Numbered from the stretch's first letter, positions 1 through 53,403 are shown. The stretch is 53,403 bases of DNA from Candidatus Zipacnadia bacterium (GCA_029820295.1 JALGVA010000013.1:1142-54544); one strand, 5' to 3'. A program made the numbers and translations. Notes: generated by a model not told the origin, from the letters alone.

Positions 1-2
1 CC

Positions 3-416
3 GAGCCGGGCGTCGAGATGGTGGACCTCGACACGCTGCTGCGCGAGAGCGACGTGCTGGCGATCAACATCCACCTGACCGAGGAGAACCGCCATCTCAT
101 CGGGGCGGCCGAGTTCGCGAAGATGAAGCCGACCGCGTACCTGATCAACACCAGCCGCGGGGGGATCATCGACGAAGAGGCGTTCGTGGCGGCGTTAGAG
201 AAGGGCACGATCGCCGGCGCGGGCGTTGATGTGATCGAGGGCGAGTGGCGCGATGACCTCGCCGACCACCCGCTGATCCGCTACGCGAATACGCACGAGA
301 ACCTGGTGATCTCGCCGCACACCGGCGGGGTGACGGTCGAGGCCCAGCGCATGACCATCGAGTTCATGGTGTGCAAGCTGATCGCGTTCATGGAGGCCCG
401 CGATGACCAGGAATGA
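3..416 (+). CDS. D-isomer 2-hydroxyacid dehydrogenase, C-terminal part (cut by left window edge)
   Basis: The reading frame is open from base 3 with no stop, so the gene begins outside the window and only about 137 residues are seen. They cover the second half of the NAD-binding domain and the return to the catalytic domain. The family hallmarks are visible: the LINTSRGG segment that carries the catalytic Arg (near bases 138-165), the GVDVIEGEW segment with the catalytic Glu (near 222-250), and SPHTGG with the catalytic His (near 310-330). Family members reduce 2-keto acids or oxidise D-2-hydroxy acids with NAD(P)H; the exact substrate cannot be told from this part. The end overlaps the next gene by 14 bases, so the two are probably translationally coupled and act in the same sugar-acid pathway. 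It could equally be annotated as a phosphoglycerate-dehydrogenase-like or hydroxypyruvate-reductase-like enzyme. Confidence 0.88.
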   Translation, partial: EPGVEMVDLDTLLRESDVLAINIHLTEENRHLIGAAEFAKMKPTAYLINTSRGGIIDEEAFVAALEKGTIAGAGVDVIEGEWRDDLADHPLIRYANTHENLVISPHTGGVTVEAQRMTIEFMVCKLIAFMEARDDQE

Positions 417-1182
417 GACGGTCGGGAGGATCCTCTGCCGCGGCTTCGTGCCCATCGTTATCCAGGACCGGCTGCCGCCGCTGGAGTGCCTGCGCGTCGT
501 GGCCGAGGCCGGGATTGAGGCGGTCGAGATCTCATGCCGGCACCCCGAGGCGCCGGCGCTGATCGGTGCGGCCAAGCGCGAGTTCCCCGGGCTGGCGGTG
601 GGCGCGGCGACGCTGCTCGAGGACGGGCGGCTGCGCGAGTGGGTGAACGCCACCGGGCGGCCGGTGCCGAGCATCGACGAGGTGGTCGATGCAGGCGCGG
701 ACTTCCTGGTGTCGCTGCTGCCCTTCCGCGCCGGGACCTTCGAGAAGTACGCCGACAGCCACGCGATCATCTGCGGCGTGGCCACGCCCGGTGAGGGCCA
801 CCAGGCGCTCGACCACGGCGCGAACCTGCTCAAGTTCGTCAACCCCAGGCTCCTCGGCGGTGCGGCCTTCTTCAAGGGCCTCGATCCGGCGACGTACAAG
901 AGCTTCCCGTTCTTCGTGACCGGCGGCATGCGGCCCGAGCTGCTGGCCGAATACATCGAGGCGGGCATCCTGGCCGTCGGTGCGGGCTTCGACCTGATCC
1001 TCGGGCCGGCGTACGAGGCGATGCAGGATGACTTCGACGCCGCCCGGCTGCGCGATGCGGTGGTCGCCTACCTCGAGGTGCTGGAGGCCGCCCGCGCCGA
1101 GCACCAGGCGCACATCCCGTTCGCGAGCGAGGATGCGGCCGCCATCGCGCGGGCCAGCGGACGCTGCCTGAATGTCGGGTGA
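403..1182 (+). CDS. KDPG/KHG aldolase-like protein (class I aldolase)
   Basis: This 259-residue protein has the (beta/alpha)8-type segments of 2-keto-3-deoxy-6-phosphogluconate aldolases, which split a 2-keto-3-deoxy sugar acid (phosphate) into pyruvate and an aldehyde. The N-terminal stretch has AGIEAVEIS with Glu42 in the place of the family's catalytic Glu. HGANLLKFVNP supplies Lys144 as the Schiff-base lysine candidate, followed by a GG phosphate-loop-like turn. It is about 45 residues longer than Eda, mostly at the C-terminus. The ATG at 403 has a GGAGG six bases upstream, lying inside the upstream gene. With a 2-hydroxyacid dehydrogenase before it and a Gfo/Idh/MocA oxidoreductase after it, sugar-acid breakdown is the likely role. 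The substrate and whether it must be phosphorylated are unknown. Confidence 0.8.
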   Translation: MTRNETVGRILCRGFVPIVIQDRLPPLECLRVVAEAGIEAVEISCRHPEAPALIGAAKREFPGLAVGAATLLEDGRLREWVNATGRPVPSIDEVVDAGADFLVSLLPFRAGTFEKYADSHAIICGVATPGEGHQALDHGANLLKFVNPRLLGGAAFFKGLDPATYKSFPFFVTGGMRPELLAEYIEAGILAVGAGFDLILGPAYEAMQDDFDAARLRDAVVAYLEVLEAARAEHQAHIPFASEDAAAIARASGRCLNVG

Positions 1183-1199
1183 CGCGGAGGGACAGTGAG

Positions 1200-2261
1200 A
1201 TGGCCGGGACGGTCGGGCTGGGCATCATCGGCTGCGGGCAGATCGCGCCCGCGCACATTCGCAACTCCCAGGACGACCCGCGCGTGCGCTGGGTGGCGGC
1301 CTGCGATGTGCGCCCCGAGGCCGTGGAGCAGCGCGCGGACGAATTCGGCATCCCCCACCGCTACACGGCGGTCGAGGACCTGCTCGCCGACCCCGAGGTG
1401 GACGCGGTGATCGTGGCCACCGGCCCGGAGGCGCACGTGGGGCCGGCGGTCGCAGCCTTCGAAGCCGGCCGGCACGTGCTCGTGGAGAAGCCGGTGGCGG
1501 TCAACGCCGGGCAGGTGGAGGCTATGATGGCGGCGCAGCGCGAGGGGCTGGTCGGGGCGTGCTGCTCGGCGCGCTTCCGCTCCACGCCGGGCGCGCGGGC
1601 GGCGACGGAGCTGATCGCCTCGGGCGAGCTGGGGCCGGTGCGCCGGCTGAGCGCGGACGTGCTGCTGCCGCCGCCCGCGAACTACGACGGCACCTCTCCG
1701 TTCTTCCTGCACCGGCCGGGCTGGGGCGGACAGGGCATACTGGCCGACTGGGGCTGCTACGACCTCGATTTCCTGCTGGGCATCGCCGGCTGGGCGCACG
1801 ACCCCGAGCTGGTGCTGGCCGCGATGGGGGGCGTGCCCGCGCGCTACCGGGCCATCGCCGAGCCGGTCAACGACGTCGAGGTGGGGGTGGCCGCGCAGGC
1901 GCGCATGACCGGCGGCGCGGCGCTCGACTACCGGCGCGCGACCTTCGCAGCGGTGGACGCGCAGCGCGGCGCGTGGCGCATCGAGTGCGAGCATGGCGCG
2001 CTCGACCTCGACCTCATGCCCGGCTCGCCGCAGGCGGTCGTGCACCGCTACGCCGCCGACGGCGTGCACAGCGAGACGCTGGTGGACGAGCCCTACGAGT
2101 GGCCGATCATCCACCGCGGGCCGGTGATCGACTTCGTCGAGGCGATCCTCGAGGGCCGGGCGCCGATGACCGGCCTGCGCCATGCGCTGGTGCTGCAGCG
2201 CCTGACCGACGCCATGTACGAGTCGGCGCGCACCGGCACGGCGGTCGTATGCGGCGGGTGA
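1200..2261 (+). CDS. Gfo/Idh/MocA-family NAD(P)-dependent oxidoreductase
   Basis: The 353-residue protein starts with a Rossmann fold (GIIGCGQIAPAH, residues 8-19) and has the family signature EKP at residues 96-98 (VLVEKPVAV). A C-terminal alpha/beta domain follows, as in glucose-fructose oxidoreductase and inositol dehydrogenase. A GTG at 1179 in the same frame would add seven residues, but GGAGG at 1186-1190 is correctly spaced for the ATG at 1200, so I chose that. The gene follows the aldolase stop by 17 bases and probably shares its transcript. Enzymes of this family oxidise or reduce sugars, inositols and their derivatives; substrate is not predictable here. Its stop faces the stop of the sialidase gene only six bases away. 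Confidence 0.9.
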   Translation: MAGTVGLGIIGCGQIAPAHIRNSQDDPRVRWVAACDVRPEAVEQRADEFGIPHRYTAVEDLLADPEVDAVIVATGPEAHVGPAVAAFEAGRHVLVEKPVAVNAGQVEAMMAAQREGLVGACCSARFRSTPGARAATELIASGELGPVRRLSADVLLPPPANYDGTSPFFLHRPGWGGQGILADWGCYDLDFLLGIAGWAHDPELVLAAMGGVPARYRAIAEPVNDVEVGVAAQARMTGGAALDYRRATFAAVDAQRGAWRIECEHGALDLDLMPGSPQAVVHRYAADGVHSETLVDEPYEWPIIHRGPVIDFVEAILEGRAPMTGLRHALVLQRLTDAMYESARTGTAVVCGG

Positions 2262-2267
2262 GCCGGG

Positions 2268-3395
2268 TCAGTCCAGCGCGTCCTGCCCGTCGGTGAGCCA
2301 CTCGAGGTTGAAGCGCGCGAAGGTGATCTTCTCGTAGCCAGGCGCGGGGCCGTCGGGCAGCCCGCGGTACTCGTAGAGCAGCCCGACGGTCATGTCCGGC
2401 AGCACGCTCAGGCAGCAGTAGGCGGTCGGGCCGGGGTTCACGACCTTCGCGACCGGCCAGCTCTGCCCCTCATCGTAGCTCAGGCGCACCGTCATGTTCT
2501 CGCGCGATTCGGGGTGCGCGGTGTTGGCGAAGAGCAGGCGGCTGCGCGCGTGGCCGTCGCGCCGGTCGGTCCAGCGGATGAAGCTCGCCTGGTTGCGCGG
2601 CTCGACCAGTGTCTCGTCGTCGCGCATCGCCGACCAGGTCTGCCCACCATCGGCGGTGGTCGCCACCGCCCGGCAGCGCGGTCCGCGCGTGCTGCGCATG
2701 TTCAGCATCAGCGAGCCGTCCTCCAGCTCGACCACCTGGCCCTCGTTCGTGTTGGGGCCGGGGCTGGCGCTTACGCGCCACGTCTCCCCGTGATCGTCGC
2801 TCCAGTAAAGGTGCGAGCCGTCGTCCCGGAAGTCCTTCGCGGTCCGCCGGTAGCCCGGCGCGATGAGCCGCCCGGCGCGCGTCTGGATGCCCATCCCCGG
2901 CCCGGCCATGGCGGCGATCCAGGCCGGATCCTTGACGGCGGGCGTGAGGTCGATCGGCTCCGACCAGGTGCGACCGTCGTCATCGCTGCGGATGGCGTGC
3001 AGGAAGAGCACGCGCCCCTGGTAGCCCGCCTGTGCGCCCCGGGCACGCTCGGGGTCCATCTCGCGCAGCACGGCCATGCTCGGATAGACGTGGTCGTAGA
3101 TGATCCAGACCGCGCCGGTCTGTCGATCTACGAGCATGCATGGGTCGCCTGCGGCCATCTCGCCGGGCAGGTCGATGAGCACCTCGCGCTCGCTCCAGGT
3201 CCGGCCCAGGTCGTCGCTGCGCTTGAGGACCATGTCGATGTTGTTGGGCGCATCGCCCGGGCGGTCAACGCGCGCATCGCACACCGCCAGCAACGTGCCC
3301 GCGTTGGTGGTCACCAGTGCCGGGATGCGGTACTCGGCGACACCATGCTCGCCGGCCACGAACACGTCGGTCTCCTCGAAGAGCGGCTGGGCCAT
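2268..3395 (-). CDS. Sialidase (neuraminidase)-family BNR-repeat protein
   Basis: This 375-residue protein is a six-bladed propeller of the exo-alpha-sialidase superfamily. Five Asp-box motifs (S/T-x-D-x-G-x-T/S-W) can be read: SDDLGRTW (residues 60-67), SDDDGRTW, SDDHGETW, TADGGQTW and SYDEGQSW. An N-terminal YRIPAL gives the RIP motif, whose Arg23 contacts the substrate carboxylate in sialidases, and CDARVDRPGD offers the usual acid/base Asp region. I chose the ATG at 3395 because GGGAGG lies about 8-12 bases upstream; an in-frame codon at 3434 lacks such a site. I see no signal peptide, so the protein may be cytoplasmic or exported by another route. Many environmental family members act on sugars other than sialic acid, so the activity is inferred. 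It is divergent from the LamG/phosphoesterase gene. Confidence 0.85.
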   Translation of the reverse strand: MAQPLFEETDVFVAGEHGVAEYRIPALVTTNAGTLLAVCDARVDRPGDAPNNIDMVLKRSDDLGRTWSEREVLIDLPGEMAAGDPCMLVDRQTGAVWIIYDHVYPSMAVLREMDPERARGAQAGYQGRVLFLHAIRSDDDGRTWSEPIDLTPAVKDPAWIAAMAGPGMGIQTRAGRLIAPGYRRTAKDFRDDGSHLYWSDDHGETWRVSASPGPNTNEGQVVELEDGSLMLNMRSTRGPRCRAVATTADGGQTWSAMRDDETLVEPRNQASFIRWTDRRDGHARSRLLFANTAHPESRENMTVRLSYDEGQSWPVAKVVNPGPTAYCCLSVLPDMTVGLLYEYRGLPDGPAPGYEKITFARFNLEWLTDGQDALD

Positions 3396-3470
3396 GGTCG
3401 GACGCCTCCCGCATCTGCCGTGCTGCTCGCGCACCAGTCATCGCGGTCCGCTTCGCCCGCCGGCCGGCGA

Positions 3471-3505
3471 ATCCTGCTCGCGCCCGGCGGCGGCAGGATG
3501 ATGGC
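3471..3505. promoter_or_regulatory. Candidate operator in the divergent sialidase / LamG-phosphoesterase promoter region
   Basis: The 153-base gap between the two divergent starts (3396-3548) holds a perfect 7-bp inverted repeat, ATCCTGC (3471-3477) and GCAGGAT (3493-3499), with a 15-base spacer. The right arm is part of GCAGGATGATGGC (3493-3505), which recurs exactly on the opposite strand at 8989-9001 in another divergent promoter region. A shared regulator is an inference; no -35/-10 boxes are convincing. Confidence 0.35.
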
Positions 3506-3548
3506 GGCCTCCGGGGAACTTGCCCACGCGGACCGGGAGGCGAGAGCG

Positions 3549-6500
3549 ATGACGGGCCGACAAACGTGTTGGGCGGTGCTGGCGCTGATGACGCTGGCGA
3601 CCTGGCCGGCGCTGGCCGACGAGGAGCAGGCGTACCAACCGGACGAGCACACGATCCTGCTGCTTCACTTCGAGGGCGCGGACGCGGAACAAGCCGCGGA
3701 TGCGTCGGCGTCGGCGCTGGGGGTGCAGCTCATGCCGCCGCCGCGCCGACCGATGCGCGAGGAGCAGGGCATGTTCGGCGGGTGCCTGCGCTTCGATGGC
3801 GTCAACGCCGACGAGGATGGCGACGGGCGCGGTGACGCCGACGGGCTGCTCATGACCGACGAGGGCGAGATGCAGCCAGCCCCGGGCCTGACCGTCGAAG
3901 CCTGGGTGCGGCCCGAGCGCATCGACCGCAACCAGGCGATCCTCAGCCGCTCCGGCGACGCGCGCTACTGCTTCTTCCTCTACGAGAGCGCGCTCTACTT
4001 CTCCATGCAGATCACGCGCGGCGAACAGTCCGACTGGGCGCGTATCAAGGTCCCGGGCGTGATGCAGGCGGGCGTCTGGCAGCACGTCGCGGTCACGTAT
4101 GACGGGACGGTGCTGCGCGCGTACCTCGACGGGGTGCCGATCGGCGAGGCGCCGGTCAACGGCGTCCCGACCTCCGGCAAGGCGGTGACCACGATCGGCT
4201 GCGACACCGACTCCCGACCGCTCGACGACGCCATCCGCGGCTTCGCCGGCTGCATCGACGAGCTGCGCGTGTCCAACGTCGCGCGCACCGAGTTCAACGT
4301 CTCGGCCGAGCGCACCGCCGCGCAGGAGGCGCGGCTGGCGCAGGCGCCCGCGCAGGCCACTGCCGAGCGCGCGCAGTACCCCGATCCGCCGCTGCCGCCG
4401 CTCAACGCCCGGCACGTGGTGGTGACCGGCCGCGTGCTTGACGACGCCGGACAGCCGCTGGCAGGCGTCCTGGTGAGCGATGGCGAGCACGTCGTGCGCA
4501 CCGACGACGCCGGCGCCTATCGCGTCGAGTTCAACCTCGAGGACCTGCGCATGGTCTTCGTCACGTGCCCGCGCGGCTACCGGCCCGCCGGGCCGTGGTT
4601 CGAGCGCATCCCGCGCGATGATGAGCAGACCGAGTACACCGCCGATTTCGTCTTCGTGCGCGATGCGGCGTCCGATCGCGAGGAGTTCAATTACCTCGCC
4701 ACCGGCGACACGCAGTTCAGCGACCTGGCGACCTTCGAGCAGCTCTGCGCGGAGTTCGACCAGCTCACACAGATGTCCGGCGCCCCGGCGTTCTTCACGC
4801 TCGCCGGCGACCTGACCATGTCCGGGACGCAGTGGCAGATGGACCTCTACCGCGAGGTCTGCGACGCCTCACACCTGATGGTCTACAACTGCTTCGGCGG
4901 CCATGACGGCAACTACGCCCGCGAAGCCGGCGCCCCCCAGGGCAGCGTTTATCACTATCAGAAGAACCTCGCGCCGGCCTGGTACTCGTGGGACTACGGG
5001 CCGGTGCATTTCGTGACCTACGTCAGCGAGACCAGCTTCCTGACCGCGCGCCAGCAGGCGCTGCAGGCCGCGTGGCTCGAGGCCGACCTGGCCGCCCAGC
5101 CGCCGGGCGCCCCCATCGTGATCGTGACCCACCAGACGCCGCCCAACCAGGTCATGGACGGCTGGCTGGAGCGCCACAATATCATCGGCGTGATGTTCGG
5201 CCACTGGCACCAGGTGCAGTCATGCGGCTACGCGGGGGTGCCCTACCTGGAGACCGGGCCCATGCGCGGCCGTGACTGGGGCGCGTTCACCCGCCAGTTC
5301 CGCGTGGTGAGCTTCGCCGACGGGCGGCTGGCGAGTGAGACGCGCGTGTGCGGGCAGGTGCGGCGGCTGGAGATCGTGGCGCCGCAGGGGACGGTCGCGC
5401 GCGGCGTGGTGCCGGTGCAGGTGAAAGCGTACGACACCACGCGCCGCGTGGCCGAGGTCACCTGCCACATCGAGGCCGGCGGCGAGGCCATCGACGTGCC
5501 ACTGACGCGCGCGGGGGCCTGGACCTGGCGCGGAAGCTGGGACTGCGCGCAGGCGCCCGCGGGCCCGATCGCGGTGAGGGCCGTCGCGCGCGATGAGGAC
5601 GGTGAGCAGTGGCAGACCACGCTCGACGCGAGTCTGGCGGACGCGCCTATGCCGGCTGTGCAGGTCGCGGATGACTGGCCGGGGTTCTTCCTGAGCGAGC
5701 ACTCGCGCGTGCGCGAGAAGCCGCTGGCCGCGCCGCTGACGCTGGCCTGGGCGGCGAACACCGGGGGGCGCAATACCAAGGCCGTCTCCCCCATCATCTA
5801 CCGCGGGCGCGTCTACGTGGGCGTCGAGAACAAGGAGATCGGCCACCCGGGCGCGGGCGTACGCTGCTACGACCCGGCCACGGGCGAGCTGCTCTGGCAC
5901 GCGCCCACGGGGGCGTCGATCTCGTTCGGCCTGGTGGCCGCCGAGGGGCTGGTGCACGCCATCGACTCGATGGGCGTATGCTACGCCTTCGACGCCGACA
6001 CCGGCGCCGAGCGCTGGCGTACGGACGTCTTCCCCCCGCCGGACGGGCACCGCAACGTGTGCTGCTGCCCGGAGCTGGCCGACGGCGAGCTGACCGTGAT
6101 GGCCGACAACGGCGACTGCGCGGTGCTGTCGGCGGCGACCGGCGAGGTGCTGCGGCGCATCCGCCCGTCGGGCAGCCTGGCATACTACGGCTTCCCCTCG
6201 GTGCACGACGGGCGACTGCTCGTCGGTGCCCGCAGGCAGGCGGTCGCGGTCGATGCGCGGACCGGCGAGCAGATCTGGTCCACCGAGATCTCGACCGGGA
6301 AGGCGGCGACCTGTCCCGTCCCGTATCGCGGCGCGCTCTACGTCAACGCGGCGACGCTGTCGTGCCTCGACGCCGAGACCGGCGAGCTGCGCTGGGCGCA
6401 GCCGGTGCCGGGCTCGGGTAACGGCATCGCGGTCGCGGTGCCTGCCGGCGACATCGTGCTGGCCAACGGCGCCAGGCTGCGCGCCTTCGACGCCGCCACC

Positions 6501-6782
6501 GGCGAGCCGCGCTGGGAGCATCAGTTCGTCTACGACGCGCAGGCGCAGCAGTCGAACCAGCGCCAGGCCCTCGCAGGGCAGTCCACGCCGCTGGTGGCCG
6601 GCGACGTGGTCTACGTCGGCTCCGATGACGGCCATCTCTACGCCTTCGCGCTGGACGGCGGCGAGATGTTGTGGCGCTACAACCTCGGGGTCCCGATCAA
6701 GGGCTCGCCGGTGGTCTCGGGCAACGCGCTCTTCATCTGCGACTGGGACGGCAACCTGTACTGCTTCGTCGGCAGCGACTGA
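3549..6782 (+). CDS. Secreted LamG / calcineurin-like phosphoesterase / PQQ-propeller fusion protein
   Basis: A 1077-residue exported protein with four modules. Residues 1-22 are a signal peptide ending in ALADE. Residues about 36-245 form a LamG/concanavalin-like domain (ILLLHFEG, GLTVEAWVRPE, WQHVAVTYDGT, FAGCIDELRVSNVAR). Residues about 290-335 resemble the N-terminal carboxypeptidase-regulatory-like module that precedes some calcineurin-like phosphoesterases (VVVTGRVLDDAGQPLAG). Residues about 380-550 carry metallophosphoesterase metal motifs: GDTQ, AGDLT, GGHDGN, VTHQT and GHWH. After a beta-rich linker, residues about 750-1077 are a PQQ-type propeller with repeated YDPATGELLWH-like blades. 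The upstream frame is open much further, but the signal peptide and GGGAGG eight bases before the ATG at 3549 fix the start. A phosphodiesterase or phosphatase acting outside the cytoplasm is likely; the substrate is unknown. Confidence 0.85.
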   Translation: MTGRQTCWAVLALMTLATWPALADEEQAYQPDEHTILLLHFEGADAEQAADASASALGVQLMPPPRRPMREEQGMFGGCLRFDGVNADEDGDGRGDADGLLMTDEGEMQPAPGLTVEAWVRPERIDRNQAILSRSGDARYCFFLYESALYFSMQITRGEQSDWARIKVPGVMQAGVWQHVAVTYDGTVLRAYLDGVPIGEAPVNGVPTSGKAVTTIGCDTDSRPLDDAIRGFAGCIDELRVSNVARTEFNVSAERTAAQEARLAQAPAQATAERAQYPDPPLPPLNARHVVVTGRVLDDAGQPLAGVLVSDGEHVVRTDDAGAYRVEFNLEDLRMVFVTCPRGYRPAGPWFERIPRDDEQTEYTADFVFVRDAASDREEFNYLATGDTQFSDLATFEQLCAEFDQLTQMSGAPAFFTLAGDLTMSGTQWQMDLYREVCDASHLMVYNCFGGHDGNYAREAGAPQGSVYHYQKNLAPAWYSWDYGPVHFVTYVSETSFLTARQQALQAAWLEADLAAQPPGAPIVIVTHQTPPNQVMDGWLERHNIIGVMFGHWHQVQSCGYAGVPYLETGPMRGRDWGAFTRQFRVVSFADGRLASETRVCGQVRRLEIVAPQGTVARGVVPVQVKAYDTTRRVAEVTCHIEAGGEAIDVPLTRAGAWTWRGSWDCAQAPAGPIAVRAVARDEDGEQWQTTLDASLADAPMPAVQVADDWPGFFLSEHSRVREKPLAAPLTLAWAANTGGRNTKAVSPIIYRGRVYVGVENKEIGHPGAGVRCYDPATGELLWHAPTGASISFGLVAAEGLVHAIDSMGVCYAFDADTGAERWRTDVFPPPDGHRNVCCCPELADGELTVMADNGDCAVLSAATGEVLRRIRPSGSLAYYGFPSVHDGRLLVGARRQAVAVDARTGEQIWSTEISTGKAATCPVPYRGALYVNAATLSCLDAETGELRWAQPVPGSGNGIAVAVPAGDIVLANGARLRAFDAATGEPRWEHQFVYDAQAQQSNQRQALAGQSTPLVAGDVVYVGSDDGHLYAFALDGGEMLWRYNLGVPIKGSPVVSGNALFICDWDGNLYCFVGSD

Positions 6783-6810
6783 ACGCACCTGCGTCCCCGC
6801 GCCCGCGCTT

Positions 6811-6924
6811 GAGGGTCTTCGCGGGAGGGGGTGCGGGGGAGGGCGGCTTCTCCCAGGAAGAAGGCCTCGCCCGCGTGCCGTTGCCGTTGCCGTTGCCGTT
6901 GCCGTCGCCGTTGCCGTTGCCGTC
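6811..6924 (+). repeat. Mosaic intergenic repeat, copy A (3'-part only)
   Basis: This copy lies in the 158-base gap between two converging genes. It keeps the G-rich entry (GCGGGAGGGGG), a second-hairpin region with CTTC...GAAG arms and the terminal hexanucleotide run, but lacks the GNA hairpin found at the matching place in copies B, C and D. Orientation on the + strand is the same as in the other copies. No T-run follows the hairpin, so it is not a typical intrinsic terminator. Confidence 0.6.
6877..6924 (+). repeat. Tandem hexanucleotide run (GCCGTT/C)8
   Basis: Eight units of six bases: four GCCGTT, one GCCGTC, two GCCGTT and a final GCCGTC. It forms the right end of repeat copy A and ends 17 bases before the stop codon of the DUF6785-like gene on the other strand. 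Copies C and D have only two units at the same place, so the run has expanded here. Confidence 0.9.
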
Positions 6925-6940
6925 AAAGCCGTCCAGACGC

Positions 6941-8917
6941 TCAGTAGACGAAGATCAGGTTGCCGGTGGCGCCGGTGATGGCGTCCACGATCAGCCAGGC
7001 GGTGCAGGCGAGGAACTGGCCGAGGAGAAGCCCGAGCATGAAGCGGATGGCGCGGTCGTAGACGCGGTAGCCGCCGTAGCGCAGCACTACCACCTTGATC
7101 AGCCAGCCGATGAGGATCGAGAACCACAGGTCCTGCACGGGCTGCGTGGGGGCGATGGCGTAGCCCAGCGGGTGCAGCGGCCAGCCGATGAAGCGCATGT
7201 GCACGGTGTTGAGCGCCCACATGATGGTTCCGCCGGCGACCATCCACAGCCACCAGCTCAGGCTGAAGCCGACCGGGTTCTGCAGCGAGGCGGCGGCGTA
7301 GGTGAAGGCGGCGCGTGGGCAGCCGCTGAACAGCCATGAGCTGAGCGAGACGCCGCCGCGGGCGTAAGACAGGATCAGCGTGGTGGCGGTCGCGACCAGG
7401 AGGGCGACCAGCAGCGTGGCCGCGGCCAGGGGCAGGAAGCGGCGGCGCGGCAGGCCGCTGTCCGCCCAGACCTTGAGCGAGTGCGCCGCGAAGGGCATGA
7501 GGAAGACGCGAATGTCGGCGCTCCACGCGAAACTGTAGGCCAGTGAGGCCATGCCCTTCGGCCCGACCCCGTGGCTGCCCAGCGCGTGCAGCACGAACGA
7601 CTGCGGGATGAGCGCCGCACGCGAGACCGGCACCCCGCCCTGCACCGCCGCGCGCGTGAGCGCCGTGAAGGTCACCAGCGCCGCGAACACCAGCAGCACC
7701 GAGCCAATGGCCGACAGCCCGCTGGCGGTCAGCCACCACACCATGCCGATCAGCCCCACGCCCAGACAGATGGCGCCGCCGATCATGGTCGCGCGGTCGC
7801 GCAGTTCCGGCGCCCCGCCGGGCAGCAGCGCGCGGAAGGAGCGCCCGATGTCGCCGCGTGCCGCCCACATGCTCGCGCCCACCAGGAAGATCATGGCGCC
7901 CATGGCCTGGTTGGAGACCGCCTGCGAGCCCGCCGAGTAGATCTCCTTGGCGCCCACCCCCACGCCCATGAGGCGCATCACCGGCGTCTCGAAGGCGCTG
8001 AACAGGGCGAAGAACCACAGGCTGAAGCCCAGGTCGGCGTTGATCAGGTAGGCGAAGGCGACCACCGAAAAGTTGATCCACAGCCGCAGCAGAAGTCGCT
8101 CCTGCTGCATGGGGATGAGCACGTCGTTACGCAGCTTGATCGCCGGGATGTGCGGGTAGTAGTGGTGCAGCCCGATCATCACCGAGGGCACGATCGCCAC
8201 CAGCGCGCCCATCCACAGCAGGCGGTTGCGCAGCAGGGGCGTGAGCAGTGCGCGCGGCGAGCCGTCGCGCACCATCTCCACGGGCAGGTACATCAGCGGG
8301 TAGACCAGGCGCTCGTGCTCGATCCACTGCCGGTGCACCAGGATCATCAGGCCGATGCTGGTGGCCGACAGCGCCACGGTGAAGATCAGCCACATGCCCA
8401 GCGGCAGCAGCCAGGGACGCCACGGCACGCCCGCGCCGGCACGCGTCGCCTCGTAGAACTCGCGCACCGCCTCCTCGTCCTGCACCGCGAGCCACTCGAC
8501 CGTGTTCTCGCCGATCAGCTCCTCCCAGTGGTTCTCGGGCGTGGCGTAGTACTGCGCGCCGGTCATGATGGGCAGGAGCTGGCCGACCAGGCCCCAGGTG
8601 ACCACCGACGAGGCCAGCAGCGCCGCCACGAAGATCACCAGCAGCTCGGAGCGGCGCAGGCCGACGCGCCGGCCGATGAGCTTGAGCAGCGGGTTGACCA
8701 TGGCGACGATCACGAAGAACACCGCGATGGTGCCGAAGGGCAGCGAGGTGTTGGCCGGACGGCTGCCGCGAATGACCAGGTTCGCGTAGGGGAAGAGGAA
8801 GCCCACCGCAGCCGAGACCACCAGGCTGAGCAGCACCACACGCGCGGTCACGCGCGGCTCCTGCGCAGAGCCGGTCGCGGCCGCCCGGTCGTCGGCGAGG
8901 TCGTGTTCGCGCGCCAT
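6941..8917 (-). CDS. DUF6785-like polytopic membrane protein, paralog 1
   Basis: A 658-residue integral membrane protein with roughly 12-14 hydrophobic segments spread over its full length, starting at about residue 25. It is a clear paralog of the protein at 12829-14802: both have ATPENxWEEL near residue 130, a W-x-E-x-L-x-YP cytoplasmic-loop motif, a WP-hydrophobic-HP-x-GYAI motif near the end, and a final LRYGG/TRYGG segment before the last helices. Proteins of this type (DUF6784/DUF6785) have no assigned function that I know; a transporter related to the oligopeptide-transporter superfamily is a guess. ATG 8917 is preferred over a GTG at 8935 because of the spacing from CCGGGA. It is divergent from the sugar kinase gene, suggesting joint control with it. 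Confidence 0.8.
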   Translation of the reverse strand: MAREHDLADDRAAATGSAQEPRVTARVVLLSLVVSAAVGFLFPYANLVIRGSRPANTSLPFGTIAVFFVIVAMVNPLLKLIGRRVGLRRSELLVIFVAALLASSVVTWGLVGQLLPIMTGAQYYATPENHWEELIGENTVEWLAVQDEEAVREFYEATRAGAGVPWRPWLLPLGMWLIFTVALSATSIGLMILVHRQWIEHERLVYPLMYLPVEMVRDGSPRALLTPLLRNRLLWMGALVAIVPSVMIGLHHYYPHIPAIKLRNDVLIPMQQERLLLRLWINFSVVAFAYLINADLGFSLWFFALFSAFETPVMRLMGVGVGAKEIYSAGSQAVSNQAMGAMIFLVGASMWAARGDIGRSFRALLPGGAPELRDRATMIGGAICLGVGLIGMVWWLTASGLSAIGSVLLVFAALVTFTALTRAAVQGGVPVSRAALIPQSFVLHALGSHGVGPKGMASLAYSFAWSADIRVFLMPFAAHSLKVWADSGLPRRRFLPLAAATLLVALLVATATTLILSYARGGVSLSSWLFSGCPRAAFTYAAASLQNPVGFSLSWWLWMVAGGTIMWALNTVHMRFIGWPLHPLGYAIAPTQPVQDLWFSILIGWLIKVVVLRYGGYRVYDRAIRFMLGLLLGQFLACTAWLIVDAITGATGNLIFVY

Positions 8918-8943
8918 CGTGTGTGTCCCGGCCACGTCCCTGT

Positions 8944-9001
8944 GGATGATGTCGGGTCACTCGCGGGCGGGGCATTTCCGGCTCGGCGGCCATCATCCTG
9001 C
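8944..9001. promoter_or_regulatory. Candidate operator in the divergent DUF6785 / kinase promoter region
   Basis: An 8-bp perfect inverted repeat, GGATGATG (8944-8951) and CATCATCC (8991-8998), is spaced by 39 bases in the gap between divergent genes. The right arm belongs to a 13-nt block (8989-9001) identical on the opposite strand to 3493-3505. The left arm continues as GGATGATGTCGG, close to GGATGATGGCGG at 3496-3507. The arrangement suits a dimeric regulator or DNA loop, but this is inference. Confidence 0.35.
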
Positions 9002-9085
9002 ATCAACGGCGCCCGCGACCGGGCGGAGGAATCGCCGCGCCATCACGGAAGTGTGGCGCTCACGTGCATCCGGTCGGCGGGTGAG

Positions 9086-10099
9086 GTGCCGAAGCTGCGC
9101 TACGTGTTGGGCGTTGATGGTGGCGGTTCCAAGTGTGACGCGGTGCTCATCGCAGAGGATGGCACGGTGGTCGGCTGGGGCCGCGGCGGGCCCACGGCCC
9201 ACTGGTACGACACCCCCGAGGTGATCGCGACCTCCTACGCGGACGCGCTCACCGCCGCGCTGGCGGGGGTCCATGACGCACGCATCTGGGTCGCCGGCCA
9301 CTGCCGCACCGCCGGGGCCCGGGAGATCATCGAGGCCGCGGGCGAGGTCATCGGGCGCAGCTTCGCGGGCGAGATTGAGGTCGCCTTCGCCTCGGCGGGC
9401 GAGGACCACGGGCTGATCGTGCTCGCGGGCACCGGCTCGTTCGTGCATCTGCGCACCGCCGACGGCCGCACCCGGCACGTCGGCGGCATGGGCCCCGTGC
9501 TGGGCGACTACGGCAGCGCCTACGAGGTCGGCCTGCGCGGATTGCGCGCGGCCTTCGCGGGGCACTGGCTGGCGTCGCGCCGGACGTCCCTGTGCGCCGC
9601 CATCCCCGCCGCGCTGGGCGTCGCGGAGCTGCGCGAGATCTTCGACCTGGTCTACGTGCAGCGCCGCCTGGACCGCCGGGCGATCGCGGCCCTGGCCAGC
9701 ACGGTCGACAGGGAGGCCGAAGCCGGTGATGCCATCGCGGTGCAGTGCGTGCGCGCCGCCGCGGATGACCTGGCCGAGCTGGCAGTCGAGCTGATCAGCG
9801 AGATGGGCGCGGGCGATGAGGACCTGGCGGTCATCGCCTCGGGCAGCGTGGCGCAGCGCTCGCGCATCTGGTGGGCGCACATGTGCGCGCGCATCGCGGA
9901 GGTCGCGCCGCGCATGAGGCCGATCATCCCGGCGGTGCGGCCGGTGGTGGGCGCGGCGCTGCTGGCGCTGCGCGACATGGGCGTGGCGGTCACGCCGGAG
10001 CTGATCGACCGCATCGTGGCCACCCAGCAGGAGCACTACCAGCGCGCCGCTGAGGCGGCCGCAGCAAGGGCGGAGGATGGTGCAGATGCTGGCGCATGA
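9086..10099 (+). CDS. BadF/BadG-family sugar kinase (N-acetylglucosamine-kinase-like)
   Basis: A 337-residue ASKHA-fold ATPase. The N-terminal phosphate-1 motif YVLGVDGGGSKC (residues 6-17) is typical of N-acetylglucosamine kinases and other BadF/BcrA family members. Also seen are LIVLAGTGSF, the phosphate-2-like loop, and LAVIASGSVAQ, the C-terminal adenosine-binding loop. The substrate is probably an amino sugar or its N-acyl derivative, phosphorylated with ATP in the cytoplasm. I chose GTG at 9086 because it places the motif where family members have it; GTG at 9053 in the same frame is an alternative, and neither has a strong ribosome site. The gene overlaps the first SIS gene by 14 bases. 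Kinase plus SIS pairs are common in amino-sugar and N-acetylmuramic acid recycling. Confidence 0.82.
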   Translation: MPKLRYVLGVDGGGSKCDAVLIAEDGTVVGWGRGGPTAHWYDTPEVIATSYADALTAALAGVHDARIWVAGHCRTAGAREIIEAAGEVIGRSFAGEIEVAFASAGEDHGLIVLAGTGSFVHLRTADGRTRHVGGMGPVLGDYGSAYEVGLRGLRAAFAGHWLASRRTSLCAAIPAALGVAELREIFDLVYVQRRLDRRAIAALASTVDREAEAGDAIAVQCVRAAADDLAELAVELISEMGAGDEDLAVIASGSVAQRSRIWWAHMCARIAEVAPRMRPIIPAVRPVVGAALLALRDMGVAVTPELIDRIVATQQEHYQRAAEAAAARAEDGADAGA

Positions 10100-10826
10100 C
10101 TACGCCGAGGCGGTTCGCGAGGTAACCCGTCGCATCGAGGAGACGCAGATGGGGGCCATCGGGGCGGCGGCGCAGGCCATCGCCGATGCGCTTACCTCCG
10201 GCGGAGCGTTGTGGGTGCACAACATCGGCCACGGGGGCGAGCAGGAGCTGACGCATCGCGCCGGCGGGCTGCTGGCCACCAGGATCTTCTCATTCACCTG
10301 CAACGTGAGCAGCCCCATCGCCGACTGCCTGCGCGGCCGCCCGCGTCCCGAGACGGTCGAGCCGGCGCTCGAGCGCATCCGCCTGGCGCTGCGCACCAGC
10401 GAGCTGCGCGCGGGCGATGTGCTCATGCTCGCCTCGGTCAGCGGACGCACGTCGGGCACCGTCGAGCTGGCGCGCGCGGCCTCGGAGATGGGCGTGACCG
10501 TCATCGGCCTGACCTCGCTGGAGTACACCGCGCAGATCGAGTCCGACCATCCGTCGGGCGAGAAGCTGTGCGACGCCGCCGACATCGTCATCGACAACTG
10601 CGCGCCCTTCGGCGACGCCTGCCTCGAAGCGGAGGCCTACGAGCACAGGGTGCTGCCGATCTCGGGCGTGGCGATGACCACCATCGCCTGGATGATCTGC
10701 GCGGACGTGATCGACCGCATGACCGCGCTGGGCACGCCGCCGCACGTCTATATGAGCGTCAACCGGCCGGGCGGGCGCGAGTACAACGCACAGGCCGAGC
10801 GCGAGTACAACGAGCAGGGATACTGA
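10086..10826 (+). CDS. SIS-domain protein 1 (sugar isomerase / phosphosugar binding)
   Basis: A 246-residue protein with one SIS domain. The phosphosugar-binding loop is ASVSGRTSGTVELA, with the Ser/Thr-rich S-x-S-G-x-T pattern, and further conserved parts are VIGLTSLEYT and DIVIDNCAPFGDA. SIS proteins bind or isomerise sugar phosphates or cleave their ethers. The ATG at 10077 touches the ribosome site, so I chose the ATG at 10086, nine bases after GGAGG (10072-10076). It overlaps the kinase by 14 bases and is followed after 17 bases by a paralog with the same length and motifs. The two may form a hetero-oligomer. The reaction is not predictable from the sequence. Confidence 0.85.
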   Translation: MLAHDYAEAVREVTRRIEETQMGAIGAAAQAIADALTSGGALWVHNIGHGGEQELTHRAGGLLATRIFSFTCNVSSPIADCLRGRPRPETVEPALERIRLALRTSELRAGDVLMLASVSGRTSGTVELARAASEMGVTVIGLTSLEYTAQIESDHPSGEKLCDAADIVIDNCAPFGDACLEAEAYEHRVLPISGVAMTTIAWMICADVIDRMTALGTPPHVYMSVNRPGGREYNAQAEREYNEQGY

Positions 10827-10843
10827 GCGCACGAGGTGATCCC

Positions 10844-11581
10844 ATGTCGGCACAGGCGTATCTCGAAGCGGCCGCGGCGGGCATCGAGCGGCTGCACACG
10901 CAACTCCCGGCCATCGAAGAGGCCGCGGACGCCCTGACCGGGGCCATCGTCGCCGGGCAGGCCGTCTTCGCGTTCGGCGCCAGCCACTCGTTCATGCTCG
11001 CCGAGGAGATGATCTACCGCACCGGCGGGCTGATGCTGGTCAACCCGATCTTCCCGCACGGCATGAACCTGTCGGTGCGACCGATGACGCTCACCTCGCA
11101 GCTCGAGCGCGTCGAGGGCCTGGGGGCGACGCTGCTGCGCGGCAACCCGGTGCGAGAGGGCGACGTCCTCATCATCGCCTCGACCTCGGGCCGCAACGCC
11201 GTGGCCATCGACATGGCGCTGGCCGCGCGCGAGATCGGCGTCACCGTCATCGCCATCACCGCGCTGGAGTACTCGCAGCAGGTCGAGAGCCGCCACTCGT
11301 CCGGGAAGAAGCTCTACGAGCTGAGCGACATCGTCATCGACAACTGCGCGCCGCTGGGCGACGCGGCGGTGCAGGTCGAGGGCTTCGTGCAGGCGGTCGG
11401 GCCGCTGTCGTCCGTGCTGGGCTGCGCGGTGGTGAACGCGATTGCGACGCAGGTGGTCGCCAACCTGGTCGCGCGCGGGGTGACGCCACCGGTGTTCGTG
11501 AGCGCGAACATGCCCGGCGGCGACGAGCACAACGCGCGCCTGCTGGCCGAGAACCGCGAGCGCATCTTCTACATGGACTGA
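10844..11581 (+). CDS. SIS-domain protein 2 (tandem paralog)
   Basis: A 245-residue SIS-domain protein that aligns along its length with its neighbour. Examples are IIASTSGRNAVAIDMAL against LASVSGRTSGTVELARA, GVTVIAITALEYSQQVES against GVTVIGLTSLEYTAQIES, and DIVIDNCAPLGDA against DIVIDNCAPFGDA. The phosphate loop differs (RNAVAI in place of RTSGTV), so the two copies probably have divided roles, for example catalytic and structural or regulatory halves. ATG 10844 has GAGGTG a few bases upstream, and the frame has no other good start nearby. It sits in the kinase-SIS-SIS operon, six bases (or 15 to the chosen start) before the next gene. Confidence 0.85.
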   Translation: MSAQAYLEAAAAGIERLHTQLPAIEEAADALTGAIVAGQAVFAFGASHSFMLAEEMIYRTGGLMLVNPIFPHGMNLSVRPMTLTSQLERVEGLGATLLRGNPVREGDVLIIASTSGRNAVAIDMALAAREIGVTVIAITALEYSQQVESRHSSGKKLYELSDIVIDNCAPLGDAAVQVEGFVQAVGPLSSVLGCAVVNAIATQVVANLVARGVTPPVFVSANMPGGDEHNARLLAENRERIFYMD

Positions 11582-11596
11582 CGGGGAGTGCCCGCG

Positions 11597-12832
11597 ATGC
11601 AGGTCACCATCGCCCGCCACGCGCTGGACCGCGTGCCGCTGTCGCTTATCATCGACGACTCCACGCTGCTGGTGAACCTCAACTACTTCTTCATGCGCGA
11701 CCGCAACCGCGTGGACGGGCAGGGCCGGCGCTGGGAGGACGTGCCGGTCGTGCACCCCGAGAGCTTCACCCGCGAGTTCGCGCAGTTCTGCCTCGATGCG
11801 GGCGTGCGCGGCAAGTTCAGCGTGGTGCCCTGCCCGGCGGCCATCGGGCGCATCGACCACGGCCTGCCGCTCTTCGACCGGCGGCAGCAGGAGGGCTGGC
11901 TGGCGATGTGCCGTGAGCTGATCGTGCCCGCCTTCGACATCACGCCGGAGATGATCACGCACACGAAGATCGTAGACCCGGAGACCTGCGCGCCCGTCGA
12001 GCCCGAGGCGTGGGAGCAGTACGAGTGGGAGGCGCTGCCCGACGACGAGGAGCTGGTGCACCGTTACATCGCGACCGCCTGCCGCATCCTCGACAACGTC
12101 GGCCTGCCGCCCGAGGGCGTCACCTCGCCGGGCGGCTTCGGCGGGAAGACCCTCGAGTTCTACGCGCGCCTGGCCGGCGAGGCGGTGCGCGAGGTGACCG
12201 GCAACCCCACTCCCTACTTCTTCAAGCGTGTGAGCGACGGCGCGGTCGAGACGCCCGTCTGGTACGCCGACCGCGACACCGGCACTGCAGTGGGCGAGAT
12301 CATCGCCGGCACCGGCGACTGGACCGGCTCGTGGACCGGCTACGGTGAGGTGAACCCGGACCGTTACATCACCGCCGACCTGCGCGGCGGACGGGTGCCG
12401 GCGGTGATCGACGCCGGGGATCCGGCGGTGCTGTGCAGCCACTGGCAGGGCTTCTACGGCATGCACAACCATGACCGCCGCGGCTTCCGGGCGCTGCAGA
12501 CGGTGGTGCGCCGGCTGCGCGAGCGCGACCCGCGCGGCGAGCACACGCGCTGGCGAAAGTGCAGCGAGATCACCAACTACGCCTGCGCGCGCGAGATGGC
12601 GCAGGTCACCGTCGAAGGCGGGCGCATCACGCTCGACCTGCCGGTGCTCGCGCCGGAGCTGACGCTGCGCATCGAGGGCGCGCCGGTCACAGGCGTCAGC
12701 GTCGATGGGGTGCCGCTGCGGCGGGCGGCCGATCGCGCCGGCTTCGAGGACGGGACCTTCCTGGCCGACGAGGACGGCGCGCTCGCGGCCTTCACGCCGA
12801 CGCAGCGCCGCGTCGAGGTCGCGGTCGCATGA
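11597..12832 (+). CDS. Unrecognised cytoplasmic protein, possibly polysaccharide-deacetylase-fold
   Basis: A 411-residue protein that I do not recognise with certainty. The beginning (VPLSLIIDDSTLLVNLNYFF) has an acidic pair after a beta-strand, followed later by VRGKFSVVPCPA, which resembles the strand order of NodB-like deacetylases and related (beta/alpha) barrels. Other marked parts are TSPGGFGGKTLEFYARLAG, TGSWTGYGEVNPDRYI and SHWQGFYGMHNHDRRGF, the last with a cluster of possible metal-binding His and Asp residues. The C-terminal ~80 residues are beta-rich. No signal peptide is seen. ATG 11597 is eight bases after GGGGAG. The stop overlaps the start of the next gene (ATGA), so it is translated with the second DUF6785-like protein. 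A hydrolase or deacetylase on the same sugar as the kinase is only a working guess. Confidence 0.6.
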   Translation: MQVTIARHALDRVPLSLIIDDSTLLVNLNYFFMRDRNRVDGQGRRWEDVPVVHPESFTREFAQFCLDAGVRGKFSVVPCPAAIGRIDHGLPLFDRRQQEGWLAMCRELIVPAFDITPEMITHTKIVDPETCAPVEPEAWEQYEWEALPDDEELVHRYIATACRILDNVGLPPEGVTSPGGFGGKTLEFYARLAGEAVREVTGNPTPYFFKRVSDGAVETPVWYADRDTGTAVGEIIAGTGDWTGSWTGYGEVNPDRYITADLRGGRVPAVIDAGDPAVLCSHWQGFYGMHNHDRRGFRALQTVVRRLRERDPRGEHTRWRKCSEITNYACAREMAQVTVEGGRITLDLPVLAPELTLRIEGAPVTGVSVDGVPLRRAADRAGFEDGTFLADEDGALAAFTPTQRRVEVAVA

Positions 12833-14802
12833 GCAGCCAGCGGCTGCTGCACGCCGCCGCGGAGCCCGGCGACCAGCCCGCGCCGGCGCGCACCCTGACC
12901 GTCCGCGCGGTGACCATCGCCTGCCTGCTCATCCCCCTGAACGCCTACTGGATCACCCAGATGGCGGTGATCCGCTACCAGGGCCATCCGACCACGGTGT
13001 CGCTGTTCTTCAACGCGGTCTTCATCCTCTTCGTGCTGCGCATCGTGAACGACGCGGTGCGCTTCGTCTTCCCCCGAGCGGCGCTGCACCGCAACGAACT
13101 GATCGTGATCTACGCGATGGTGACGGTGGCGTCGGCGCTGTGCGGGCACGACCTGGTGCAGGTGGTCGCGCCGCAGATCATCATGCCCTACTGGCTGGCC
13201 ACGCCCGAGAACCAGTGGGAGGAGCTGTTCTTCCAGCACCTGCCGGGGCACCTGACCATCGGCGATCCGGAGATCTACCGCCCGGCGTTCGAGGGCGGCG
13301 TGAGCCTCTACACGCGTGAGCGGCTGCTGGCCTGGCTGCCGCCGGTGGCGAGCTGGGGCGGCTTCCTGTTCGTGCTGGCGACGATGATGCTGGCGATCAA
13401 CGCGCTCATCCGCCGGCGCTGGATGGACGAGGAGAAGCTCACCTACCCGATCACGCACATGCCGCTGGAGCTGACGGCCGACGACGGCGCGCTGCTGCGC
13501 AGCCGCATGATGTGGCTGGGCTTCGCGCTGGCGGGGTCGATTGACCTGATCAACGGCCTGCATGAGCTGTGGCCGTTCTGGCCGTTGATCAAGGTGCGCG
13601 TGGTGCACTTCGACGCCTTCATGCGCAGCTTCTTTGTGGGCTACCCGTGGACGGCGCTGCGCGGCACCCGGCTGTCGTTCTACCCCTTCGCCATCGGCCT
13701 GGGGATGCTGCTACCGCTGGACCTGGCGTTCTCATGCTGGTTCTTCTACCTGTTCTGGAAGGCCCAGGGGCTGCTGAGCCTGATGCTCGGACTCAGCCGC
13801 ATCCCCGGCTTCCCCTACGTGAACGAGCAGTCTTCAGCGGCCTACCTGGGGCTGGCGGGCTTCGCGCTGTGGATCGGTCGCGGCTACTTCGCGCGCATCT
13901 GGCGCGGGCTGCTACGCGGACGGCCGGGTGATGCGGGCGAGCCCATGAGCTACCCGCTGGCGGTGCTGGTCATCGGCGGGGGGCTGCTCTTCCTCGCGCT
14001 GTTCACCACTGCGATGGGCATGTGGCTGTGGCTGGCGGGCCTGTTCTTCGTGCTCTACTTCCTGCTGTCGATGGCGGTCACGCGCGTGCGCGCCGAGCTG
14101 GGCCCGCCCGCCCACGACCTGCACCGCGGCGGGCCGGACCTCATCCTCACCAACCTGCTGGGCACCGACGGCACCATCCTGCCGCCGCGCCAGCTCACCG
14201 CGCTGAGCCTGATGTTCTGGTTCAACCGCGCCTACCGCGCCCACCCCATGCCGGTGCAGCTCGAGGCCCTCAAGATCGCCGACAGTTCGGGGATCCGGCA
14301 GTCGCACATGGCCATCGCCCTGACCATCGCGGCCTTCCTCGGCGTCTTCGCGGCGTTCTGGGCGCAGGTGCATGGCTACTACAGCTACGGCATCGCGGCG
14401 AAGATGAGCGGCGTCGCCACCATCTTCGGCCGCGAGCCCTTCCAGCGCCTGCAGAGCTGGCTGGCCTACCCCACGGGCACCGACTGGCCGCGCGTGGGTG
14501 CCTACCTCGCCGGGCTCGGCTTCACCTGGCTGCTGATGATGGCGCGCGTGCGCTTCGTCACCTGGCCCTTCCACCCGGTCGGCTACGCCATCTCCAGCAG
14601 TTGGTCGATGAACTGCCTGTGGATGCCGATCTTCATCGCCTGGCTGGCCAAGCTGATCATCACGCGCTACGGCGGCCACCGCGCCTTCCAGCGCGCGATC
14701 CCGTTCGCGCTCGGGCTGGTGCTGGGCGAGTTCGTGATCGGCAGCCTGTGGACCATCATCGGCATTGCGCTGCAGATCAACACCTACAGCTTCTGGGTGT
14801 AG
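12829..14802 (+). CDS. DUF6785-like polytopic membrane protein, paralog 2
   Basis: A 657-residue membrane protein, almost the same length as its paralog at 6941-8917. Hydrophobic segments run from about residue 25 to the C-terminus. Shared landmarks include LATPENQWEEL, WMDEEKLTYPITHMP, a long loop with ELGPPAHDLHRGGPD, FVTWPFHPVGYAI and TRYGGHRAFQRAI. Paralog 1 has VQGGVPVSRAALIPQ where this one has ELGPPAHDLHRGG, so substrate or partner may differ. It begins at the ATGA overlap with the preceding gene, which supports a functional link with the kinase-SIS cassette, for example as the uptake system. The stop lies only three bases from the stop of the converging CocE-type gene, leaving no room for separate terminators. 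Confidence 0.82.
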   Translation: MSSQRLLHAAAEPGDQPAPARTLTVRAVTIACLLIPLNAYWITQMAVIRYQGHPTTVSLFFNAVFILFVLRIVNDAVRFVFPRAALHRNELIVIYAMVTVASALCGHDLVQVVAPQIIMPYWLATPENQWEELFFQHLPGHLTIGDPEIYRPAFEGGVSLYTRERLLAWLPPVASWGGFLFVLATMMLAINALIRRRWMDEEKLTYPITHMPLELTADDGALLRSRMMWLGFALAGSIDLINGLHELWPFWPLIKVRVVHFDAFMRSFFVGYPWTALRGTRLSFYPFAIGLGMLLPLDLAFSCWFFYLFWKAQGLLSLMLGLSRIPGFPYVNEQSSAAYLGLAGFALWIGRGYFARIWRGLLRGRPGDAGEPMSYPLAVLVIGGGLLFLALFTTAMGMWLWLAGLFFVLYFLLSMAVTRVRAELGPPAHDLHRGGPDLILTNLLGTDGTILPPRQLTALSLMFWFNRAYRAHPMPVQLEALKIADSSGIRQSHMAIALTIAAFLGVFAAFWAQVHGYYSYGIAAKMSGVATIFGREPFQRLQSWLAYPTGTDWPRVGAYLAGLGFTWLLMMARVRFVTWPFHPVGYAISSSWSMNCLWMPIFIAWLAKLIITRYGGHRAFQRAIPFALGLVLGEFVIGSLWTIIGIALQINTYSFWV

Positions 14803-14805
14803 CGG

Positions 14806-16614
14806 CTACGCTCCCACGATCGGCAGCACGATCTGCGACGGGCACGAGGCGCCGTGGTACAGGGCGTTCTCGGCCACGCGCAGCCGCCGGTCCGCACCCA
14901 ACCGGCCGCCGGTGTTCGGATTCACCTCGAAGCGCGGCCAGTTGCTGCTCGACACGTCCACGCGGATGCGGTGCCCGGTCACGAAGCAGTTGGCGCTCGG
15001 GTATAGCTCGAACTGCACTTCGTACACCTCGCCGGGCTGGGCCAGCTCCTCGCGCTCGAAGCCGTTGCGGAAGCGCAGGCGGCAGATGCCATCGGTGATG
15101 TTGAGCGCGCAGCCGTCGGGGTAGTCGGCGCAGGATGGGTAGACGTCGATGAGCTTAACGGTGAAGTCGGTATCGGGCGCGTCGGTGGACACCCACAGGC
15201 GCGCGCGAATGGGCCCGGCGATCTCGACGTCCTCCTCCAGCGGCTCGGTCATGAAGCACAACACATCCGGCCGCGCGGACAGTGGCAGCGTCCCGGTGCT
15301 GCCCGGGAAGCGCGGCGAATTGCGCTGGTCGAAGGCCCCGGCCGGCGTGGGGATCGCGGACAGGTGGCCACCGAGGGTCGGTACGGGGTCGCTCGGGTCG
15401 AAGCAGTAGCGCGTCGGCTCGGGCTCGTCCACCGGCGCGTCGAGCCGCAGCGAGCCGTCAGCGTGCAGGTACATCGGCGTGGGCGTCGCGCCCGGGGGCG
15501 GCCAGCTTTGCGCCGACTCCCAGCGCCCGCCGTGAACGATGGTGCGGCCCTGCGGCCCCGACCCGCCGCCCATGACGAAGTACCTCACCGACGGCGCGTC
15601 ATCGAGGCCCGTCGGCAGACCCTTGAGGTGCTGGTCGAACCAGCGCAGGCGCACGGCCTCATGGTCCGAGAGCCCGCCGTCGGGCAGGAACGAGGCGTCG
15701 CCCGCGACCGGACTCCCCACCCCGCCGTGCGTCCACGGCCCCATCAGCAGGTGCACCGGCGCGCTCTGCCGGCGGCTCAGCTCGACGAAGTTCTCGACCG
15801 TGCTGCGCGTGTAGCTGTCATACCAGCCGCCGATGTAGAGCGTGGGCACGTCGGCGTGCCGGTCGTACCAGGGCAGCGGCCCGTACCCGGGCTGGCGCCA
15901 GTAGTCGTCGTAGCGCACGTGCTGGAGGATGTCGAGCAGCCACCGCTCGTACGAAGGCACCAGACGCAGAGGCGTGCAGCCACGACGGATCGGACCGACC
16001 CGCACCCACTCCCAGATGTTCGCACAGGCGTCGTCGAGCGCGGCCTTGAGGGTCGAGTCGGCCATGGCCTCGCGGCTGGTGGCGGCCATCGAGAAGGCGT
16101 AGACCAGGAAGCGCAGCTCCAGCACACCGTTGTGACGCATCGAGCTGTGGTAGTAGCTCGACGGTCCGTAGGTCACGATCATCGCCGCGAGGTGGGGCGG
16201 GTCCAGCGAGGCCAGCGCGCTCTGCACCGCCGCGCAGTACGACTGCCCCATCGTCCCGACCGCGCCATCGCACCACGGCTGCGCCGCCAGCCACTCGACC
16301 GTGTCGCAGCCGTCGGGGCCTTCGTGGGCGAAGGGGTAGAACTCGCCCTCGGAGGCGTAGCGGCCGCGCACGTCCTGCATGGCCGCCACATAGCCACGCT
16401 CGGCGTAGTAGCGCCCGGTCGCCGCCGAGTTCCCCTTGTCGTAGGGCGTGCGCGTGAGCACCACCGGGAACTCGGCCGCGACCCGCTCACCGTTCAGCGC
16501 CGGGAAGTAGAGGTCCGTCGCCAGCCGCACCCCGTCACGCAGCGGCATCATCACGTCGCGCTCGACGAGCGCCTCATACGACGGCGGCGAACACACCTGC
16601 GTTTGCAGGGACAT
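14806..16614 (-). CDS. CocE/NonD (X-Pro dipeptidyl-peptidase S15-like) hydrolase
   Basis: A 602-residue alpha/beta hydrolase of the cocaine-esterase/S15 type. The family pattern is plain: TRTPYDKGNSAA, then DVRGRYASEGEFYPF with EGPDGCDTVEWLAAQPWC, then the nucleophile elbow GQSYCA with Ser125. A GGWYDSYTRSTVENF segment holds the likely acid, and MGPWTHGG holds the likely His. The C-terminal ~220 residues are the jelly-roll domain of the family (RARLWVSTDAPDTDFTVKL). It probably hydrolyses an acyl ester or amide bond; the natural substrate is unknown. ATG 16614 is preceded by GAGGAGG; upstream in-frame codons are not supported. No signal peptide is visible. It is the last gene of the minus-strand group, separated from the esterase gene by a 427-base gap containing repeat B. 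Confidence 0.9.
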   Translation of the reverse strand: MSLQTQVCSPPSYEALVERDVMMPLRDGVRLATDLYFPALNGERVAAEFPVVLTRTPYDKGNSAATGRYYAERGYVAAMQDVRGRYASEGEFYPFAHEGPDGCDTVEWLAAQPWCDGAVGTMGQSYCAAVQSALASLDPPHLAAMIVTYGPSSYYHSSMRHNGVLELRFLVYAFSMAATSREAMADSTLKAALDDACANIWEWVRVGPIRRGCTPLRLVPSYERWLLDILQHVRYDDYWRQPGYGPLPWYDRHADVPTLYIGGWYDSYTRSTVENFVELSRRQSAPVHLLMGPWTHGGVGSPVAGDASFLPDGGLSDHEAVRLRWFDQHLKGLPTGLDDAPSVRYFVMGGGSGPQGRTIVHGGRWESAQSWPPPGATPTPMYLHADGSLRLDAPVDEPEPTRYCFDPSDPVPTLGGHLSAIPTPAGAFDQRNSPRFPGSTGTLPLSARPDVLCFMTEPLEEDVEIAGPIRARLWVSTDAPDTDFTVKLIDVYPSCADYPDGCALNITDGICRLRFRNGFEREELAQPGEVYEVQFELYPSANCFVTGHRIRVDVSSSNWPRFEVNPNTGGRLGADRRLRVAENALYHGASCPSQIVLPIVGA

Positions 16615-16804
16615 GCCATCAGTCCTCCTCGGCCCCAACGGTGCCAACGGCGTCCTCACTCCTCCGAGTTCGCCCGCGCGCCCGCTCGTCAATAGGCGCG
16701 CCAAGGTCCTGCGGCCGCGCCCCCCTGGACGTAGATCCGGGGCCGCCAGCGGTCAATTCGACGACGACAGACCGTGCGTCATCGGCGAGCCCGTGCGCCC
16801 CCAA
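16615..16804. other. Left part of the 427-base intergenic gap before repeat copy B
   Basis: Apart from the Shine-Dalgarno sequence of the CocE-type gene (about 16622-16630) I recognise nothing here. Short open frames on both strands are composed mostly of Arg, Pro and Ala and look like GC-rich chance frames. A promoter for the minus-strand gene must lie in this gap unless the esterase transcript reads through repeat B. Confidence 0.5.
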
Positions 16805-16927
16805 CCGCCCGCAGGCGCGCCCCGGCGCCACGATTTCGCGCGAGCCGTCCACCATCAGCGCGCCACCACCGTGCCGGCTTCACCGCTGCCTTCCCACCGC
16901 CACACACCGTTCTTTGCGGGAGGAGGA

Positions 16928-16942
16928 GAGCGCGAAGCGCTC
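16928..16942 (+). repeat. GNA-loop hairpin of repeat copy B
   Basis: The sequence is GAGCGC-GAA-GCGCTC, a perfect 6-bp stem with a GAA loop. Copy C has GACCGC-GAA-GCGGTC: the third pair has changed from C-G to G-C on both sides, a compensatory change that argues for selection on the folded form. Confidence 0.7.
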
Positions 16943-16985
16943 GGGGGAGGGGGCCTTCTTCCAGGAAAGCCCCCTCCCCCACTCT

Positions 16986-17033
16986 GTCGCCGTCGCCGTT
17001 GCCTTTGCCGTTGCCTTCGCCTTTGCCGTCTCC
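16986..17033 (+). repeat. Degenerate tandem hexanucleotide run, eight units
   Basis: Eight six-base units of the type GTYGCC with drift (GTCGCC, GTCGCC, GTTGCC, TTTGCC, GTTGCC, TTCGCC, TTTGCC, GTCTCC) form the right end of repeat copy B. The run ends eight bases before the stop codon of the esterase gene on the minus strand, almost the same relation as in copy A. Confidence 0.75.
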
Positions 17034-17041
17034 GTCCGCCG

Positions 17042-18103
17042 TCACGGCTCGAGCCGCCAGGGCTGCTCGGGCAGCTCGAACTGCTCGGCGAGCCAGCGGT
17101 AGGCGGTGCGGATCGACTCCTCGGTCGGCTGGTGGCCGGTCATGTGCATGAAGCAGCCGACTGCCTCCTCGCGGTCGAAGAGCCGGTAGACCTGCTGGGC
17201 GGCGAGCAGGTGCTGCCAGCTCTCCGGGCGGTCGGCCTCGCCGGCGATGAGCAGGAAGGGGCGCGGTGCGATCAGCGCCAGCGCGTGGTGGCCGTTGAGC
17301 GTGAAGCCGGGCGCATGGATCTGCTCGCCGAAGTACCAGGGCGCGTCCCAGTTGGTGAAGCTCCAGCCGATGCCGAAGTCCGAGGAGATCGCGGCGGTGA
17401 TGCGCTCGTCGAAGGCGGCGGCGTAGAACGCCATCTTCCCGCCGAGGGAGTGGCCGATGGCGAGCACGTGGCTCGGGTCGATGTCCGGCTGCGCGAGCAG
17501 CAGGTCCACCGCGCGCGAGGTGTCCCACACGAGCTTGCCGATGCCGCTCCAGCGCGGGTTGTCGCTCAGCACCTTCTCTGCGCCCGCCTCCCACCAGGCG
17601 AAGCCCACGTCCTCGGCGGGCTCGGGCACGGTGTTGTAGGGGAAGGCCTCCATGCACGCGACCACGTAGCCCTGCTGGACGAGGTGGCGGCCGAAGTGCA
17701 CGTTCGGGCGCTCGGTGATCGGCTCGCGGCTCTGCAGGTCGAAGCCGGCCATCAGGTCGGGGTGGTAGTAAGGCACCACCGCGGCCGGACGCGGGTGGAT
17801 GGGCGGGTCGAGCGGCTCCATCAGCAGCACCTGCTGGGTGTGCCCGGGGGCCACGGGCTGGCGGTAGATGGTGCCGCGGAAGAAGGGCGCCTCGAAGCGC
17901 TCGACCACCTCCGTCGTCCGGTCGAAGTCTCCGAAGGATGGCGGGCCGATGACGGCGCGCCAGCGGCCCAGCAGTTTCCCGCGCAGGTCCTGCCACGCCT
18001 CGAGCGTGGGCTCAGTGCCGTCGGGGAAGATCGGCTCCAGGTCCTGCGGCTCACCCAGGTCATCGATGTCGGGTCGGCTGAGCTGTCGTGACAGCGGCTT
18101 CAT
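17042..18103 (-). CDS. Alpha/beta hydrolase (acetyl-xylan-esterase / dienelactone-hydrolase-like)
   Basis: A 353-residue alpha/beta hydrolase. The nucleophile elbow is AIGHSLGGKMA with Ser219; the likely acid is Asp291 in LIAGEADRPES and the likely base His324 in MTGHQPTEES. The N-terminal ~100 residues form the lid-like extension common in carbohydrate esterase-like members found beside polysaccharide lyases. No signal peptide is seen. ATG 18103 has GAGGTGAG upstream. The gene lies 23 bases after the stop of the heparinase-fold gene on the same strand, so the two are probably co-transcribed and the enzyme may remove acyl groups from the oligosaccharide products. Esterase activity is a family inference; the acyl group and substrate are unknown. 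Confidence 0.85.
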   Translation of the reverse strand: MKPLSRQLSRPDIDDLGEPQDLEPIFPDGTEPTLEAWQDLRGKLLGRWRAVIGPPSFGDFDRTTEVVERFEAPFFRGTIYRQPVAPGHTQQVLLMEPLDPPIHPRPAAVVPYYHPDLMAGFDLQSREPITERPNVHFGRHLVQQGYVVACMEAFPYNTVPEPAEDVGFAWWEAGAEKVLSDNPRWSGIGKLVWDTSRAVDLLLAQPDIDPSHVLAIGHSLGGKMAFYAAAFDERITAAISSDFGIGWSFTNWDAPWYFGEQIHAPGFTLNGHHALALIAPRPFLLIAGEADRPESWQHLLAAQQVYRLFDREEAVGCFMHMTGHQPTEESIRTAYRWLAEQFELPEQPWRLEP

Positions 18104-18126
18104 CGCTCACCTCTGTGCCGTGCGCG

Positions 18127-21100
18127 TCACTCGGGCACGTAGCCGAACTCCATGTCGTCCACCCACAGCACCTGGTCCGGCTCACCGCCCCCCCAGAAGT
18201 ACACCCGCACCGTGGTGTAGCCCGGCTCCATCGGGACCTCCGCGCGGTACTCCCGCCAGTCCTCGCTCGCCTCGACAACGATCTCGCCGCCGCTGCCGCG
18301 CTGGCCGGTTACCGTCACCTTAGCCTCGGTGGCATTGCCGCGCGCCTGGAAGCGCAGCACGTAGGTCCCGCCCGTGCGCAGGCGCATGGGCTGACTGATG
18401 AGCGTCATCCTGATCTCCGGCCTGACGAACTTCAGGCATGAGCGGCCCTCCACCGCATCCTCCTGGCTCCAGTACGGCCAGGTGAAGCCCATCTGGCGTG
18501 GATGGCTGATGGTCCAGCTTCGCGGCGGGTAGTCCGGACTGCCCTCCTCGAAGCCGCCGTTGCGCAGCAGGCTCACCAGCCGGCCGCGATGGCTCTCCTG
18601 CAGGGACGCCTGTACCCGCGGCGTCGTGCCCGGCGCGTAGCGCACGAAGATCTCCGCCGCCTCGCGCCACGGGGCCCGCACGCCCCGCACCCTCCGGGCG
18701 CTGAGTGTCTGATCCCATCGGTCCTGCACCAGGATCTCCGTCCCCTCGCCGGTCGCACTGAAGGTGTAGAGGCCCGGCTCGCGCGGATCGATCTGGCCGA
18801 AGGCCACGATCTCGCCGTTGTCGGCGATGGCGGTCTGCAGCTCGACCCGGTACTCGCCCGCGCCATCGGTGACCGTCAGCGTCAGCGGCTCGGGCGCGCG
18901 CGTGACGTCGATGACGGGGTCGATCCACAGAACGCACTCGCCGGCGGCGGGAAGCTCGATCCGCGCCTGCCCGTCGGCCCAGGCGACCGCGATCGGCACG
19001 CCCTGCCCCGGGCTGTCGGGCGGCGCGGCGATGACCGATGCGGGCTCACGCGCGAGGTCGAGCGTCACGGTCACCGGCGCCTCGTGCTTGACCTGCACGA
19101 GCGTGGCGGCGCCCGGCGAGGGCGTCTCCGCGGCGGCATCGCAGGTCGCATCGGCGGAGAACACCTCGGCGCCATCGACCGCGAGACGCGTGCCGCCCTG
19201 CAGGAGCCACCGCACGACGCGGCCTTCGACGTCGCGGCCGACGCTGGCGATGCGGGCGTCAGTCTCGATGCCGTCTGCGGAGGTGGTCGCGGGCGCGTCG
19301 GAGCGCCGGCGGAAGATCACGGTCTCGGCGACACCGTCGCGCGTAAAGCTTGCGGCCAGCGCGTCGCCGGCGTCGATCTGCTGGAGGCCTTCGAGCGCCG
19401 GGCCATCGCCGACATCGTAGGCGTCCATGACCGCGAGGATGCGCTCGTCGGCGCGCTGCGGTGTGGTCACGCGGATGTTGTAGGGCTGCGGGAAGGCCTC
19501 GGTGTAGCGGCACCACGCCTTGGTCAGCATCGGAAAGGGGCGCTCGTTGCTCTGCGTGTAGGTCAGCTCCGCAGGCGCGAGGTGCTGCACGCGCAGGCGC
19601 TGGTCGGACTGGCGCACGATCATGCTGCGCGCCTGCTCGTCGATCTGTGCGGGCTCGAAGGTGTTGAGCACCCAACTGAACTGAGACGGCTCGGTCGCGC
19701 CCAGCTCGTCGTAGACCACGAACACATCCGGGCGGATGAAGACCACCGCGCGGTCGAAACGGTCGAGCATCTCGGGGTAGGCGTCGGCGGCGTCACCGAT
19801 GAAGACGCAGTAGTCGGCGGAGTTGAGGAAGGCGGTGAAGTAACCCCTGGAGGTGATGCTCTTGGGCTGGCCCTCCCCGTTGACCAGGATGGAGTTATGC
19901 GCGGCGGTGGTGACGCTGAACTGGCGGTGGTAGGTGTCGCCGTAGTAGGTGTAGTAGCCCGAGTCGCAGGCCATGATCTCGCCGCCGGCGTGGATCACGA
20001 AGCCGTTCTGGTCGGCGTGGGAGTGGCTGGCGCTGCCCCACGGGCTGGAGCGGAAGAAGATGCGCGCGCTGTGGTGGTCGTAGAAGCGGTCGTAGGCGGC
20101 GAGCTGGCCCACGTCGGGGAACAGCCGCGCCTGGGCGATGTCCACCGGCGGCTTCGGCTCGATGCCGGTGCTGGAGAGGTACCACAGGGGCACGTGGCGC
20201 GGATTGCCCACCACGGTGTCGCTCCACCAGGTGACATAGGGATTGCCGGTCACCGACGCGAGGAAGCGCGAGATGTAGGTGTCGGCGGACGCGCCGGGCA
20301 CCGGGATCAGCAGCGAGTACACGTCGCCCCAGTGGTTCCACCAGTAGTTGAGCGACATGCAGTACATCCAGAAGTCGCCGGCGTTGCGCAGCCGCGGCTT
20401 CACGAACACATCGATGCCGGTGGCGGTGCGCAGTGCGGCCAGGCCCTCGAGGATGAACTGGAACTTGTGCGAGTAAGTCTGGCCCTCGGTGTAGCCGCCG
20501 TCCTCGGCGCCCCAGGCGATGCGGTTGACGTACTGGCGGATCAGCCAGTCGGCCCACTGCGCGGTCTGCTCGTTCTCGTCGGCCACGGCCAGCACCGTGG
20601 TAAGCAGCGCGTGCATGCACTGCTGCCCGTGCGAGTTCTGGTAGTTCAGGTGCAGCTTCAGCCGGTCGTGGACCCAGGTGTAGGCGTTGTCGCAGTGGTA
20701 GACGATGTGATCGAGCACCCGCCGGCGCTCGTCCTCGGTCAGGCGGTCATAGAGGCGGTCGTAGGCAAGGGCGACGCCCTTGAGTCCGTACTCATAGTTG
20801 TAGACCACAGTGTCGTGCTGGCCGCGGTCCTCGAGATGGTAGTCCATGCGCATGGGCGCCACGAACAGCATCCAGCGCTTCGCGGCGTCGGCGTAGCGCT
20901 CGTCGCCGCTGATCAGGTAGGCCAGCGACAGCTTATTGGCCCGGCTGGCGGCGACGCTGAAGTCACCGTTGTCAAGGCCCGCGGGCACCATCGGCTCCCC
21001 ATCCTGCAGGTAGAACACCTGCTTGCGTGACGTGCCGGGGTCCTCGGGCAGGGGCCGCAGCTCAACCGCGGGCAGCTCAACCTGCAGGGAGGCGTCGGCG

Positions 21101-21624
21101 CTGTACTTGATGTCCGCCCACGCCTCGCGCGCCGCCGTGTTCCGCCGGGCTCGGAACTCGTCGAGCGTGTCGGGCGTGACGAAGATGCGCGGATGGGCGG
21201 GCATGTTGCCGATGATCTCGGCGGTCGGCGGCACCGGCATCTGCGGCGTACCGGGCGCGATGATGAAGCTGCGCGTCGGCCCCGGCTCGGAGACCTCGCC
21301 CTCGGGCGTGACCACGTACCAGCGCCAGTGCCACGTGCCCTCGGCCAGCACTGCAGAGTGGTTGTAGAAGGGCATGTCGATGCCCTCGACGCGGATCACG
21401 TCGCGGTCGAAGGCCTCGCTCGGCGACATCTCGATGATGTAGCTCGCCGCACGCTCATCGATGCGCCAGATCATCGACGGCGGGTTGGTGCTCGCGACGG
21501 CGCCATCCGCCGGCTCCTGCGGTGGATGCGCCGCCGGTTGCTCAGAGTTGTCCACTTCGAAGCACCACCCATGGGCCGTCAGGCCGATGATCAGCGCAGC
21601 GCACGTCAGTGCCTTGCGCAGCAT
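18127..21624 (-). CDS. Secreted DUF4962/heparinase II/III-fold lyase-like protein with C-terminal carbohydrate-binding domain
   Basis: A 1165-residue exported protein. Residues 1-21 are a signal peptide (ALTCAALIIGLTAHGWC). Residues about 40-140 form a fibronectin-like strand region; then comes the DUF4962-type alpha/alpha toroid (from about 150). The heparinase II/III-like beta domain begins near residue 525 with SHSHAD (His534, His536, Asp538), the motif that carries the catalytic-site histidine in this superfamily. The last ~150 residues (LLRNGGFEEGSPDYP to the end) are a CBM4/9-like galactose-binding domain. It probably cleaves a uronic-acid polysaccharide by beta-elimination outside the cytoplasm. 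ATG 21624 has a strong AGGAGG; the frame is open far upstream but without hydrophobic leader. It is divergent from the epimerase-like gene. Confidence 0.88.
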   Translation of the reverse strand: MLRKALTCAALIIGLTAHGWCFEVDNSEQPAAHPPQEPADGAVASTNPPSMIWRIDERAASYIIEMSPSEAFDRDVIRVEGIDMPFYNHSAVLAEGTWHWRWYVVTPEGEVSEPGPTRSFIIAPGTPQMPVPPTAEIIGNMPAHPRIFVTPDTLDEFRARRNTAAREAWADIKYSADASLQVELPAVELRPLPEDPGTSRKQVFYLQDGEPMVPAGLDNGDFSVAASRANKLSLAYLISGDERYADAAKRWMLFVAPMRMDYHLEDRGQHDTVVYNYEYGLKGVALAYDRLYDRLTEDERRRVLDHIVYHCDNAYTWVHDRLKLHLNYQNSHGQQCMHALLTTVLAVADENEQTAQWADWLIRQYVNRIAWGAEDGGYTEGQTYSHKFQFILEGLAALRTATGIDVFVKPRLRNAGDFWMYCMSLNYWWNHWGDVYSLLIPVPGASADTYISRFLASVTGNPYVTWWSDTVVGNPRHVPLWYLSSTGIEPKPPVDIAQARLFPDVGQLAAYDRFYDHHSARIFFRSSPWGSASHSHADQNGFVIHAGGEIMACDSGYYTYYGDTYHRQFSVTTAAHNSILVNGEGQPKSITSRGYFTAFLNSADYCVFIGDAADAYPEMLDRFDRAVVFIRPDVFVVYDELGATEPSQFSWVLNTFEPAQIDEQARSMIVRQSDQRLRVQHLAPAELTYTQSNERPFPMLTKAWCRYTEAFPQPYNIRVTTPQRADERILAVMDAYDVGDGPALEGLQQIDAGDALAASFTRDGVAETVIFRRRSDAPATTSADGIETDARIASVGRDVEGRVVRWLLQGGTRLAVDGAEVFSADATCDAAAETPSPGAATLVQVKHEAPVTVTLDLAREPASVIAAPPDSPGQGVPIAVAWADGQARIELPAAGECVLWIDPVIDVTRAPEPLTLTVTDGAGEYRVELQTAIADNGEIVAFGQIDPREPGLYTFSATGEGTEILVQDRWDQTLSARRVRGVRAPWREAAEIFVRYAPGTTPRVQASLQESHRGRLVSLLRNGGFEEGSPDYPPRSWTISHPRQMGFTWPYWSQEDAVEGRSCLKFVRPEIRMTLISQPMRLRTGGTYVLRFQARGNATEAKVTVTGQRGSGGEIVVEASEDWREYRAEVPMEPGYTTVRVYFWGGGEPDQVLWVDDMEFGYVPE

Positions 21625-21748
21625 GATGGAACCTCCTGTCACCCGGTGTAGGCGACCCGCCGGCATCCGTGCAGGGGCCGTATTCGCCGGCGCCCGGGCG
21701 AGACCTCTGCGGGAGTGGTTCGGGGGCGACCGGCGCAGGTGAGTGATG

Positions 21749-21772
21749 CACGCCTGGAGAAGCATAGGCGTG
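21749..21772. promoter_or_regulatory. Inverted repeat in a divergent promoter region
   Basis: CACGCCT (21749-21755) and AGGCGTG (21766-21772) form a perfect 7-bp inverted repeat with a 10-base AT-richer spacer. It lies 63 bases before the epimerase-like start and about 125 before the heparinase-fold start. Position and symmetry fit a repressor or activator site, but I cannot name the regulator. Confidence 0.35.
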
Positions 21773-21834
21773 GACGCGCGGGGGAGGGCACGGTCTGCCT
21801 CGGCGAAGGCGGATACGCGAGAGGAGCGGCGCAG

Positions 21835-22758
21835 ATGAGAGTGTGCGTGATCGGCGGGACGGGACACATCGGGCAGCACCTGACGCCGATGTTGGTGGAG
21901 GCGGGCCACGAGGTGACGGTGATCAGCTCGGGCCGCACGCCGGTGCCGGAGGGCGGCGCGTGGGATGCGGTCGTGGCCGTGCGGCTCAGCTACGGCGCCG
22001 ACGGCTGGACCGACACCATCCGCGAGCTGCGCCCGGAAGCGCTTATCGACATCCTGCAGGGCCGCTCGCCGGAGCTCTACGAGGCGCTGCGCGGCGTGTG
22101 CGCGCACTTCACGGTCTGCGGCTCGCTCTGGATGCTCGGCCGCCCGCGCGTGGTGCCGACGCCGGCGGTCACCCAGGCGCCGTGCCCGTTCGAGGGCTAC
22201 GCCGTGCGCTATGACCAGATGCAGGCGACGCGCGAAAGAGCGCGCGAGGACGGCGTGGCCTTCACCGCGATCATGCCACCCAACATCTGCGGGCCGGGCA
22301 AGATCCCGCTGGACACGCGGGGCGGGCGCAGCATCGAGGTGCACCGAGCGCTGCAGCGCGGCGAGCCGGTGGTGCTGCCGGAGCCGACGAGCAACCTGAT
22401 CGGGCCGTGCGACGCGGCGGACATCGCCCAGGCATTCCTGCGCGCGGTGGACGGCCGCGACGCGGCCGCCGATCAGATCTTCAACGTGGGCTCGGCCTAC
22501 GCGCTGACAATGGCTGAGTTCGTCGAGGCCTACGCGGCCATCTACGGCGTGGACATCCCGGTGGAGCTGGTGAGCTGGGAGCGCTTCGTGGCCGAGGTCG
22601 CGCCCGAGCTGGGAGCCAACTGGCACTTCCAGGCGAACATGTGCCCGGACATCACGCCGCTGGTGGAGAAGCTGGGCTACCGGCCGCAGTTCACGCCCGA
22701 GCAGGCGATGGAGCGCGCGGTGCGCTGGATGTTCGACCAGGGCCTGCTTGAGCGGTGA
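21835..22758 (+). CDS. NAD-dependent epimerase/dehydratase-family protein (atypical SDR)
   Basis: A 307-residue extended SDR protein. The nucleotide-binding loop is VIGGTGHIGQHL (residues 5-16); a strand ends in CGSLWMLG, and PPNICGPG matches the family's NxxGPG turn. The catalytic Y-x-x-x-K is not intact: at the expected place the sequence is EGYAVRYDQMQA, with Tyr where the Lys should be. It may be a nucleotide-sugar or sugar dehydratase-like protein with changed chemistry, or a binding protein. ATG 21835 follows GAGGAG by about nine bases. It stands alone on the plus strand between two minus-strand genes; its stop is 12 bases from the stop of the GH95-like gene. Confidence 0.8.
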   Translation: MRVCVIGGTGHIGQHLTPMLVEAGHEVTVISSGRTPVPEGGAWDAVVAVRLSYGADGWTDTIRELRPEALIDILQGRSPELYEALRGVCAHFTVCGSLWMLGRPRVVPTPAVTQAPCPFEGYAVRYDQMQATRERAREDGVAFTAIMPPNICGPGKIPLDTRGGRSIEVHRALQRGEPVVLPEPTSNLIGPCDAADIAQAFLRAVDGRDAAADQIFNVGSAYALTMAEFVEAYAAIYGVDIPVELVSWERFVAEVAPELGANWHFQANMCPDITPLVEKLGYRPQFTPEQAMERAVRWMFDQGLLER

Positions 22759-22770
22759 GGGGAGGCGCCA

Positions 22771-25098
22771 TCACGGCTCCAATGCCCGGATGGCGGCGGC
22801 CTCCCGCGCCAGGTCGGGCTGCTCGAAACCGGGCGCGGAGAGCGTCACGGTCTGCCCGGCCGTCATGGGCCACGTCAGGACGCCGCCCTCCTCGGCGGGC
22901 GCGGCGCCGCTGACCGCGAACTCCTCTCCGTCGAACGGGTCGCGCAGCCGGCACGGGCCGTCGGCCTCGGCCACGATGCGCACCCAGCGCACGCGCCCGT
23001 CACGCATGAGCGCCGACACCATGAACGCGCCCTCAGTGCGCAGGTCCACGAACAGCACATCGCGCCACTGCCGCGGCGTCGCGGGGAAGATGCGCAGGAG
23101 GTCGCCCCAGCCCTGCAGCAGCATGTCGCTGATCCCGCAGGGAATGCCGCAGGTGGTCTCGATGGTGAAGGGCGCCTCCGCGCTGATGCGCTCGTGCTCG
23201 ATACCGCCGAAGTGTGAGTCGCCCTGCAGCCCGACCTCGCGGTTGAAGTGCAGCCCGCTCGGCAACGTCCAGTGGTCGCGGTAGTGCCGCAGGAAGTTGT
23301 AGGCCAGCTCACCCCGCCCGATCACCGCCGCCAGGCTCACCATCTGCACGTAGGTGTGCCCCGCCCAGCAGTACTGGCCCAGTGCCAGGTAGTGGCGCAC
23401 GCTCGCCTCGATGATCTCGCGCTCGCGCGCCGAGCCGTCGATGGTCAGGTCCATCGCCGGGTGGATCGCCATCAGGTGCGAGGGGTGTCGGTGTGAGTAA
23501 TCCAGCGCCCTGCCCTGCCACAGCGCCAGCACGCATCGGTCACCGGGCGCGGCGGCGCGCACGTAGGACGCGGGGTGGTCGAACTCGACCAGGTGGTAGG
23601 GCGCCAGCCGGTCATGCACGTCGCGGGCGCGCGCGGTCAGCTCATCGACGCCCAGCGCCTGCTCCATCTCGACGATCCAGTCGCAGCAGCGGCGGATCAG
23701 CGCGAGGTCGATGTTGGGGTCGCGGCACCACGCCGACGGCGACGGACCGTCGTACTCCGGACTACTGGACAGCGGCACGTGGTAGTGGCCGTCCGCGCCC
23801 TCCTCGAGGTTGGCCGCGTAGAAGACGAAGGCCGAGCGCACCAGTGGATACCCTCGCTCCGCCAGCCACGCCCGGTCCATACTGTAACGCCAGCGCAGCC
23901 ACGCCAGGTGCGCCAGCCAGCCGGTGTGACTCCACGCGAACGCCGTCGGCTGCCAGTTACTGCCGACGAGGGGCGTGTACCCGGGCAGGAAGGCGCAGAA
24001 CCAGAACGCGCCCTCGCTGCCGAAGATCTCGCGCGTCACCCGCTCGACCTCGGGCAGCAGCCCGTGCGCGAAATCCAGCCAGACGTCGAGCAGCTCGAGG
24101 TGGTTGGCCGGGCCGGCGGACCAGAAGGTCTCCTGCACGTTCATGTCGGCGTGGTAGTCGCCGCGCCACGGCGGCTCACGGCCGTCCATGGCCCACAGGC
24201 CCTGCAGCCCGGGTGGGTTGCTGCCCGCCCGCGCGCAACTCGCCAGCAGGTAGAGGCCCATATGCCACAGGAACTCCGCGTCGCCTTCGGGCAGCGCCAG
24301 CGCCGACGCCACCCAGAACTCCCGCCACGCGCGCTCGTGGTCAGCGAACACACGCGCGTGCGTCGAGCCATCCCGGTGCGGATGCCCGCGCACGGCAGAG
24401 GCGGCGGCGCTGTCGGCATCGCTCGCCTGCGCGAAGGAGACGAACACCTCCGGCCCCGCGGCGTTCCAGCACAGCGCGAGGAAGCTGTCGGGGAGGATGT
24501 GCTGCACCGCGACGGTGAGGCCATCGCGCTGCGAGACCTCCGGCCCCGGGTGGCCCAACTCCGCCAGCGGCGGACAGGCCTCGTGCAGCGGCACCAGCGT
24601 CAGCCGCGCGTCTTCAGGCCAGGGGTCGAGGCGCAGGCAGACCAGGTCGCGCTCGCGGCAGACAAAGACATGCAGCGCGTGCTCGCCGGCCGCGCTGCGC
24701 AGGACGCCGCGCATCGAGGCGTCGGCCAGCGACAGCGACAGCTTCGACTCGGCGTCGAACTCGGTGCTCAGGTCCAGCCGCCCGAGCGAGACCTTGGTCG
24801 GCCGCAGCGGATCGCGGCCGCCGCGGTGCTCGGCGGCGGCGCAGATGGCCTCCCAATCCTCCGCCTCGACCCACGCGCGCAGCTTCGCGTAGCTGAGTTG
24901 GCCGAAGTCCGGCCGCCCGTCGCCGTAGCGCAGGTCCCACGCGCAGGCGCTGTCCAACGAGAAGCGCAGGCGCCGCCCGTCGCTCCAGCACATCACCCCC
25001 AGCTCACCGTTGCCCAGCGGCAGGCCCTCCGCCCACTGCGTGGGCAGGTGTTCGAGACGGATGACGTGCGGGTTCCCAACCTCAGATCTCCGCTCCAT
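22771..25098 (-). CDS. Glycoside hydrolase family 95-like protein (alpha-L-fucosidase type)
   Basis: A 775-residue protein of normal GH95 length. The N-terminal beta domain has the family's WAEGLPLGNGELGVMCW. The (alpha/alpha)6 barrel starts with LQGLWAMDGREPPWRGDYHADMN, the region that in GH95 holds the substrate-contacting Asn residues. Later features are GSNWQPTAFAWSH, LSSSPEYDGPSPSAWCRDPNID, RHPSHLMAIHP and the final small beta domain. GH95 enzymes release alpha-1,2-L-fucose or L-galactose from glycans. No signal peptide is seen, so it may act on imported oligosaccharides. ATG 25098 is preceded by GGAGGG; a longer frame to 25251 lacks coding character. It is divergent from the long plus-strand run. 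Confidence 0.85.
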   Translation of the reverse strand: MERRSEVGNPHVIRLEHLPTQWAEGLPLGNGELGVMCWSDGRRLRFSLDSACAWDLRYGDGRPDFGQLSYAKLRAWVEAEDWEAICAAAEHRGGRDPLRPTKVSLGRLDLSTEFDAESKLSLSLADASMRGVLRSAAGEHALHVFVCRERDLVCLRLDPWPEDARLTLVPLHEACPPLAELGHPGPEVSQRDGLTVAVQHILPDSFLALCWNAAGPEVFVSFAQASDADSAAASAVRGHPHRDGSTHARVFADHERAWREFWVASALALPEGDAEFLWHMGLYLLASCARAGSNPPGLQGLWAMDGREPPWRGDYHADMNVQETFWSAGPANHLELLDVWLDFAHGLLPEVERVTREIFGSEGAFWFCAFLPGYTPLVGSNWQPTAFAWSHTGWLAHLAWLRWRYSMDRAWLAERGYPLVRSAFVFYAANLEEGADGHYHVPLSSSPEYDGPSPSAWCRDPNIDLALIRRCCDWIVEMEQALGVDELTARARDVHDRLAPYHLVEFDHPASYVRAAAPGDRCVLALWQGRALDYSHRHPSHLMAIHPAMDLTIDGSAREREIIEASVRHYLALGQYCWAGHTYVQMVSLAAVIGRGELAYNFLRHYRDHWTLPSGLHFNREVGLQGDSHFGGIEHERISAEAPFTIETTCGIPCGISDMLLQGWGDLLRIFPATPRQWRDVLFVDLRTEGAFMVSALMRDGRVRWVRIVAEADGPCRLRDPFDGEEFAVSGAAPAEEGGVLTWPMTAGQTVTLSAPGFEQPDLAREAAAIRALEP

Positions 25099-25275
25099 GG
25101 CGCACTCCCTCCGCGCGGCCTGTTCGCCCCCGCACGCGTTTCTCCTCGTCACGACCACACGAGTCGGACTCTCGGACAGGTCCCGGTCGCCCTCGCGACG
25201 AAGCACGCGCGGACTCCGGGCCACACGCCCGGGACGCGTCGCGCAGATCACGTTCGCAGAAAGGCCCTGGTCACC

Positions 25276-28200
25276 ATGGCGGATCGCGGTATGCTCATCG
25301 AGCTGTGCGTGGACGACCCCCGCATCACCCGGGTCGCGCCCCTCTCATACGACACGCCCATCGCCGATGACGCGCCGCTGGCCGCGCTGGTCGCGCCGGC
25401 CGATGGGCCCTTCCGCGAGGTCGCCGCGATGGCGCGCGCGGCCCTGCGCGAGCGCACCGGCGTCGAGCTGCCGCTCCTCGACGACGCCGGGCTCTTCGAG
25501 GCCGAGGCCCTCCCCACGCACCTGATCGCCATCGGCCACGCGGGCGCCAACCGGCTGCTGCGGCGCCTGCACTACCTGGGCTTCCTCAACGATGAGGACT
25601 ACCCGCGCGAGGGCCTGCAGGTCACCTCGATCCACGCCCCGCTGGGCGATGGCCGCAACGTGCTCGCGGCCCTGGGCGCCACGCCCGAGGTCGCGGCGGC
25701 GGCGGTGGACCGGCTGGTCGAGCGCGTCACCGAGGGCGACGGCGGCTGGCTGGTCGCGGGGCGGGTGCAGGAGATCGAACCCGCACCCGAGACCGCCGAC
25801 CGCGAGCGCCTGCTCGCCGAGGCGGCGAAGGTGACGCCGGACTCGCTGGGGCGGCCCGGGCACTTCCGCGAATGCCTGCGCTGGCTGCGCCGCACCGGCG
25901 ACGAGGCCTGGGCGCGCGCCTTCGTACAGACCCTCGCGCCCTACGCCGACGGCAGCATTCCCCTCTCGTGCGCCCGCATGTCGGCGGTGGATTTCTGGAC
26001 CGACGAGCTGGTGCGGCTCTGGGACGCGTGCGAGGCCTTCGAGTTCTTCAGCGATGACGAGCGCCTCACCGCCACCAACTTCGTGGTCGCCTGCGGGCAG
26101 TACTGCCACGACTCGATCACCTATCAGAAGTGGCGCATCGTCGAGGAGGAGCACCAGATCTTCAACCACCACACCTTCCCGGCGGTCGGGCTGGCGTTCA
26201 CGGTCATGTACCTGCGCCGGCGCGGCTACGAGCTGCCGGAGCTGGATGACTGGGAGGACAAGTCGCGGCGCACCTTCGCACGCGCCGCCGAGGCCGGGCG
26301 CTCCTTCGACGAGGGCGGCGCGGGCTACAGTTGGCTGGTCCCCTCGCACCTGATGCGCGCGCGCTTCGCCGTCGGCGACCTGTCCTGGGCACAGAGCCGC
26401 AAGCTGATGCACTGCGCCGACCTCGCGATCATGGTCCAGAACAACCTCTTCGAGACCGTGCCCTACGGCGACTGCGGCGGCTACCACGCGACGGGCACCG
26501 GCGCCGCGGAGGTGCTGCTGCGCGCCGCCGAGTTCCACGGCGACGCGGGCTGCCGCTGGGTCGCCGAGAAGCACGGGGCTCGGCGCGCCGAGGCCGACAT
26601 CTTCGCGCGCGACCTGCCCGCCGCGCCGCCCGAGCGCCACATCGGCCTGTTCGTGCTGCCGCTGGACCCGGTGATCCACCGCTGGGCGGGCCTGCCACGC
26701 TTCCCGGGCTATCCGCCCCCGCCGGTGGTGCCCAATGTGCCCGCGGACGAGGGCTTCGACAAGCTGACCTTCCGCGGCGGCTGGGCTCCGGAGGATGACT
26801 ACCTGCTGCTGCAGGGCTTCGGCGACGGCCAGCACGGGCACCCCGACGCCAACGCCATCAGCCAGTACCAGGCCAACGGGCGTCTCTTCCTGGTGGACAA
26901 CGACTACATCAGCCGCTGGCCCAAGAACCACAACATGGTGCAGGTGCTGCGCGACGGTCGCCACGGGAACATCCCCACCACCGCGCGCCTGGACGCCACC
27001 TTCGAGTTCGACGACGGCGCCGCGACCCAGACCTCGCTCATCGGCTACAACGGCTGCGACTGGCAGCGCACGATGGTCTGGTGGCGCAACGACTGCGTGC
27101 TGGTCATCGACGGCCTGCGCGCGCGGGAGGCGGGCGAGTACGAACTGCGCTGCTGGTGGCGCACGCTCGGCGAGGCGGAGATGACCGAGCGCGGCATGCA
27201 CGCGGAGCATGAGGGTGAGCACTTCCGCGTGATCGAGCTGACCGACTCCGAGCGGCGCATGGATATCGAGCCGGTCCCGGTCAACAACGTGGACTACCCC
27301 GAGTACCACTTCGGCGATGGCCGCCCCAAGGTCCTGTGCGAGACGCGGCGGGTGCTGCTCGATGCCGGCGACGAGGTGTGCTTCGTGAACCTGATCGTGC
27401 CCGGCGGCGATGCCGCGGCCGCCCCGCGCGACATCGCCTGGCGCGAGCCGGGCGTGGTCGAGGTGAGCGGCGACGGCCCGGCGATCACGGTCGATGCTGA
27501 GGGCGTCGCCATCGACGACGCGCCGGTGCTGGCCCTCGCCCACCCGCTCTCGTGCCTGCAGGCTCAGCCCGAGCCTGCCCCGGCGCCGCGGATGCAGGCC
27601 CGCGCGTCGGCCGGCATCGCGTGGCAGACCGACCTGCCCGCGCCCGCGACCTGCCTGTCGGCCGGGCCCGGCGGGGGGCTGGTGGGCTGTGAGAACGGGA
27701 GCTTCGGCCTGATCGACCAGGATGGCGCGCTCCAGGTGCTCGGGAAGTCCGACGAATGCATCGACGACATCCTCGCGGGGCGCATCTTCGGCGAGGAGGA
27801 GACGTCGATCCTCGTCGGCGGGCATGACTGCACCGTGCGCTGGCTGGCGGCCGACGGCGCCGAGCGCATGCGCATCGACATGCCGCGCGGCACGCATATG
27901 CCGCCGTGGGCGACCTGTCTCGACCTCGCGGACCTCGACGCCGACGGCCGCCTGTGGCCGGTCGTCGGCACCGCCGCGTGGCAGGTGGTCGCCATCACGC
28001 CCGAGGGCGGCTTCCGCTGGATCTTCGACACCGCGGCGCACACGGTGACCGACGTCGCCGCCGGTGACCTGAACAGCGACGGGCGCGATGAGATCGCGAC
28101 GGCGACCGTCTACTACTGCGTCCCTGCCATCACCGCCGACGGCGATCGGCTGTGGGAGGACGAGGACTACAACGACTTCTGGAACGCGGGGCCGACCTTC

Positions 28201-28635
28201 CCGATGGTGCGCATCGCCGACGTCGATGGCGACGGCGAGCCGGAGGTCATCACCGCCGGCAGCGACGCGCTGGTGCACTGTATCGACTGCCGCGGCTACA
28301 AGAAGTGGACCTGCAGCATCGGCGACGAGGCGGCCGGCCTCCAGGTCACCCCAGCGGGCATCGCCGCCGCCTCGCTGACCGGCGACGTGCACCTGATCGA
28401 CGGCGTCGGCGAGCCCGTCTGGCGCGCGCGCCTGGGCAGTCGGTGCTGCTCGCTGGCGGCGGTCGAGGGCGGCTTCGCGGTCGCCGTCGAGGACGGCCGC
28501 GTGCTGTGGCTCGATGCGTCGGGAGACGCCATCGCCGGCATCGCACTCGACGCCCTGTGCCGGCACCTGCTGGCCGACGGCGCGGCGGTCATCGCGGCCA
28601 CCGCCGACGGCCGGGTCCTGCGCATCGCGCCCTGA
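25276..28635 (+). CDS. Heparinase II/III-fold protein fused to an FG-GAP/PQQ-like propeller, no signal peptide
   Basis: A 1119-residue protein. Residues about 1-180 are an alpha/beta region, about 190-440 an alpha/alpha toroid, and about 490-760 a heparinase II/III-like beta-sheet domain with GQHGHPD (His520, His522, Asp524). From about residue 770 to the end there is a beta-propeller with calcium-binding-like loops DLDADGR, DLNSDGRDE and DVDGDGEPE, as in FG-GAP/VCBS repeats. Lyase activity on a uronic-acid polysaccharide is inferred. The N-terminus MADRGMLIELCVDD shows no signal peptide or transmembrane stretch, which is odd for such a protein. ATG 25276 is chosen by frame and context; ATG 25291 is possible. 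It is the first gene of the 16-kb plus-strand run. Confidence 0.83.
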   Translation: MADRGMLIELCVDDPRITRVAPLSYDTPIADDAPLAALVAPADGPFREVAAMARAALRERTGVELPLLDDAGLFEAEALPTHLIAIGHAGANRLLRRLHYLGFLNDEDYPREGLQVTSIHAPLGDGRNVLAALGATPEVAAAAVDRLVERVTEGDGGWLVAGRVQEIEPAPETADRERLLAEAAKVTPDSLGRPGHFRECLRWLRRTGDEAWARAFVQTLAPYADGSIPLSCARMSAVDFWTDELVRLWDACEAFEFFSDDERLTATNFVVACGQYCHDSITYQKWRIVEEEHQIFNHHTFPAVGLAFTVMYLRRRGYELPELDDWEDKSRRTFARAAEAGRSFDEGGAGYSWLVPSHLMRARFAVGDLSWAQSRKLMHCADLAIMVQNNLFETVPYGDCGGYHATGTGAAEVLLRAAEFHGDAGCRWVAEKHGARRAEADIFARDLPAAPPERHIGLFVLPLDPVIHRWAGLPRFPGYPPPPVVPNVPADEGFDKLTFRGGWAPEDDYLLLQGFGDGQHGHPDANAISQYQANGRLFLVDNDYISRWPKNHNMVQVLRDGRHGNIPTTARLDATFEFDDGAATQTSLIGYNGCDWQRTMVWWRNDCVLVIDGLRAREAGEYELRCWWRTLGEAEMTERGMHAEHEGEHFRVIELTDSERRMDIEPVPVNNVDYPEYHFGDGRPKVLCETRRVLLDAGDEVCFVNLIVPGGDAAAAPRDIAWREPGVVEVSGDGPAITVDAEGVAIDDAPVLALAHPLSCLQAQPEPAPAPRMQARASAGIAWQTDLPAPATCLSAGPGGGLVGCENGSFGLIDQDGALQVLGKSDECIDDILAGRIFGEEETSILVGGHDCTVRWLAADGAERMRIDMPRGTHMPPWATCLDLADLDADGRLWPVVGTAAWQVVAITPEGGFRWIFDTAAHTVTDVAAGDLNSDGRDEIATATVYYCVPAITADGDRLWEDEDYNDFWNAGPTFPMVRIADVDGDGEPEVITAGSDALVHCIDCRGYKKWTCSIGDEAAGLQVTPAGIAAASLTGDVHLIDGVGEPVWRARLGSRCCSLAAVEGGFAVAVEDGRVLWLDASGDAIAGIALDALCRHLLADGAAVIAATADGRVLRIAP

Positions 28636-28649
28636 TCGGAGCGATCAGG
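28631..28649 (+). terminator. Hairpin over the stop codon of the heparinase-propeller gene
   Basis: CCTGATC (28631-28637), loop GGAGC and GATCAGG (28643-28649) form a perfect 7-bp stem that includes the TGA stop. No T-run follows, so it is not a standard intrinsic terminator. It could protect the 3' end of a processed transcript, reduce read-through into the dehydrogenase gene, or be a protein site. Confidence 0.35.
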
Positions 28650-28698
28650 CCGAGGTCCGGAGGCCGGTGGCGCGGAAACGTCGCGATGGTGATCGCTC

Positions 28699-29835
28699 AT
28701 GTCTGAGATCGCGGTGCGCAGCGCAAGACAGATCTTCTTCGGCTCGGGCGTGCGGGAGCAGTTGGGCAAGCATGCGGCCCTGCTGGGCTCGCATGCGCTC
28801 ATCGTGTCCGGGCGCAGCGCCCTGCAGGCCTCAGGCGCGCTCCACGAGCTGGCCGCTTCCCTGTCGGGCACGGGCGTCGAGGTGAGCGTCTTCGCGCAGG
28901 TCGAGGCCGAGCCGTCACTCGCCACCGTCGATGCCGGACGGGCGGCCCTGCGCGACGCCGGCTGCGACCTCGTGGTGGCCGCCGGCGGGGGCAGCGCGCT
29001 CGACGTCGGCAAGGCCATCGCCGCGCTGGCGCCCCATCCCGAGCCGGTCGCGCATTTCTTCGCGGGCGCCGAGATCACCGGCCGCGGCGCGCCATGCATC
29101 GCCCTGCCCACCACCTCCGGCACCGGCGCCGAGGTCACGCCCAACTCCGTGCTCACCGACACCGCCACGCAGACCAAGGCCAGCATCCGCGGCCACGCGC
29201 TGCTGCCCGAGGTCGCGCTGGTGGACCCGGAGCTGACCGTGAGCTGCCCGCCTGACCAGACCGCGTACTCAGGCCTGGATGCGCTCACCCAGGCCATCGA
29301 GGCGCGCATCTCCACCGGAGCCAACCCGTTCAGCAACCCGCTGGCCGAGGAGGCCGTGCGGCGCATCGCGGGCAGCCTGCGGCGCGCGGTCGAGGATGGC
29401 TCGGACCTGCCCGCGCGCGAGGACATGGCGCTGGGCAGCCTGCTGGCGGGCCTGGCGCTGGCAAGCGCACGGCTGGGGCTGGTCCACGGCCTCGCGCATC
29501 CGCTGGGCGCCCTCTACCACCTGCCTCACGGCCGCGTCTGCGGGGCGCTGCTGCCGCACGTGATCGAGTTCAACCTGGCGATGCCCGCGGCGGATGACTT
29601 CGCACGGCTGGCGCGCATGATCGGCGCCGGGGAGTCGGCCGCCGACCTGGTGGCGTGGGTGCGCGGGCTGGTGCGCGACCTCGGCGCCGAGCTGGACTTC
29701 GCCGCCGTGGGCCTGACCCCCGATGACTTCGATCGGATCATCCCGCCCACGCTGGCCTCGGGCTCGACGAAGTGCAACCCGCGGCCCGCGGATGAGGCGA
29801 ACGTGCGCGAGCTGCTGATGCGCCTGATCTCATGA
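28699..29835 (+). CDS. Iron-containing alcohol dehydrogenase-family protein
   Basis: A 378-residue protein of group III (iron-type) dehydrogenases. The NAD(P) loop AAGGGSALDVGKA (residues 94-106), PTTSGTGAEVT and the metal region are clear. In the usual numbering the metal ligands are Asp194, His198, His263 and His277; here Asp194 (SGLDALTQAIEA), His263 (GLVHGLAHPLG) and His277 (HLPHGR) are kept but position 198 is Gln. It probably interconverts an alcohol or polyol and an aldehyde or ketone in the cytoplasm. ATG 28699 has no strong ribosome site. It stands 63 bases after the heparinase-propeller gene and 30 before the cupin gene. Confidence 0.87.
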   Translation: MSEIAVRSARQIFFGSGVREQLGKHAALLGSHALIVSGRSALQASGALHELAASLSGTGVEVSVFAQVEAEPSLATVDAGRAALRDAGCDLVVAAGGGSALDVGKAIAALAPHPEPVAHFFAGAEITGRGAPCIALPTTSGTGAEVTPNSVLTDTATQTKASIRGHALLPEVALVDPELTVSCPPDQTAYSGLDALTQAIEARISTGANPFSNPLAEEAVRRIAGSLRRAVEDGSDLPAREDMALGSLLAGLALASARLGLVHGLAHPLGALYHLPHGRVCGALLPHVIEFNLAMPAADDFARLARMIGAGESAADLVAWVRGLVRDLGAELDFAAVGLTPDDFDRIIPPTLASGSTKCNPRPADEANVRELLMRLIS

Positions 29836-29865
29836 CCGCCCGAGCGGCGGCGAGGAGCGATCGTG

Positions 29866-30204
29866 ATGGAGCGCGTCAACGAGGCCGACTTCGAGTTCCG
29901 CCACGGCGACCACGGCCCCAAGTACCTGCTGCGCGGGCCGCGCATCGAGTGGGGCATCATCGTTTTCAAGCCCGGCCAGGAGCTGGGCCCGCACTACCAC
30001 CGCGAGGTCGAGGAGACCTTCTACTTCCTCGAGGGCTCGCCGCTGATGGTGGTCGATGGCGAGGAGCACCGCGTCTGCCCGGGTGACGCCTTCCGCCTCG
30101 AGCCACCCGAATCTCACAACATCATCAACGACACCGATCGGGACACGCGCCTGATCTTCATCAAGACCCCCTACCTCCCCGACGACAAGGTCGAGATGGC
30201 GTGA
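29866..30204 (+). CDS. Small cupin-domain protein
   Basis: A 112-residue single cupin. The metal motif is complete: GPHYHREVEETFYFLEG gives His43, His45 and a Glu at 49/50, and ESHNI gives His84. Such proteins are sugar isomerases, small-molecule oxygenases or ligand-binding proteins. The ATG at 29866 has GAGGAG eight bases upstream, better than the GTG at 29863. Placed between a Fe-alcohol dehydrogenase and a ceramidase-like hydrolase in the same direction, with gaps near 30 bases, it is likely part of the same operon. A role in handling a keto-sugar or uronate is possible but not shown by sequence. Confidence 0.87.
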   Translation: MERVNEADFEFRHGDHGPKYLLRGPRIEWGIIVFKPGQELGPHYHREVEETFYFLEGSPLMVVDGEEHRVCPGDAFRLEPPESHNIINDTDRDTRLIFIKTPYLPDDKVEMA

Positions 30205-30232
30205 GGGCGGGCATGCGCTGGAGGGCACGGCG

Positions 30233-31522
30233 ATGAGAGCCGGCTTCGCCCGGCGTGACGTCACGCCCGATGTGCCGGTTGCGACCCTCTACGACTGCCC
30301 TCAGACCGGCGGGCTGACGGAACGCATCGCCGACCCGCTGTTCGTGCGCTGCGCGGTCTTCGAGGCGCGGGGCCGGCGGGCCGCGCTCGTCGCCTGGGAC
30401 CAGCTCGCCATCGGCGCCGCGCTGGCCGAGGAGGCGAAGACCGGCCTCGCCGACCTGGGCGTATCCACGGCGGACGTGCTGCTCTCGTGCACACACAGTC
30501 ACACCACGCCGCTGACCATCGGCTTCCGCGGGCGCTACCCGGCAGACGAGGCCTACGCCCGCCGCCTGTGCGCGGCCACGCGCGCCGCGGTCGAGGAGGC
30601 GCTGGCGGACGCGCGCGAGTGCGCGCTGGGCGTGGGCGTCGGGCGCTTCCACGCCACCATCAATCGCCGGGAGATGGGCCGGCTGGCGAACGTCAATGAC
30701 ATCGCGGCCGACGGCGGCACGGTCGATCCCGAGCTGACGGTGCTGCGCATCTGTGCCGGTGAGCGGACCGGCCTGCTCGTGAACCTCGCGTGCCACCCGC
30801 TAACCATGAGCGCGGGCGACACCATCTCCGCCGACTTCCCCGGCGCGATGGCGGCGGCGATCGAGGCGGCCGACCCGCGCGCCTTCGCGTTCTTCCTGCA
30901 GGGCGCGGGCGGCAATGTCAACCCGAAGATCCACGGCGGCCCCGCCGAGCGCGACCGCTTCGGCGCGATGGTCGCTGAGGAGGCCCTGAGAGTCGCTGAC
31001 GCCATCGACTGCCGGCCGGCCGACGAGCTGGCGGCGGCGCTGCGCGTGGTCGATCTGCCGTGGGCGGCACAGGCGCCGCTGGCGGAGGCGCAGCGCATCC
31101 TCGACCGCACCCGCGCGGGTGAGGCCGTCGCCGACCGCGACGCGGCATGGGCGCGGGAGCTGCTGGCGGCGGGCGAGGCCGGGGCGATCCCGGACGCGCT
31201 GGCGGCGCCGGTACAGGCGCTGCGCATCGGGCCGCTGTTGATCGTCGCCATCCCCGGCGAGCCCTTCGTGCAGATCGGCCTGGCGATCAAGCGCGCGGTG
31301 CGCGACAGGCTGGAGGACGCGCAACGCCCGGTGATGGTCGCCGGTTACGCGAACGCCACCGACTGCGGCTACGTACCCGCGCCGGAGGAGAGCCGCTTCG
31401 GCGAGTACGAGACCGCGGTCGCGCCGCGCTACTACCCGTGCCTGTTGGGCCCGAGCGCCGAGGCGCGCGACATCCTCGCGAGCACCGCCGCGGAGCTGGT
31501 TGCCGAGGTCATGACGCAATGA
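30233..31522 (+). CDS. Neutral/alkaline ceramidase-like hydrolase
   Basis: A 429-residue protein matching the N-terminal domain of neutral/alkaline non-lysosomal ceramidases. The start GFARRDVTPD, the zinc-site motif CTHSHTTP (near residue 85), NLACHPLTM with the second His, SADFPGAMAAAIE, and FLQGAGGNVNP (the nucleophile region in the family) are all present. It lacks the C-terminal immunoglobulin-like domain and the signal peptide of true ceramidases (about 650-700 residues). Proteins of this short type are common in polysaccharide-degrading bacteria and are likely to be metal-dependent amidases or esterases on carbohydrate-related substrates. ATG 30233 follows GGAGGG by seven bases. Confidence 0.82.
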   Translation: MRAGFARRDVTPDVPVATLYDCPQTGGLTERIADPLFVRCAVFEARGRRAALVAWDQLAIGAALAEEAKTGLADLGVSTADVLLSCTHSHTTPLTIGFRGRYPADEAYARRLCAATRAAVEEALADARECALGVGVGRFHATINRREMGRLANVNDIAADGGTVDPELTVLRICAGERTGLLVNLACHPLTMSAGDTISADFPGAMAAAIEAADPRAFAFFLQGAGGNVNPKIHGGPAERDRFGAMVAEEALRVADAIDCRPADELAAALRVVDLPWAAQAPLAEAQRILDRTRAGEAVADRDAAWARELLAAGEAGAIPDALAAPVQALRIGPLLIVAIPGEPFVQIGLAIKRAVRDRLEDAQRPVMVAGYANATDCGYVPAPEESRFGEYETAVAPRYYPCLLGPSAEARDILASTAAELVAEVMTQ

Positions 31523-31570
31523 CGCGCGGGCTAACCGATGATCCGACGCACCCCGGGAGCTGACCGGTCG

Positions 31571-34500
31571 ATGCACTACCTGCTGATGGCCCTGCTGGCC
31601 GCGATGGCGCTGGCGATGACCGGCGTCGCGCGCGCCGAGACCGTGCAGTTCGACACGCAGACCCTCGAGGTCGAACCGCTGGTGGCGGACGATTTCGCCG
31701 CCGGCCTCGATGCCTGGGAGACCGACGCCGCGGTCGCCGTGGAGAAGGGCCGGATGGTCCTCGGCCCCGAGGGCGGCGCGCTCCTGCGCGAGCCCGTCGA
31801 TGGCCCGCAGCTCATCACCTTCATCGCGCGCGTAGCTGCGCGCGGCGAGGCATCGGCCGTCTTCTACGGCTCACCCGACGGCTTCCACGTGGCGTCCTAC
31901 GCGGTCGTGTTCGCGCCGGAGGAGCTGCGCCTGGCCGAGAACCCGGGCGACAGGATGGTCGACCACAACGCGAACCTGGGCACCGCCGCGGCCGGCGAGT
32001 ACCGGGTCGCCATCGTGAAGATCGGCCTGCGCATCCGCGTCTTCGTGAACGATCGGCTGGCGCTGGACTGGTGGGATCACTCCGCGCCCGGCGCCGGCGA
32101 GGAGCCCCTGCCGGGCGGGCGCATCGCCTTCAGCGCGGACGGGACGCGGATGCAGGTCGCCGACTTCGCGGTGCGGCGAATCACGTCGAACCGCGTCGAG
32201 ATGATCGACCGGCTCAAGGACCTGTCGCTGGAGAGCGACCTGCGCGCGTCCACGATCGCCATCGGCGACTCGCAGGCGCAACGTGAGCCGGCAGAGCGCA
32301 TCGCCGACGCCATCCGCGAGCGCACCGGCGCGACCGTCGAGGTCATCGCCGACCCCGACCCGGACGAGCTGCTGCCCGGCGACCGCCCGCTGATCGTGCT
32401 CGGCTGCTTCGCCGACAACCCGGTCATCGAGCGCCTGTACAACCAGTGGTACACCATCGTCGATCGGCGCTTCCCGGGGCCCGGCGGCTACTACCTGCAG
32501 ACCATCCACGATCCCTACGGCGCCGGCGACAACATCGTGGTGGTGGGCGCGAGCGATGATGCGGGCCTCGCGCGCGCGGCCGACGAGTTCATCGCGCGCA
32601 TCCCCGCCGATGGCGTGATCGGCCGGCTCTACCAGGTCGCTGCGAGCGACGAGTACATGGCGCTCACCGGCTGGGATTACGGTGAGCGCCTCATCATCCC
32701 CGCGGGCTGGCCGCAGCACTTCGCGCTAGGCAATTACGGCTCGCGCGACGACCCGCGCCACTCGGGCATCGTCTATCTGCTCACCGGCGATGACGCCTGG
32801 GCCGAGCGCTACCGCGAGCAGATGCTGCGCTGGATCCAGCAGGGCCTGCAGGGCCACCTCTACGTCCCCGGCTGGATGGAGATCTGGGACCTCATGGAGG
32901 AGCACCCGGTCTTCTCGGACGAGGAGCGCCTTGCCATCACCAACTGGTTCCTCACCCAGGTGCGCTCGCAGGAGTGCATCGGCGCGCTGCACATCCAGCG
33001 CTGGCCGTGGGGCATGCCGCACCAGAACCATGGCACGCGCCCGGGCATCGGCACCTTCTTCATGGCGCGCTACTTCCGCCAGGGCTACGGCCTGACCGAG
33101 ATGGACGTCTACCTGAGCCGTATCGCCGACTACTTCGGCATGCAGGATGACTGGTCCAAGCCCATGTGTGACTCGTGCATGCACCAGTGGGAGGCCACGC
33201 TCGAGGACAAGGCCATCTACGCGCTGGCCTCGGGCAATGACCGCTTCTTCAGCACCGGCGCCGCGCGCCTCGCCGCCGAGCGCGCCCTGCGCACCACCAG
33301 CAACACGGGCATGCTGCCCACTTTCGGCGACGGCCAGTACGGCTCAGGCGCATACACCCTGCTGGCCAAGGCGGCGTACTACTACGGCGACGGCCGCTTC
33401 CTGTGGCCTAACATGCAGCGCCCCGACGAACCCATGGCCGGCACCGACGAGGTGCTGCGCACGTACCTCGGCGACGTGCTGCCGGTGCGGCCCGACGACA
33501 TCGTAGGCGTCTCGGTCATCCCGTATGACACCGGCTTCTGGCATGGCTGGCGCAACCTGCCCGAGGTTCGGTTCTTCAACCCGCCCACCATCGCGTACGA
33601 GCAGGCCTTCGACAAGATCGCGATGCGCACCGGTCTCGACCTCGACGACGAGTTCCTGCTCCTCGACGGCATGGTGGGCGCCAGTCACGACTACGATGAC
33701 ACCAACACCATCCACCTGTACTCGCGGCATGGCCGCGAGTACCTGGTGACCTACGACGGTTTGCCGTCAAGCACCATCGCCTGGCACAACGGCGTCAACA
33801 TCATCCGCGATGGGCTGTCCACCCACATCCCCTACTTCGCCGAGCGCCTGCACGCGGCGGACCTCGGCCCGGTCATGCTCAGCCAGACGCGCGTCAACGA
33901 CTTCGCCGACGCCGACTGGACGCGCACGGTCATGCTGGCGCCGGACCGGTGCTTCGTGGTCATCGACGCCATGACCGCGCGCGAGCCCGGGACCTTCGCC
34001 TTCACCGGCCACTGGAAGACGCTGGGCGAGCCGGAGATGGATGGCGACACACTCACCATCGCCCAGTGGCCGCTGGCCGAGGGGCGCAGCGCCGACAACG
34101 AGACCTACTTCCACCTGCAGACGCCTGCGCAGCGCGTCACGCACAAGCAGCTTCCCTACAAGTACGGACTGAACGCGCGCTACTACCCGTACGCCCGGCC
34201 GCTGCCCAACATGGTCGCGCAGTCGATGAACTCCGAGCTGGCCGCGGGCGAAACCGCATTCCTGTGCACGCTCGGCCATGAGACCGGGAACGTCGTGCAG
34301 CCGCAGTACGTCATGCACCGCGTCGGGCCGGGCGTGGTCCGGGTCGAGGGCCCACAGTTCGCTGCTTACGCGGGTGCGCCAGTTGGGCCGGTCGAGATCG
34401 GCGCGCTGTCCATCGACGCCGACGCGTTCTACCTCACCGCGGACGCACTTACAGTCGCCGGCGGCCGGCGCGCGCAGATCGGCGGGACGGTCGTGTTGTC

Positions 34501-35833
34501 GGCCGATGGTCCGGTGACGCTGACGCTGAGCCTCGCCGACGGCGCGATTACCAGCGGCAGTGGCGAGTGCGCGATCGCCCCGCTGTCCGCCGACGCGCGC
34601 GCAGCCCTCGCCGCGCAGCTCGCGTCCGCGCAGCATGACCTGCTGGCGGCGGCGGCCACGGTCGCTGAGGGAGCCGGGCGGCTCACGCCGGCGTGGCAGT
34701 ACGACGCCGGTGGGGCGGTCGATCACCTGCGCGCATTCGCGGGCAACCCCGGAGCCGAAGTGCTCGCCCCGGATCGGCCCGCGCTGCCGGCGAGCTTCGG
34801 CGTGGTCGCGGTGCCGAGCGAGGCCGGGGCGGTTGCGTTTCTCGACGCCCGCGGCGCCGAAGTCGCGCGCATGGAGACGGGTGTCCGGGTGCACGACGTC
34901 TGCGTCGCCGACCTCGACGGCGACGGCGGCGCCGAGGTCCTGCTCGCGCGCGCCGACAGCACGCTCGAGTGCCGCAACGCCGATGGTTCGACGCGCTGGA
35001 GCTATGCGCCCGAGAAGCAGACCGCGGTGAACTCGACCCTCTACATCCCCAGCAACCCGGCGCTCTACACCTTCGTGGTCGACCTGGCCGGCGAGCGCAC
35101 TGTCTGCGTGGCGACCGGTGACCAGCGCCTGCACGGTCTCACGCCCGATGGCGAGCCCCGCTGGATGTTCTGGTCGTACGCGGGCCTCTTCGGCATCCAC
35201 GGCCTCTACGACGTGAGCGGCGATGGTACCGCCGAACTCATCGGCGGGAACCCCGAGGTGTCCAGCACCGACACGCTCTACTTCCTCGACGGCGGCGACC
35301 GGTGGATGCGCCGCGTGCTCAGCGACGGCTGGGGCGCGACGCTCAGCTCCATGGCCATCGCGGACGTGAACGCCGACGGCCGCCCCGAGATCGCCTTCGG
35401 CACCGGGCGCGCCGGCCTGCACGTGATCGCGCCGACCATGGACGATGACGGGCGGCTCTTCCAGCACCAGCTCGGCGACGACGTGCGCGGCCTGGAGATC
35501 ATCGCGGCGCCCGACGGCGGCCCGCTGATCGTCACCGGCGCCACCAGCGAGTTCGTCTCCGCCTTCGACGGCGAGGGCGCGAAGCGCTGGGCCGCCGCGG
35601 TCGGCGGCCCGGTGCTGGAGATGACCTCGGCGATCGTGGACGGCTCCCCGGTGATCATCGCGGCGCTCGAGGGCGGCGAGATCCTGGTGCTCTCCACCGA
35701 CGGCGCCGTGCGCTGGCAGGGCGCCATCGAGGGCACACCGGCCGCGCTGACCGTCACCGCGGGCGATGACCCACTGATCATCGTCGCCGACGACGCCGGC
35801 CGGGTCAGCGCCTTCACCATCCCGCAGGGGTGA
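31571..35833 (+). CDS. Secreted heparinase-fold protein with N-terminal LamG-like and C-terminal propeller domains
   Basis: A 1420-residue exported protein; residues 1-24 are a signal peptide (LLMALLAAMALAMTGVARA). Residues about 35-210 form a concanavalin/LamG-like sandwich, about 220-360 an alpha/beta domain, about 370-650 an alpha/alpha toroid and about 660-950 a heparinase II/III-like beta domain. About 1050-1420 is a propeller with DLDGDGGAE and DVNADGRPE loops, similar to that of the protein at 25276-28635. At the site where the homologues have H-x-H-x-D, this one has SHDYDD: His706 is kept but the second position is Tyr708. Lyase-type activity is therefore less certain. ATG 31571 is set by the signal peptide and GGGAG upstream; an in-frame ATG at 31538 is unlikely. 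Confidence 0.82.
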   Translation: MHYLLMALLAAMALAMTGVARAETVQFDTQTLEVEPLVADDFAAGLDAWETDAAVAVEKGRMVLGPEGGALLREPVDGPQLITFIARVAARGEASAVFYGSPDGFHVASYAVVFAPEELRLAENPGDRMVDHNANLGTAAAGEYRVAIVKIGLRIRVFVNDRLALDWWDHSAPGAGEEPLPGGRIAFSADGTRMQVADFAVRRITSNRVEMIDRLKDLSLESDLRASTIAIGDSQAQREPAERIADAIRERTGATVEVIADPDPDELLPGDRPLIVLGCFADNPVIERLYNQWYTIVDRRFPGPGGYYLQTIHDPYGAGDNIVVVGASDDAGLARAADEFIARIPADGVIGRLYQVAASDEYMALTGWDYGERLIIPAGWPQHFALGNYGSRDDPRHSGIVYLLTGDDAWAERYREQMLRWIQQGLQGHLYVPGWMEIWDLMEEHPVFSDEERLAITNWFLTQVRSQECIGALHIQRWPWGMPHQNHGTRPGIGTFFMARYFRQGYGLTEMDVYLSRIADYFGMQDDWSKPMCDSCMHQWEATLEDKAIYALASGNDRFFSTGAARLAAERALRTTSNTGMLPTFGDGQYGSGAYTLLAKAAYYYGDGRFLWPNMQRPDEPMAGTDEVLRTYLGDVLPVRPDDIVGVSVIPYDTGFWHGWRNLPEVRFFNPPTIAYEQAFDKIAMRTGLDLDDEFLLLDGMVGASHDYDDTNTIHLYSRHGREYLVTYDGLPSSTIAWHNGVNIIRDGLSTHIPYFAERLHAADLGPVMLSQTRVNDFADADWTRTVMLAPDRCFVVIDAMTAREPGTFAFTGHWKTLGEPEMDGDTLTIAQWPLAEGRSADNETYFHLQTPAQRVTHKQLPYKYGLNARYYPYARPLPNMVAQSMNSELAAGETAFLCTLGHETGNVVQPQYVMHRVGPGVVRVEGPQFAAYAGAPVGPVEIGALSIDADAFYLTADALTVAGGRRAQIGGTVVLSADGPVTLTLSLADGAITSGSGECAIAPLSADARAALAAQLASAQHDLLAAAATVAEGAGRLTPAWQYDAGGAVDHLRAFAGNPGAEVLAPDRPALPASFGVVAVPSEAGAVAFLDARGAEVARMETGVRVHDVCVADLDGDGGAEVLLARADSTLECRNADGSTRWSYAPEKQTAVNSTLYIPSNPALYTFVVDLAGERTVCVATGDQRLHGLTPDGEPRWMFWSYAGLFGIHGLYDVSGDGTAELIGGNPEVSSTDTLYFLDGGDRWMRRVLSDGWGATLSSMAIADVNADGRPEIAFGTGRAGLHVIAPTMDDDGRLFQHQLGDDVRGLEIIAAPDGGPLIVTGATSEFVSAFDGEGAKRWAAAVGGPVLEMTSAIVDGSPVIIAALEGGEILVLSTDGAVRWQGAIEGTPAALTVTAGDDPLIIVADDAGRVSAFTIPQG

Positions 35834-35904
35834 CGGGCGCCGACGGCAGGAAGCCGCATCGCCGCGCCGAAGGGGGGCACACCACTCGCGAGGAGGGAGC
35901 GCGC

Positions 35905-38900
35905 ATGGACGCCGTCAGGCTCACCCGCCGCACGGTCACCATGGACCACTACAGCCAGGACCTCCTGAACCCGCACCCGGTCTTCCCCCAGTGGTCCACC
36001 TGGCCCGTATACCCCTACCAGTACTGGGGAAGCATGCGCAAATACGTGGTCGCGCAGGACTACCAGATGCTCGAGCTGGAGAACGACTTCCTGCGCGTCG
36101 CGGTCAACGCCGACACCGGCGGGCGCATCTGGCGCCTGCACGACAAGATCGCCGACGTGGACCTGGCGAACTTCAACAGCGAGGTGCACACCTACAACGC
36201 GGGCTTCGGCCTGAACTACACCAGCGGCGGCATCGAGGTCAACTACCCGCTGGCCCACGCCTGTACCACCAGCCGCCCGCGCGAGGTGTCGTCCGCCGAG
36301 CACCACGACGGCTCGGCCTCGATCACCATCAGCGAGTACGAGCAGATCTGGCGCACCCGCTGGTCGGTCACCTTCACGCTGCGCCCGGACCGCTCGTCCC
36401 TCGAGATGCGCGTGCGCATCTACAACCGCACCCCCCACGACAGCCGTTACATGTACTGGAGCAACTGCAGCTTCGTGCTCACCGAGGCCAGCCAGTACAT
36501 CTTCCCCGACAGCGCCGCCGCCATGCATGGGGCCGAGGAGCGCGTGTTCAGTTGGCCCATGTGGCGGCACCGCGACCTCAGCTTCTACCGCGAGTACCCG
36601 GGCGAGATGCTCGGCCTGTACATGCTCGACACCACCGAGCCCTTCTTCGGCTACTACGATCACGAGCGGCAGTTCGGCCTGGTCCACTACGCCGACCTCG
36701 CCGACCTGCCCGCCCGCAAGCACTGGACCTGGGGCACCGACGAGGCGCAGGCGGCCATGCGCCGGCGCACCCATCACAGCTCGGGCGAGGTGTTCGGCGA
36801 GGTCCAGGCCGGACGCATCACCATCCAGGAACACCGCGACGTCATGCCGCCCGAAAGCGAGGCGGAGTGGACCGAGATCTGGTACCCGGTGCGCGGCACC
36901 GGCGCCTTCAACGGGGCGGGGCCGGGCGCGGCGCTGCGGGCGGAGCTGGTTGAGGGCCCGCGCGGCGGCGGCCCGCGCATGAAGGTCGTCGCCATGGCCA
37001 ACGGCTCGTTCCCGGACGCGCGCATCGAGGTGGCCTCCGAAGGCGAGCGCCCGGTCGAGGAGAGCATCTCGCTCGACCCGCGCCGGCCCGCGGAGCAGCT
37101 CGTCACGCTCAGGGGCGAGGCCGGCCCCGAGCGAAACACCACGGTGACGCTGCGCAGTGCCGACGGCGAGGTGCTGGCGCGCAGTCGCCTGCGTGAGCCC
37201 AACCGGCGCGACTCGTGGCGCGAGGTCATCGACCTGAGCAGGCCGCTGGAGCCCGTGGGCGTCGAGGAGCTGTTCGCGGAGGCGCAGACGAAGGCGCGCG
37301 ACTGGGGCAACCACGACCTGCGCCCGCTCTACGAGCGCATCCTGCAGCTCGACTCCGGCTTCTCGCCCGCGCGCCGCGAGCTGGGCAAGCTCGCGACCTG
37401 GCAGGGGCGCTACGACGAGGCCATCGAGCACTTCGAAGTGGCCCGCGAGCGCGACCCGGACAGCTTCGACCTGCGCTACTTTCACGGCGTCGCGCTGGTG
37501 CTCGGCGGGCGCATCGAGGAGGCGCGCAAAGCCTTCGAGCTGGCCGCGCGCGGCGACACCGAGGCGCGCGCGCTGGTGCGGCTGGCGGAGCTGCGCATGC
37601 GCGAGGAGGACTGGCATCACGCGCTCAAGTACCTCGACCGCCTGGCCACCGCATGGCCGCGCCTGACCCGCCCGCGCGGCCTGCGCGCCGCGTGCCTGCG
37701 CCGGCTCGGGCGCATGAAGGAGGCGGCCGCCGAGATCGAGGCCACGCGCGCCATCGACGCCCAGGACCCGTTCCTGCACATCGAGGCGATGTTCATCGCG
37801 GAGGGTGGCCCCGAGCAGGACCTGCCCAGGAAACCGTCGCGCGCCCTCCTCGAGCAGGTGCGCGAGGATGAGCCGCCGCTGCTCGAAGCCGCCTGGGATT
37901 ACATCGCCGCAGGGCTGCTGGCCGAGGCCGAGGCCACGCTGCGCCTCATCCCCGGGCCCGGCCCGCTGGCGCTGTTCGTGCTCGCGTGGGTCCGCGACCA
38001 GCAGGGGCGCAAGGCCGAGGGGCTGCGCACGGTCCGCCGCGCCTGCCGCGCCGACGTGGTCGGCCACCAGCCCTGGCGGCTGGAGATGATCCCGGTACTG
38101 GAGTGGGCGCATCATCGCGAGCCCGAGAGCCCGCGACCGCTCTTCCTGCTGGGCAATCTGCTGGTCGCGCGCCGGCGCCTGGACGAGGGCGTGGCGCTGT
38201 GGGAGCAGGCGCTCGCCGAGGGCGAGGAGCACTACCTGCTCGCCGCAAACCTGGGCTACTACCACGCGCGCGTGACCGGTGACCGCACGGCCGCGCTCAA
38301 GCACTTCCGCGCCGCCGCCGCGGCCGAGCCGCAAGACCTCTACGTCAAGCGCGAACTCGCCAACGCGCTGGGCGCCGTCGAAGGCCGCGAGGCGCTGGTG
38401 GCATATCTCGAGGGCGAGATGGACGCGCTCATGACCAGCCCGCCGCTGGCCTACCTGCTGCTGGACGCCTACCTGCGCGACAGCCGCTACGACGACTTCG
38501 ACGCGCTGTGCGCGCGCCTCGACTTCCCGGTCAACTGGCAGCTTCCCGGCCCGCAGACCCTGTGGGTGCGGCGCTGGTTCCAGGAGGCGCTGCAGCTTGC
38601 GTCGCAGAAGCAGTACGAGGAGGCGCTGCGCATCCTCGCCGGGATGTCACCGCCACCCGAGCACCTGGGCATCGTTACCGTGGACCTCGAGGATGACCGG
38701 CGCCTCTACCACATGGGGCGGCTGCACGAAAAGCTCGGCGACTGGGAGCGCGCGCGCGAGTGCTGGGAGCAGTGCGTGGCCATCGAGCACTTCACCGGCT
38801 ACGAGAAGGCCTACTGGAACCGCGAGTGGACACGGCGCTACTACCAGGCGCTATCGCTGCAGAAGCTCGGGCGCGACAGCGAGGCGGAGGCGTACTTCGA

Positions 38901-39054
38901 CGCCATGGAGCTGCTCGCGCGCGTGCCCGATCTGCCGGTGGCCGCGCGCGACGAGATCATGGCGCTGGTCGAGCGCGGCCGCTTCGCGCCCGACGATCAG
39001 AAGGACCCGGCCGGCTTCACGCCCATCGAGGTGCAGACGGCCGCCGAGGCGTAG
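35905..39054 (+). CDS. DUF5107 and tetratricopeptide-repeat protein
   Basis: A 1049-residue protein without signal peptide. The N-terminal ~350 residues are the beta-rich DUF5107 domain, which resembles galactose-mutarotase-like sandwiches (LENDFLRVAVNADTGGRIWRLHD, YWSNCSF, GYYDHERQFGLVHYAD). After a linker, residues from about 470 to the end consist of TPR helices (ARRELGKLATWQGRYDEAIE, FHGVALVLGGRIEEARKAFE and several more). Family members are often placed in carbohydrate gene clusters and may bind sugars and partner proteins; no catalytic role is established that I know. ATG 35905 is seven bases after AGGAGGG. It continues the plus-strand run, 71 bases after the propeller protein. Confidence 0.85.
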   Translation: MDAVRLTRRTVTMDHYSQDLLNPHPVFPQWSTWPVYPYQYWGSMRKYVVAQDYQMLELENDFLRVAVNADTGGRIWRLHDKIADVDLANFNSEVHTYNAGFGLNYTSGGIEVNYPLAHACTTSRPREVSSAEHHDGSASITISEYEQIWRTRWSVTFTLRPDRSSLEMRVRIYNRTPHDSRYMYWSNCSFVLTEASQYIFPDSAAAMHGAEERVFSWPMWRHRDLSFYREYPGEMLGLYMLDTTEPFFGYYDHERQFGLVHYADLADLPARKHWTWGTDEAQAAMRRRTHHSSGEVFGEVQAGRITIQEHRDVMPPESEAEWTEIWYPVRGTGAFNGAGPGAALRAELVEGPRGGGPRMKVVAMANGSFPDARIEVASEGERPVEESISLDPRRPAEQLVTLRGEAGPERNTTVTLRSADGEVLARSRLREPNRRDSWREVIDLSRPLEPVGVEELFAEAQTKARDWGNHDLRPLYERILQLDSGFSPARRELGKLATWQGRYDEAIEHFEVARERDPDSFDLRYFHGVALVLGGRIEEARKAFELAARGDTEARALVRLAELRMREEDWHHALKYLDRLATAWPRLTRPRGLRAACLRRLGRMKEAAAEIEATRAIDAQDPFLHIEAMFIAEGGPEQDLPRKPSRALLEQVREDEPPLLEAAWDYIAAGLLAEAEATLRLIPGPGPLALFVLAWVRDQQGRKAEGLRTVRRACRADVVGHQPWRLEMIPVLEWAHHREPESPRPLFLLGNLLVARRRLDEGVALWEQALAEGEEHYLLAANLGYYHARVTGDRTAALKHFRAAAAAEPQDLYVKRELANALGAVEGREALVAYLEGEMDALMTSPPLAYLLLDAYLRDSRYDDFDALCARLDFPVNWQLPGPQTLWVRRWFQEALQLASQKQYEEALRILAGMSPPPEHLGIVTVDLEDDRRLYHMGRLHEKLGDWERARECWEQCVAIEHFTGYEKAYWNREWTRRYYQALSLQKLGRDSEAEAYFDAMELLARVPDLPVAARDEIMALVERGRFAPDDQKDPAGFTPIEVQTAAEA

Positions 39055-39098
39055 CCGACGCCGGGCTGTCGGGCGGACACTCAGGGGAGCGTGGCGCG

Positions 39099-40769
39099 AT
39101 GACATCGCGGCCGGCTCGACGGGTCGCCTCGCTGCTCGCGTGCGCCGCCGTGGCGGTCGCAGGCGCCACGGCGTGCCTGGCGCAGGAACAGGTGCCGCCC
39201 GGCGCCGCGCTGGAGACGCAGGCCCGCGCCGGGCGCGTGCTGGAGCACCTGCAGGCGGGTGAGACCGTGCGCGTGGTCGCCTTTGGCGACTCGCTCACGG
39301 CCGGGTGGGGCACCGATGGCGTCAACGTCTACCACCGCATCGTCGCCGACGCGCTGCAGTATTGGTACCACGGCGGCACCATCGAGCTGATCGCGCACGG
39401 CCATCCCGGTGAGACTACCGGCGACGCCCTGCGCCGCTTCGACGCCGACGTGGTGGCCGAGAGTCCGCACCTGTTGCTCGTGCAGTTCGGCGGCAACGAC
39501 ATGGGCTGGGGGCGTCCGGTGCGCGCCTTCCGGCGCGACCTGTCGGCCCTGCTCATGCGCGCGCTGCGCGACACCTCGGCGCTGGTGATCGCCTGCCTGC
39601 CGCCCATCTCCGACCCGTACCCGGCCAACCTGTGGAGTGAGACCGCACGCGCGGTGGCCGCGGAGTCCGCGATCCCCGTCGCCGACCTCGACCGCGCCAT
39701 CCGCGAGGGCGACGCCGACTGCCGCGGCCCCTTCCCCTACGGCAGTCACCCCGGCGGCTTCACACATGTCATCATGGCGCGCGAGGTGCTGTGCGCGCTG
39801 CAGGACGCCATGGGCGTGGCGCCCACGGTGGCCTGCAGTTTCGTGACCGGCCCGCACCTGCGCCCGGGGCCCGCCTTCGAGGTCCAAGCCGACATCCGGG
39901 GTCTGACCGGCGCCGCGATCGACTGCGACTTCCGGCTCGAGTGCGAGGGCGCAGCCATCGACGACGCCGCGCACATCGAGCCCGGACAGGCGACGCGCGT
40001 CGCCCTGCCCCTGCCGATCGCGCCGCAGCCGGACGCCGAGCGCTCCTGGGGCGTCCCGGTGCGGCTGCTGGCGCGCGGCGGAGGCGGGTTCGGCGGCGTG
40101 GATGTATGCTGGCTGGTCACCGCGCCGGCCATCGCCGCCGACTCGGCCGCGGACGGCGGGGAGCCCGCCGCGCCGACGTGGCACGACCTGGGCGCCGACG
40201 CGCTTACCATCGGCCGGCACGCCTGGCTTGGGCCGGCGGACCTGTCCGGGCGCTTCGCCGTGGTGGCACTGCCCGACCGCCTCCGCTTCATCGTCGAGGT
40301 CACCGACGACAGCCTGGCCGTCGCGACACTCGACGATCCATCGCAGGGCGATTCAGTGGAGCTATACCTTGACCTGCGCCCCGACGCCGATCAGGGCAAG
40401 CCGGTCTACATGCCGGGCGTGCTGGCGCTGCAGGTCATCCCCACCGATCCCGCCCAGGGGCCCGCGCCGTGGCGCAGCATGGACCCGCTGCCCGATGACC
40501 TGCTGGGGATCGCGGTCGAGTGCGCGCCGACCGCGACCGGCTACGCCGCGCGCATCGATCTGCCGCTCGCAGCCATCACGGAGCTGCGAGGCGAGGCGTG
40601 GCAGGGGCTGGGCTTCGACGTAGGCGTCAATGACGCCGACTTCGGCGGCATCCGCACCGTCCAGATGATGTGGACGGGCACCGGCGACAACTACCTCAAC
40701 CCCGCGTACCTGGCAGGGCTGTACGTCGGCGAGCTGCCCGCCGGCGCGGTGCGTCAGACCCTCCAGTAG
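39099..40769 (+). CDS. Secreted SGNH/GDSL hydrolase with C-terminal CBM9-like domain
   Basis: A 556-residue exported protein. Residues 1-29 are a signal peptide (VASLLACAAVAVAGATACLA); the Cys near its end is not in an ideal lipobox. The SGNH domain has block I FGDSLTAGWG (Ser65), block III GGND (Asn133) and a C-terminal GSHPGGFTH that supplies the His of block V. Residues about 260-340 are a beta linker and about 360-550 resemble the CBM9-like sugar-binding fold seen after xylanases and other hydrolases (VEVTDDSLAV, DSVELYLDLRPDAD, GYAARIDLPLAAI). It is a likely acetyl- or other acylesterase on polysaccharides. ATG 39099 is fixed by AGGGGAG upstream and by the signal peptide. Confidence 0.87.
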   Translation: MTSRPARRVASLLACAAVAVAGATACLAQEQVPPGAALETQARAGRVLEHLQAGETVRVVAFGDSLTAGWGTDGVNVYHRIVADALQYWYHGGTIELIAHGHPGETTGDALRRFDADVVAESPHLLLVQFGGNDMGWGRPVRAFRRDLSALLMRALRDTSALVIACLPPISDPYPANLWSETARAVAAESAIPVADLDRAIREGDADCRGPFPYGSHPGGFTHVIMAREVLCALQDAMGVAPTVACSFVTGPHLRPGPAFEVQADIRGLTGAAIDCDFRLECEGAAIDDAAHIEPGQATRVALPLPIAPQPDAERSWGVPVRLLARGGGGFGGVDVCWLVTAPAIAADSAADGGEPAAPTWHDLGADALTIGRHAWLGPADLSGRFAVVALPDRLRFIVEVTDDSLAVATLDDPSQGDSVELYLDLRPDADQGKPVYMPGVLALQVIPTDPAQGPAPWRSMDPLPDDLLGIAVECAPTATGYAARIDLPLAAITELRGEAWQGLGFDVGVNDADFGGIRTVQMMWTGTGDNYLNPAYLAGLYVGELPAGAVRQTLQ

Positions 40770-40819
40770 CAGACCGCAACGCCGGTGACAGAGACAGCAA
40801 GTCGTGGAGGTGGCGACAG

Positions 40820-41713
40820 ATGGCGATGGACCTGGCGATCGTGGCGGTGCTGGTGGTCGCGCTGCTGCTGGCAATCCCGCCCGGCGGCGCGTCCGGCCAG
40901 GAGGAGGGCGTTGTAGCCGAGGGCGCGGGACCGGAGCTGGTGCGCGACGGCTTCATGTTCACCGAGGGCCCCGCGCGCGCCCCCGATGGCAGCGTCTACT
41001 TCAGTGACGTGCGCGCCGGCCGCACCTGGCACTGGACCCCGGAGGGCGAGGTCACGCTCTTCCGCGAGGACACCGGTGGGGCGAACGGGATGTACTTTGA
41101 CGGCGAGGGCGACCTGATCGTCTGCGAGGGTGACCGCGGGCGCATCACGCGGGTGACCCTCGAGGGAAAGGTGACCGTCGTCGCCGATGAGTACAACGGC
41201 AAGCGCTTCAACCGCCCTAACGACCTGTGGGTCGCCCCCGACGGCGGCGTCTACTTCTCCGACCCGAACTACGGTCGGGGCGAGCTGAGCCAGGACGGCG
41301 AGCACGTCTACTACGTCCAGCCCGGCGGGGCCGAGGTCGTGCGCATCATCGACGACATGGTGCGCCCCAACGGGCTGATCGGCACCCCCGACGGGCGCAC
41401 CCTCTACGTCACCGACGCCGGCGATGGCAGGACCTGGCGCTTCACCGTCGGCGACGATGGCGCCCTCACCGAGCGCACACTGTTCGTCGAGTTCGGCGGC
41501 GACGGCATGACCATCGACGCGGAGGGCAACGTCTACCTGGCCCTCGACGCGGTGGTGGCGTTCAACGCCGAGGGCGAACCGATCGAGCGCATCGAGCTGC
41601 CCGAGCGCCCGACTAACATGTGCTTCGCGGGCGAGGACCTGCGCACGCTGCTGATCACCGCGCGCGGCTCGGTCTTCACCGTCGCCATGCGCGTCTGTGG
41701 CGCGGCGCAGTAG
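40820..41713 (+). CDS. Secreted SMP-30/gluconolactonase-like protein
   Basis: A 297-residue protein. Residues 1-26 are a signal peptide (LAIVAVLVVALLLAIPPG). The rest is a six-bladed propeller of the SMP-30/gluconolactonase/LRE type. The calcium-site residues are present: Glu49 in FTEGPA, Asn134 in NRPNDLW, Asn184 in RPNGL and Asp199 in VTDAG. It probably opens sugar lactones, which would suit the lactone products expected from an aldose or uronate oxidation step. ATG 40820 lies nine bases after GGAGG. It is the last gene of the long plus-strand run; repeat C follows before the converging GH123-like gene. Confidence 0.9.
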   Translation: MAMDLAIVAVLVVALLLAIPPGGASGQEEGVVAEGAGPELVRDGFMFTEGPARAPDGSVYFSDVRAGRTWHWTPEGEVTLFREDTGGANGMYFDGEGDLIVCEGDRGRITRVTLEGKVTVVADEYNGKRFNRPNDLWVAPDGGVYFSDPNYGRGELSQDGEHVYYVQPGGAEVVRIIDDMVRPNGLIGTPDGRTLYVTDAGDGRTWRFTVGDDGALTERTLFVEFGGDGMTIDAEGNVYLALDAVVAFNAEGEPIERIELPERPTNMCFAGEDLRTLLITARGSVFTVAMRVCGAAQ

Positions 41714-41940
41714 TAAGGAGCCCGCGGGCGCGTGAGGCGCGGGGAGCCATCGGCGACCCGCGCCGAGAGCGCTGCGGCGTGGACGCCGTGCCGACCGCAG
41801 GGAGGCGCGCGCGCGCCGCCACCGGCGACGCGCGCGCAGGTCCGTCCGAAGGACGGGACGGAGCGCGCAAGCCGGCCGCGGGTGCCGGGGCGGTCAATCA
41901 CCAATCGGCGGCCGCCAAGGGCCATGCCGTTCGGCGGGTA
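41714..41940. other. Left part of the 449-base convergent gap before repeat copy C
   Basis: No gene is recognised. The one clear structure is a hairpin at 41842-41856, CCGTCC-GAA-GGACGG, a perfect 6-bp stem with a GNA loop. It is flanked further out by GCGCGC on both sides (41832-41837 and 41863-41868), which could lengthen the fold. The hairpin is not followed by a T-run. Confidence 0.5.
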
Positions 41941-42005
41941 TCGCGCGAAACCGGGAGCGCAGGGAGTGCGCCGCAGGCGCGCCCCGGCGCCACGGTTTCG
42001 CGCGA
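41941..42005 (+). repeat. Perfect 13-bp inverted repeat enclosing module 1 of repeat C
   Basis: TCGCGCGAAACCG (41941-41953) is the exact reverse complement of CGGTTTCGCGCGA (41993-42005). The 39-base interior is itself GC-rich and able to fold. The right arm is part of the module shared with copy B, where the matching bases are CGATTTCGCGCGA and no partner arm is seen upstream. Confidence 0.75.
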
Positions 42006-42148
42006 GCCGTCACGTGCGCCCAGACGTGACCGCCTCACCGTGACGCCCTCGGGCGCAGACTTAAGTTCTTTGGGGACGGGGAGACCGCGAAGCGGTCGGG
42101 CGAACGGGCTTTCTTCCGAGAAAGCCCCTCCCCCACGCCGTTGCCGTC
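41970..42148 (+). repeat. Mosaic intergenic repeat, copy C
   Basis: Module 1 is 41973-42011, 38 of 39 bases as in copy B. A diverged module 2 follows, with TCACCG in common, then module 3. Module 3 has a GNA hairpin at 42083-42097 (GACCGC-GAA-GCGGTC) and a second hairpin at 42106-42127 (GGGCTTTCT, loop TCCG, AGAAAGCCC, nine perfect pairs). It ends in a 22-base tail (42127-42148) identical to 48265-48286 in copy D. Only two hexanucleotide units are present. It lies between converging genes and ends 14 bases before a stop codon. Confidence 0.8.
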
Positions 42149-42162
42149 CGCAGCCTTCTGCC

Positions 42163-45102
42163 CTACAGCTCCGCCAGCCGCGCCAGCAGCCTCAGCGCCT
42201 GCACGCGGACGCGGTCCATGAGACCACGGTCCTTGGGCGCGTCCCAGTAGAGGCTGTCGCGATCGATGGTCGCGACCACGCGCGCTGGCCCGGTCCCCAG
42301 CAGCTCGCGAGCCTCGTCCAGCGCCGGATGTGCCACGCCCTCCGCCTCCAGCTCCGCCACGCGCGCGCGCAGCATCGCGAAGTACTCGTAGTCCTGCGCG
42401 CCCTCGCGGATCGCCTCCATGTGCTTGCCGTCGATCACGTGCGGCGGGTCGAGGAACAGCGGTGAGTACGGATAACCCGGGATCAGGTAGGCGTTCATCG
42501 AAGTGCCGCCGCCGCCCTCGTCGCCGAAGGCCCAGTAGCACGACCCGGTCGCCCCGTGCTCGATCGCCCACCAGAACTGCCCGCGGTGGTAGGTGCTCGG
42601 GTCGGCGTCCTTGCCCACGTTACACGAGTAGAACCACAGCTCCTGGCCGGCGGCGCGGCGCGCGTCGAAGTAGTCGCGGTAGGACTGCTCGAGGGACATG
42701 AAGCGCGGCGTGTTCGGGCACAGCACCGTGCAGGCGTCGATCATCTCCTGGTTGGCGGAGTACGGGTCGGCATGGCACGGGTCCTCCCAGATGACCACGT
42801 CGGGCTCGGCGGCGCTGATGGCGCGCGCCCACGCGAGGATGATCTCGTCCTGCTCGGGGCGGGTGGGTTCATCGACCAGCAGCAGCGCGAGCTGATCCGC
42901 GCGAATGCCCTGGCCCTCGATGTGATCCACCCACGCGCTGATCCACTGGCCGACCATGCGGTTGAAGCGCTCCGTGCCCATCGGCTCACTGTGGAAGCTG
43001 TCACCTACGGACAGGAAGACCGCCCAGTTGCGCGAGCCCGCCCACTTCTCCACCCAGCCATCCCAGATGTCGAAGTTCAGCTCGCCGGTCAGGTTGCCCT
43101 CGGCGTCGAACTCGACGCCGGCCGGGGCCACCGCCGAACTCGCCCACGGCGTATCCACGTAGTGGGCGCGCAGGTTGGCGATGAACTCATCGAGATCGAG
43201 GCCGCGCACGTCGCGGGCGCCGGTGGTCTCGGTGTAGTCCCAGCCGCCGATGGCGATCGAGGGCAGCTCCGGGAAGTCCAGCGGGTAGACCTCGACCGTC
43301 AGCGGCATCACGATGTCCGCAATGCCGCGCCCCGCCTGCACGATAACCTCTCCGCGATGCGCGCCCGGCTCGACGTCGGTCGGGTGCAGCGACAGCCACA
43401 CCTGCCGGGTCATGCCCGCGGGCACGCCGACGCGCCAGCCGCGCGGATCCCGGCGCGCCTGAGGGAGCGCCGCGGCGATGGTGCCGCCACGCGTGGTCTC
43501 GGTGAACAGCACCTCGCGCACGCTTACCCACTCGGGATTCATGCCACCGGGCAGGCCCTCGACATTCAGCGTCACCAGCATCTCGCTGTCGGTGGCGTTG
43601 GTCAGGTTGAACGCAGCCGCGCGGTACTCGTTGCGCATCATCGCCACCGACAGCTCGGGGGCGGAGGTCGGCGGCTCGTTGGGCGCCTGCGTCGGCGCCA
43701 GCGGATCCCAGCGGTTGGCCGCCCAGGCCGTCAGCGGCCCGAGCCCCTTCGCCCGCAGCACCGGCGCGTGCAACGCGTAGATGCGCGCCTGCAGGTCGCT
43801 GAAGGGCAGCACGGTGCGGAAGCCCTCGGGCACGCCGAAGGGCAGCGCCTCAATCTCGGCGGCCAGCGCGGCGGCCTCGGCGAGCAGTCGCGCCCGCTCA
43901 CCCGCACCCAGCGGCGCCGCGCGCACCGCCGCGCGCGCATTCTCGATGTCGGCCTCCAGCCGCTTCACCATCGACGAGAACACCCGGTGCTCGAAGAAGA
44001 ACTCCATCGGGTCGCTGACCAGCTTGCCCTCAGGCGCCACCGCCAGCAGCGCCTCGTCGCCGCGGTACACCTCGATCTCGTCGACAAAAGTGTAGGGGAG
44101 CTGCGCCACGAACAGCTTCACGTAGCGCCCGCGCGTGTTGAGATCGAGCGCTGCGAAGCGATGGGTGGCGTAGCCCTCCGGCGGTGGCCCGATCTCCTCG
44201 GCGCTCATGCGCACCAGGTCGCCCAGCAGCGCCCACTGCTGGCCGTCATCGCTGACCATGACCGTGATCGCCGACGGCCATTCGACGTTGGCCACTCCCG
44301 CGGCCGTGCTGTAGGACAGGCTGGCAATCGGCTGCAGCTCGCCCAGGTCGATGGTGATGACCACGGGCATGGCGCCGCTCCAGCCGACCGTGGTCGCCTG
44401 CGTCCAGAAGTAGCCGACGGTGTACTCACCGTCGGTGAGCTGCGTGGCGTCGCCCGGCTCGGTGCAGTAGCTGTAGCGTGGCGCGGGGCTGAGCGTGTAC
44501 GGCCGGTGCAGCGCCATGTTGGGCCCCGGCGGGGTGAACAACGAGCGCGGTCGGACGTCCTCCGGCGCCTCGTCGGCCGGGTAGACCTGCACGTCATCGA
44601 AGCCCGCCTCGCCCGCGGGCGCGCCGGCGCCCTCCTGCACCATGGTCCGGTCGCCCAGGAGCTGCACCTCCAGCGTCTGCGAGCCGCCGCTGTTGAAGCG
44701 CGCGGTGTGCATGATCCATGCGGTCTCGCCGACCGACTCGACGCTCACGGCGATCTGCTCGAGGTCGCGCGCCAGCACGCGCACCATCGGCATGACCGTC
44801 CCGTCGCTCTTGAGCGCCGCAGTCAGCACGTACTCGGTGTTCGGCGCGCAGTCAACGGTCTGCCAGACTGGCCCCCCCGCTGCGGGCTCTCGCGTCGCGT
44901 AGCGGAGCGACATGCTGTCGCTGTGTCCGTCATCGTTGACCCAGCCGTACAACTCACGGTGCTCGTCCGCCACCTGCCACGCCGCCGGCCAGTTGGCGTC
45001 GGCCTCGGCCGTCGCGGCGAAGTCGGCGTTCTGCAGCAACGGCTCAGCCCATGCACCCGCGGCCATGGCCACGCAGATCCCTATCAGCGCCGGTCTGGTC
45101 AT
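42163..45102 (-). CDS. Secreted DUF4091/GH123-like protein with galactose-binding and F5/8C domains
   Basis: A 979-residue exported protein. The signal peptide is residues 1-19 (ALIGICVAMAAGAWA). Residues about 20-175 form a galactose-binding-like sandwich and about 215-370 an F5/8 type C (discoidin) domain (VVITIDLGELQPIASLSYS, GRYVKLFVAQLPYTFVDEIEVY). About 390-440 is a helical hinge and about 480-940 a DUF4091/GH123-like domain: a beta domain followed by a barrel with LLLVDEP, YSCNVGKD, SCYWAFGDEGGGG, and the C-terminal EGAQDYEYFAMLR typical of the family. GH123 enzymes remove N-acetylgalactosamine from glycolipids and glycans by substrate-assisted catalysis; whether this member does is unknown. 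ATG 45102 has GGTGAG upstream. It is 55 bases downstream of a second member of the same class. Confidence 0.83.
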   Translation of the reverse strand: MTRPALIGICVAMAAGAWAEPLLQNADFAATAEADANWPAAWQVADEHRELYGWVNDDGHSDSMSLRYATREPAAGGPVWQTVDCAPNTEYVLTAALKSDGTVMPMVRVLARDLEQIAVSVESVGETAWIMHTARFNSGGSQTLEVQLLGDRTMVQEGAGAPAGEAGFDDVQVYPADEAPEDVRPRSLFTPPGPNMALHRPYTLSPAPRYSYCTEPGDATQLTDGEYTVGYFWTQATTVGWSGAMPVVITIDLGELQPIASLSYSTAAGVANVEWPSAITVMVSDDGQQWALLGDLVRMSAEEIGPPPEGYATHRFAALDLNTRGRYVKLFVAQLPYTFVDEIEVYRGDEALLAVAPEGKLVSDPMEFFFEHRVFSSMVKRLEADIENARAAVRAAPLGAGERARLLAEAAALAAEIEALPFGVPEGFRTVLPFSDLQARIYALHAPVLRAKGLGPLTAWAANRWDPLAPTQAPNEPPTSAPELSVAMMRNEYRAAAFNLTNATDSEMLVTLNVEGLPGGMNPEWVSVREVLFTETTRGGTIAAALPQARRDPRGWRVGVPAGMTRQVWLSLHPTDVEPGAHRGEVIVQAGRGIADIVMPLTVEVYPLDFPELPSIAIGGWDYTETTGARDVRGLDLDEFIANLRAHYVDTPWASSAVAPAGVEFDAEGNLTGELNFDIWDGWVEKWAGSRNWAVFLSVGDSFHSEPMGTERFNRMVGQWISAWVDHIEGQGIRADQLALLLVDEPTRPEQDEIILAWARAISAAEPDVVIWEDPCHADPYSANQEMIDACTVLCPNTPRFMSLEQSYRDYFDARRAAGQELWFYSCNVGKDADPSTYHRGQFWWAIEHGATGSCYWAFGDEGGGGTSMNAYLIPGYPYSPLFLDPPHVIDGKHMEAIREGAQDYEYFAMLRARVAELEAEGVAHPALDEARELLGTGPARVVATIDRDSLYWDAPKDRGLMDRVRVQALRLLARLAEL

Positions 45103-45119
45103 CGCTCACTCACCCGTGT

Positions 45120-45131
45120 CCTGATATCAGG
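45120..45131. promoter_or_regulatory. Perfect 12-base palindrome between the two GH123-like genes
   Basis: CCTGATATCAGG is a perfect palindrome in the 55-base gap between co-directional genes, and is AT-richer than its surroundings. It could be a regulator site for the downstream gene (start 45102) or a short hairpin in the shared transcript. No T-run is near. Confidence 0.35.
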
Positions 45132-45157
45132 CGTTCGCGTCACAGCTTCGCCGGCCG

Positions 45158-47998
45158 TCAGCGCATGGCCTCCAGCGCCGCGATGACCTGCAGCTTGAAG
45201 GCGTAGGCGTCGAAGTCGGCGGGGGCCGTGCGCTGGTTGAGCGCCACCGCGTCGGTGGCTCCGTCAAGCAGCGCGCGGGCCGCGGCGGTCTCCCCTGGCT
45301 TGCGCCCGGCCTGCTCGTTCGCCTCGATGGCGTCCTGCAGCGTCTGGTACAGGTAGAAGTCCTCGGCCCCCTCGCGGCAGCGCTCGAAGTGGATGGTCGG
45401 GTACAGCTCCTCGCGCCCGTAGCACACCATCGCGGTGTCGGGCTCGCGGCCGTCAAGGTCGAAGAACTGGTAGCCGTGCAGGATGTTGAAGTGCCACTGC
45501 CAGCGGGCGCTCACGCCCTTGCGGAACTCGCTCCACTGGTAGAGCCCGAACGACCAGCGGCTGCGCCCCTGGTTGTAGATGTGGATCTGCCGGCCCAGCC
45601 GCCGCGCCTCATCCATCACCGACTGGTCGTGGCCGTTGAGCGAGCTGACGTCCAGCGCCTCGAAGAAGCGCTGGTGCCAGAGCAGCAGGTCGGCCTCATC
45701 GGTCGGGCGCGAGTTGAAGTTGACGCTGTAGGCGCCGCTGGTCTGCACGGTCTGCGGGAAGCGCGCGCTCACCTGCGCCATCATGCGCATGAATTCCAGC
45801 TCGCGGCGCGCCTGGTCGGCCACGCGCGTCTCGTCGCACATGGCGTAGAAGATGGTCGGCCAGCCCGCGGCGCGCGCGTGCACATCGACGACCTCCCACG
45901 CGCGCATGAGCGCGGTGGGGTAGTCGAGGCCGCTGTCCTGCTCGACCTGCTCGCCAACGCCGCCCTTCTCGTAGCGCTGGTGCAGGCCCGTGAAGCGCAG
46001 GCCGCCGTAGCCGTTGATCGCCCGGTCAAAGCCATGCTCGCGGCACAGTGCGAAGAAGTCATCGACCCCGTCGAAGTCCACCTGCGGCCGCCCGTCGTCC
46101 CAGCCGGTGAGCCGCCAGCTCGGCCCGCCGGAGAGCGCGTTCATGCCATGCTCACGCAGCATGTCGAGGCTCTGCGCCAGCGCCTCATCGGCGGCGCCGC
46201 CCGGCAGCAGCTTCGCCGGCGGCATCAGCCCGAAGAAGCCCATCAGGAAGTCGGTCTCGCGACTGAGGGCCACATCGTGGACCGTGAGAGTGACCGGCGC
46301 CGCCAGCAGCTCCGCGCCATCGGGCCCGGTCAGGTGCAGCGTCGCCTGGTGCTCGCCGGGCGCGGCGTCTTCGCCCACCCGGAAGGTCACCACGAACTCG
46401 CGCGTCACCTCCGCGGGCAGCGCGATGCTCTCCACGGGGCGCAGCGTGTGCGGCCGGATGCGGTAGGCGATGGTCCCGAAGCCGCGGCTGGTGTTGTACC
46501 ACACCACGCGCACCTCCGCCGCCACGGCCGCGTCCGCCGGCGCATCGAGGCTCACCGCGCACTCGCCCAGGTCGCCCAGTGGCCGCACCGCCAGGCACAC
46601 CGGCTCGTACTCCCCGCGCACCGCGTCCGCCGACAGCCGCAGGTACGCGGGCTCGGGTGCCCCCGCGGGCGTGGTGTGCGGCGCGACCGTGTCCTCGATC
46701 CGCACCGGCCACGCCACCAGCCCCCGCTCCCGCCACGCTACCGACGGCGCGAGCGCCTCCGGCTGTGGATCGAGGCACACCGCCTGCGCGCGGAACTCGT
46801 CCGCCAGCGCCGCCATCTGCCCGTCGAGCCACTCCGCCGCGGCGCCATCGCCGACGCGATGCAGCGCCAGCGCAGAGATCTTGCTGCCCCAGACCACGTC
46901 CGCCTCGAAGTGCAGCGTCAGCCCGCCATCGCCCGCCTGTACGCGGAAGCGCTCGGGCTTCGCCAGCTCCGGCGCCATGTAGGTATCCCACAGGTCCACG
47001 CCGATGGGCTCCATCTCCTCGAAGCGATACAGCGCGGTCGAGGCGCCCAGCGGCCGCTCTTGCTCCCAGACGGTCTCGCCGCCGACGCTGATGGCGCGCC
47101 GCGAGTTGACCGCCTGCTCGCTACCCCAGTAGCCGCTGTTCTCGAAGATCACCAGCGCCTCATACTCCCCCGGCGGCACGTCCACGCGGAAGTCGTAGCC
47201 GCCGGCCTCGCAGAAGTCGCGGGTGAGCATCGGCCCGAAGGTGGTGTCGCGCGCGGCGCCGTCCCAGGGCGTGCCGCCACGCGGCCCGAAGCCGTAGCCG
47301 ACGGCCGCGTCATACGCGCTCTGACTCGACACCGCGGTCCAGCCGAGCATCACCGCCTGGCTGGGCGGGCCGAAATCGAACGCCCACACGCCCTCCGGTC
47401 GGTCCACGCGCACGAAGCGGATGTTGTCCACGATCACCCGCCCGGTCTGGCCCTTCGCGCCGAAGTTCAGATCAACGCGGATGATCTGGTCGATGTCGAT
47501 GTCGCGCGCGATGTCGTTATTGCGGCTGCCCGCCTCGCCGCGGAACAGCCCGCGCACCGGGATCACCCACCGGCCCGGCCCGGGTGCAAAGGTGGTCACC
47601 GAGTTGTGCCGATTCCAGTACGAGCGGCCCGCATCCGCCCACGCCTGGTCGGCGACCAGCAGCGCGCCGTTGATCGGGTGGTCATTCGGGTTGAGCACAT
47701 CGACCACGATCGCATCCCACGGCGACCAGTCCTGCACCGGCCGGTTCCAGAACATGGTCACCGGGTACCACCGCCCCTGCGGGTCGAAGATCATCTGCAG
47801 CGCGTGCGCGCCCTCGGTCACGCCCTCCTCGACCAGCCCGAAGGACGTGGCCGAGATCTGCCAGTCGCTCAGCTCGGCCTCGCTCTCGAAGCCGGCGATG
47901 AGCTGCTCCCCGGCCGCCATGCAGCCCGCCGGCGCGAGCAGCAACACCATCAGCCCCACACCCAGCCCCGCCGCCATCCGCCACCATGCCGTCGCCAT
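45158..47998 (-). CDS. Secreted DUF4091/GH123-like protein with malectin-like domain
   Basis: A 946-residue exported protein. The leader GVGLMVLLLAPAGCMAAG may be cut by signal peptidase I or, less likely, serve as a lipoprotein signal (PAGC is a weak lipobox). Residues about 25-195 are a carbohydrate-binding-like sandwich (LIAGFESEAELSDWQI, WDAIVVDVLNP, VDNIRFVRV). About 200-370 are malectin-like (FDFGPPSQAVMLGWTAV, FRVDVPPGEYEALVIF). The rest has a beta domain and a barrel similar to DUF4091/GH123 proteins, with FYAMCDETRVAD near the expected acid pair and EGAEDFYLYQTLQDA at the end. A glycan hydrolase role is inferred. ATG 47998 has a strong AGGAGG; the frame upstream of it is read from repeat D and is not coding. 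Confidence 0.78.
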   Translation of the reverse strand: MATAWWRMAAGLGVGLMVLLLAPAGCMAAGEQLIAGFESEAELSDWQISATSFGLVEEGVTEGAHALQMIFDPQGRWYPVTMFWNRPVQDWSPWDAIVVDVLNPNDHPINGALLVADQAWADAGRSYWNRHNSVTTFAPGPGRWVIPVRGLFRGEAGSRNNDIARDIDIDQIIRVDLNFGAKGQTGRVIVDNIRFVRVDRPEGVWAFDFGPPSQAVMLGWTAVSSQSAYDAAVGYGFGPRGGTPWDGAARDTTFGPMLTRDFCEAGGYDFRVDVPPGEYEALVIFENSGYWGSEQAVNSRRAISVGGETVWEQERPLGASTALYRFEEMEPIGVDLWDTYMAPELAKPERFRVQAGDGGLTLHFEADVVWGSKISALALHRVGDGAAAEWLDGQMAALADEFRAQAVCLDPQPEALAPSVAWRERGLVAWPVRIEDTVAPHTTPAGAPEPAYLRLSADAVRGEYEPVCLAVRPLGDLGECAVSLDAPADAAVAAEVRVVWYNTSRGFGTIAYRIRPHTLRPVESIALPAEVTREFVVTFRVGEDAAPGEHQATLHLTGPDGAELLAAPVTLTVHDVALSRETDFLMGFFGLMPPAKLLPGGAADEALAQSLDMLREHGMNALSGGPSWRLTGWDDGRPQVDFDGVDDFFALCREHGFDRAINGYGGLRFTGLHQRYEKGGVGEQVEQDSGLDYPTALMRAWEVVDVHARAAGWPTIFYAMCDETRVADQARRELEFMRMMAQVSARFPQTVQTSGAYSVNFNSRPTDEADLLLWHQRFFEALDVSSLNGHDQSVMDEARRLGRQIHIYNQGRSRWSFGLYQWSEFRKGVSARWQWHFNILHGYQFFDLDGREPDTAMVCYGREELYPTIHFERCREGAEDFYLYQTLQDAIEANEQAGRKPGETAAARALLDGATDAVALNQRTAPADFDAYAFKLQVIAALEAMR

Positions 47999-48085
47999 CG
48001 CGCGCCACCTCCTGCCGTCCGCAACCATCGGCATCCCCGCAACGCATAGTGCGCCCGGCGAGGCCCGGCCACCTCCGCCCGCGAG

Positions 48086-48286
48086 CCGCCCGCAGTCAGC
48101 GCGCCACCACGTTCCCGCCTTCACCGCTGCATCGACGCCGCAATCTGAAGTTCTCTGCGGAGGGGGAGACCGCGCAGCGGTCGGGGGATGGAGTTTGCGC
48201 AGCAAACTCCCAGGTGATCACGAGCGCAGCGAGTGATCTACGGGGTCTATCTTCCACGAAGGCGCCTCCCCCACGCCGTTGCCGTC
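48086..48286 (+). repeat. Mosaic intergenic repeat, copy D (with extra hairpins)
   Basis: This copy begins with CCGCCCGCAG joined directly to TCAGCGCG, that is, without the 40-base module 1 of copy B. Module 2 is 48096-48130 and module 3 follows. After the first GNA hairpin (48168-48182) come two extra hairpins not in the other copies (48190-48210 and 48216-48238), then the usual CTTCC...GAAG region and the 22-base tail shared with copy C. It lies in the divergent gap between the GH123-like gene and the acetylation operon, so it cannot be only a terminator. Confidence 0.8.
48168..48238 (+). repeat. Stack of three GCA-loop hairpins inside repeat D
   Basis: The three hairpins are GACCGC-GCA-GCGGTC (48168-48182), GGAGTTTGC-GCA-GCAAACTCC (48190-48210) and GATCAC...GTGATC (48216-48238). 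The last has an inner GC-GCA-GC and two adjacent G-A mismatches. All three have the same GCA triloop closed by C-G. The stems differ completely in sequence, so the common feature is shape and loop. Confidence 0.75.
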
Positions 48287-48315
48287 AACCTTCCTTGTCT
48301 GCGGAACTTCCGCCG

Positions 48316-48333
48316 TGTGCAAACGTTTGAACA
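48316..48333. promoter_or_regulatory. LacI-family-like operator upstream of the O-acetylation operon
   Basis: TGTGCAAACGTTTGAACA is an 18-base palindrome with a single unmatched pair, centred on CAAACGTTTG. It matches the general LacI/GalR-family operator pattern (TGnAAACGTTTnCA type) and is strikingly AT-rich for this genome. It lies about 97 bases before the ATG at 48430 and 318 bases from the divergent start at 47998. No LacI-type regulator is encoded in the window. Confidence 0.55.
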
Positions 48334-48429
48334 ACCATCGCCGGGGGGATGTGCCGCGTGCACCCCGCCGGTCCTCGCCGCGAAGCGGGACCCCAGGTCG
48401 GGAGCGCCTGAGCCGGGACGGAGATGGGC

Positions 48430-50439
48430 ATGAAGCCGTGGGCCACCGTGGTCTACCTGGTCGTGGCATCACACCTGCCGGCCTGCGTGGCAGGGGCGGA
48501 CGACTTCGCGGTCGCCCGCGGGCTGCAGTCCTCCCTCAGCCGCACCACCTCGCATGTGATGGTGCGCGTGGTGGAGCGCCCGGACCGTGCCTCGCTGGAC
48601 GTCGCCGCCTGGGACCGCAATCCCATCTTCCACTACCCGATGGCCGCGCCGCTCGCGGCGCTCGCGCCGGTGACCACTCTGTCGGGCCTGAGCTTCGACG
48701 GCGCGCTCGATCCCGCGACTGTGTGCGACACCATCGCTGAGACCCCGCTGACCGAGGCCGAGCGCGCCCGTCCGCTGGCGTGGCAGCCGCTGACGAAGTT
48801 CCTCATCGAGCGCGACTATGACCGCGCCGCGCCCCTGCTGCTCACCGGCGCGCGGGTGAGCGCCGAGCGTTGGGGCAACGCTGAGCAGTCGAAGCCGCTG
48901 CAGCAGATCGCCCTGGCGTGGCTGCACGGCGCAGAGCTGTGGGTGAAGGTCGAGTTCCGGCCCGAGATCACCTGGGTTCCGGCGGGCGATGAGGATGGCG
49001 ATGGCTACCCCGAGGTCTACGCGCGCCTGGCCGTCGAACCACTGGCGCCGGAGTTGCTCGACAGGATCACGACCGATTACTGCGGGCAGCCGCTGACCGC
49101 CGACGAGGTGGACAGCTACTTCTACCGCCTGTGCTCCGAGTGGTACCCCACGCTGCAGACCTACCTGCTCGAAGGCGACGAAGCGCGGCCGTGGCCCAAC
49201 CCCGAGACCGATCCGCTGGCCGCCGCGGAGGTGGCCGGTCAGGTGATCGAGGCCCCGACGGCCGTGATCCGCGGCCGCCCTTACGGTGAGGCCATCTACA
49301 ACGTGTTCGTGGTCGCGGGCGTCAACGCCCCGCCTCCCGCAACGCAGGCTGAAAGCCTGCGCCACGATACGCCGACGCAGGCTGGGAGCCTGCGCGACGA
49401 TGCGGCGACCGGCGCCGAGCCCGACGGGGCCACCGAGACCGAGACGCGCCCGTGGGACGCGGAGCTGGCGCGCTGGGGCGGCTCGTGGGAGGCGTGGGCA
49501 GACGCGCTGAAGCGCTTCCGAATGGACGTGCGCGCGCTCTTGCAGGACATGCCCGATGACCAGAGTGGCGTCGCCGCCCGCGACGGCTGGCTGTTCTTCC
49601 GCGGCGACCTCGAGTACCTCCTCTCCGGCGACCTGCGCGACCAGCCCGAGGGCAAGAACCCGTGGCCGGCGATTATCGACTTCCGCGATCAGCTCCAGGC
49701 CCGTGGCGTCGATCTGCTGCTGGTGGTCATCCCGACCAAGCCCGAGGTCTACCCCGAGAAGCTCTCCGCACACGCGCCGGGCATCGAGGGCCCGTGGGTG
49801 GCGCCCTACTGCCGCAAGCTGCTGGGCGAGCTGGACGCGGCGGGCGTACAGGTCGTGGACCTGCTGCCGGCGTTCATGGCGGAGCGCGACAGCGCCGGGG
49901 AGCCGCTCTACATGCCCCAGGACACGCACTGGACCCACCGCGGCCTGCGGCTGGCGGCGCGGCTGATGGCGCAGCGCATCCGGGAGTATCCGTGGTATGC
50001 GCAGGCCGGCGCGCAGCCCGACCGCTGGACGGTGCGCGAGACCACCTGCACACGCCTCGGCGACATCGTCGGCATGCTGCCCGAAGCCGAGCGCGCGGCC
50101 TACCGGCCGATGCAGCTCGAGGCACAACAGGTGGTCGATGCCGACGGGACCTTCTACGCCGACGACCAGGCGGCGCCGATCGTGATGCTTGGCGACAGCT
50201 TCACCGGCGTCTTCCACTTCGAGGACTGTGAGCACGCGGGGGTGTCGGCGCATCTGGCGAAGGAGCTGGGCCTGCCCATCGACCTGATCATGGCGCAGGG
50301 CTCGGGGCCGCGCATCCGCGGGCAGCTCGCCCGGCGCGGACCGGATGGCCTGTCGGGCAAGCGCCTGGTCATCTGGACCATGGTGAGTCGCGACCTGTAC
50401 AACTATTGGGCGGACTGGGACCTCATCAGGCTACCGTAA
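48430..50439 (+). CDS. AlgJ/AlgX-like SGNH O-acetyltransferase with long N-terminal extension
   Basis: A 669-residue exported protein; residues 1-24 are a signal peptide (VVYLVVASHLPACVAGA). Residues about 25-300 are an extension that I do not recognise. A low-complexity linker (about 302-340) contains two copies of an 11-residue unit. From about residue 350 it is an AlgJ/AlgX-type SGNH domain: GWLFFRGD, VVIPTKPEVYPEKL, DTHWTHRG with Asp498 and His500, and MLGDSFTG with Ser590. Such proteins move acetyl groups, delivered by an MBOAT protein, to an exopolysaccharide in the periplasm. ATG 48430 has GGAG six bases upstream, whereas ATG 48424 is too close to it. The stop overlaps the AlgI start (TAATG). 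Confidence 0.85.
   Translation: MKPWATVVYLVVASHLPACVAGADDFAVARGLQSSLSRTTSHVMVRVVERPDRASLDVAAWDRNPIFHYPMAAPLAALAPVTTLSGLSFDGALDPATVCDTIAETPLTEAERARPLAWQPLTKFLIERDYDRAAPLLLTGARVSAERWGNAEQSKPLQQIALAWLHGAELWVKVEFRPEITWVPAGDEDGDGYPEVYARLAVEPLAPELLDRITTDYCGQPLTADEVDSYFYRLCSEWYPTLQTYLLEGDEARPWPNPETDPLAAAEVAGQVIEAPTAVIRGRPYGEAIYNVFVVAGVNAPPPATQAESLRHDTPTQAGSLRDDAATGAEPDGATETETRPWDAELARWGGSWEAWADALKRFRMDVRALLQDMPDDQSGVAARDGWLFFRGDLEYLLSGDLRDQPEGKNPWPAIIDFRDQLQARGVDLLLVVIPTKPEVYPEKLSAHAPGIEGPWVAPYCRKLLGELDAAGVQVVDLLPAFMAERDSAGEPLYMPQDTHWTHRGLRLAARLMAQRIREYPWYAQAGAQPDRWTVRETTCTRLGDIVGMLPEAERAAYRPMQLEAQQVVDADGTFYADDQAAPIVMLGDSFTGVFHFEDCEHAGVSAHLAKELGLPIDLIMAQGSGPRIRGQLARRGPDGLSGKRLVIWTMVSRDLYNYWADWDLIRLP
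49342..49407 (+). repeat. Two in-frame 33-base units with perfect hairpins inside the AlgJ-like gene
   Basis: The units start at 49342 and 49375. Each has a perfect 8-bp stem: CGCAGGCT-GAA-AGCCTGCG (49343-49361) and CGCAGGCT-GGG-AGCCTGCG (49376-49394). The length of 33 keeps the frame and codes for TQAESLRHDTP and TQAGSLRDDAA in a linker. This looks like a palindromic repeat element that entered a coding gene. Confidence 0.85.
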
Positions 50440-51887
50440 TGGTCTTCTCATCGCACGTCTTCCTCTACTACTTCCTGCCCATCGCGCTGCTGGCCTACTA
50501 CCTCAGCCCGATGCGCTGGCGCCAGATGGTGGTGGCGCTGCTCAGCTATGTGTTCTACGGCTGGGCCAACCCCTGGTTCGTCCTGCTCATGCTGTTCTCG
50601 ACCACCGTGGACTACGTCTGCGGGCTGCTCATCTCGGGCAAGCGCAACCTGCGCGCCTTCGCGAATGACCCGCCCGCCGGTGAGGGCCTGCCCCCGCAGC
50701 GCCAGCGCAAGCTCGCACTCATTACCTCCATCGTCGTCAACCTGTCGCTGCTGGGCTTCTTCAAGTACCTGGGCTTCGCCCAAACCAACCTGAACTACCT
50801 GCTCGAGCTGCTGGGCCGCCCGGCGGTCGAGGTCTACACGGTCATCCTCCCGGTCGGCATCTCCTTCTACACCTTCCAGTCGATGAGCTACTCCATCGAC
50901 CTGTATCGCGGCGACGCCCGCCCGGCCAGGGACTTCCTCGACTTCGCCTGCTATGTGGCGCTCTTCCCGCAGCTCGTGGCCGGCCCCATCGTCCGCTACC
51001 AGGACCTCGCCGAGCAGCTCCGCTGGCGCTCGCACACCGTGGACAAGTTCGCGCGCGGTGTGCTGTTCTTCGCCTTCGGCATGGCGAAGAAGGTGCTGCT
51101 CGCCAACCCCATGGGCGCCGTCGCCGACGCCGCCTTCGGCGCCAGTGATCTGGTCTGGTACGATGCGTGGACGGGCGTCACCGCCTACGCCTTCCAGATC
51201 TACTTCGACTTCAGCGGCTACTCCGACATGGCCATCGGTCTGGGGCTGATGCTGGGCTTCGAGTTCAAGCGCAACTTCGACCTGCCCTACATCTCCCAGA
51301 GCATCACCGAGTTCTGGCGCCGCTGGCACATCTCGCTGTCCACCTGGCTGCGCGACTACCTGTACATCCCGCTCGGCGGCAACCGTGTCTCGCCGAAGCG
51401 CACCTACGCCAACCTCGCCATCGTCATGCTGCTGGGAGGCCTCTGGCACGGCGCACAGTGGACCTTCGTCATCTGGGGCGCCATCCACGGCTCGCTGCTC
51501 GCGCTCGAGCGCTGGCGGGGCAAGCGGCCCATCTACGCCCGCCTGCCCGCGCCGCTGCCGACACTGTGCACCTTCGTGGTGGTACTCATCACCTGGGTGT
51601 TCTTCCGCGCCGAGACCTTCGGCCAGTCCATCGACTACGTGGGCGCCATGTTCGGCCTCGCCCAGCCGGCGACCGCCGCGCCGCTCATCACGCCGCTGCT
51701 CTACCAGCCGCAGTACCTGATCGTGATGGCCGCGTGCGTGCTGATCCACCTGCTGCGCCTCGACACCTGGGAGGCGGCGCAGGAGGTGCGGCCGGTGCGC
51801 ATGGCCTGGGCGTCGGCGGCCATGGTCGCCTCCGCCCTGATCCTGTTCACGCAGAGCTACAACCCATTCCTCTACTTCAGGTTCTGA
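50439..51887 (+). CDS. MBOAT-family O-acyltransferase (AlgI-like)
   Basis: A 482-residue polytopic membrane protein of the AlgI/PatA branch of MBOAT acyltransferases. Family motifs are the start FSSHVFLYYFLPIALLAYYL, PVGISFYTFQSMSYSIDLYRGD, FPQLVAGPIVRY, YFDFSGYSDMAIGLGLMLGF, RRWHISLSTWLRDYLYIPLGG (His297) and GGLWHGAQWTFVIWG with the presumed catalytic His337. It moves an acetyl group from a cytoplasmic donor across the membrane to the AlgJ/AlgX-like proteins. Its ATG overlaps the stop of the upstream gene (TAATG), so the two are translationally coupled. The organism need not make alginate: AlgI homologues acetylate many exopolysaccharides. Confidence 0.95.
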   Translation: MVFSSHVFLYYFLPIALLAYYLSPMRWRQMVVALLSYVFYGWANPWFVLLMLFSTTVDYVCGLLISGKRNLRAFANDPPAGEGLPPQRQRKLALITSIVVNLSLLGFFKYLGFAQTNLNYLLELLGRPAVEVYTVILPVGISFYTFQSMSYSIDLYRGDARPARDFLDFACYVALFPQLVAGPIVRYQDLAEQLRWRSHTVDKFARGVLFFAFGMAKKVLLANPMGAVADAAFGASDLVWYDAWTGVTAYAFQIYFDFSGYSDMAIGLGLMLGFEFKRNFDLPYISQSITEFWRRWHISLSTWLRDYLYIPLGGNRVSPKRTYANLAIVMLLGGLWHGAQWTFVIWGAIHGSLLALERWRGKRPIYARLPAPLPTLCTFVVVLITWVFFRAETFGQSIDYVGAMFGLAQPATAAPLITPLLYQPQYLIVMAACVLIHLLRLDTWEAAQEVRPVRMAWASAAMVASALILFTQSYNPFLYFRF

Positions 51888-51892
51888 GCACG

Positions 51893-53089
51893 ATGCCCGA
51901 GGAGCCGGCAGTCACAGCGGACGCAGTCGAGGCCACGCAGGCGCGGTCGGACCCGCGCGCGGGCCGTATCGCCTTCGTCGGCGGCTTCCTGCTGCTGATC
52001 GCGTTTGTGCCGGTAGTGCAGACCGCGTGGGAGCTGAGCCATCGCGAGCCGGTGCAGGCGCTCGAGGTGTTCTCGAGCCCGCTCACCGCCGAGGGCCTGG
52101 CGCAGTACGAGCGCAGACTTGAGGACCACTCGGTGGTCGCGCGCGCGGTGCGCGAGCGCTGGCACTGGCTCAGCCTCGTCGCCCTCAACGCGGGCAACCA
52201 GAAGGCCGTGGTGGCGCGGGACGACAGCCTCTTCTACCGCCCCAGCCTCGACTTCGCGCTCGCGCCCGGCTTCATGGCCGATCCGCAGGCCGAGGGGCAC
52301 CCGCTGCCGGCGATCCTGGCCTTCCGTGACAGCCTGCGCGCGCAGGGTGTTGAGCTGGTGCTGCTGATCGCGCCGGGCAAGGAGGCCATCTACCCCGAGT
52401 GGCTCAGCCGCCGCTACCCCCCGGAGAACGGGCCGCCCTCGAACCAGGACATGGCGGCATTCCTCGAGGCGATGCGACGCGCGGGTATCACGGCCGTCTA
52501 CCCGGCCGAGGCGCTCTGGCGCGGCAAGCTGACCGGCCAGATGTACCTGCGCCAGGACACCCACTGGACGCCCGAAGGTATGGCCATCGCCGCCGATGAG
52601 CTGGCGCGCGCCCTCGGCGATGCCCTCGCCGGGCCGGGCGGGCTGGCCGTGCGGCCGATGACGGTCACGCGGCATGGCGACCTCTACGACATGCTCGGGC
52701 TGCCCGACTACCTGCCCGAACCGATGCCGCCCGAGACCGTGACCGTGCGGCAGGTGGTGGATGCGTCCGGGCGACCGGTTGAGCCCGATCCGGCATCACC
52801 GGTGGTGTTGCTCGGGGATAGCTTCACGAACATCTACTCGGTGGCCGCGATGGGCTGGGGCGATCACGCCGGGCTGGGCGAGCAGCTCGCGCTGCGCCTG
52901 GGCCGGCCGGTGGACATCATCGCGCTCAACGATGGCGGCGTGAACACCGCACGCGTGAGCTTCGCGCGCAGGCCCGATGCACTCGCCGGCAAGCGGGTGG
53001 TGGTCTGGCAGTTCGCCGCGCGCGACCTTGTGGTCAGCAACGGCGAGTGGCAAGTGATCGACATCGGCGCGCAGGGAGGCAGAAGGTAA
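51893..53089 (+). CDS. Second AlgJ-like SGNH O-acetyltransferase, membrane-anchored
   Basis: A 398-residue protein with a single N-terminal transmembrane segment after a short cytoplasmic tail (residues about 25-45, RIAFVGGFLLLIAFVPVVQTA), and then an AlgJ-like SGNH domain: DSLFYRPSLDF, LVLLIAPGKEAIYPEWL, DTHWTPEG with Asp222 and His224, and LLGDSFTN with Ser310. It lacks the long extension of the first AlgJ-like protein, so the operon has one soluble or extended and one anchored member. It starts five bases after the AlgI stop and its TAA overlaps the ATG of the next gene. It probably passes the acetyl group to the polysaccharide together with the first protein. Confidence 0.88.
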   Translation: MPEEPAVTADAVEATQARSDPRAGRIAFVGGFLLLIAFVPVVQTAWELSHREPVQALEVFSSPLTAEGLAQYERRLEDHSVVARAVRERWHWLSLVALNAGNQKAVVARDDSLFYRPSLDFALAPGFMADPQAEGHPLPAILAFRDSLRAQGVELVLLIAPGKEAIYPEWLSRRYPPENGPPSNQDMAAFLEAMRRAGITAVYPAEALWRGKLTGQMYLRQDTHWTPEGMAIAADELARALGDALAGPGGLAVRPMTVTRHGDLYDMLGLPDYLPEPMPPETVTVRQVVDASGRPVEPDPASPVVLLGDSFTNIYSVAAMGWGDHAGLGEQLALRLGRPVDIIALNDGGVNTARVSFARRPDALAGKRVVVWQFAARDLVVSNGEWQVIDIGAQGGRR

Positions 53090-53403
53090 TGAGGCGCATC
53101 GACATGATGGCGATCGTGATCATGGGCGCACTGGCGGCCGTGTGGCTGATCGGCTGCCCCCGCGACGAAGAGGCGGCGCAGGCCGAGCTGCCGCCCGCCC
53201 CTGCAGCAGCGCCCGAGCCGGCGGCGGCGGCTCCGATCAACGTGGCGCCGGCGGCGCCAACTTCGGGACAGCCGGCGCAGATCTCGGTGGCCCCCGCGCA
53301 GCCGGTTCCGACGGCGCCGGCGCCCACGGCCGCGCAACCCACGCAACCCGCGCAACCGCCTGCGGCTGCCCCGACGCCGGCGACGCCCGCGCCCGCGGCC
53401 TCG
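53089..53403 (+). CDS. Proline/alanine-rich lipoprotein, N-terminal part (cut by right window edge)
   Basis: The frame is open to the end of the window with 105 residues visible. MRRIDMMAIVIMGALAAVWLIGC has a basic start, a hydrophobic stretch and the lipobox LIGC, so Cys23 is probably lipidated. The following ~80 residues are acidic at first and then a long Pro/Ala/Gln-rich spacer (AQPTQPAQPPAAAP), as in proteins that reach across the periplasm or cell wall. Any folded domain lies beyond the window. The ATG overlaps the stop of the second AlgJ-like gene (TAATG), so it belongs to the O-acetylation operon and may hold the complex or the polysaccharide. Confidence 0.8.
   Translation, partial: MRRIDMMAIVIMGALAAVWLIGCPRDEEAAQAELPPAPAAAPEPAAAAPINVAPAAPTSGQPAQISVAPAQPVPTAPAPTAAQPTQPAQPPAAAPTPATPAPAAS

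Follow-up and report, generated by a model that had tools for sequence, protein, structure and literature searches.

A conserved kinase-SIS-SIS phosphosugar operon of Armatimonadota beside DUF6785 membrane proteins with a predicted OPT-like fold

Closely packed genes for sugar metabolism flanked by membrane proteins of a family without an assigned function raise the question of whether such genes make up a single uptake and conversion pathway. A locus of this kind is found in a Candidatus Zipacnadia bacterium (GCA_029820295.1; assembly of 5.63 Mb, 98.6% complete), within a stretch of 53,403 nucleotides (JALGVA010000013.1:1142-54544) that is referred to here as the window. The initial annotation proposed that its six genes act as one unit in which DUF6785 proteins import a sugar or oligosaccharide, a kinase phosphorylates it and a pair of SIS proteins together with a 411-residue protein convert it. 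The six-gene content was as described, with both the open frames and the family assignments checking out. A membrane protein with DUF6785 and DUF6784 domains, a candidate OPT-superfamily-like transporter, is encoded divergently on the minus strand (6941..8935; Pfam PF20581 2.7e-102, PF20580 1.7e-29), followed on the plus strand by a sugar kinase of the BadF/NagK/MurK type (9086..10099; BadF/BcrA, PF01869 2.3e-26), by SIS1, a divergent NagS/UPF0309-type SIS protein (10077..10826; NF002805 7.3e-56), and by SIS2 of the same type (10844..11581; NF002805 4.8e-88). Next comes X411 (11597..12832), an orphan of 411 aa for which fold prediction gives a barrel with a C-terminal beta-sandwich and which is a probable carbohydrate hydrolase or deacetylase, and the last gene encodes a second DUF6785/DUF6784 membrane protein, again a candidate OPT-superfamily-like transporter (12829..14802; PF20581 6.8e-150, PF20580 9.2e-35).

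The five plus-strand genes are tightly packed, with gaps of 17 bases between SIS1 and SIS2 and 15 bases between SIS2 and X411 and with an ATGA overlap between X411 and the last gene, such that translation of the last gene is probably coupled to that of X411. The kinase/SIS1 overlap, given previously as 14 bases, has that length only if SIS1 begins at its fourth codon (10086) and is 23 bases when counted from the ATG at 10077. Likewise the divergent gene is a paralogue of the last one as had been stated, but a distant one, the two DUF6785 proteins sharing 27% identity, while the last gene is nearer to four other copies in its own genome (37-42% identity). SIS1 and SIS2 are 40% identical to each other.

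Comparison across the phylum separates a conserved core from the rest of the locus. Homologues of the kinase are present in 216 and those of SIS2 in 116 of 291 Armatimonadota genomes, and at 25 of 40 fetched SIS2 loci gene calls place the kinase, SIS1 and SIS2 on the same strand, mostly with gaps of less than 130 bases and in one case with other genes sitting between the SIS pair. At four further loci (L187, L192, L193 and L196) hit coordinates place all three genes adjacent, giving 29 of 40, linkage having been scored on fetched DNA stretches with a home-made gene caller that can miss genes. The remaining SIS2 loci mostly lie on short contigs, are split, or have SIS genes alone or in pairs. 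The kinase-SIS1-SIS2 triplet is a conserved same-strand phosphosugar operon of Armatimonadota, which supports this part of the initial annotation, and its flanks vary from locus to locus, including GH3, GH42-like, PfkB, FtsZ and PFL-like genes among others. A rhamnose-isomerase-like gene, its identity read off the sequence only, was also seen among these flanks.

The kinase matches the MurNAc/GlcNAc kinase 8zo3 (1.8e-17), the archaeal hexokinase 2e2n and human NAGK (2ch5) in the PDB, and carries the BadF/ASKHA phosphate motifs DGGGSK, GTGS and GD-GS, which are conserved across the module kinases. The catalytic Asp of MurK is D95 (PMC10465942), a position occupied in the window kinase by Glu (E96) that is invariant in 17 aligned module kinases. 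This Asp to Glu swap is strict, and because the catalytic Asp is replaced the activity of the module kinases is not certain.

Both SIS proteins align over their full length with NagS (9eol), SIS2 at 1.7e-51 and 40% identity and SIS1 at 1.3e-28 and 32% identity. NagS is a GlcNAc-6P dehydratase that depends on H53, R64, E94 and D179 for catalysis, with N228 also important (PMC12680351). The four essential residues are found in both SIS proteins of the window; SIS2 has all the NagS active-site side chains, and SIS1 has H53, R64, E94, S119, S121, D179 and N228 and lacks S54 and S91. Across 37 SIS2 proteins H53, R64, S91, E94, S119, S121, D179 and N228 are invariant and S54 is nearly so (Ala in 5). 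In 32 SIS1 proteins H53, R64, S121, D179 and N228 are invariant with S119 nearly so, while S54 is usually Gly, S91 is variable and E94 is mostly Asp, the window SIS1 having Glu. The active site of NagS is assembled from two subunits and the SIS genes stay adjacent, which suggests by analogy that SIS1 and SIS2 probably function together as a heteromer. For the substrate of the module an amino sugar is the likeliest candidate. The case for dehydration of a GlcNAc-6P-type substrate by SIS2 is tempered by the mere 40% identity to NagS and by the inactivity on GlcNAc-6P of NagS homologues of 26-36% identity (PMC12680351).

The linkage of the membrane proteins to these sugar genes is a different matter. 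DUF6785 is present in 34 copies in this genome, and no kinase or SIS homologue was found near the other 32 DUF6785 genes, nor in 20 DUF6785 stretches sampled elsewhere. From the opposite direction, DUF6785 lies within 7 kb of SIS at one of the 40 loci, L185, about 1.3 kb upstream of the module. Rare linkage of this sort had been named beforehand as an outcome that would refute the single-pathway hypothesis, and it is what was found, so that a constant partnership between DUF6785 and the kinase/SIS genes is not supported. The operonic neighbours of DUF6785 are mixed, with TldD/PmbA and Gfo/Idh/MocA as the sole repeats (2 of 33 each).

X411 is likewise a poor candidate for a pathway partner of the kinase and SIS genes, a role the initial annotation had given it. 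It is present as a single copy in this genome, and 27 of the 291 phylum genomes have a homologue. Homologues were also found at 52 loci in other named genomes, among them Poribacteria, Latescibacterota, Gemmatimonadota and Chloroflexi, the identity there being mostly 62-80%. No kinase or SIS gene was seen at any of these 52 loci within the stretches searched, and four have DUF6785 nearby. In G004, a relative from the same family, the module and X411 are on separate contigs. No constant neighbour of X411 was found, a UxuA-like gene lying beside it in several Latescibacterota only. X411 gave no match to Pfam or NCBIfam, with chance-level hits only in Pfam down to E 5. Its AlphaFold2 model (pLDDT 91.7) is a (beta/alpha) barrel with a C-terminal beta-sandwich, for which Foldseek returned the AlfB fucosidase, the NDST1 deacetylase, GH57 and YcsF, the best by E-value being GH29 AlfB with a poor rmsd. 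The conserved motifs DD, H, SPGG, DW and HW occur in a NodB-like order with D20, D21, H122 and H282 invariant, and the second His of NodB metal motif 2 (D-H-H triad) is absent. Taken with the model, these features suggest that X411 is perhaps a carbohydrate enzyme of the NodB/GH57 type.

The DUF6785 family itself occurs in 59 of 61 relatives (up to 48 first-look candidates per genome) and in 24 of 28 X411-bearing genomes reached via named records (up to 57 candidates). A structure was predicted for the last gene product from six input sequences with the paralogues from its own genome left out (pLDDT 81, pTM 0.86), and the only Foldseek matches in the PDB below 0.001 were to barley Yellow Stripe 1 (7wst and 7wsr), with 7wst aligning over most of the length at E 1.2e-8, TM 0.66/0.71 and 13% identity. 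The transporter-like nature surmised for these proteins is thus borne out at the level of predicted fold. A DUF6785 profile found no match in the PDB by sequence. Independently of the model, the Pfam OPT profile (PF03169) scored above cut-off on proteins in 12 of 151 genomes; nine of these matches are DUF6785 proteins of relatives, collinear in the alignments examined, with the copies in the window scoring below cut-off, and another, in L241, is a true OPT, one such being present in the phylum. Comparison of DUF6785 with this single true OPT by hhalign gave no similarity, one sequence probably carrying little profile information. Together the model and the profile matches point to DUF6785/DUF6784 as a probable divergent branch within the OPT superfamily, a transporter by predicted fold. 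A scan of IMG/VR found no relatives of DUF6785, and a literature search found no paper naming DUF6785, DUF6784 or their Pfam accessions.

OPT proteins carry peptides, glutathione, folate and metal chelates, and to our knowledge no sugar is among the known cargo. Sugar import by DUF6785 is possible but unsupported, and going by OPT precedent a free sugar is a less likely cargo at this locus than a peptide, a peptide conjugate or a chelate. Barley YS1 has been proposed to operate as an elevator-like dimer that transports Fe(III)-phytosiderophore (PMC9691689), and DUF6785/DUF6784 would be expected to act as an elevator-type secondary importer, the fold being predicted and transport inferred. For the core, the kinase would phosphorylate an imported hexose at O6, most likely an N-acetylated amino sugar or a 3-O-substituted one, and SIS1 and SIS2 would act as a NagS/MurQ-type pair that opens the 6-phosphosugar and eliminates or isomerises at C1-C3. 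X411, an unrelated barrel enzyme, and the DUF6785 gene would have been appended downstream of the module in this genome. We lean, at somewhat better than even confidence, towards this composite locus, consisting of the conserved kinase-SIS1-SIS2 core with locally appended X411 and DUF6785.

The single six-gene pathway is left standing in part, since the kinase/SIS core is conserved and DUF6785 has a transporter fold by prediction but DUF6785 and X411 are not fixed partners of the core. The packing of the five genes and the ATGA overlap are a counterpoint, arguing that X411 and DUF6785 do work for the module in this genome, and the upstream DUF6785 gene in L185 points the same way. Set against the lack of conserved linkage for either gene, the separate contigs in G004 and the non-sugar cargo of OPT transporters known so far, these observations leave one unified pathway unlikely. 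A broader form of the idea, about equally doubtful, is that import of carbohydrates or sugar conjugates arose by diversification within the DUF6785 branch, and that this cassette is an instance in which the imported compound reaches a kinase and a heteromeric SIS lyase with a new specificity. The OPT branch so conceived would be large, Armatimonadota, Poribacteria, Latescibacterota and others having tens of paralogues in each genome.

Less probable still is a role in peptidoglycan recycling, in which the OPT-like protein would import muropeptides or glycopeptides, X411 would deacetylate or trim them, the kinase would make MurNAc/GlcNAc 6-phosphate and the SIS pair would be an alternative MurQ-type etherase or dehydratase. 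The carriage of peptides by OPT transporters, the resemblance of the kinase to MurNAc/GlcNAc kinases and NAGK, the last of which phosphorylates muramyl dipeptide (PMC9477735), and the NagS/MurQ-like character of the SIS proteins are in keeping with such a role, as is the absence from this genome of a match over cut-off to the MurQ etherase (TIGR00274; best E 4.2e-4). However, five relatives including G026 carry MurQ as well as the SIS2 type, the cassette has no identified peptidoglycan hydrolase and most module loci lack DUF6785. In G026 and G054 MurQ adjoins a BadF kinase separate from the module, this being a second BadF kinase in G026. Replacement of MurQ by the SIS pair was also considered and rejected, MurQ being present in 5 of 31 module genomes and 10 of 30 others, a difference that is not significant (p = 0.15). 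Most improbable is a regulatory SIS pair, acting as a GKRP-like phosphosugar sensor that controls the kinase, with the kinase itself in housekeeping salvage. SIS domains often merely bind phosphosugars and SIS1 lacks two of the NagS contact serines, but the retention of the active-site side chains in the 37 SIS2 homologues, Ser54 excepted, and the absence of a DNA-binding domain fused to the SIS proteins argue against it.

DUF6785 is a very abundant family without an assigned function, and its placement in a transporter superfamily for which structures have been solved opens that function to testing in several phyla that are known chiefly through metagenomes. Likewise, separating the conserved kinase-SIS-SIS operon from incidental neighbours narrows enzyme assays to three proteins.

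Each part of the locus has a known counterpart from which it also departs. X411 resembles the NodB deacetylase/GH57/PxpA-YcsF superfamily in the match of its predicted barrel to NDST1, GH57 and YcsF and in motif order, but lacks the second metal-motif His, has an added C-terminal beta-sandwich and matches no family model. DUF6785 shares the core/scaffold fold of OPT/YSL transporters such as barley YS1 by prediction, but has only 13% sequence identity to YS1, and DUF6785 and DUF6784 are separate Pfam families with dozens of paralogues per genome. SIS2 belongs to the same UPF0309-type family as NagS (SCO4393), with 40% identity and the catalytic residues all kept, and differs in the changes A65 to Thr and G227 to Ala; unlike NagS, the SIS proteins are paralogues that occur as a pair and share an operon with a kinase. 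For the module the counterpart is MurK-MurQ, in which a BadF/ASKHA amino-sugar kinase is likewise followed by a SIS-fold enzyme, as in the Clostridium acetobutylicum MurNAc/GlcNAc kinase system and in the Tannerella forsythia operon murTKQ, which also includes a transporter and encodes transporter, kinase and etherase (PMC10465942). The module has two UPF0309-type SIS genes in place of MurQ, and its kinases have Glu where MurK has its catalytic Asp, a difference that extends to NAGK. Because MurQ coexists with the SIS2 type in some relatives and has its own BadF-kinase pairing in G026 and G054, the module is a parallel to MurK-MurQ and not simply a renamed MurQ.

The kinase of the cassette carries a glutamate, E96 (codon at 9371-9373), at the position of the catalytic base, and this replacement of Asp by Glu was strict, being found in every module kinase aligned. 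Just upstream of the cassette lie KDPG-aldolase-like, Gfo/Idh/MocA and BNR sialidase-like genes (403-3389), suggesting sugar-acid or sialoside metabolism.

DUF6785 membrane proteins are expanded in several phyla to tens of copies per genome: the genome of the window has 34 in all, and first-look candidates number as many as 57 in the Poribacteria genome that holds locus L150. In two distantly related genomes a TldD/PmbA metallopeptidase gene lies directly upstream of DUF6785, separated by 117 bases in L016 (3029-4366) and 17 bases in L211 (7710-9047), which hints at a peptide cargo.

The orphan barrel enzyme X411 is adjoined by a divergent UxuA-like gene, whose product is by sequence a mannonate dehydratase, in L136, L138, L139, L145, L159 and other loci of one Latescibacterota group. 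A fragmentary second X411 copy (L083:8862-9206, genome G017) lies approximately 2.7 kb from the full one.

A true MurQ gene with an adjoining BadF kinase gene was found in relatives G026 (contig C435, 460-2257) and G054 (contig C109, 3539-5386), both pairs resembling MurK-MurQ and being distinct from the SIS1-SIS2 module.
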